From Holophagae bacterium (GTDB lineage: Bacteria; Acidobacteriota; Thermoanaerobaculia; Thermoanaerobaculales; Sulfomarinibacteraceae): a DNA stretch of 34,182 bases. Under the pieces are notes generated by a model. It had not been told where the DNA came from. It was given only the letters and a program-made list of their open reading frames with translations, and did not search any database. Both the position numbers and the translations under genes were made by a program. This document shows positions 1-34,182 of this stretch, in pieces (within the stretch, counting starts at the first letter, position 1; each line of letters begins with the position of its first letter). The stretch spans positions 1-34,182 of the forward strand of contig JAUXDC010000006.1 in the NCBI GenBank assembly GCA_030618605.1. The letters run 5' to 3'.

Positions 1-190
1 CCATTCGATTCCGGTACTCCTCGAAACTGATCTTCCCGTCGGCATTCCGGTCGCTCGAATCGAAGACCGACACCTTGCCGGTGACGACCATCGCCTCACC
101 ACTTGAAAATTCCGTCCCGTCATCCTGAGCGATCGCACCTCCGGCAATCATCAGGGCCACAAGGACCACCATCGTGATTCTGTACTTCAT
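1..190 (-). CDS. Secreted EF-hand protein, N-terminal part (runs off window start)
   Basis: Reverse-strand ATG at 190 translates to MKYRITMVVLVALMIAGGAIAQDDG...VFDSSDRNADGKISFEEYRNRM: signal peptide plus canonical EF-hand loop DRNADGKISFEE. Confidence 0.75.
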   Translation of the reverse strand, partial: MKYRITMVVLVALMIAGGAIAQDDGTEFSSGEAMVVTGKVSVFDSSDRNADGKISFEEYRNRM

Positions 191-272
191 TTCATCCTCC
201 TTGACCCAGATCATACTCCCTGAGTTCGACAACTCAAACAGATGATCAAATAACGATCAGAACGCCCTGACG

Positions 273-905
273 TCAGTCTGCGTAGGTGCCGAGCTCACGG
301 GAGGCGGCGTCCTGGTTGGAAATGTAGAAATACGTTTTGTCGCTGTACATGAAATTGGTCTCACCATCTGAGACCGAGTACCACTCTTCCTGGGGATTCA
401 TGCCCTCCATATGAATACTGACCTTGTTCCCGCTCTTCCATTTCAGCCGCATTGTCATGTCCGGATAGTGCAGTGTAGTCTTGACCTTGTGGTGGCCCTC
501 GAAGAAGTCCACAACCTTACAGTTATAACGATGGGACTTACCGTTGACGACGACGCCACAGACGGTCCTGAATTGTTCCTTCCGCTCATGCGCCTGTCCG
601 GAAGCAGCATGGCCGCCGCCGCCCCTGCAGTCAAAATCGGGAGTGTGGACGATGGACTGATAGCGGCCATTCGAGGTCCGAACGGTAATGCAGTTCCCGT
701 GCCGGTTCTTCCAGTAGCTGTAAGCATCACTGCCGGATTTGTCAGTGCGAACATGGTGGTAGCCGCGCTCTTGCATCTGGTACTCACCATCACCGCCCTT
801 GGCCCCAACAAGATCCTGGAGATTCCGTGCCGGCTCCTGGGCGAAGAGTCCGCCGACAGCTACCATTGCCGCAATCCAAACCAAAATTATCCGTGTCATT
901 TTCAT
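273..905 (-). CDS. Secreted hypothetical protein (signal peptide, Cys-containing)
   Basis: ORF 273..1019; likely start is internal MKMTRIILVWIAAMVAVGGLFAQEP (signal peptide) at 905; contains NLQDLVGAKGGDGEYQMQERGY...YWKNRHGNCITVRTSNGRYQSI. Confidence 0.7.
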   Translation of the reverse strand: MKMTRIILVWIAAMVAVGGLFAQEPARNLQDLVGAKGGDGEYQMQERGYHHVRTDKSGSDAYSYWKNRHGNCITVRTSNGRYQSIVHTPDFDCRGGGGHAASGQAHERKEQFRTVCGVVVNGKSHRYNCKVVDFFEGHHKVKTTLHYPDMTMRLKWKSGNKVSIHMEGMNPQEEWYSVSDGETNFMYSDKTYFYISNQDAASRELGTYAD

Positions 906-1008
906 TCTTCCTATCCCCTTTTCGTTCGGTCGTTGATAATTTGTGAAACTCGAGTCCGTCTCCAAGAACTGTAACCTCACCGGACACCTGGGTATTCCCG
1001 CCGACTCC

Positions 1009-2775
1009 CTATTCCCCAATTCCCAGAGCCGTCATCCGGCGGTAGAGCGTCGAACGACCGATGCCCAGCCGTTCTGCAGCTAGGGCGACGTCGCCCGCGG
1101 CAACCGAGAGGGCACTCGCAATCGCCGATCGTTCGGCATCCTCCAAGAGGCATTTGAGACTCCCATCCCCCCCTTGAACGTCGGCGCCACCAATGAGCGA
1201 ACCCTGAAGGAGAGAGGTGTCAAGAAGCTCGCCGTCTTCAAGAAACAGGGCGACTCGCGACATTTCGCGCTCCAGTTGGCGGATGTTCCCCGGCCATGCG
1301 GCTGACGTCAGCACACCCAGGGCCGCCTTGGAAATTCCGGCCGGCGCCACGCCCGCCTCGTCGCAGGCGCTTGCCAAGAAGTGAACTGCCAGGTTGAGAA
1401 TGTCCTCCCGACGATGCCTCAGGGCCGGAAGTTCGACGACCCAGTCGGCGATGCGATGGTAGAGGTCGGACCGGAAGGCCCCGGATTCCAGCAGGGCATC
1501 GATGTCCCTGTTGGTCGCCGACACAACCCGGACATCGGCCGCACGCGGGCTGCCGCTTCCCAGTCGATAGACCTCTTTTTCCTGGAGCACTCGAAGGATC
1601 TTGGCCTGGGTCTCCTGCGCCATATCGCCGATCTCGTCGAGGAAGAGTGTTCCTCCGTGGGCCTGTTCGAAACGTCCCGGCCGGGAGTCCACACCGGTGG
1701 CGACCCCTTTTTCGACCCCGAACAACTCGGCTTCGAGCAGATCCCGGGAAAGGGCCGCGCAATTCAACGTCACCAGCGGGCCATCGATTCGAGGGGAGGC
1801 CGCGTGAATGTACCGGGCAAGCAGTTCCTTCCCCGTTCCCGATTCCCCGTGAATCAACACACTGATCGGTCCGGCGGCGACGCGAGCCGCACTGGAGTAG
1901 ATCTTCTGTACAGTCGGCGACACAGTGGCGGGCGCCGGAAGTTCCAGACTCTTCGGCCTGCCTGGGGCTGCCTTGGTGTCCTGCTTGCCTCCACCTACAG
2001 CCAACCCGGCCAGCAGAGCGCAGTTGCGAACCAGAGGTTCGTAGGCACGAGCCAGGTTTTCGACTGGGAAGAGCACCCTGACAACCCAGCCTTCACTGAA
2101 GACCTCTACCGGTGCAGGCTCCAGCCCATCATCCCGTCGCTTTTTCCTCTCGGCCGCGAAAACCACCGCTTCGTCGCCATCGCAGTCCTGACTGATTTCA
2201 ACAGACCTGCAGGGCAGAGTGGTGAACAAACCGTTACCGATGGCCTGGATCCGATCCAACGGAGGCGCACCCTCCGCCATCAACGTGAGCACCTCCGGCA
2301 GGAACTCCTTCGTGAAATACTCCAAAACCGAAGGCGCCAACGTGGTCATCGCATTCGGCGACTGGGTCGGCCCGGAGTCCTGGGTCTGGACTCCGCCGGC
2401 CCCCATCGCGATGCCCACCTCCGAATCCTGGACTTCGAGGCTTTCCAACAGCGCGACCGCAGTTCCGAAGAGCAACGGCTTGCCGGGAGGCAGTACCGTT
2501 CTTCCTCGAACGGCATCGCCGTCCACCCGGGTGCCGTTGCTCGAGCCCAGGTCCTCAACATCGACCCCGTCGGCCCCGACAAATAGCCGGGCATGGCGGC
2601 GGGAGACCGTTGGGTGGGTGATGCGGATGTCGACATCGGGTGACGAGCCGACGACCCACTGACCTTTGGTCAGAGGAATACGAAGAGTTCGTTCACCGTG
2701 AACAATCTGCAGTCTAAAGGGCACTATTTGGGCTCCCGAGCGGGTTACGCTCAACCCATTCTTTGGAGTCGGCAT
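1009..2775 (-). CDS. FHA-domain, AAA+ sigma54-activator-like, Fis-type HTH transcriptional regulator
   Basis: FHA signature (VVGSSPDVDIRITHPTVSRRHARLF..DLGSSNGT), Walker A GESGTGKE, Walker B GGTLFLDEIGD, C-terminal Fis HTH (AAERLGIGRSTLYRRM). ORF extends to 2961 but ATG at 2775 (MPTPKNGLS) avoids overlap with the upstream gene end. Confidence 0.85.
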   Translation of the reverse strand: MPTPKNGLSVTRSGAQIVPFRLQIVHGERTLRIPLTKGQWVVGSSPDVDIRITHPTVSRRHARLFVGADGVDVEDLGSSNGTRVDGDAVRGRTVLPPGKPLLFGTAVALLESLEVQDSEVGIAMGAGGVQTQDSGPTQSPNAMTTLAPSVLEYFTKEFLPEVLTLMAEGAPPLDRIQAIGNGLFTTLPCRSVEISQDCDGDEAVVFAAERKKRRDDGLEPAPVEVFSEGWVVRVLFPVENLARAYEPLVRNCALLAGLAVGGGKQDTKAAPGRPKSLELPAPATVSPTVQKIYSSAARVAAGPISVLIHGESGTGKELLARYIHAASPRIDGPLVTLNCAALSRDLLEAELFGVEKGVATGVDSRPGRFEQAHGGTLFLDEIGDMAQETQAKILRVLQEKEVYRLGSGSPRAADVRVVSATNRDIDALLESGAFRSDLYHRIADWVVELPALRHRREDILNLAVHFLASACDEAGVAPAGISKAALGVLTSAAWPGNIRQLEREMSRVALFLEDGELLDTSLLQGSLIGGADVQGGDGSLKCLLEDAERSAIASALSVAAGDVALAAERLGIGRSTLYRRMTALGIGE

Positions 2776-2843
2776 GCCCTTGTCAAGCGGAAACGTCCGC
2801 TGGGTTGGATCCGCTCCCCGGCGCCCGCCACGCAGTTGCGAGG

Positions 2844-5800
2844 TCATTGGCCGACGACGTTCGACCATTGGCTGAAATTGCCGCTTTCGAAACCGTCGGA
2901 GAAGATGTGGTCTGCCCCCTGCGGCACGGTGAAACACATGGAGAACTCCGAAGTCAGCCACCCGATGGTGGTGGTGGTTGCGGTCAGCACCGCGCCCGGA
3001 GTCATTCCCCAGGACACCGGGTCAATCGTCACCTGGCCGGTGTAGGTACCCGATGCGTCGGTTTCAATATCAAAGGTCCCACCAAGCAGCTCTTCCCCCT
3101 CACCATGACCGGAGGCGTCACAAGCCGAGCTTTGGAAGAACTTCACCTTGAAAGACGTTGACGGTGTCGAGTTGAGGGTGAAGGTCACCTTTCCGGCATC
3201 GACATCATCGACGGACAGGATCTCGGGGAAATTCTGGAGGCCGTTGGGACCATCGTCGGCATCAAGAGAGTCATTGGCAGTCACTCCATCATTGTTGAGA
3301 TCAATGCCCAGTCCGCCGTTATCGAAGATGCTATTGGCGCCGAAATACGCCTGCCCGGTTCCCGTCAAGACAAGCCCATCCATGCCGTTGTGGGCGATTG
3401 TATTGAAGTTGACCCACACAGCTGTCGCCGAGGCGAGGTAGATTCCGCTGGAGCCATTCCCGAGCGCGCTTCCGTCCGAGGCGATGCCGATACCGTTCTG
3501 CTCGATCGTGAGATCGCTCGACACGCCGGATACGTCGATGACGGCAACGCCTGGTTCAACGTTTCCGCTGATCAGGTTTCCCTGGCCTGAATCCACTCCC
3601 CCGATCACGGTGGTCTGAGAATCGCTGAGCAGAATACCCTTTCCTCCGTTGGGGATGGCCGACAAGCCGCTGCCATCGGTGCCGATGTAGTTTCCAGAGA
3701 TCGTCACATGGGAGCTTCCGTTCATGAGAACGACTCCCGTATCCCCGTTTCCGGAAATGATGTTCCGTGTCGCCGGGTTCGAGCCGCCAATCAGGTCATA
3801 GTTCTCGTTATTGACCCTCACTCCATCGCCATCCTGAGCGTCTCCGTTGGGCACGCCCGCGGTTTTTGCCTTGTTGAGACCGATCGTATTGCCGATGACA
3901 AGGGCATTCCCGGTGGTTCCCGACGCCTGAAGAAGGGCACCATGAACTTCGTTCCCAGAGATCACATTGCCACCCCCGGAGATTGCCGACCCGATGTTGC
4001 TGTGGGTCGCGTTGTTCGCCAAGATTCCATAGTTCCCGTTGGGAACCGCCGAAACGCCGGAGGCATTGGTTCCGATGAGATTACCGAGCAAGGTCGTGTT
4101 GTCCACCGATGCCAGGGAAATCCCGTTAAATTGGTTCCCCGAGATCGTATTCCCTTCCCCGGCGGCCGTTCCCCCGATCGTGTTGTCGTCGGAACCCGAG
4201 GCAACTGAGATCCCGTTGTTATTACCATCTGACGTAGTCCCGTCGGTTCCCAACCGGCAGCCTTGAACCGTGTTGTTGTCTCCGGCACTCAGCAAGATGC
4301 CCGCTTGCCCGAATCCCCGAATGATCATGTTCATGATCGTCGCATTGCCGCCAGTCACAACCAGCCCTTCGACATTGCCCGCCGAGGCCCCCGATAAGGT
4401 CAGAAATCCGGTGATCATCCCCGAACCAACGGTGCCGTCGATGGTCGTTGCCGCCGACTGGGTCAGATCCGGCAGGGCGCTGGTCGGTTCAATCGTCGAA
4501 CCAAGAGGAAGGTCGAAGGTGATCGTCGAACCCGAGGGCTGGATGTTGGCCGAGATGATCGCTTCCCGCAAGGAGCAGCCCAGATATTGGCAGCCGCCGT
4601 TGTCGATATCATCCGTCGTATCGACGACGATGGCGATCCGGTTCTTCGACGCGGCGACCTGGACAGTGCCGTCGGGGCTCATCAGCACCAGGTCGTCGCG
4701 GCTATCGACGTTGAGCCGGCCGGTGAGGACCGACAGGATCGGAAGATCCGGCGAAGGAACAGCCTCAAGTTTCCGCCCGGACGCCTTCGAGACCTTGGCA
4801 TGAAAGATCTGGAGCCGCTGTGCCGAGGCATCGGCAATCAGCAGATCATGTCCGGGCAGGCCGGAACTTCGGGCCGAGAGAATGCGTCCCTCGACCGGCA
4901 GACGGCCGAGATTGGAAATTTCGAACTCCCGCTCGATATTCCGGATCAGGTGGATCTTACCGTCGGCCAGACGCACGGCCAGTTGGGCCTCACGATCACG
5001 CCCGACGAAATCGCCTGTTGCCACGTCGAGGACCTTCGACCCGAACTCAAAAGGCGTCATCGCTGCGGGCGGCACGGCGTCTTGTTTGGCCCGTGTCGAC
5101 ACCAGTTTGCGGTCCCGCCCCGAGACCAGGATGACTGTGTTGCCCGAGGCAGCGGCGATGTCCTTCCAGACGTCACCATCAAGCCAGTCGACGGCCAAAC
5201 TGGTCACCACATTCGGCATCGTGAGTCGTTCCGGATCGGCCTTGAAGGCGCCACTGGGATATTCAAAGACCAACAGTGCCGGCCCGGCCTTGCCGTTGAT
5301 CGCCACGACCAGGTCATCAAGCGCATCTCGCCGGTTGACGTCTCCCGAGACAAAGGCCGTGACGCCGCCCTCGAGGTCGATCATCCGGCCTGCATCGAGG
5401 CGACCTTGGCCGTCTCCTGCCATCCAGAACAACTGCGCCCATCCCTGGGCTGCAAAGACGACATCGAAGTCGCCATCGCTGTCCCAGTCGCCGACCTCCG
5501 CCCAGTGCGGCACGAAGGGCAGGTCATAGACCACGCCCTCGGTCGCGAAAGGTCGCTCAGGCGGCAGACCGTCGAGTTCCCGCTCACGATCGTGGTGGGC
5601 GCCGAGGCGGAACCGGATGTCTCCCAGAGTAACGACCGCGAATGCGCCCTTGTCTCCGCCGTAGGCGACGACGAGATCGATCACGCCGTCGCTGTCGAGA
5701 TGACCCAGGGCCGCCGCGCGGGCCGGCCCGAGGTCGGCCGAGGCCTTGGCCCCGTCAGGCGACACCATGACGGCCTCGACCGGCTGGGTCACCCAGATGC

Positions 5801-5909
5801 CGGCGCTGTCCGCCAGGGAGGCCGAAGCCGGCGCCGCGATGCCGGCCAGTATTACCGCCGCCAGAATGACTGGAATGATGATCGTGGAAGGAATGCGTAT
5901 GATTTTCAT
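2844..5909 (-). CDS. Secreted FG-GAP/VCBS-like + CSLREA + right-handed parallel beta-helix protein
   Basis: 1021 aa; signal peptide; DSDGDFDVVFAAQGW-type FG-GAP repeats; CSLREAIISANIQPSGSTITFDLP; many IGGTAAGEGNTISGNQFNGI beta-helix repeats; C-terminal IFSDGFESGNFSQWS tail. Confidence 0.85.
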   Translation of the reverse strand: MKIIRIPSTIIIPVILAAVILAGIAAPASASLADSAGIWVTQPVEAVMVSPDGAKASADLGPARAAALGHLDSDGVIDLVVAYGGDKGAFAVVTLGDIRFRLGAHHDRERELDGLPPERPFATEGVVYDLPFVPHWAEVGDWDSDGDFDVVFAAQGWAQLFWMAGDGQGRLDAGRMIDLEGGVTAFVSGDVNRRDALDDLVVAINGKAGPALLVFEYPSGAFKADPERLTMPNVVTSLAVDWLDGDVWKDIAAASGNTVILVSGRDRKLVSTRAKQDAVPPAAMTPFEFGSKVLDVATGDFVGRDREAQLAVRLADGKIHLIRNIEREFEISNLGRLPVEGRILSARSSGLPGHDLLIADASAQRLQIFHAKVSKASGRKLEAVPSPDLPILSVLTGRLNVDSRDDLVLMSPDGTVQVAASKNRIAIVVDTTDDIDNGGCQYLGCSLREAIISANIQPSGSTITFDLPLGSTIEPTSALPDLTQSAATTIDGTVGSGMITGFLTLSGASAGNVEGLVVTGGNATIMNMIIRGFGQAGILLSAGDNNTVQGCRLGTDGTTSDGNNNGISVASGSDDNTIGGTAAGEGNTISGNQFNGISLASVDNTTLLGNLIGTNASGVSAVPNGNYGILANNATHSNIGSAISGGGNVISGNEVHGALLQASGTTGNALVIGNTIGLNKAKTAGVPNGDAQDGDGVRVNNENYDLIGGSNPATRNIISGNGDTGVVLMNGSSHVTISGNYIGTDGSGLSAIPNGGKGILLSDSQTTVIGGVDSGQGNLISGNVEPGVAVIDVSGVSSDLTIEQNGIGIASDGSALGNGSSGIYLASATAVWVNFNTIAHNGMDGLVLTGTGQAYFGANSIFDNGGLGIDLNNDGVTANDSLDADDGPNGLQNFPEILSVDDVDAGKVTFTLNSTPSTSFKVKFFQSSACDASGHGEGEELLGGTFDIETDASGTYTGQVTIDPVSWGMTPGAVLTATTTTIGWLTSEFSMCFTVPQGADHIFSDGFESGNFSQWSNVVGQ

Positions 5910-6100
5910 GGTGTCTCCCCTTGTCGTCAGTTGACACCACTTCTATTCCAATTTCCATGCCAGATTCAGAGCCCAGGGAACGCCGAGAAAAGTCCCGCCT
6001 CCGAGACTCGATTCCATCGAAATCGCAGCCATTCCACCGTAAACGATTGCTTTTGAGGATCTTTACGAAAATTCTCTGATCAGGGACTCAGAATCCCGAA

Positions 6101-7096
6101 TCAGAGAATCGAGCGCCCGACCATGAAGGCAACGGCATCATTCATTTCAACGGGCACGAGCTCGACCTCGGGGTGCTGTTTCGCCCACACCCGAAAGACC
6201 TCGTCCGCAAAACCCTGGCCGACAAGGTCGACACCGTTGAAATCCATCACCACCTCACGGAAATGCTCGAGACCATGAACAAGACGCTTTGCCTGTGACC
6301 GGCTGACAAACTCGGTCCCGAATGCAAAGAGCTTGATGATGGTTCGAGTCTTGGTGAAATGGAAATCGTCAGTGTATTCGGCAAAGACCTCGGTGAGATC
6401 ACGAGCCTCTGACGGGTCGACTTCGAAGTGAATTGTTGTCCCCACTATTGGCGGTTCCACCACTCCGACGGCCATATCACCGCCTCGATTGTCAACCACC
6501 CATCGGAGGCCACCGCTCCTGATCTCGAACCGGCTCGATACTTTCGAGGTGAAGAAAATTCCTTCGCCCGTGTGCTTGTCGGGCATCGTCGTCGTCTTAC
6601 CCTTCGAAAGTTCCTGAAGGGCATCGAGTTCGGAGGGCAAGGACAGACACACCCGAATGTGCTCGAAGATCCCCACACCCTCATCACGCACCTCCATCCC
6701 GACGATGTCACCCTCCAAAGCAATTCCAATGAAAACTTCAGATGCGCCCGAGTGGTCGATCACATTGTTGACCATTTCCGTCAGTGCGTAGTGAAGAATG
6801 TGCCTGACCTTCTGCGGTAGTCGTTCCAACACTGAGCCGGGACCACTCATCTCGGACCATACCCGGTCTTCTTCAAGTCCTGCCGTGGCGTAGCGGCGCT
6901 TGTCACTGAAGGATGAACGCCGATAACAGGCGCCTCGCCCCGCACCTTCGGCGATCAACCGCCCCTCGGCGACCAGTTGCCGAAGGTGGCGGTGTGCTGT
7001 CTGCCGGGTGACCCCGAGAGATCGGGCAATCTCGCCGGCCTGGTGAGCTTCCCCTCGGTCAAAATGAGCCTCTATTTGACGTTTACGGTCTTTCAT
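6101..7096 (-). CDS. HTH + HATPase_c (anti-sigma/histidine-kinase-like ATPase) + STAS-like DUF4325 fusion regulator
   Basis: N-terminal wHTH (AGEIARSLGVTRQTAHRHLRQLVAEGRL), central HATPase N-box (LTEMVNNVIDHS) and G-box (VRDEGVGIF, HTGEGIFF), C-terminal DUF4325-like (VVMDFNGVDLVGQGFADEVFRVW). Confidence 0.75.
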   Translation of the reverse strand: MKDRKRQIEAHFDRGEAHQAGEIARSLGVTRQTAHRHLRQLVAEGRLIAEGAGRGACYRRSSFSDKRRYATAGLEEDRVWSEMSGPGSVLERLPQKVRHILHYALTEMVNNVIDHSGASEVFIGIALEGDIVGMEVRDEGVGIFEHIRVCLSLPSELDALQELSKGKTTTMPDKHTGEGIFFTSKVSSRFEIRSGGLRWVVDNRGGDMAVGVVEPPIVGTTIHFEVDPSEARDLTEVFAEYTDDFHFTKTRTIIKLFAFGTEFVSRSQAKRLVHGLEHFREVVMDFNGVDLVGQGFADEVFRVWAKQHPEVELVPVEMNDAVAFMVGRSIL

Positions 7097-7097
7097 T

Positions 7098-7155
7098 GCT
7101 CAATCGTAACAGACTTACGACCTAAACGTAAAGATGCGTCGGAGAATCGTAAACT
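7098..7155. promoter_or_regulatory. Candidate operator array (CGTAA repeats) upstream of the HTH-HATPase-DUF4325 gene
   Basis: Perfect inverted repeat TCGTAA-CAGAC-TTACGA at 7104-7120, plus CGTAAA at 7127-7132 and 7148-7153. Confidence 0.4.
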
Positions 7156-7168
7156 CAAGGCCGGTATT

Positions 7169-9634
7169 CTACCGACAGTAGTCACCCATCAGGGCAGGAT
7201 TGAGGTCCCAGGCTTTCCGGCAATCTTCCTCGGCCGAGGCGCTCGCTGAGGCACCGTTTTCCGCAGACGCCGCCTTGACCTTCCACAACTCCCCGCGGAC
7301 GGCGAAAGCATTGGCATCATTGGAATTGAGTTCAATCGCGCGATCGGCAATCGTGACAGCTTCGGTGAAGAAACGACCGGCCTGGGTGCCGTGGCGTCGT
7401 CCATAGTCTCCCAGGAAATACAAAGCATGACCGGAGTTGATCAGCGCGCCTGCGTGTCTCGGGTCGATCGCGATCGCCTCTTCGAAAGTCTCCACGGCCT
7501 GTGTCAACGAATCGGAGGGATCCTCTCCCCGATTGCCCAGCACACGACCCCGAGCCAGGTAGGCCATGCCCAAAGCCGTATGCGCGCCCGCTGATTCAGG
7601 CGCCAACTGCACGGCTTTTCGGCCGTGGACCAGTGCTCGGTCGAAATCTTCCATCGGATCGTCTCCCCAATTCCACCAGCCCCCGATCGCTTTTCGGGCC
7701 AAAAACCAGGCGAGACTGCGATGTCCCTCCGCCCGGTCGGGTTCGATCTCCAGCGCCGCCAGACAGGCGGCCTCGGTCCGGTCGTGAACACCGTCGGCAC
7801 GAGCTTGATCTCGGGTTGCCTCCATTTCGACCAACCGTTGGAGACGTCGGTATTCCAACAGCCACAGCGAGCTGTCGCTCCTGCCGATTTCCAACCCGGC
7901 CTCGAGCCTGTCGCCGGCTGCCTCGCTATCCGCAAGGGCCCGATCCATCTCACCCGCAGCCACCTCCCGATCCGCACGATCCAGGAGGGCCTGCGCCTCT
8001 TCTGAATAACTCTCATACAGCCACGGCGCCGAGATTCGCGCTTCACGGCAATGCATCAACGACCGATCGACATCACCCTCGAGACGAGCGATGAGGGCGA
8101 GCACCATCTCCAGCCGCCCCGGTTTCGTCGATTTCGCTTTTCGCAGCAAATCCAGGGCCGGGAGTTTGAATTTCTGCTCGGCCCGCTTTTCCTCAGCAGC
8201 CCTTATACCGGGATCCCTGATCTGGCGGGCTTCCCACATGGTCTGCTGGTATTCATGGGCCAAAACCTGTCCCATGGCACTTTCGACCTCCGGCGGCGAG
8301 AACCCGGCCTCGACTGCATGATTGAGAGCAACGAAAGCGGTGTCGAAATCTCCCAGCGCGAGGTAGCTACGACCAATGGCGGCCATACCCGGCCCTCGAC
8401 CGGCCTTCCCCATGGAGCCCACACGGGCTTGCAGGCCCTCAACCTCAGTCAGAATGAGTGCAAGCTCCTCACTGAAATCGTGTCTGGGAAGCGTCTTGAT
8501 CAAACGAACCCGACCCGCCAGTGACTCTTCTTCGATGGCGAGCGTTCGAGCCAGCCGGCTCTGCTGCCGGGCCGCCCACCGGGAGTGAACAGCCACGCTC
8601 GCCGCAGTCAGGATAGCGGCAATCGAAAGAATGATGAACGAAGCCAGGACCGGATTTCGCCGGATCTTTCTTCCCAGTCGAGCCGTCCGGCCCGGAGGCC
8701 TGGCCGTTATCGTCCGGCCCTCGAGCCAGCGCTCGAGGTCCTCCGCAAGTGCCAACGCGGAATCGTAGCGGTGCCGAGATTCCTTCTCCATGGCCTTCAA
8801 GGCGATGATGCACAGATCAGGGGGCAAATCTGGTTGTGCCGCCATCGGCGATTCCGGTTCGTCGTCAATGATACGGGCCAGCAGAACCACGGGCGTCTCG
8901 GCCTCGAAGGGCGGACGGCCGGCCAGGAGATGGTAGAGGACCGCCCCAAGGGCATAGACATCCGTCCTCCGGTCGACCAAGCGGCTGTCTCCCCGTGCTT
9001 GCTCCGGCGCCATGAAGGCCGGAGTTCCCAAGACCTCACCGGTTCGCGTCAACGAGACGCACATATCACTGAGGGCCAGACCGAAGTCGACAATGACCGG
9101 AGAGTGGCTGCCGTCGTCTTCCGTCCGAACCAGGATATTTGAAGGCTTGAGATCCCGGTGGACAATACCGCGACCGTGCGCGTGGTGGACGGCCCGAGCC
9201 GCCTGGGCCATAAGCGCGATCTTCTCCTCGATGGTCAACAAGGCACATGCCTGATCCAGCGGCGGCCCATCGATGTACTCCATCGCGATGTAGGGGCGTC
9301 CGTCCTCGTCGCGGGTCGCCTCGTACACACTGCAGATGTTGGGATGATCGAGCCGTTTTTGGGCAGCCGCCTCCCGGAACAAACGCTCGATCAACAGCGG
9401 GTCGTTACGGTGGAGATATTTCAGAGCGACCCACCGCTCCCTGTCGGCGTCCCACGCTTTGAAGACCTCTCCAGCACCCCCTGAGGCCACAGGCTGAGCT
9501 GTTTGGTGGCTGGTCACACCATTCCCGACAATTTCGAACTCTCCCCCTCTGTGAATCCTCCGCCGCCCCCTGTGAACGAGCACCCTGTTCCCTTGACCGT
9601 GATCATACCAACGATGCACCTCCCCCATCGACAC
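7169..9634 (-). CDS. Membrane Ser/Thr protein kinase with C-terminal TPR-like repeats
   Basis: VALKYL (VAIK), GIVHRDLKPSNILV (HRD), IVDFGLAL (DFG), APE (MAPEQARGD); one TM helix (PVLASFIILSIAAILTAASVAV); TPR-like repeats. True start may be downstream of 9634. Confidence 0.85.
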   Translation of the reverse strand: MSMGEVHRWYDHGQGNRVLVHRGRRRIHRGGEFEIVGNGVTSHQTAQPVASGGAGEVFKAWDADRERWVALKYLHRNDPLLIERLFREAAAQKRLDHPNICSVYEATRDEDGRPYIAMEYIDGPPLDQACALLTIEEKIALMAQAARAVHHAHGRGIVHRDLKPSNILVRTEDDGSHSPVIVDFGLALSDMCVSLTRTGEVLGTPAFMAPEQARGDSRLVDRRTDVYALGAVLYHLLAGRPPFEAETPVVLLARIIDDEPESPMAAQPDLPPDLCIIALKAMEKESRHRYDSALALAEDLERWLEGRTITARPPGRTARLGRKIRRNPVLASFIILSIAAILTAASVAVHSRWAARQQSRLARTLAIEEESLAGRVRLIKTLPRHDFSEELALILTEVEGLQARVGSMGKAGRGPGMAAIGRSYLALGDFDTAFVALNHAVEAGFSPPEVESAMGQVLAHEYQQTMWEARQIRDPGIRAAEEKRAEQKFKLPALDLLRKAKSTKPGRLEMVLALIARLEGDVDRSLMHCREARISAPWLYESYSEEAQALLDRADREVAAGEMDRALADSEAAGDRLEAGLEIGRSDSSLWLLEYRRLQRLVEMEATRDQARADGVHDRTEAACLAALEIEPDRAEGHRSLAWFLARKAIGGWWNWGDDPMEDFDRALVHGRKAVQLAPESAGAHTALGMAYLARGRVLGNRGEDPSDSLTQAVETFEEAIAIDPRHAGALINSGHALYFLGDYGRRHGTQAGRFFTEAVTIADRAIELNSNDANAFAVRGELWKVKAASAENGASASASAEEDCRKAWDLNPALMGDYCR

Positions 9635-9698
9635 AACCTGAGATCATGCAATTCAGAGGCAATGAATTTGGCCGGGTGGCGCCTCTGAAGGCCGAAGG

Positions 9699-11357
9699 TC
9701 ACGGCACGACAATCGGATCACAGCCTTTCGCGATCGAGCCATCTCCCGCGTCGATCCCACCTGTGACCAAATCGGAATCTCCGGTTTCAAAATCTTCAAG
9801 TCGGATGAGGTGGGCAAAAATGTTTTTCCCGGCGCCTACCCTATCCGGCACATCAAGATCACACGTTCCGAGGATCCAGATTCTGGGGGCAAGACTGTCC
9901 ACCCTTCCCACCTTCATGGTCACCTGCCAGGGCAACAGAGGTGTCGGCAGATGGCTCAATGGGTCACCGGTTGCCAAGAAAACACACTCCGCGAGAGGTG
10001 GCTCGATCCGAACGGGCGATTTCGAGAACCACCGGACCTCCGGTGCGCCCGCGAGGTAGTAACGATTCCATTCCCGAAATCTCCCGTCCTCATTGAGCGA
10101 TGGCTCATCGACAACCAGCGTCGCATTATCCAATTTCGAATACTCACGAACAAACCGTTGCGAATCGATCACTCGAACGTCTGCCTTGACGGTCTTCCAG
10201 GCACCTCCAAGATCAAGAGCGACCGCTCCGAGAACAACCATCACCGCCATCGCCTTGTGCCTCCGGGTGGCGAGGATCGAGAACACCTCACGCGCTCCAT
10301 AGGCGATGACGAGGGCCACAGCAGGATAGGCCGGATACACGTACCACGGCAGCTTCGAAACCGAGAGGGAGAAACCTCCGATGATTCCGACTGACCAAAA
10401 TAACAGCCCGGCGGTAATCTGCGACTCAAGCAAGCGTACTCGTCTCACCACACCAACCACCGCCGGCAGGACAAGAAGAAGCCACGCACCAAAATCGGAA
10501 CGCAGCGATTCAAGAAAAAAAGCTGGACCATTCAGATGGCCGGCATCAACGCCTCTCGTCGCTCGGACGACCACATCTTCATGGAGCCTCTGAATAAAAA
10601 GGCCGTCAGTGACCCACTGCATGAGAATCACGTAGGCGAACATTCCAACGGCCACAGTCACCACCATCGCGACGGCAGGCCGGAGGGCAGCAGGCCGCCG
10701 CCGTTCAACAATCCAAAAAACACCCTCGATAACCAACAGAAGAATGGCAAAGAACAGACCAAAGATGTTCTTAACCAAACCAGCCGCCACTATGGCCGCC
10801 GCAACCACCATCCACGATCGGGCCCGCGACGACGACGCGTTTCGGTTCGCAAACCAGACGCAACAGATGACGGCAGACATCAGTGTGAGGAATGAGTCCT
10901 GAACTGACTCCCGAACACCGTGAAGGCACAGGTAGTTCTCTGCACCCAGAAGGACAAGAGCGGCCACGACCCCGACGCCCAGACCAAATCGTCGAAACCC
11001 AAATACAAAGACAAGGGCAATCGTCGCGACACCGAAGACGGCGTCCGGAAACCGTGCCACGAACTCGCTCTCCCCGAAAACTGAAAAAAGTGCCGTGACC
11101 AGGGAAATTTTCAGTGGAGGTTTATCGAGGTACAGCTGCCCCCCAACGTGCAGCGGAAACCACACACCCGTATCCACCGTCTCTCGTGACACGAGAGCGT
11201 AAATGGCCTCATCTCCGACAAAACTCGCGTCGCCCAGATGATAAAAAATCATAACGCTGCTCAATACGAGGATGAGCACGAGTGCCAACGTCGCCAATCC
11301 CGTCCACGGATATGCCGGCGCCTCACTGATCGGTTGTGCATTGCCATCCGTCATCAT
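9699..11357 (-). CDS. Glycosyltransferase family 39-like (ArnT/PMT_2) membrane protein
   Basis: Multi-TM protein with N-terminal GDASFVGDEAIYALVSRE (PMT/ArnT acidic loop motif) and KPPLKISLVTALFSVFGESEFVARFP. Confidence 0.75.
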   Translation of the reverse strand: MMTDGNAQPISEAPAYPWTGLATLALVLILVLSSVMIFYHLGDASFVGDEAIYALVSRETVDTGVWFPLHVGGQLYLDKPPLKISLVTALFSVFGESEFVARFPDAVFGVATIALVFVFGFRRFGLGVGVVAALVLLGAENYLCLHGVRESVQDSFLTLMSAVICCVWFANRNASSSRARSWMVVAAAIVAAGLVKNIFGLFFAILLLVIEGVFWIVERRRPAALRPAVAMVVTVAVGMFAYVILMQWVTDGLFIQRLHEDVVVRATRGVDAGHLNGPAFFLESLRSDFGAWLLLVLPAVVGVVRRVRLLESQITAGLLFWSVGIIGGFSLSVSKLPWYVYPAYPAVALVIAYGAREVFSILATRRHKAMAVMVVLGAVALDLGGAWKTVKADVRVIDSQRFVREYSKLDNATLVVDEPSLNEDGRFREWNRYYLAGAPEVRWFSKSPVRIEPPLAECVFLATGDPLSHLPTPLLPWQVTMKVGRVDSLAPRIWILGTCDLDVPDRVGAGKNIFAHLIRLEDFETGDSDLVTGGIDAGDGSIAKGCDPIVVP

Positions 11358-11430
11358 TCCGGAGAACTCCGACCAGTACTTTGACTCTTTGAGATCACAA
11401 CCCGCATCAGGGGCCGGATTCTAACACCAA

Positions 11431-11659
11431 CCTAACCTGAGCGATTCTGGCGGATGAGATGCGTCAAGTCCTTGAGGCTCTGGTGCTTGAAAAAAACGTA
11501 GGCATACCTATTTGTCTGTCGAGGCTTTTTGAAAGTAGGAACCGACGCCAGACCGAAGGGCTGCCAAGCCGATAGGCTTGGGCACGCGAAGCGGGTAGCG
11601 TGGGCAAACCAGGGCCCAAGAAAGGGCGTAGGTCGCTGATGAGAATCGCTCAGTTTAGG
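11431..11659. mobile_element. MITE-like non-autonomous element, 229 bp, 18-bp terminal inverted repeats, 5-bp TSD (ACCAA)
   Basis: Left end CCTAACCTGAGCGATTCT (11431-11448), right end AGAATCGCTCAGTTTAGG (11642-11659) are inverted repeats with one mismatch; ACCAA directly flanks both sides (11426-11430, 11660-11664); no ORF inside. Confidence 0.8.
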
Positions 11660-11695
11660 ACCAAGTGAAGCCCCCCTCGTTCCAGCTTGGGCCTT

Positions 11696-12148
11696 TCACT
11701 CTCCCGGCGAAGAAATGACAGGGAGGGTAGAAATCCCCAGCGGGACGCGACCCTCCGGGCCGACCATGATGTCGGCGATGGTGGCTGCACCGAGGGCCTT
11801 CTCAATATCGGCCATGGCCTGGTCGAGTCTGCGGTGGAGGGGGCAGAGGCTGTCACGATGCTCCGGTAAATCGAGAGGACAGGAGAGGATTCGCTGCAAC
11901 GGATCGACGGCGTTGACGACGTCCAGGATCGAGATGGCCTCGGGCGACCTCTCCAGGGTGAAACCACCTCCCAGACCTCGCCGGGACTTCACCAGCCCCG
12001 CCTTGACCAGGGTCTGCATCACCTTGGCCAAGTAGTCGCCGGGGACCTGGGTCGCCTCGGCAATCTCGCGAGTGATACGCGGGTCGTCGGGACGCTTGGC
12101 CAGGTAGGCGATGGCGCGAAGAGCGTACTCAGCGGTTTGGGAAATCAT
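11696..12148 (-). CDS. Rrf2-family transcriptional regulator (possible NO/redox sensor)
   Basis: MISQTAEYALRAIAYLAKRP...ITREIAEATQVPGDYLAKVMQTLVKAGLVKSRRGLGGGFTL is a canonical Rrf2 N-terminus; Cys90/Cys102 in the Fe-S region; divergent from norZ. Confidence 0.9.
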   Translation of the reverse strand: MISQTAEYALRAIAYLAKRPDDPRITREIAEATQVPGDYLAKVMQTLVKAGLVKSRRGLGGGFTLERSPEAISILDVVNAVDPLQRILSCPLDLPEHRDSLCPLHRRLDQAMADIEKALGAATIADIMVGPEGRVPLGISTLPVISSPGE

Positions 12149-12187
12149 GTTGCCTCCAAGCCCTGGGGGGCAGGAGTCAGAAAAGCT

Positions 12188-12215
12188 GAAACTGGAAACT
12201 GGAAACTGGAAATTG
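12188..12215 (+). repeat. Four tandem heptads GAAACTG x3 + GAAATTG
   Basis: Direct reading of sequence. Confidence 0.9.
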
Positions 12216-12296
12216 GGCCTCGTTGATTCAACGCTGTCGACAGCGAACCTTCAGGCCCCTCAGAGATTTCGGGCAGCACCGCGAGATGCAAGGATC

Positions 12297-12324
12297 GAGT
12301 TTCAAGTATCAAGTTTCGAGTTTC
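12297..12324 (-). repeat. Four tandem heptads in inverted orientation (GAGTTTC AAGTATC AAGTTTC GAGTTTC)
   Basis: Reverse complement reads GAAACTC GAAACTT GATACTT GAAACTC, the same GAAACTN heptad as 12188-12215. Confidence 0.85.
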
Positions 12325-12371
12325 TTTTTTCACAGATTCAAAAATCCCTGCCCTCATTCATTAAATGGACC

Positions 12372-12400
12372 TTGACATCCAGAATAGGCCGGTTTATGGT
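12372..12400 (+). promoter_or_regulatory. Predicted sigma70-type promoter of norZ
   Basis: TTGACA (12372-12377), 17-bp spacer, TATGGT (12395-12400), about 60 bp upstream of the norZ ATG. Confidence 0.55.
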
Positions 12401-12459
12401 TTCTGTCAATCTGGATTTATAGGTTCAGAACTCTATTTTGACTCAGGGAGGAGAGAGGG

Positions 12460-14715
12460 ATGATTTCATCGAGGAAAGTCTGGATTGCATTCTGGTCGGT
12501 CGTTGTGCTGTCGTTTGCGGTCTTGGGGTACTACGGCTACCAGATCTATCAGGAGGCGCCGCCGATCCCAGATCGTGTTGTGACAACTGATGGTGCGGTA
12601 ATTTTCACGGGAGACGACATTCGTACCGGCCAGCAGGTCTGGCAGTCGATCGGTGGGCACCAGTTGGGCTCGGTCTGGGGCCACGGCGCCTACGTGGCGC
12701 CCGATTGGTCGGCGGACTGGCTGCACCGTGAGCTGGTGGCCATGCTCGACCTGATGGCTCTCAGAAGCCACGGTCAAGAGTATGACCCGCTGACCCCCCC
12801 GCAGCAGGCTGCGCTTCGGGAGAGCCTGCGGTTGGATGTCAGAACCAACGGCTATGACAAGGCCAGCGGCGATCTGACGATTTCTGCGGTGCGGGCCGAG
12901 GCTGTCGGTCGAGTGGCCGGCCATTACGATGCCCTCTTCGGTGATGACGCTTCGCTCGACGAACTCCGCGAGGACTATGCCATGCGCAAGCCGACGATCG
13001 AGGACCCCGAGCGGCGTGCCTCGCTTCGTGCCTTCTTCTTCTGGACCTCGTGGGCCTGTTCCACCGACCGGCCGGGAACGGGAATCACCTACACCAACAA
13101 TTGGCCTGCCGAGGATTTGATCGACAACCGACCGACGACGGCGATTTTCATGTGGTCAATGATCAGCATCCTGGGGCTCCTGGCCGGCATCGGGGCACTG
13201 GTGTGGTACATGGCAGCCGGGAAAAAAGACGAAGAACACCTGGTTCCCGGCGAAGATCCCCTGTTGGGCCTCAAGCCGACGCCTTCGATGTTGGCGACAG
13301 TCAAGTATTTCTGGGTCGTAGCTGCGTTGATGGTTGTGCAGATCATCGTCGGCATCATTACAGCCCACTACGGAGTCGAGGGACAGGCGTTCTTCGGCAT
13401 TGAACTGGCCAAGTGGCTCCCCTACTCCGTCGCCCGAACCTGGCACGTTCAGCTGGGCATTTTCTGGATTGCCACGGCGTGGCTGGCGACCGGACTCTTC
13501 GTCGCGCCGGCTGTCGGCGGCAAAGAGCCGCCGTTCCAACGCCTTGGCGTCAACGTGCTCTTCGGCTCTCTGCTGGTGATCGTCGTCGGTTCCCTGGTTG
13601 GGGAATGGCTTGGCGTCATGCAGAAACTGGACCTCGGGACCAACTTCTGGTTCGGACACCAGGGTTACGAATACGTTGACCTGGGCCGCTTCTGGCAGAT
13701 TTATCTCTTTGCCGGCCTGTTCATCTGGCTCTTTCTGCTGATTCGCGCTCTGCTGCCGGCAATCAAGAGCGACAAGGAGAGCGGACCTCTGCTGAGGCTC
13801 TTCGCCGTTGCTTCGGCGGCCATTGCCCTCTTCTACGGCGCAGGCCTGATGTGGGGCAGCCACACGCCTTTGAGTATCGTCGAGTACTGGCGCTGGTGGG
13901 TTGTACACCTTTGGGTCGAGGGCTTCTTCGAGGTCTTCGCCACCGTCGTCATCGCGTTCCTCTTCGCCCGGATGGGCCTGGTGAGGGCGTCTACAGCAGG
14001 CAAGGCAGCGATCTTCTCCAGTACCATTTACCTGACCGGCGGCATCATCGGAACGATGCACCACCTCTACTTTGCCGGAACGCCGACCGGTGTCCTGGCG
14101 TGGGGCGCCGTGTTCTCGGCCCTGGAGATCGTGCCTCTGGTTCTGGTGGGCTTCGAGGCAGTTCAGAACTTGCGTGAAGCCAAGTCCGCCGAGTGGGTCA
14201 CGCACTACCGTTGGCCGATCTACTTCTTCGTCGCGGTGGCATTCTGGAATCTGATCGGGGCAGGGCTCTTTGGTTTCCTGATCAACCCGCCGCTCGCCCT
14301 CTACTACATGCAGGGCCTCAACCTGACGCCGCTCCACGGTCACACCGCGTTCTTCGGGGTATACGGGATGCTCGGCATCGGCCTGATGCTCTTCAGCCTG
14401 CGGGCCATGAACACTCAGGTGGTATGGAATACCAAGGTACTGCGCTTCTCGTTCTGGTCACTCAACATTGGTCTGGCCCTGATGGCCTTGATCTCCCTGT
14501 TGCCCATTGGATTGCTCCAGACCGTGGCCGCCGTTCAGCACGGCCTGTGGTACGCCAGGTCGGCCGAATTCATGCAGCAGGATTTGCTGCAGAATCTGCG
14601 CTGGCTACGAGTGGTCGGAGACGTAATCTTCTCACTCGGCATGGTCGGCATCGGTGTCTTCATCGCCGGCCTGACGACCGGATGGTCCGTCAAGGGCACT
14701 CGCCAGGACGGATAA
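12460..14715 (+). CDS. norZ: Nitric-oxide reductase large subunit, quinol-dependent single-subunit type (qNOR)
   Basis: 751 aa; N-terminal RVVTTDGAVIFTGDDIRTGQQVWQSIGGHQLGSVWGHGAYVAPDWSADWLHRE extension followed by NorB core (WWVVHLWVEGFFEVFATVVIA, GGIIGTMHHLYFAG, LHGHTAFFGVYGMLGIGLM). Confidence 0.93.
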   Translation: MISSRKVWIAFWSVVVLSFAVLGYYGYQIYQEAPPIPDRVVTTDGAVIFTGDDIRTGQQVWQSIGGHQLGSVWGHGAYVAPDWSADWLHRELVAMLDLMALRSHGQEYDPLTPPQQAALRESLRLDVRTNGYDKASGDLTISAVRAEAVGRVAGHYDALFGDDASLDELREDYAMRKPTIEDPERRASLRAFFFWTSWACSTDRPGTGITYTNNWPAEDLIDNRPTTAIFMWSMISILGLLAGIGALVWYMAAGKKDEEHLVPGEDPLLGLKPTPSMLATVKYFWVVAALMVVQIIVGIITAHYGVEGQAFFGIELAKWLPYSVARTWHVQLGIFWIATAWLATGLFVAPAVGGKEPPFQRLGVNVLFGSLLVIVVGSLVGEWLGVMQKLDLGTNFWFGHQGYEYVDLGRFWQIYLFAGLFIWLFLLIRALLPAIKSDKESGPLLRLFAVASAAIALFYGAGLMWGSHTPLSIVEYWRWWVVHLWVEGFFEVFATVVIAFLFARMGLVRASTAGKAAIFSSTIYLTGGIIGTMHHLYFAGTPTGVLAWGAVFSALEIVPLVLVGFEAVQNLREAKSAEWVTHYRWPIYFFVAVAFWNLIGAGLFGFLINPPLALYYMQGLNLTPLHGHTAFFGVYGMLGIGLMLFSLRAMNTQVVWNTKVLRFSFWSLNIGLALMALISLLPIGLLQTVAAVQHGLWYARSAEFMQQDLLQNLRWLRVVGDVIFSLGMVGIGVFIAGLTTGWSVKGTRQDG

Positions 14716-14732
14716 TCACTTTCAGCCAACGA

Positions 14733-14778
14733 AATACCAAACAGCCTCGGCGCAATGCCGGGGCTGTTTTTTTGGTAT
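14733..14778. terminator. Rho-independent terminator (likely bidirectional) after norZ
   Basis: AACAGCCTCGGC-GCAAT-GCCGGGGCTGTT stem (one G-T wobble) followed by TTTTT; outer ATACCAAA/TTTGGTAT pairing. Confidence 0.85.
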
Positions 14779-14829
14779 GACAACGCCCGAAGACGTTCAC
14801 CCTTGGCGCCTCGGAAAGGTGGAGGAATC

Positions 14830-15120
14830 ATGGCAAGGATTCGAGCCGTTGAACCATCGGGATGCGTGGTAATTCTGCTACTGCTTCTGGCTTCCCCTGT
14901 TTTTGCTCTCAACATCTATGTCGATCGGTTGGACGACGAGTACAACGGTTGCAGTCTCGACAGTTGTTCGCTGAGGGAGGCGATTAGCTCTTATAAGGGA
15001 CAGTGTTCTTCCCGCGAAACACAGGTGTTGATGCAAGTCAGCCGCTCAGACCTGATTGAAAACGGTTGGGAACGGTCTCACAATCCCAAAAATCGGGGCG
15101 CGGTGAATTGTCAGAGTTGA
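14830..15120 (+). pseudogene. Truncated CSLREA-domain secreted protein remnant
   Basis: SD GGAGG then MARIRAVEPSGCVVILLLLLASPVFALNIYVDRLDDEYNGCSLDSCSLREAISSYKG..., homology-like text ends near 14992 and the ORF stops after ~40 unrelated residues. Confidence 0.65.
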
Positions 15121-15123
15121 AAT

Positions 15124-15151
15124 CCACCAGCCGGGCAAAATTCGGCTGTGG
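15124..15151. repeat. REP-like hairpin beside the RAYT gene
   Basis: CCACCAGCCG-GGCAAAATT-CGGCTGTGG: 6-bp perfect core stem extended with one bulge. Confidence 0.5.
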
Positions 15152-15190
15152 TTCCCGAAGAGGAGTCAATTTATCGTTTTGCGTTGCCGC

Positions 15191-16132
15191 TCAGAAGATG
15201 ACTGCTGTGCTCCGCTGCTCCCGAAGTGACAAGTGAATTCCTCCTAACTGGGAAATCGGGTGTTTCCTCCTCAAATATCGGCCCTCTTCCCTCAGCCGAG
15301 CGAGCTGTTCCTGGATGAAACTCTCCGTGCCTATGGCCAGGCCATCAACGAAGTATCCCAGCCGCTTTCGGTACAAGCCTCGCGTGGCAAAGCCCCGGGC
15401 GATTTCCTGATCCACCACCTTCTCAGATATTGCCTTCTGCCCATCTTTCGTCGGTACGTTGCCCCGGTAGTACAACCGCTCCCGGAACTCGACCAGGGCC
15501 TCCTTCTTGGTCGGTTGATCAAGAAATCGCTTCAGCGGCGTCAACCATCCGTCCTTACCCAACTCCCGTACGGCCAGAGACGAACCCTTCCATTCTTCGG
15601 GTCGTTCCACCAGCCCCGCCCGGACAGGATTCAGCTCGACGTAGAGCATGCAATCGAGTACAGCCTGCTTATCGGCCAGGTAGACCGACTTGAAGCGATC
15701 GGCCCAGAAACGACCTCTTCTCTGATAGTTGCGATTGTACCAGCGGGCGAAACCAGCCTGGATGTTTCGCATGTACTCAGAGACGTCAAAAAGGCGTTGC
15801 CGGTAGTGTTCCCAATCCTCTTCCGACCACAACTCAATCTCGGCCTGAAATGCCCGGCTCGGATACATCAGGCGGGTCCTGGTCCGAAGCTCTTCCCGCG
15901 TGACCTCTCGAAGACGATCGAATTTGACGACTAAGTGATAGTGGTTGCCAACGATACAATAGGCCGCCACCTCGCAGAAGTAGACAGCCGAAAAGTGCTC
16001 GATGGTTTGTATCAACCGACGCGTCGGAACAGCCTCTGACAAAGGATAAACACCCTTGTGAGCCGCAATTCGACTGCAAAGGTGGTACCACGCATCGGTT
16101 TCGGTGTATTTCATTCTGCCAATTCGAGGCAT
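15191..16132 (-). CDS. REP-associated tyrosine transposase (Y1_Tnp, RAYT)
   Basis: YCIVGNHYHLVVKF (HUH motif), YMRNIQAGFARWYNRNYQRRGRFWADRFKS, YVELNPVRAGLVERPEEWKGSS, all hallmark RAYT text. Confidence 0.92.
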   Translation of the reverse strand: MPRIGRMKYTETDAWYHLCSRIAAHKGVYPLSEAVPTRRLIQTIEHFSAVYFCEVAAYCIVGNHYHLVVKFDRLREVTREELRTRTRLMYPSRAFQAEIELWSEEDWEHYRQRLFDVSEYMRNIQAGFARWYNRNYQRRGRFWADRFKSVYLADKQAVLDCMLYVELNPVRAGLVERPEEWKGSSLAVRELGKDGWLTPLKRFLDQPTKKEALVEFRERLYYRGNVPTKDGQKAISEKVVDQEIARGFATRGLYRKRLGYFVDGLAIGTESFIQEQLARLREEGRYLRRKHPISQLGGIHLSLREQRSTAVIF

Positions 16133-16196
16133 ACGAACCTCCTCGTTTGGCAGCGTGGACTAGTGCTGAATCAAGCCTATCGGGAATCCGCTGGTA

Positions 16197-16272
16197 TGGC
16201 AAGAGCTTGATAGTGTCCCCTGTAATTTTTGTAATTTTTGTGGCAAGAGCTTGATAGTGTCCCCTGTAATTT
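16197..16272. repeat. Direct repeat pair of 32-bp motif TGGCAAGAGCTTGATAGTGTCCCCTGTAATTT (16197-16228 and 16241-16272)
   Basis: Two identical 32-bp copies at a 44-bp period just upstream of the RAYT gene start. Confidence 0.9.
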
Positions 16273-16455
16273 CAAGGGTTCAAGGTGGAGGTCTGAGGGC
16301 GTTGGACGCTTGATCGTCGGTGGAGACAGCCCCGTGACTTTCGTCATCGTGGTCATTTGCTCCGAATCGGTCCTCGACAGTGGTAGGATCAGACTGATGG
16401 GGAAAAGGAAATCACTATCCCTTCCATCTGTGATATCTACGCCGGTCCTCCAGCA

Positions 16456-18816
16456 TTAGAAACCCTGGTGTTCGGTCCGTGTGATGATCTCTTCCTGCAA
16501 GGCTTCTGAGAGGTCGCAGAAGTAATCCGAGTAGCCGGCAACGCGGACGATGAGGTCGCGGTATTCGCCGGGAGCGGCCTGGGCTGCACGCAACTGTTTG
16601 GCGGTGACAACGTTGAATTGCAGATGGTGTCCGTCCATCTTGAAATAAGAACGCACCAGTTGACCGAGGCGATTGATTCCCTCGTCTCCCGCCAATAACT
16701 CTGGTGTGAATTTCATATTGAGCAACGTGCCGCCGGTTCGAACATGATCCATCTTTGCCGCCGACTTCAAGACGGCCGTCGGGCCGTTACGATCTGCTCC
16801 CTGGACTGGGGAAATGCCCTCGGACAGGGGCAATCCAGCATTTCTGCCGTCCGGCGTCGCGCCGCAGACCGAACCAAAGTAGATGTGACATGTGGTCGGT
16901 AACATTTCAATGCGGTAGGCGCCGCCTTTGCTGTTGGGTCGTCCGTCGATCGCCGCGAAGCCGGCTTCAAAGACCCGCACCATCAGTTCATCGGCCTCCT
17001 CGATATCGTTACCGTACTTGGGCATGCGGTGCAGCAGGCGCTGACGCAGTACGTCCTGGCCGGTGAAGTTACCAGCGAGAATAGCGACCAGTTCATTGAG
17101 CTGCATCGTGTGATCGTCGAAGACCAGGCGTTTGATCGCGGCAAGGCTGTCGGTGATTGAGCCGATGCCGACGGCCTGGATGAAAGAGTTGTTGTACCGT
17201 GCGCCGCCTTCGTTGTAATCGCGGGCCGTCACAATGCAGTCGTCGATCAGGACCGACAAAAAAGGCGCAGGCATGTCGGCGGCGTAGAGCTGTTCAATAA
17301 TTTGATTGCCGCGAATCTTGATATCGACCTGGTACTTAAGCTGCTCGTTTAATGCGGCAAAAAACTCATCAAAGGTCTCGAAGTTCGCCGCTGTACCAGT
17401 CCGGGGGCCAAGCCGAGTGCGGGTAACGGGGTCAATGCCGTCGTTCAGGCTCAGTTCGAGGATTTTGACCAGGTTGAAATATCCCGTCAGGATGTAGGCT
17501 TCTTTGCCAAACGCACCGACTTCGACGCAACCGCTGCATCCACCGGCTCTGGCATCGGCGAAGGTTTTCCCCTGGCGTACCTGTTCTTCGACAACAGCAT
17601 CGGCGTTGAAGATCGATGGAAACCCATAACCTTTACGAACGACACGCAGGGTGTGATCAAGAATATTGTCGGGCGTCTTGCGTGAAAGCTGCATATTTGA
17701 ACTTGGTTGCAGCAGGTGCATTTCATCGATGATGTCAAGCAGCAGGTGGGTGATCTCGTTCGAGCCGTCAGAACCATCGTGCAGCAGACCGCCAAGGTTG
17801 ATGTTGGCGAAGTCGGTGTAGGTACCTGACTCGGCAGCAGTCACGCCGACCTTGGGCGGGGCTGGATGGTTGTTGAACTTGACGAAGAAACACTCGAGCA
17901 GTTCGCGTGCTCCATTCTCAGTCAGTGTTGATACAGCCATGTCCTTTTCGTAGAAAGGCAGCAGATGTTGGTCGAGGTGGCCCGGATTGAAGGCGTCCCA
18001 GCCGTTGAGTTCGGAAATGACGCCGATATGGCAGAACCAGTAGTACTGCAGGGCCTCCCACATGTTCCGCGGCGCGTGGGCAGGCACCCGCCTGCAGATC
18101 TCGGCGATCTGCAGGAGCTCGAGCCGGCGCTTCTCAGTGGCAGCAGCTTCGGCCCGGGCTTCGGCGAGTTCGGCATAGCGTTGTGCATACAGCATGAGGG
18201 CGTCACAGCTGATGTCCATAGCGTTGAGTTGTTCGGCCTTGTCGAGGGCGTTGATGTCGGTGGTGAAGTCGAGGTTTGCCCGGGACTGGTTGATATCGGC
18301 TTTGAAATCGATAAAGCCCTTGCTGTAGATTTTGCCGTCGAGCACGGTATGCCCTGGAGCGCGCTGTTCCATGAACTCGGTGAATACACCGGCGTCATAC
18401 GAATTCTGCCACTGCTCAGGAAGCAAATTGAACATGCGGTCGCGCAGGGTGCGGCCCCTCCAATATGGAATCACAGTCTTTTCGTAGGCGCTGATAACCT
18501 GTTCAGGAACCCGGTACCAGGTCTTGGCCCGAGAGTTGAGGATGCGTAGATCTTCGAGAGAGTGGCAGGTCAGCTCGGGATAGGTCGGGGTTGCTTTCGG
18601 GGCAGGTCCCCGCTCTCCGACGATCAACTCGTCGTCGCCGAGCCAGAGGCTCTTGTGCCGGCACAGGTGTTCAAAAGCGAGAGCTCGCATCACCGGAGTC
18701 GCGTATTTCCCGTGATTTTCTTCATAGAATCCGGTCATCAGCTCGGCTCGTTCCGATGAAATACAAGGCACAGCGTCGAGGCTTTCTTGTCGAAGTCTTT
18801 CGGTTCGTTCATTCAT
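16456..18816 (-). CDS. hypD: Glycyl radical enzyme, trans-4-hydroxy-L-proline dehydratase-type
   Basis: Active-site Cys loop GGCSGCVEVGAFGKEAYILTGYFN, C-terminal glycyl radical site VRVAGYSDYF, extensive GRE text (MEQRAPGHTV, FNNHPAPPKVGVTAAESGTYTDFANINLGG, MLPTTCHIYFGSVCGATPDGR, GISPVQGADRNGPTAVLKSAAKMDH). ATG at 18816 with SD GGAGG at 18824-18828; the listed 18822 start is a TTG. Confidence 0.8.
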   Translation of the reverse strand: MNERTERLRQESLDAVPCISSERAELMTGFYEENHGKYATPVMRALAFEHLCRHKSLWLGDDELIVGERGPAPKATPTYPELTCHSLEDLRILNSRAKTWYRVPEQVISAYEKTVIPYWRGRTLRDRMFNLLPEQWQNSYDAGVFTEFMEQRAPGHTVLDGKIYSKGFIDFKADINQSRANLDFTTDINALDKAEQLNAMDISCDALMLYAQRYAELAEARAEAAATEKRRLELLQIAEICRRVPAHAPRNMWEALQYYWFCHIGVISELNGWDAFNPGHLDQHLLPFYEKDMAVSTLTENGARELLECFFVKFNNHPAPPKVGVTAAESGTYTDFANINLGGLLHDGSDGSNEITHLLLDIIDEMHLLQPSSNMQLSRKTPDNILDHTLRVVRKGYGFPSIFNADAVVEEQVRQGKTFADARAGGCSGCVEVGAFGKEAYILTGYFNLVKILELSLNDGIDPVTRTRLGPRTGTAANFETFDEFFAALNEQLKYQVDIKIRGNQIIEQLYAADMPAPFLSVLIDDCIVTARDYNEGGARYNNSFIQAVGIGSITDSLAAIKRLVFDDHTMQLNELVAILAGNFTGQDVLRQRLLHRMPKYGNDIEEADELMVRVFEAGFAAIDGRPNSKGGAYRIEMLPTTCHIYFGSVCGATPDGRNAGLPLSEGISPVQGADRNGPTAVLKSAAKMDHVRTGGTLLNMKFTPELLAGDEGINRLGQLVRSYFKMDGHHLQFNVVTAKQLRAAQAAPGEYRDLIVRVAGYSDYFCDLSEALQEEIITRTEHQGF

Positions 18817-18818
18817 TT

Positions 18819-19727
18819 TCAACCTCCAATGACAACCTCTGAGGCGGCGTCTGACAACTGCGCTGCAATTTCCCGCATTCGTTGATCTGAAGGCGGCGAA
18901 ACCAGGTTCAAGTCATAATTTTTGTTGATATTCAGATGTTTGCTGACGCCCGTCTCGTGATAGGGCAAGAGACAGATTTTTTCGATGCATGACGCGCCAG
19001 ATGCCAGTTCGAGAACCGATGCCAGATTCTGATCCGTGTCGGTCAATCCGGGGATGACCGGGAGTCGCAACCAGATGCGCTGCTGCTGCCCGATCAGCGC
19101 GTCGAGGTTTTCGAGAATCGGTTCAAGGGGTGCACCGAGATGGCGGAGATGCCCATCAGAGTCAAGAATCTTGAGATCAAAGAGCACCAGATCGGTCAGC
19201 TCAGCGGCGTGAAGCAGTTTGTCGCGGGCGCCAAAGCCACACGTGTCGAGGGTCGTATGCACACCCTCGGACCGGCACGCTTGAAGGCAGGCTATCAGGA
19301 AGTCGGGCTGGCAGAGGGGTTCACCGCCCGAAAACGTCACACCGCCTTCTGCACTGTCGTAGAAGATCCGGTCTCGCAGCACCATTGATCGAACCTCGTC
19401 GACGGTCCAGGTTCGGCCGACCATCTCCCGTGCCCCGGTCGGGCAGACCTCGGCACAAAGACCACACCGTGCGCAGTTTTCCAAAGTATGGTCGCCCGCG
19501 CACGTCGAGCAGGCTTCAATACAGCTTCCGCAGTTCATGCACCGGGTTTTGCTGAGAACGATCTGCGGCGCGGCGGAAATACCTTCGGGGTTGTGGCACC
19601 AGGGGCAGCGAAGAGGACAGCCTTTGAAGAAAACTGTAGTCCGGATGCCGGGCCCATCTTCGATGCAGAATCGCTGCACGTTGAAAATGATGCCGCTCGC
19701 TTTTAAGGGCTGAGAAAAGGCCAGCAT
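18819..19727 (-). CDS. hypE: Glycyl-radical enzyme activating enzyme (radical SAM)
   Basis: CPLRCPWC (CX3CX2C radical SAM), two ferredoxin-type motifs CMNCGSCIEAC and CARCGLCAEVCP, GGVTFSGGEP; immediately upstream of the GRE gene. Confidence 0.9.
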   Translation of the reverse strand: MLAFSQPLKASGIIFNVQRFCIEDGPGIRTTVFFKGCPLRCPWCHNPEGISAAPQIVLSKTRCMNCGSCIEACSTCAGDHTLENCARCGLCAEVCPTGAREMVGRTWTVDEVRSMVLRDRIFYDSAEGGVTFSGGEPLCQPDFLIACLQACRSEGVHTTLDTCGFGARDKLLHAAELTDLVLFDLKILDSDGHLRHLGAPLEPILENLDALIGQQQRIWLRLPVIPGLTDTDQNLASVLELASGASCIEKICLLPYHETGVSKHLNINKNYDLNLVSPPSDQRMREIAAQLSDAASEVVIGG

Positions 19728-19829
19728 TCCCCCTCCGCTTCAGATGATAGACCTTTGATCGGCTGACGTCTTGTATGATTCGAGAGCGTGCACTTGTCAA
19801 AGCGCACAAACCATCTGGTAGGTGTCGTT

Positions 19830-20564
19830 ATGGAACATTCGGAATTGCTCACTGCGGCTGGGGCCGCCTCTTTTGTAGAGGACCTGTTTGACCGTATTCC
19901 CGACGTCGTCTTTTTCCTGAAAGATCAACGAGGGCGATACGTCGTCGTCAACCATTCCTTGGTAGAGCGATGCCGAGCAGCCGACAAATCCGAATTGATC
20001 GGTCGCACTGCCGCCGAGGTATTTCCCCGTCCTCTCGGTCAGCGCTACCTGAAGCAGGATCTCAACGTCTGCACGACTGGAAATCCGGTCAGCGGCCGGC
20101 TCGAACTGCATCTCTATCCAGGTGGGCGGGAGGGCTGGTGTCTCACCGACAAGGTTCCGATCCTCTCGGCGGGGGAGGAGATCATCGGGCTCGCAGGTGT
20201 TTCACGAGACCTTCGGGTCACCGCTGCCGGCGCCGATGATCTCGATGATGTGGCCCGGGCTGTCACGTTCCTGCAGGCCAACTTCGATGAGTCCATCAGT
20301 GCCGATGACCTCGCCAGACGGGCCGGCATGTCGGTCTACCAATTGACTCGACGTATCAGGTCGATCTACGGCATCACACCGGCTCAGCTGCTCAATACGA
20401 CCCGGATCGACATGGCCTCTCGCCTGTTGCGTACAACAAACGCTCCAATAAGCGAGATCGCCCAGCGTTGCGGTTTTTTTGACCAGAGCGCCTTTACGCG
20501 TAGTTTCAAGGCTGCTGCGGGTCTGACACCGAGCCAGTACCGAGAACGTCACGCTGCGGCGTGA
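19830..20564 (+). CDS. PAS-domain AraC-family transcriptional regulator, divergent from hypED
   Basis: N-terminal PAS (VEDLFDRIPDVVFFLKDQRGRYVVVNHSLVERC..IGRTAAEVFP), C-terminal AraC HTH (RIDMASRLLRTTNAPISEIAQRCGFFDQSAFTRSFKAAAGLTPSQYRE). Confidence 0.88.
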   Translation: MEHSELLTAAGAASFVEDLFDRIPDVVFFLKDQRGRYVVVNHSLVERCRAADKSELIGRTAAEVFPRPLGQRYLKQDLNVCTTGNPVSGRLELHLYPGGREGWCLTDKVPILSAGEEIIGLAGVSRDLRVTAAGADDLDDVARAVTFLQANFDESISADDLARRAGMSVYQLTRRIRSIYGITPAQLLNTTRIDMASRLLRTTNAPISEIAQRCGFFDQSAFTRSFKAAAGLTPSQYRERHAAA

Positions 20565-20632
20565 GCGGCGGCAGGGATAGAGAGCGTGTATTCGGGATTC
20601 GAGCCGGAGCCCATGGGCGGGTGGAGGAGATC

Positions 20633-21934
20633 TCAGCCCGTGACCTCTCCCAGCACGTTGTCGAAACTCTCCACCGTCGCGTCAACATCCTCGGCACTCA
20701 AAACCATCGGCGGTTTAATCTTGATGACGTTGTGATCCGGACCGTCGGTGGACAGCAGGAAACCACGTCCTTTCATCAGGTCGACCACCCGATCAGCGGC
20801 CCCGGCTGCGGGTTCCCGGCTTTCAAGATCCGTCACAAGCTCCACACCAAGAAACAAACCCAAGCCGCGCACATCGCCGATAAGCTCGTGGCGAGCAGCA
20901 AGCTCATCAAGTCCAGCCTTGAATCGTTTCCCCAGCTCATGGGCACGCGCCTGCAACCTCTCGCCTTCGATGACTTCGAGCACTGCCAGGCCGATCGCGC
21001 ACGACACCGGATTGCCGCCGAATGTATTGAAATACTCCATGCCGGTGTCGAATGACGCTGCAATTTCCGGTGTTGTGACAACGGCGGCCAGTGGGTGGCC
21101 GTTGCCGATCGGCTTGCCCAGGGTAACGATATCCGGGACAACGCCGTGGGATTCGAAAGCCCAGAGGTGGGTGCCGACCCGCCCGAATCCCACCTGCACC
21201 TCATCGGCAATGACGACACCGCCGGCCTCTCGGACGGCGGCGTAGGCTCTTTCGAAGAATCCGGAGGGTGGAACGATCTGGCCACCGCACCCGAGCAGCG
21301 ACTCGGCGAGGAACGCTCCGACACGCTTCCCTGTGCCTTGGATGACCTCTACGGCCTGTGCAACATCTTCCGCATATCGCTCACCGGAGTCCTCGCCGCG
21401 GTATGGGCCACGATAAGGATCCGGACAGCTCACTTTGTGTGCGTGGTCGGCCAAGCCCTCGCCACCGGGCCCTTCACACTTGTAGGTCCCGATCTCGATC
21501 AGGGACGGTGAGTGGCCGTGATACGCGTGCTCGAGGACGATGATCTCCCGGCTTTGTGTGTGTGCACGGGCAAGCCGCAACGCAAGATCGTTGGCTTCGG
21601 TACCGGTACACACAAGAAAACACACTGAAAGCGGTTCCGGCAGCCGATCGGTGAGCTGGAGAAGGTACTCTGCCAGATGATCGTGAAGATAGCGGGTGTT
21701 GGTATTGAGCAGGCCCATCTGACGCCGACCCGCCTCGACAACGTGCGGATGGCAATGGCCCACGTGGCAGACATTGTTGACGAGGTCCAGGTATCGGTTG
21801 CCAACCTCGTCAAAGAGGTACTGGCCCTCCCCTCGCACGATCTTCAAGGGTTCCCGATACGAAAGACTCAGATTGCGGCCGAGATGCCGGCGGCGAATGG
21901 TGGAAATCTCTTCATTCGAGTGTTGCATGACCAA
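20633..21934 (-). CDS. Class III PLP enzyme, ethanolamine-phosphate / 5-phosphohydroxylysine phospholyase-like
   Basis: [69 protein letters not shown] Lys in [21 protein letters not shown] resemble animal ETNPPL/PHYKPL (AGXT2L1/2). Confidence 0.8.
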
Positions 21935-21956
21935 ATACCTCCACGCTGTCCGACTT

Positions 21957-22928
21957 TCACACGAGACGTCGAAGCACTCTCCTTGCAGGTTCTTCGCTGA
22001 TCGTCAGATACTCGTCGTCGGGACTGACGGTCCGGCCCTGCGCCGCCATGACCGCAGTCGTGCAAAGCCGCGCCAACGCCAGGTCGGGCAAGAGTTCCCG
22101 CTCCAGGTCCGTGAGCGGCAAGACCTCCTCGTACCCAACTCGCAGATCCTCGGCCGCGGAGATCGGATCAGCGGCGGCCATCATCAGGTACGCCGTTGCA
22201 ATCGCCAGGTCGGCAACGGTGATCGTGAAGACGAGGTCCCCGAAGTCGATCAGTCCGGAGATGGACGATCGGCCATCGTGTTCAGAAACCAGAATATTGT
22301 AGTCGTTGGCGTCGTTGTGAACGATGCTGCGGCGAAGCTGCTCGAGTTCCGGCGCCACCCGTCGTTCGAACCGATTCATGACCTCGTCGAAGATCGGTCC
22401 GATCTCGTCGTCGGCATGCTGGCGGTACCGCCGAATCAGAGGGAAGGCCACAAGGTCCCACATGTGGTGCCGATGAGCTCCCGGGTGGTCGAACTCCAAA
22501 AGGTGTTGGTCGAGCGTGGCGAGTAATCCTCCGAGTTCGGTTCTCATCTCAGGCCCGGGGTCTCCGATACAGGCGATCGGCCGACCCTCGAGATAGCTGA
22601 CCACCCGAACGCAGCTGCGCTCATCCGGCCCGACGTCGATCTCTGCCACAAGGTCTCCGCCACGTGTTGGACGAACCCTCGGGACCATCCCGCCGACCGT
22701 CGAGTCCCGCAGAAAACGCAGCACCTCGACCTGGCATGCGATTTCTTCGGAGTCTTCCCCGATGTTGGCGATCTTCAGGACCCAACGCCCCTGCTCGCCG
22801 CAATCGAGCAGAAAGTTCCGGTCGACGTCACCTGGAAGAGGCGAGATTTCGCCGTGCAATCCGTACACTTCTTTGGCCCAGTGCACGGCCCGCGATGGAG
22901 AGACGTCGACTTTCAGCGGTCGTACCAT
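21957..22928 (-). CDS. APH-fold phosphotransferase, hydroxylysine kinase (HYKK)-like
   Basis: [50 protein letters not shown] (Brenner HxDxxxxN plus DFGD); located next to the PHYKPL-like gene. Confidence 0.75.
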
Positions 22929-22940
22929 GCGCCTTCGACC

Positions 22941-23213
22941 TCAGGCCGACCAGAGATTGCGGGGATACACACCGTTTTCAACCAATTTCACCAAACGATC
23001 TTCGACGATCTTTCGGTCCCCGGGCGAGGTCATGCCGAACCATTCGGACTCGCATGACAAAATACTGACCCGGGCCGCACCCGCAACCATAGCGTCACTC
23101 ACAGCGTCCGGAAGCAGAAACTCGGACTGATCGGAAGGCGCCGTTCCCAAGAACTTTTCGAAACCGCCTTCGAGCATGCCCATGAAAGAGCCTGTGAATC
23201 CCCATAAATTCAT
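22941..23213 (-). pseudogene. C-terminal remnant of a sugar-phosphate nucleotidyltransferase-like protein
   Basis: MNLWGFTGSFMGMLEGGFEKFLGTAPSDQSEFLLPDAVSDAMVAGAARVSILSCESEWFGMTSPGDRKIVEDRLVKLVENGVYPRNLW resembles the C-terminal part of nucleotidyltransferases; N-terminal catalytic region is absent. Confidence 0.5.
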
Positions 23214-23313
23214 CGGCGTTGGCCACGGCGGCTGTGATGTCGGCCGCCGAGGACACCGGGATGTTGGTGATCAATTCTTCCGTCGCGGGATTGATATCTG
23301 GAAACGTCGTCAT
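23214..23313 (-). pseudogene. N-terminal remnant (~33 aa) of an aldehyde dehydrogenase
   Basis: ATG at 23313: MTTFPDINPATEELITNIPVSSAADITAAVANA is a typical ALDH start (INPATEE); the frame then enters out-of-frame nucleotidyltransferase sequence. Confidence 0.6.
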
Positions 23314-23336
23314 GGCATCACTCCCAATATAGAGGA

Positions 23337-26300
23337 TTAGTGAACCTCGTGAACGGGACACTCCGGTGAGACCGGATCGATCCATGGTTGTGTTTGGAGC
23401 CGGGTGGTGACTTCTTCCATGGCCCGTTCAAGTTGAGGGTCGCCACCGCGTGCCATGAGGCCGGGGTTGGGTGCAACTGGGATGTCGGGTTGGACTCCGA
23501 TACCTTCCACAACCCAATGGCCCTCCGGGCTGTAGACGCGAATTGGCGGGGCAGAGATGCGTCCGCCATTGATCAGGGGCAGGGATTGGGCAGGGCCGAC
23601 AAAGCCACCCCAGGTGGCGGTGCCGATGAGCGGACCAAGCCCGGCCCGGCGGAACATATAGGGAAAGCCGTCGCCACCGGAACCGCTCCAACCGTTGATG
23701 AGCATCGCGCGCGGACCGTGATGTGCGATCTCGGGTAGGTGGTACGAGCGACCATTGCGCATGGCGAAGTAGTTCATGGGGGGACGGTTCAGAAGCTCGA
23801 TGAGTCGGTCTCCCAAAGCGCCGCCACGATTGAATCGTTCATCAATGATGAGACCCGGCATCTCGAACTGCGAGCGATACTGGCGCACGAGGTCCTTGAG
23901 TCCCGACGTGCTGGTGTTCTGTACGTAGATATAGCCGATGCGACCCTGGCTGACAGTGTGGACCTGTTGCCGGTTTGCTTCGACCCAGGCCAGTTCACGC
24001 AACCGGTGCGCCTCGTCCAAGGACAGGGGTTTCACATAGACGTCACGAGCTCCCTCGAGAGAGGGTTTTGTGTTTACCGTGATTTGAGTGGTTTCGTGGG
24101 AAAGCCCCTGGAAGGCGGCCCATGGATCCTTTTGGATGTTCAGCGCACGGCCGTTGACAGCCAAGAGAAAGTCACCCTCCTGTGCATCGATTCCGGGTTC
24201 GTCCAACGGGGAACGAATTTCCGCCCCGGCGTGGGCGCGCTGGATCCGTTGGATACGGTAGGCACCCTGTTCCAGGGCGAAGTCGATTCCCAACAGGCCC
24301 ACGTCCAGATGCGTGCCGGACAGCTCCTCTGGGGCCGGACCGGCGCTCACATAGACATGGCCGGCACTGAGTTCGCCCACCATCTCCCGCAATACGAATC
24401 CTGCGTCCCAGTGTGTGACTGCGGCGTTCATGAGCTTGAGGTAGCTGAAGTAGATGGTGTCCCAGTCGAGGCCGTGTAGATTGGAGTCGTAGAAGAAATC
24501 ACGTTGGTAGCGCCAGGTCTCCCGGAGCATCTGCAGCCACTCCTGTTTGGGATTGACGTGCGTGCGCAGGGATTTGAGGGAGACCGGTTTTTCGAGGGCC
24601 TGTTTGGCCGCGGCGTCTGTCACGTAGTAATGATTCTGGTGACGAATCAGGAGCTTCTGACCCCGGGCGGAGAGTACGAAATCGGAGGCGTCCTCCACAA
24701 TGATCTCTTCTTTCTGGCTGTCGAGTCGATACAGACCCAACGGGCGCGCCCGGCCCGTGCTTCCGGACCGCGGGCTACGGTGAAAGATCACTGCATTGGG
24801 GATGGCGGCGAGTCTCAGATAGTTTCCGGCTTCCAGGGGTAATACGATGGAGCGATGTTCCAGGCCGTCCAGATCGATGATCACGGTCTTGGGATCGGCG
24901 TCGGACTGGCCGTCTCCGTCTGCCGCCGGGCTTTCGTCGTCGTTACCTGGCAGGAAGGGTGAACGCACCGAAGGGCGCAATGGCGCGGCCACCACCTGGG
25001 TGGAGTTGACGAAGGCCCAGGTGGGTTCGATATCCGAGTTCACGGCTTCGAAGTTGCGCATGGACAGGTAATACAGAAACTCACCCTCGGGATCGAAGAC
25101 CGGTGCCTGGTCGTTGTAGTGACCGGACGTGACCTGGTGCCGTTTAGCCGCGTGCGTGTCGTAGAGGAAGATCGCCTGGTTGCGGTTCTCCAATTCACGG
25201 GCATAGGCCAGCCAGCGGCTGTCCTTGGACCAACTGACACGAAACGCCTGCAACTGTCCGTGCATCATCCACAGAGCGCGATCGATCTGGCTTGTTGCTT
25301 TGCTGCTCACGTCGATGATGTTCAGGGTCATCGTGTTGTCGATGAAGGCGATCTTTGTACTATCCGGCGACCATTGGGGTTGATAGGCGAAACCGTCCTG
25401 GCGTTGGGTCAGAACCTCTTCGTCTTCACGACGTCCGTCGGCGGGGCGTAGGGTCAATTGGTACTCTCCGGAGCGGTCGCTGAAATAGGCAATGGACGTG
25501 CCGTCCGGCGACCAAGTGGGATAGCGCTCGGCGATACCGGTCGAATGGGTCAGATTCAGGGTGGCTCCCTCCCTCGCCGGGACGGTGAATACGTCACCCC
25601 GTGCCTGAATGAGCAGGCGTTTCCCCTGGGGGGAGAGATTCGTAAACGTGATCCGATCGGTCACGTCTTCTTGACGGCTGCGCAGGGTTAGGCGGTCATC
25701 CGGGATACTCAGGGGGACCTTTCGATGCGCATGGGATTCAAGGTCCAGGAGATAGAGGTCGGGACCCGCCGTGAAGACGATCTCATGCGGGCCGATCGAG
25801 GGCTGACGCACGTCGATTTCCGTGAAAGAAGTGACTTGCCGGATCTGCTTTGTTTCCGTATCGAGATCCCAGAGATTCGCACGCTGATTCGGGCCTCTTT
25901 CCGAGAGAAAGTACAGGTGCGGGCCGTGCCACATGGGATAGCCATCAACGGCCGGATTGGCCAGGACATTTTCGGCCGCCCGACGGTCGACGTCATACAA
26001 CCAAATATCCGGGGACCGGCCGCCACGGTAGCGTTTCCATGCCTGTTCAAAGGTATTGGGAAGCAGGGTCAGGGCCAACCACCGGTTGTCCCGGGACAGG
26101 GCACCCTGGACACCGTAGGACACGGGCACCTTTTGCGGAAGGCCGCCCTGGACCGAGGTGGTGTAGAGCTGCGGAACGTGAGACCGGAAACTGGTCATGG
26201 TCGTGGCGTAGAGCAGGCGCTCGCCGTCGTCGCACCAATCCATGAGATCGTCGTTGGCCGGATGATGCGTGACACGGTGCGGCTCGCCGCCGTGGACGCG

Positions 26301-26588
26301 CAGGGTGTAGAGGTCCCGGTTGCCGTCGTAATTTGCTGAGAAGGCGATTTGGGTGCCGTCCGGGGAGAATTTTGGAAAGCGTTCCTCTGCGCGCGGAGAG
26401 GTGAGCCGGATGGCCAAACCGCCGGTCTTGGGCACCAGCCAGATGTCACCGGCGTAGACCAGGGCGATCCTGTCTCCGGATACGTCTGGATCGCGGACCA
26501 GCAATGGCGCGACCTGCCCGGCCGACACCACAGTGCTGAGCAGCAGCAGGCATGCGCCAACAAAAACAAACTTGCTAGTGTTCAACAT
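23337..26588 (-). CDS. Tricorn protease-like S41 peptidase with WD40/PD40 beta-propellers
   Basis: Secreted ~1080 aa; repeated FSPDGTQIAFSA/WSPDGTSIAYFSD propeller motifs; GELSAGHVYVS, PDZ-like region, INGWSGSGGDGFPYMF active site, C-terminal VEGIGVQPDIPV..GGDPQLERAMEEV. Confidence 0.88.
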   Translation of the reverse strand: MLNTSKFVFVGACLLLLSTVVSAGQVAPLLVRDPDVSGDRIALVYAGDIWLVPKTGGLAIRLTSPRAEERFPKFSPDGTQIAFSANYDGNRDLYTLRVHGGEPHRVTHHPANDDLMDWCDDGERLLYATTMTSFRSHVPQLYTTSVQGGLPQKVPVSYGVQGALSRDNRWLALTLLPNTFEQAWKRYRGGRSPDIWLYDVDRRAAENVLANPAVDGYPMWHGPHLYFLSERGPNQRANLWDLDTETKQIRQVTSFTEIDVRQPSIGPHEIVFTAGPDLYLLDLESHAHRKVPLSIPDDRLTLRSRQEDVTDRITFTNLSPQGKRLLIQARGDVFTVPAREGATLNLTHSTGIAERYPTWSPDGTSIAYFSDRSGEYQLTLRPADGRREDEEVLTQRQDGFAYQPQWSPDSTKIAFIDNTMTLNIIDVSSKATSQIDRALWMMHGQLQAFRVSWSKDSRWLAYARELENRNQAIFLYDTHAAKRHQVTSGHYNDQAPVFDPEGEFLYYLSMRNFEAVNSDIEPTWAFVNSTQVVAAPLRPSVRSPFLPGNDDESPAADGDGQSDADPKTVIIDLDGLEHRSIVLPLEAGNYLRLAAIPNAVIFHRSPRSGSTGRARPLGLYRLDSQKEEIIVEDASDFVLSARGQKLLIRHQNHYYVTDAAAKQALEKPVSLKSLRTHVNPKQEWLQMLRETWRYQRDFFYDSNLHGLDWDTIYFSYLKLMNAAVTHWDAGFVLREMVGELSAGHVYVSAGPAPEELSGTHLDVGLLGIDFALEQGAYRIQRIQRAHAGAEIRSPLDEPGIDAQEGDFLLAVNGRALNIQKDPWAAFQGLSHETTQITVNTKPSLEGARDVYVKPLSLDEAHRLRELAWVEANRQQVHTVSQGRIGYIYVQNTSTSGLKDLVRQYRSQFEMPGLIIDERFNRGGALGDRLIELLNRPPMNYFAMRNGRSYHLPEIAHHGPRAMLINGWSGSGGDGFPYMFRRAGLGPLIGTATWGGFVGPAQSLPLINGGRISAPPIRVYSPEGHWVVEGIGVQPDIPVAPNPGLMARGGDPQLERAMEEVTTRLQTQPWIDPVSPECPVHEVH

Positions 26589-28383
26589 GACCTGCTTCTC
26601 CAAGCCACTGGGTGACTATCTCATCCAAAAACGTCATGGGAAGAGCACCTTCACGAAGCAGGACATCATGAAAACCGCGGACGTCGAAATCTTGCTTCAA
26701 TGTGGTTTCGGCACGACTCCGGAGCGCGTGAATCCGCATCAGCCCAACCTTGTAGGCAGTGGCGTGGCCCGGCCACACACAGTAACGGTCCACGGCCTGG
26801 ACCACGTCGCTCCGCTGGTTTGGCGTATTTTCTATCAAATAGTCGATGGCCTCGTCCCGGCTCCACTTCTTGGCATGAAGACCGATGTCAACGACCAAGC
26901 GGGCCGACCGCTGCAGGTCCGCGGCCAGGCGTCCGAATTCACTATAGGGATCACTGTAGAACCCCAGGTCCTTGGCCAGCTTCTCTGCATAGAGCCCCCA
27001 GCCTTCGGCATAGGCGGTGTAATCGCTGTGACGACGGAACTGGGGCAGATGGGTCAATTCCTGTTGAATAGCGATCTGCATGTGGTGTCCGGGTACGGCC
27101 TCGTGATAGGCCACGACCTCCATGAAATACTTGGGCATCTCCGACATGCGCGAGAGATTGACATAGTAGACGCCAGGACGCTGGCCCTTGAGATCCGGGG
27201 CTTCGTAGAAGGCGTTGCCGGTGGATGCTTCCCGAAAGGCCTCAACCGGACGAACGATGACCAGGGCCTCGGGTTTGATGTTGAACAGCACATCCACTTT
27301 GCCGTTTACGGCTTCGATCAAACGCTCGGTGTCACGGAGATAGGCGACCCTGCCTTGATCCGTGTTCGGGTAGTAGAACTTGGGATCCGTGCGCGTGTAC
27401 TCGAAGAAATCCTGCAGGGAGCCCGCAAAGCCGACCTGTTTCATGACAGCACGCATGGCCTGGTGAATCCGTTCTATTTCACTCAAACCAAACGCGAACA
27501 TCTGGTCCTGGCTCATGTCGGTGGTGGTGTGGTTGCGCAGGGTGTAGCGATAGTAGGCTTCCCCCTGGGGCAGCTTCCAAACACCGGCCCGATTGTCCGC
27601 TTTTTCTTTCTGAGCCTGCAGCAATGTGATCAGATCCCGATACGCCGGGCCTACGGCGCTTTGCAGCGCCTGACGTGCGTCGTTGGTCAGGTTGCTTCGT
27701 TTTTCAGACGACACATTGAGTTGGTCGATCTTGTTGCAGAAGTCCTCAAAGAGCGGGCTGTTCGTCTCGCTCTGATCAAAGGGTCGGCCCGTAATGACGT
27801 TCTGACAGTCACGGATGACATAATCAAAGGTGAAACGCGGCAGGAGAATGCCTTTCTCCTGACTGCGTTTGAGACGTACACGGAGTTGATCCAGCAGCGG
27901 ACGTAATCCACTGAGTCGTTGGATATAGGCCTCGGCACTATGCAGGTCGGAGATGGTATGGACCTGCATGAGGATATAGGGCGCGCGCGAATGCCAGCCG
28001 TCCATCTGACTGACCGGGTAGGCGTGGTTGCCCCAGGTCTCCAGGGCTTCGATGCCGTCGAGCAGTTGTTTCTCATAGAGCCGCCAACTGAGGCAGGACC
28101 GCGCGTCCATTTGCGTGATATCGAACTCGTTGCGTAAACGCTCGAGGAGATTGCGGTAGAGACGTATCTCCTCTTTCGCCCCCCGCTCACTCAAATCGTC
28201 CCAGCGGTCCAGGTCGGCATCCATGCCGAGCTGTGTCTTTTGCGCGGGATGCAGATCCAGTGTCGCCTGGAACGCTTCTTCCAGGAAGGCCTCGAGGTTT
28301 GGGATCTGGGTGGTTTGCCCACAGCTGACGACGCTCAGCAACGAACACACACACATTGCGACGGTCAGGATTCTAGTCCGCAT
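26575..28383 (-). CDS. DUF885-family predicted metallopeptidase/dipeptidase (lipoprotein-like N-terminus)
   Basis: MEVVAYHEAVPGHHMQIAIQQEL (HEAVPGHH), AYAEGWGLYAEKLAKDLGFY, N-terminal CVCSLLSVVSCGQ; stop overlaps the start of the tricorn-like gene. Confidence 0.88.
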   Translation of the reverse strand: MRTRILTVAMCVCSLLSVVSCGQTTQIPNLEAFLEEAFQATLDLHPAQKTQLGMDADLDRWDDLSERGAKEEIRLYRNLLERLRNEFDITQMDARSCLSWRLYEKQLLDGIEALETWGNHAYPVSQMDGWHSRAPYILMQVHTISDLHSAEAYIQRLSGLRPLLDQLRVRLKRSQEKGILLPRFTFDYVIRDCQNVITGRPFDQSETNSPLFEDFCNKIDQLNVSSEKRSNLTNDARQALQSAVGPAYRDLITLLQAQKEKADNRAGVWKLPQGEAYYRYTLRNHTTTDMSQDQMFAFGLSEIERIHQAMRAVMKQVGFAGSLQDFFEYTRTDPKFYYPNTDQGRVAYLRDTERLIEAVNGKVDVLFNIKPEALVIVRPVEAFREASTGNAFYEAPDLKGQRPGVYYVNLSRMSEMPKYFMEVVAYHEAVPGHHMQIAIQQELTHLPQFRRHSDYTAYAEGWGLYAEKLAKDLGFYSDPYSEFGRLAADLQRSARLVVDIGLHAKKWSRDEAIDYLIENTPNQRSDVVQAVDRYCVWPGHATAYKVGLMRIHALRSRAETTLKQDFDVRGFHDVLLREGALPMTFLDEIVTQWLGEAGHVEH

Positions 28384-28546
28384 TATTCACCATCGGTACA
28401 GTTCTCCTCTACCTGATGTTTCCAGGACTGATCGACCCTTCGTGTTCCTCAATGCGATGATTGACCATTCTCAGCGCGAATGGAATGACTGAAACACAGA
28501 AATCTATAGCCGATACGTAGGTGCTTCCTCGGCTTCTGCTCAGGCT

Positions 28547-29440
28547 TCAGTCAGCCTCTCTCACACTCTGTCGATAGTCCATGGGACTGACACCGACCAC
28601 CCGTTTGAAGGCCCTGGAGAACGAGAACGGTGAGTTGTACCCAACCAGGTGGGCAACTGTTGACAGCTTGTGGTCACTTTGTCGGATCAGGACCCTCGCA
28701 TGGTCCATCCTGATGGAAGTCACCATGTTCATGGCGGTTTCCCCTTCGATAGTTCTGACCATCGTACGGAAGTGTCCAGGGGAGAGACCTAAGTTGTCCG
28801 CCATGTTCTCCGTTGTCCAGGCAAAGGCCGGTTTCTCCTTCACCTCTCGCCAGAGCGAGCAAAGCTGGCGAGAGCGGGCGTCCAGTTCACCCTCTCTGCA
28901 GCTGAACACCAAGCGGTCCAGGTACGCTCCTATGAGCAGCCTCAAGGCGTATCCGATTGGTTCTGAGGGTGGGAGATTCGTGGTTGACTCGAGGGAGTAC
29001 TTGTCCATGGCGAAGAACAGGTCTTGAGTGTCGAGGTCATGAAACAGCTCGATGCGGTTGCCGAAGCCGTAGTGTTTCGGATCGTTTTGCGTGATGTGGA
29101 ACCACGCGACCTCCCAGAAGCTGTCGATCCGGTAGCGAAACGGAACGTGGGCTGGCACGAACCACAGATCTCCGGATTTCACCAGATAGTCGGTTTCTCC
29201 GGTCTCCAAATGGCATTCACCTTCGATGCAACCCAAGATGGAGTGGTAGGTCTTGTCTTTCCTGGCGAGGGTCGAGCCGGCGTGCATCTGGCTCAACCCA
29301 GCCAGGCTGATGCCTCTTTCGGCAAGGGGATCGGACCACCCGGTCTCGGTTTGGAGAATACGTTCCCGGCAACCCGCGGAAAAAACTGTCGTATCGGTTA
29401 TGCTTTTCTTTGTCACGGATATTCCAGTTTCGGGCCTCAT
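28547..29440 (-). CDS. AraC-family regulator with N-terminal cupin-type ligand domain
   Basis: N-terminal SILGCIEGECHLETGETDYLVKSGDLWFVPAHVPFRYRI; C-terminal HTH (TSIRMDHARVLIRQSDHKLSTVAHLVGYNSPFSFSRAFKRVVGVSPMDYRQS). Divergent from the DUF819 gene. Confidence 0.88.
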   Translation of the reverse strand: MRPETGISVTKKSITDTTVFSAGCRERILQTETGWSDPLAERGISLAGLSQMHAGSTLARKDKTYHSILGCIEGECHLETGETDYLVKSGDLWFVPAHVPFRYRIDSFWEVAWFHITQNDPKHYGFGNRIELFHDLDTQDLFFAMDKYSLESTTNLPPSEPIGYALRLLIGAYLDRLVFSCREGELDARSRQLCSLWREVKEKPAFAWTTENMADNLGLSPGHFRTMVRTIEGETAMNMVTSIRMDHARVLIRQSDHKLSTVAHLVGYNSPFSFSRAFKRVVGVSPMDYRQSVREAD

Positions 29441-29530
29441 GATGGATTATTAACTCGACAGGATCGCCGCCCAGTCCTTATTCTGTCAAGAACTTAGGTC
29501 TCAGTCCAATGGGTGACGGGAGATTCCTTG

Positions 29531-30673
29531 ATGCAGGTCGATCCAAACGATATTTTCACGCTTGGGACAATGATGGTGGGCCTTGCTTGCCTCGGCTTTT
29601 GTGTTGACCAGCACCCCATCGGTCGCAAGACGTCCGGTGTCATCTGGGTGCTCGGTGGCGCCATGTTGCTCTCGAACTTCAAGATCGTGCCCTTCCAGGC
29701 TCCTGCGTACAGCTTTGTCGGCAATACCTTGGTCCCCCTGGCCATCCCACTGCTCCTATTCAAGGCCGACGTGAGACGTATCTTTCGTGAGAGTGGGCGG
29801 GTGATGGTGACTTTTGGCATCGCTAGCCTGGCGACCATAGTGGGTGCGGTGTTGGGTCACTTCTTGTTGAATCTGGGTGAGATCGGCCCCAAGGTCGCGG
29901 GAGTATACACCGGGGCCTACATCGGAGGCGCCGTCAATCTTCTCGCCGTCTCCGAAGCAGTCTCCATGACCGAAACCGAGTTCAGTGGAACCATCAGCGC
30001 CAGTTCTGTGGTCAGCATTCTCGCGTTGATGATGCTCGTTGCACTCTCGTCAGCAAAGTGGTTGTTGAAGAGAATCCCATCCGTCCACATGGATGATCAC
30101 AACGCCGACGAAAGCAGCGCAATGGGCCCGACAGCTGCTCCCAAGTTCCTGGTAACCCACATCTCCTTTGTTCTGGCGTTGAGCTTTCTGATCTGCGCGG
30201 CGGCGGAACATGTCGGTGATCTGCTGGGAATGCCGAACTACAGAATTCTCCTCATTACGTTGCTTGCCGTGCTGATCGCCAACCTCATTCCTAGCGTGAT
30301 GCAGAAGCTGCAAGGCGAACTCGAGCTCGGCATGTTTTTCATGTACATATTCTTCGCCGCCGTGGGCGCCGGGACAGACGCCCTTCAGTTTGTGGAGACA
30401 GCTCCGTTGTTGTTCATATACGGCATGATCATCATCACGGTACACCTTGCGTTGGTGCTGGCGACCGCCCGCCTATTCAAGATTGATTTGGCCGAGGCGA
30501 TGGTCGCCTCCGGAGCGGCACTCGTGGGGCCAAGCGTGACCGCCGCAATCGCCGCGTCTCGTGGTTGGAGGTCCCTTGTGACGCCGGCGATCATGTGCGG
30601 AATCTTCGGCTATGCGATCGCCACCTTCCTGGGCTATGCGCTCTACCTCATCCTCTCTGGTGGGGCTTTCTAG
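29531..30673 (+). CDS. DUF819-family multi-TM membrane protein (putative transporter)
   Basis: ~10 hydrophobic segments; FVGNTLVPLAIPLLLFKADVRRIFRESGR, GVYTGAYIGGAVNLLAVSEAV; ATG at 29531 with GGGAG SD. Confidence 0.82.
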   Translation: MQVDPNDIFTLGTMMVGLACLGFCVDQHPIGRKTSGVIWVLGGAMLLSNFKIVPFQAPAYSFVGNTLVPLAIPLLLFKADVRRIFRESGRVMVTFGIASLATIVGAVLGHFLLNLGEIGPKVAGVYTGAYIGGAVNLLAVSEAVSMTETEFSGTISASSVVSILALMMLVALSSAKWLLKRIPSVHMDDHNADESSAMGPTAAPKFLVTHISFVLALSFLICAAAEHVGDLLGMPNYRILLITLLAVLIANLIPSVMQKLQGELELGMFFMYIFFAAVGAGTDALQFVETAPLLFIYGMIIITVHLALVLATARLFKIDLAEAMVASGAALVGPSVTAAIAASRGWRSLVTPAIMCGIFGYAIATFLGYALYLILSGGAF

Positions 30674-30675
30674 CA

Positions 30676-31788
30676 ATGGTCACTCGCCTAGGGTCGGTCG
30701 CCCTCGACAAGGCTCGACACTATCTCAGGGTGGCAAACGTCGAATACGCAGATCTGTTTGAGTTGTCGGAGGGAGCCAATCACCAGGTGTTCGAGGTTGC
30801 GCTGAATCGTCAACCGAGTCTGATCCTGAAGTTCAGCCAAGGTGAGGACAGGGCGCTGAGCAAGAAGGATCCCCTCTTCGGCGGTGAAGTCTCTCTGCGG
30901 CGTGAGCTCAGAATCTATCGAGCCCTTGAAAAGAAAACGAGCCTCCGAACGCCTGAGATCTTGGCAACAGATGGCGAATACTACGTGTTGATGGAGAAAA
31001 TCGCCGGCCAGCTCTGGTACGAATTCATGGCCTCGAACGACAACTCTGAGACGTGCTTCCTGAACTCGATGGCTTCTCTAGGTAAGGTCTTCGCTGAGCT
31101 CCACCATGTGACGTTTCAGAGCTTCGGAGACTTCTTGTCCGAAGCGAGCGTTGGACCCCAGAGAAAAAACTACGCCAAGAGATTTGTCGACGTTCTGAAC
31201 TACAGATTGGAGAACGCCCTCGACAAAGGCGCCCTATTGAAGCAGGAGTCGAACGATATCCATTCGGCTGTATTGAGGTGCCTTGAGCAGTACCGGGGCC
31301 AGCTCGACGCTGAAGTGGCGCCTGCGGTCATCGTCTTGGATGACATGCACCCGGCGAATTTCTTTGTCGACGAGTCAGGAAACGCTGAGGGTTTCTTCGA
31401 CATCGAGTTTACCCAGACCGCGCACCCAAGCCTCGAGTACTACTCCCTTTGCATCTTCCTGTTCAACTACCTGGGCGGGGGGGGCTTCACCAAGGCCAAG
31501 AAGGCCTTTGATGATTCCTATCGCGAAGCCGGAGGTCCGTGTGGACTGGATGCCCCGATCTTTGCCGAGCTCACCTGGCTGTCTGCAGTCTCGAGGTATG
31601 TTGAGCTTTGCTGTTCCTATCACGGCGTAGTGGACGGCCTCAGAGACGATTGGAGCCCTCGGTTCAAGAAGACGGTGCTCGAATGGATAAGGACGGGCCG
31701 GGTCGATTACCTGTCCGCCGGCGACATGCAAAGGGAGAAGTCCCACTGGCTGTTGGAACAGAGGCAGCGAGAGCGGAGAAACAAATGA
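30676..31788 (+). CDS. APH-fold small-molecule kinase (MtnK/methylthioribose kinase-like)
   Basis: EGANHQVFEVALNRQPSLILKFSQ, VIVLDDMHPANFFVDESGNAEGFFDIEFTQTAHPSLEY; ATG at 30676 three nt after the DUF819 stop. Confidence 0.72.
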   Translation: MVTRLGSVALDKARHYLRVANVEYADLFELSEGANHQVFEVALNRQPSLILKFSQGEDRALSKKDPLFGGEVSLRRELRIYRALEKKTSLRTPEILATDGEYYVLMEKIAGQLWYEFMASNDNSETCFLNSMASLGKVFAELHHVTFQSFGDFLSEASVGPQRKNYAKRFVDVLNYRLENALDKGALLKQESNDIHSAVLRCLEQYRGQLDAEVAPAVIVLDDMHPANFFVDESGNAEGFFDIEFTQTAHPSLEYYSLCIFLFNYLGGGGFTKAKKAFDDSYREAGGPCGLDAPIFAELTWLSAVSRYVELCCSYHGVVDGLRDDWSPRFKKTVLEWIRTGRVDYLSAGDMQREKSHWLLEQRQRERRNK

Positions 31789-32477
31789 AGCAGATCAAGA
31801 TTGCGGCCGGGTTGGCACACGTGGACTACGGGCGGATGGCGGATATTGTCACTGAAGCCACCGACGCGGGCGTGGACATTATTCACTGCGATGCCGCCGA
31901 CATGACGGACCTGAAGAACATGCAGCTTATGGGCGGACACCAGGTCATCTCTGGGATCAGACCCCACACGACGTTGCCCATCGAATGCCACGCCTACGTG
32001 AGGGAGGCGGACGTCTTCTTTGTAGACCAGATAGCCAAGTCCGGCGCCAACTCCCTGATTCTCCCCGCGGAGCAGTACCTTGGCGCGGATGGAGCGTACA
32101 TTCTGAGGCGGTGCAGAGATCACGGGATCAGCTTCGGTTTCACGATCGGGTGTTTCGCTCCGTTGTCGTTCGTCGAAGAGGCGGTGTACGAGCTGGATCG
32201 CCTCCACATTGTGGTGCACGGCGTCAACAACGACGACTGGACGTGGCGGGAGACAGCCATACCACTGATTCGAAACGCACGAGCGTTGATTGAAAAGAGA
32301 AACCCGAGATGCGAACTGGCCGTAGACGGGGGCATCAGGGCCTCCAACCTCGCGAAGTTGGTCAACGAGGACATCGACGTGTTGGTCGCGTCCTCCGCCA
32401 TCTTCAAACATGAGGAAGGAATTCGGGCAGGTGTCCTCGAACTCAAGGAGGCTATAGACAGAGCCATACTTTCCTAG
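31785..32477 (+). CDS. Ribulose-phosphate 3-epimerase-like TIM-barrel epimerase
   Basis: MKQIKIAAGLAHVDYGRMADIVTEATDAGVDIIHCDAADM, ECHAYV, FTIGCFAP, VHGVNN, LAVDGGIRASNLAKL: RPE-type metal/catalytic H-D-H-D positions appear conserved. ATGA overlap with the upstream kinase stop. Confidence 0.8.
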   Translation: MKQIKIAAGLAHVDYGRMADIVTEATDAGVDIIHCDAADMTDLKNMQLMGGHQVISGIRPHTTLPIECHAYVREADVFFVDQIAKSGANSLILPAEQYLGADGAYILRRCRDHGISFGFTIGCFAPLSFVEEAVYELDRLHIVVHGVNNDDWTWRETAIPLIRNARALIEKRNPRCELAVDGGIRASNLAKLVNEDIDVLVASSAIFKHEEGIRAGVLELKEAIDRAILS

Positions 32478-32684
32478 GCCAGGGATTTCTCGCACCCCGA
32501 CCAGGCGCAACCAATAGTGATTTGCTTTTTCCAACCTGCTCCAACTTGGTTATGCAATTCGTGGAGTTCTCGTACATATCTCCAAAAACGAACCGATATG
32601 GCACCGATACCGATACGGCAAGGACGGATCAATACCAAGGATTTCCGGCGCACAACAGTAGAATGCGCCTGAAGGAGTACTACC

Positions 32685-33776
32685 ATGACCGTATATGAAC
32701 ACCGCCGAAGAGCACTGGATACAAATGTAACCTTCGCAGGGTATCTGGTGGTCGATCTGGCGCGACTGATGCCCAAGGAGATCGACCACACCAGCCTGTT
32801 TTTTCTCACCGGGTACCAGGGCGAGGGGGTACTCTTCATTACCCCAGCGGAGTCTGTGCTTTTGGCGGACGAGCGCTACTTCGAGGCGGCGAAAGCCAGT
32901 GTCGGCCATGACCTGGTGGTCCATCAGGCTGCGGGCGACTACCTGGCGAACATCAAGGAAGAGGTCGAACGGCTTGGCCTCTCTGAGCTGTCATTTACCT
33001 CCAACCGCATCACCTACTCCCTCTACAATCGACTGCGGCAGCTGCTCGACATCGACCTGACGCCTTGTGAGGATCCCATCGCCGGGCTGAGAATGAAAAA
33101 GGACTCTGAGGAGATCGGGCGAATCGAGGCTGCGGTTAAAATCTCGGAAACCTGCCTGCACCGTCTCGTCGAAGAAATTCGAGTCGGCATGACCGAGAAA
33201 CAGATCGCCTCACGCCTGGACATCCTGATGTTGGAAAACGGAGTGGGACCAGCGTTCGAAACCATTGTCGCAGCCGGCGAGAATAGCTTCAATCAGCATC
33301 ACCAACCATCGGACCGACCCATCAACGCGGGGGAGTTTCTCTTGATCGATTTTGGTGCGAGAAAGGACGAGTATCTCGCCGACATCACGAGGACCTTTGC
33401 CGTGGGCGCCGCTACACCCAAAATGCAGGCCATTCACAACACTGCCCGCGGGGCCACCGAGCTTGGCACTGAGTTGTTGCGGCCGGGAACACCCATCAAA
33501 GATGTGTGGCAGGCTCTCAAAAACTACTTCGATCAGACCGAATATGGGCCTCATAGCGAGATCTCCGGCCATTGCATCGGCCTCGATGTGCACGAAAGAC
33601 CTTTCATCCTGGCCGATGATGCGCTCGAGCTGCAACCGGGCATGGTGACCACCATGGAACCGGGCATCTACATCCAGGGCTATGGGGGAGTGCGCATCGA
33701 GGACGACGTGCTGATTACGCCCAACGGGCCGCGGGCGCTGAGCACCTTCCCGAGGGACCTGATCGTCGTCGGCTGA
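32685..33776 (+). CDS. M24-family Xaa-Pro aminopeptidase/dipeptidase
   Basis: M24 metal ligands: LLIDFGARKDEYLADITRTFAVG (D, D), SGHCIGLDVHERPF (H), TTMEPGIYI (E), GVRIEDDVLIT (E); SD GAAGGAG upstream. Confidence 0.92.
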   Translation: MTVYEHRRRALDTNVTFAGYLVVDLARLMPKEIDHTSLFFLTGYQGEGVLFITPAESVLLADERYFEAAKASVGHDLVVHQAAGDYLANIKEEVERLGLSELSFTSNRITYSLYNRLRQLLDIDLTPCEDPIAGLRMKKDSEEIGRIEAAVKISETCLHRLVEEIRVGMTEKQIASRLDILMLENGVGPAFETIVAAGENSFNQHHQPSDRPINAGEFLLIDFGARKDEYLADITRTFAVGAATPKMQAIHNTARGATELGTELLRPGTPIKDVWQALKNYFDQTEYGPHSEISGHCIGLDVHERPFILADDALELQPGMVTTMEPGIYIQGYGGVRIEDDVLITPNGPRALSTFPRDLIVVG

Positions 33777-33867
33777 TCTAAGAGGTCGAAGAACCTATCT
33801 TTTCCAAGAGACCTTGACGAACGTCAAATCGGTGTCACGTGTTTCAAGGTTTACAACGATGAAACTG

Positions 33868-33896
33868 AATTACAAGGGACACTACTCAGCTCTTGC
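33868..33896. repeat. Third, diverged copy of the RAYT-associated motif
   Basis: AATTACAAGGGACACTACTCAGCTCTTGC matches the reverse complement of the 16197/16241 repeats (AATTACAGGGGACACTATCAAGCTCTTGC) at 25 of 29 positions. Confidence 0.75.
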
Positions 33897-34064
33897 TTCC
33901 CACACGCCCCTCACCTGGTCGTAGACTGCCTGGACGAGCCAATACAGGGGCGTCTCTTGTGGCTTGCCCCTCCGGAAAACGCGCCGAGCGGGGGGGGAGC
34001 CTGCGCGACCCCGAAGGCCGCAGGACGGCTGCCACGTGTAGCATTGGGGTATTGTGGACCCCAA
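33882..34064 (-). pseudogene. Truncated N-terminal fragment of an IS91-like transposase
   Basis: RRGKPQETPLYWLVQAVYDQVRGVWEARAE resembles the N-terminal segment preceding the zinc-binding domain of IS91-type transposases; ORF ends inside the 33868-33896 motif. Confidence 0.4.
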
Positions 34065-34098
34065 GCAGCCGAACCTAATGCCCCAATGCTAAACGTGG
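34032..34098. repeat. Large imperfect palindrome, 22-bp arms, 23-nt loop
   Basis: CCACGTGTAGCATTGGGGTATT (34032-34053) versus AATGCCCCAATGCTAAACGTGG (34077-34098): 20 of 22 Watson-Crick complementary positions. Confidence 0.85.
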
Positions 34099-34182
34099 TA
34101 CCGTTTGTAGACATCCTGGCAAAAGTAATGCGCGCGAAAAAGGTGCTGAATAATGCCGCATCTGACTGACGCACTAGACGCC

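What the first reader, a model, noticed from the sequence alone, without database searches (positions are those of the whole stretch)
16456..23313. Candidate catabolic island for hydroxylated collagen-type amino acids (hydroxyproline plus possibly hydroxylysine)
Seen: hypD/hypE-like GRE and activase, a divergent PAS-AraC regulator, then on the same strand as hypED a PHYKPL/ETNPPL-like phospholyase with an adjacent HYKK-like APH-fold kinase, and an ALDH N-terminal remnant upstream. Established: HypD dehydrates trans-4-hydroxyproline to pyrroline-5-carboxylate; animal HYKK phosphorylates 5-hydroxylysine, PHYKPL eliminates phosphate/ammonia to give 2-aminoadipate semialdehyde, which an ALDH would oxidise. 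Inference: pairing both hydroxy-amino-acid routes in one bacterial locus would be a collagen scavenging module. The phospholyase family also acts on phosphoethanolamine, so hydroxylysine is only one candidate substrate. No P5C reductase is present in the window.
Basis: partly seen in the sequence, partly recalled or inferred. Interest (0 to 1): 0.82.

Follow-up and report, generated by a model that had tools for sequence, protein, structure and literature searches.

The report
Hydroxyproline dehydratase beside unrelated kinase–phospholyase
An uncultured acidobacterium carries a standard oxygen-sensitive enzyme pair for breaking down hydroxyproline next to a widespread bacterial kinase/phospholyase pair, but comparison with relatives shows that the two are chance neighbours and not a collagen-eating gene island.

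Summary
HypD passes the curated family cut-off and keeps all ten tested catalytic and binding residues of C. difficile HypD. HypE and a divergent PAS-AraC regulator form a recurrent hypE-hypD/araC unit in Thermoanaerobaculia (Acidobacteriota). The kinase and class-III PLP enzyme belong with the known bacterial kinase-(M23)-phospholyase type (PRK06148/NF004799); [quoted passage not shown]

The "island" does not hold. HypD and phospholyase lie together only in this window. They co-occur in 7 of 149 genomes of the class against 5.6 expected (p = 0.31), on different contigs in the other six. Their trees disagree: the phospholyase groups with its own family, HypD with the neighbouring family. The "ALDH remnant" is about 38 codons of an ALDH start joined to the last 90 codons of a nucleotidyltransferase, a rearrangement scar. 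Only 1 of 90 phospholyase loci has an ALDH-like gene nearby.

Most likely there are two independent units: anaerobic hydroxyproline dehydration to P5C (proC lies elsewhere in the genome), and an amino-alcohol kinase/phospholyase. Hydroxylysine versus ethanolamine was not decidable here. New members of known kinds; low interest.

The parts
16456..18822 (-). hypD: trans-4-hydroxy-L-proline dehydratase, glycyl radical enzyme
   Evidence: NF043068 above cut-off; 6vxc best hit, ungapped over 781 residues; H158, D276, S332, D337, F338, C432, E434, Y448, T643, G763 match the ten key C. difficile residues (PMC7077986)
18819..19727 (-). hypE: radical-SAM glycyl-radical activase
   Evidence: TIGR02494 above cut-off, NF043069 full length but below its cut-off; adjacent to hypD in every HypD locus with enough flanking sequence
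19788..20564 (+). PAS-AraC regulator, divergent from hypE, likely regulator of hypED
   Evidence: PAS_4 + HTH_18; 50-57% identical relative divergent next to hypE in eight other HypD loci
20633..21934 (-). PLP-dependent phospholyase of the ETNPPL/PHYKPL type (class-III aminotransferase fold)
   Evidence: 6tor 489 bits, 5g4i 314 bits, next best (a decarboxylase) 198 bits; Schiff-base lysine K274 by alignment; NF004799 C-terminal part 668 bits
21957..22928 (-). APH-fold small-molecule kinase paired with the phospholyase
   Evidence: PF01636 E 1.8e-25; NF004799 N-terminal part 259 bits; HNDANDYN at 204 and DFGD at 228; kinase next to or fused with the phospholyase in all 81 loci where it can be seen
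22941..23213 (-). C-terminal 90 codons of a nucleotidyltransferase gene (remnant)
   Evidence: 51% identical to the C-terminus of an intact roughly 300-aa NTP_transferase in G008
23203..23313 (-). about 38-codon N-terminal remnant of an aldehyde dehydrogenase gene, joined to the nucleotidyltransferase remnant
   Evidence: PF00171 positions 4-53 at E 2.6e-4 only; sequence

Best explanation
The stretch holds two independent catabolic units that happen to be neighbours. Unit 1 is hypE-hypD with a divergent PAS-AraC regulator. Under anoxic conditions the activase places a glycyl radical on Gly763 of HypD, a thiyl radical at Cys432 attacks trans-4-hydroxy-L-proline, and water is eliminated to give P5C; ProC encoded elsewhere can reduce P5C to proline, or it can be oxidised. 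Unit 2 is an APH-fold kinase that phosphorylates the hydroxyl of a small amino alcohol, after which the PLP enzyme eliminates phosphate and ammonia to give an aldehyde. Its substrate is most likely ethanolamine or 5-hydroxylysine (my weights are about 40% and 35%, other 25%). The 'ALDH' is a rearrangement scar and takes no part. Shown here: family membership, catalytic residues, kinase-phospholyase pairing, and the absence of linkage between the units in relatives. Inferred: activities, regulator target and substrate of unit 2.
For: HypD cut-off and ten of ten residues (PMC7077986). hypE-hypD adjacency and recurrent divergent AraC. Phospholyase nearest to the two solved phospholyases. Kinase paired in 81 of 81 assessable loci, mostly as one fused protein. 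HypD and phospholyase share a locus only in the window. Class-wide co-occurrence 7 of 149, 5.6 expected, Fisher p = 0.31, and none of the other six has both on one contig. The phospholyase tree places the window with its own family f1 plus one f6 genome (98/97), while HypD groups with family f2 plus one f1 genome (97/96). In relative G004 a scar keeps only the last 21 codons of hypD and last 44 of araC, with no kinase or phospholyase on that stretch. The ALDH is a scar.
Against: Within the window's family and sister family together, co-occurrence is 6 against about 3.6 expected (p = 0.05), so a weak shared ecology is not excluded. Genomes are fragmented MAGs, so linkage beyond contig ends can be missed. 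The activase misses the strict HypD-activase cut-off. Activities are inferred from sequence.
Confidence: 0.82

Rival explanations
1. Collagen-type scavenging island: HypD handles hydroxyproline while the kinase and phospholyase handle 5-hydroxylysine, co-regulated by the PAS-AraC protein.
For: Both units lie within 6.5 kb on one strand. The bacterial kinase is of the APH type, as is animal hydroxylysine kinase (recalled, not tested). Slight co-occurrence excess in the two nearest families, p = 0.05. M24 prolidase-like and tricorn-type peptidases lie nearby.
Against: No second linked case in 85 phospholyase loci or the HypD loci. Class-wide co-occurrence at chance. Discordant trees. ALDH is a scar and ALDH-like genes were not found near 89 of 90 phospholyase loci. 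No M9 collagenase match in this genome. araC recurs with hypE without the kinase/phospholyase.
Confidence: 0.06
2. The kinase/phospholyase pair is an ethanolamine scavenger: ethanolamine to phosphoethanolamine to acetaldehyde, phosphate and ammonia. (This concerns the substrate of unit 2 and is compatible with the best explanation.)
For: Closest solved structure is ethanolamine-phosphate phospho-lyase, 489 bits, and the next, 5g4i, is also a phospholyase. Spread over Acidobacteriota, Gemmatimonadota, Marinimicrobia, Bacteroidota, Chloroflexota and Planctomycetota fits a ubiquitous substrate.
Against: No sequence of the phosphohydroxylysine enzyme was available for comparison, so nearness to the ethanolamine enzyme may only reflect which structures have been solved. 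The kinase is PF01636, with no hit to solved structures. No recurrent ethanolamine genes seen beside it.
Confidence: 0.4
3. The contig is chimeric, with the 16-34 kb part joined wrongly to the NorB region or at the 23.2 kb junction.
For: The part beyond NorB has no near-identical counterpart in congeners apart from dispersed repeats. Two truncated genes are joined at 23.2 kb.
Against: A dispersed repeat at 16273-16424 and another near 33964-34021 are typical of this genus, so both ends of the stretch carry genus-specific sequence. The phospholyase groups with the window's own family.
Confidence: 0.12

Closest known systems
trans-4-hydroxy-L-proline dehydratase HypD and activase (C. difficile, 6vxc; NF043068)
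   Same: Full-length ungapped alignment, CXE motif, Gly loop, all ten tested active-site residues, activase gene adjacent
   Different: Acidobacteriota host; divergent PAS-AraC regulator; proC not linked; activase divergent from the curated HypD-activase model
PRK06148/NF004799 kinase-M23-class-III PLP fusion proteins
   Same: Kinase and PLP parts match its two ends; closest relatives in the same family are kinase-PLP fusions
   Different: Window version is split into two genes and lacks the M23 part
Ethanolamine-phosphate phospho-lyase (6tor), bacterial phospholyase (5g4i) and animal phosphohydroxylysine lyase
   Same: Conserved NNVxHVGH and GKPxGNGHP motifs and PLP lysine shared with the two solved phospholyases
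   Different: Substrate untested; the animal hydroxylysine pair was not available for comparison

Membership tests
HypD (trans-4-hydroxy-L-proline dehydratase) | Score above the curated equivalog cut-off | tested here: met
   1214 against 1100 bits
HypD (trans-4-hydroxy-L-proline dehydratase) | Catalytic and binding residues H160, D278, S334, D339, F340, C434, E436, Y450, T645, G765 | tested here: met
   10 of 10 identical (residues from PMC7077986)
HypD (trans-4-hydroxy-L-proline dehydratase) | Adjacent radical-SAM activase | tested here: met
   TIGR02494 above cut-off; stricter NF043069 cut-off not met (315 against 425)
HypD (trans-4-hydroxy-L-proline dehydratase) | Converts hydroxyproline to P5C | not testable with these tools
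   needs an anaerobic assay
Kinase-phospholyase pair (PRK06148-like) | Kinase and PLP parts both present, fused or adjacent | tested here: met
   259 and 668 bits to the two ends of NF004799; 81 of 81 assessable loci paired
NF004799 kinase-M23-PLP fusion subfamily proper | Whole-protein curated cut-off of NF004799 (1128 bits) | tested here: not met
   split genes without the M23 part cannot reach it; related to, not a member of, this fusion subfamily
Ethanolamine-phosphate/phosphohydroxylysine phospho-lyase | Closer to known phospholyases than to other class-III PLP enzymes | tested here: met
   489 and 314 against 198 bits or less
Ethanolamine-phosphate/phosphohydroxylysine phospho-lyase | Substrate | not testable with these tools
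   no sequence marker that separates the two substrates was available
Hydroxylysine catabolic route (kinase, phospholyase, aldehyde dehydrogenase) | Linked intact aldehyde dehydrogenase | tested here: not met
   about 38-codon remnant joined to another gene; ALDH-like ORF near 1 of 90 loci
Collagen module | Conserved linkage of HypD with kinase/phospholyase | tested here: not met
   only the window; 7 of 149 genomes with both, p = 0.31

The most novel reading that the evidence does not exclude
In this lineage a recent rearrangement brought a hydroxylysine kinase/phospholyase next to hypED, and both are now used on collagen-type amino acids under the PAS-AraC regulator.
Probability: 0.05. Interest if true: 0.55.

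Novelty: new member of a known kind. Interest (0 to 1): 0.2.

Why it matters
It extends a well-supported HypD with a recurrent PAS-AraC regulator to Thermoanaerobaculia, so some Acidobacteriota are candidate hydroxyproline users without oxygen. It also shows that the bacterial kinase-phospholyase is always paired but has no stable genomic partner beyond that, so its substrate is an open question that one enzyme assay would settle. The proposed collagen island itself does not stand.

Tried and rejected
Collagen island: rejected on linkage, co-occurrence and discordant trees. ALDH as third step: rejected, scar. Substrate from neighbourhood: neighbours of the kinase-phospholyase are lineage-specific (topoisomerase, DprA, beta-galactosidase, HlyD-type efflux protein, PALP-fold enzyme), no metabolic theme. 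M9 collagenase in the genome: none found. Kinase against solved structures: no hit. Literature on bacterial hydroxylysine kinase or phospholyase: nothing useful held; the 2012 paper on hydroxylysine kinase and the two phospholyases is not in the library. Promoter and terminator scans: at shuffle level, uninformative. Structure prediction was not run, because it would not separate the candidate substrates.

Full report
What is there. The window is a contig of a fragmented genome (G000, 3.8 Mb, 396 contigs). Its nearest named matches are Thermoanaerobaculia, Acidobacteriota. HypD at 16456-18822 (-) passes the curated equivalog model with 1214 bits against a cut-off of 1100 and aligns without gaps over 781 residues to C. 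difficile HypD, 6vxc. I mapped ten residues studied in PMC7077986 (His160, Asp278, Ser334, Asp339, Phe340, Cys434, Glu436, Tyr450, Thr645, Gly765); all ten are identical.

HypE at 18819-19727 overlaps the hypD start and is a glycyl-radical activase by TIGR02494. It misses the stricter HypD-activase cut-off (315 against 425 bits). Relatives of it sit beside HypD in the other HypD loci at 42-52% identity, so I read it as the cognate activase of a divergent lineage. The PAS-AraC gene at 19788-20564 is divergent from hypE and has relatives at 50-57% identity in the same place in eight other HypD loci. It is not found in four loci with ample flanking sequence (L063, L066, L068, L071). It is therefore a recurrent but not universal companion of hypED.

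The kinase and phospholyase. The PLP enzyme at 20633-21934 is closest to human ethanolamine-phosphate phospho-lyase (489 bits) and a bacterial phospholyase (314 bits); the next solved class is dialkylglycine decarboxylase with 198 bits. The kinase at 21957-22928 has the APH domain and its motifs. Both match the two ends of the kinase-M23-aminotransferase model NF004799. In 85 non-redundant loci from many phyla the kinase is next to or fused with the phospholyase in 81. In the other four (L113, L120, L132, L151) the phospholyase lies close to a contig end and the kinase would be off the contig. Fifty-five are long fusions (the one tested by domain search has APH, M23 and aminotransferase parts), eleven are short fusions without the middle part, fifteen are split. 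In the tree the window pair lies among short forms, next to a split pair from another family and then to fused forms of its own family (98/97).

Are the two halves one system? In the 149 genomes held for the class, HypD is in 26 and the phospholyase in 32, and 7 have both; 5.6 are expected and Fisher's test gives p = 0.31. In the two nearest families alone it is 6 of 37 genomes (p = 0.05), without correction for relatedness. In the six genomes other than the window's own with both, they are on different contigs, and no fetched locus other than the window has both. The phospholyase of the window groups with its own family. Its HypD groups with the neighbouring family and away from most HypD of its own. 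In genome G004 a scar retains the last 21 codons of hypD and the last 44 of araC with the whole middle deleted and no kinase or phospholyase on that stretch, so the hypED-araC block has its own history of gain and loss.

The ALDH. The frame from 23313 reads as an ALDH start for about 38 codons. The next frame, 22941-23213, matches the C-terminus of intact proteins at up to 51%; I confirmed one of these as NTP_transferase. Two unrelated truncated genes are joined here. A motif scan for ALDH-like ORFs in 90 phospholyase loci found one, on the opposite strand 2.9 kb away.

How it most likely works. HypED dehydrates hydroxyproline to P5C by the published radical route (PMC7077986); the residues for it are present, the activity is inferred. 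The kinase and phospholyase most likely phosphorylate an amino alcohol and then eliminate phosphate and ammonia to an aldehyde. The fixed pairing supports this two-step chemistry. The substrate stays open between ethanolamine, hydroxylysine and others. That animals use an APH-type kinase for hydroxylysine is recalled knowledge, not tested. No M9 collagenase was found in this genome; other collagenase families were not searched.

Verdict. Two ordinary members of known kinds, side by side. Interest is low for the island; the remaining open point of value is the substrate of the bacterial kinase-phospholyase.

Noticed in passing
window 15191-16132 (-) and 16273-16424: A REP-associated tyrosine transposase-like gene (NF047646 55 bits, below its cut-off of 80) lies next to a roughly 150-bp sequence found at many places in the genomes G000-G004 at 70-94% identity; likely a dispersed element of this genus and a close relative.
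   Followed up: partly
window 33964-34021: A second, roughly 57-bp sequence dispersed many times through genomes of the same genus, next to a 22-nt inverted repeat at 34032-34098.
   Followed up: no
window 16197-16272: Two perfect 32-nt direct repeats 44 nt apart, between the transposase gene and the dispersed element.
   Followed up: no
L078:8108-11266 and 56 similar fusion proteins: The M23 part of the kinase-M23-phospholyase fusions keeps its metal motifs (H481, D485, H572, H574 in L078) in 56 or all 57 of 57 proteins, so it looks like a working peptidase domain inside a small-molecule enzyme; its role is unexplained.
   Followed up: partly
L191:11461-11679 (G004): Deletion scar that joins the last 44 codons of araC to the last 21 codons of hypD.
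   Followed up: yes
window 12460-14715 (+) and 11696-12148 (-): NorB-type nitric oxide reductase next to an Rrf2 regulator, with 92-97% identical NorB in two congeners.
   Followed up: no
window 29513-33776 (+): DUF819 protein, a second APH-fold kinase, a ribulose-phosphate epimerase family protein and an M24 prolidase-like peptidase on one strand.
   Followed up: no
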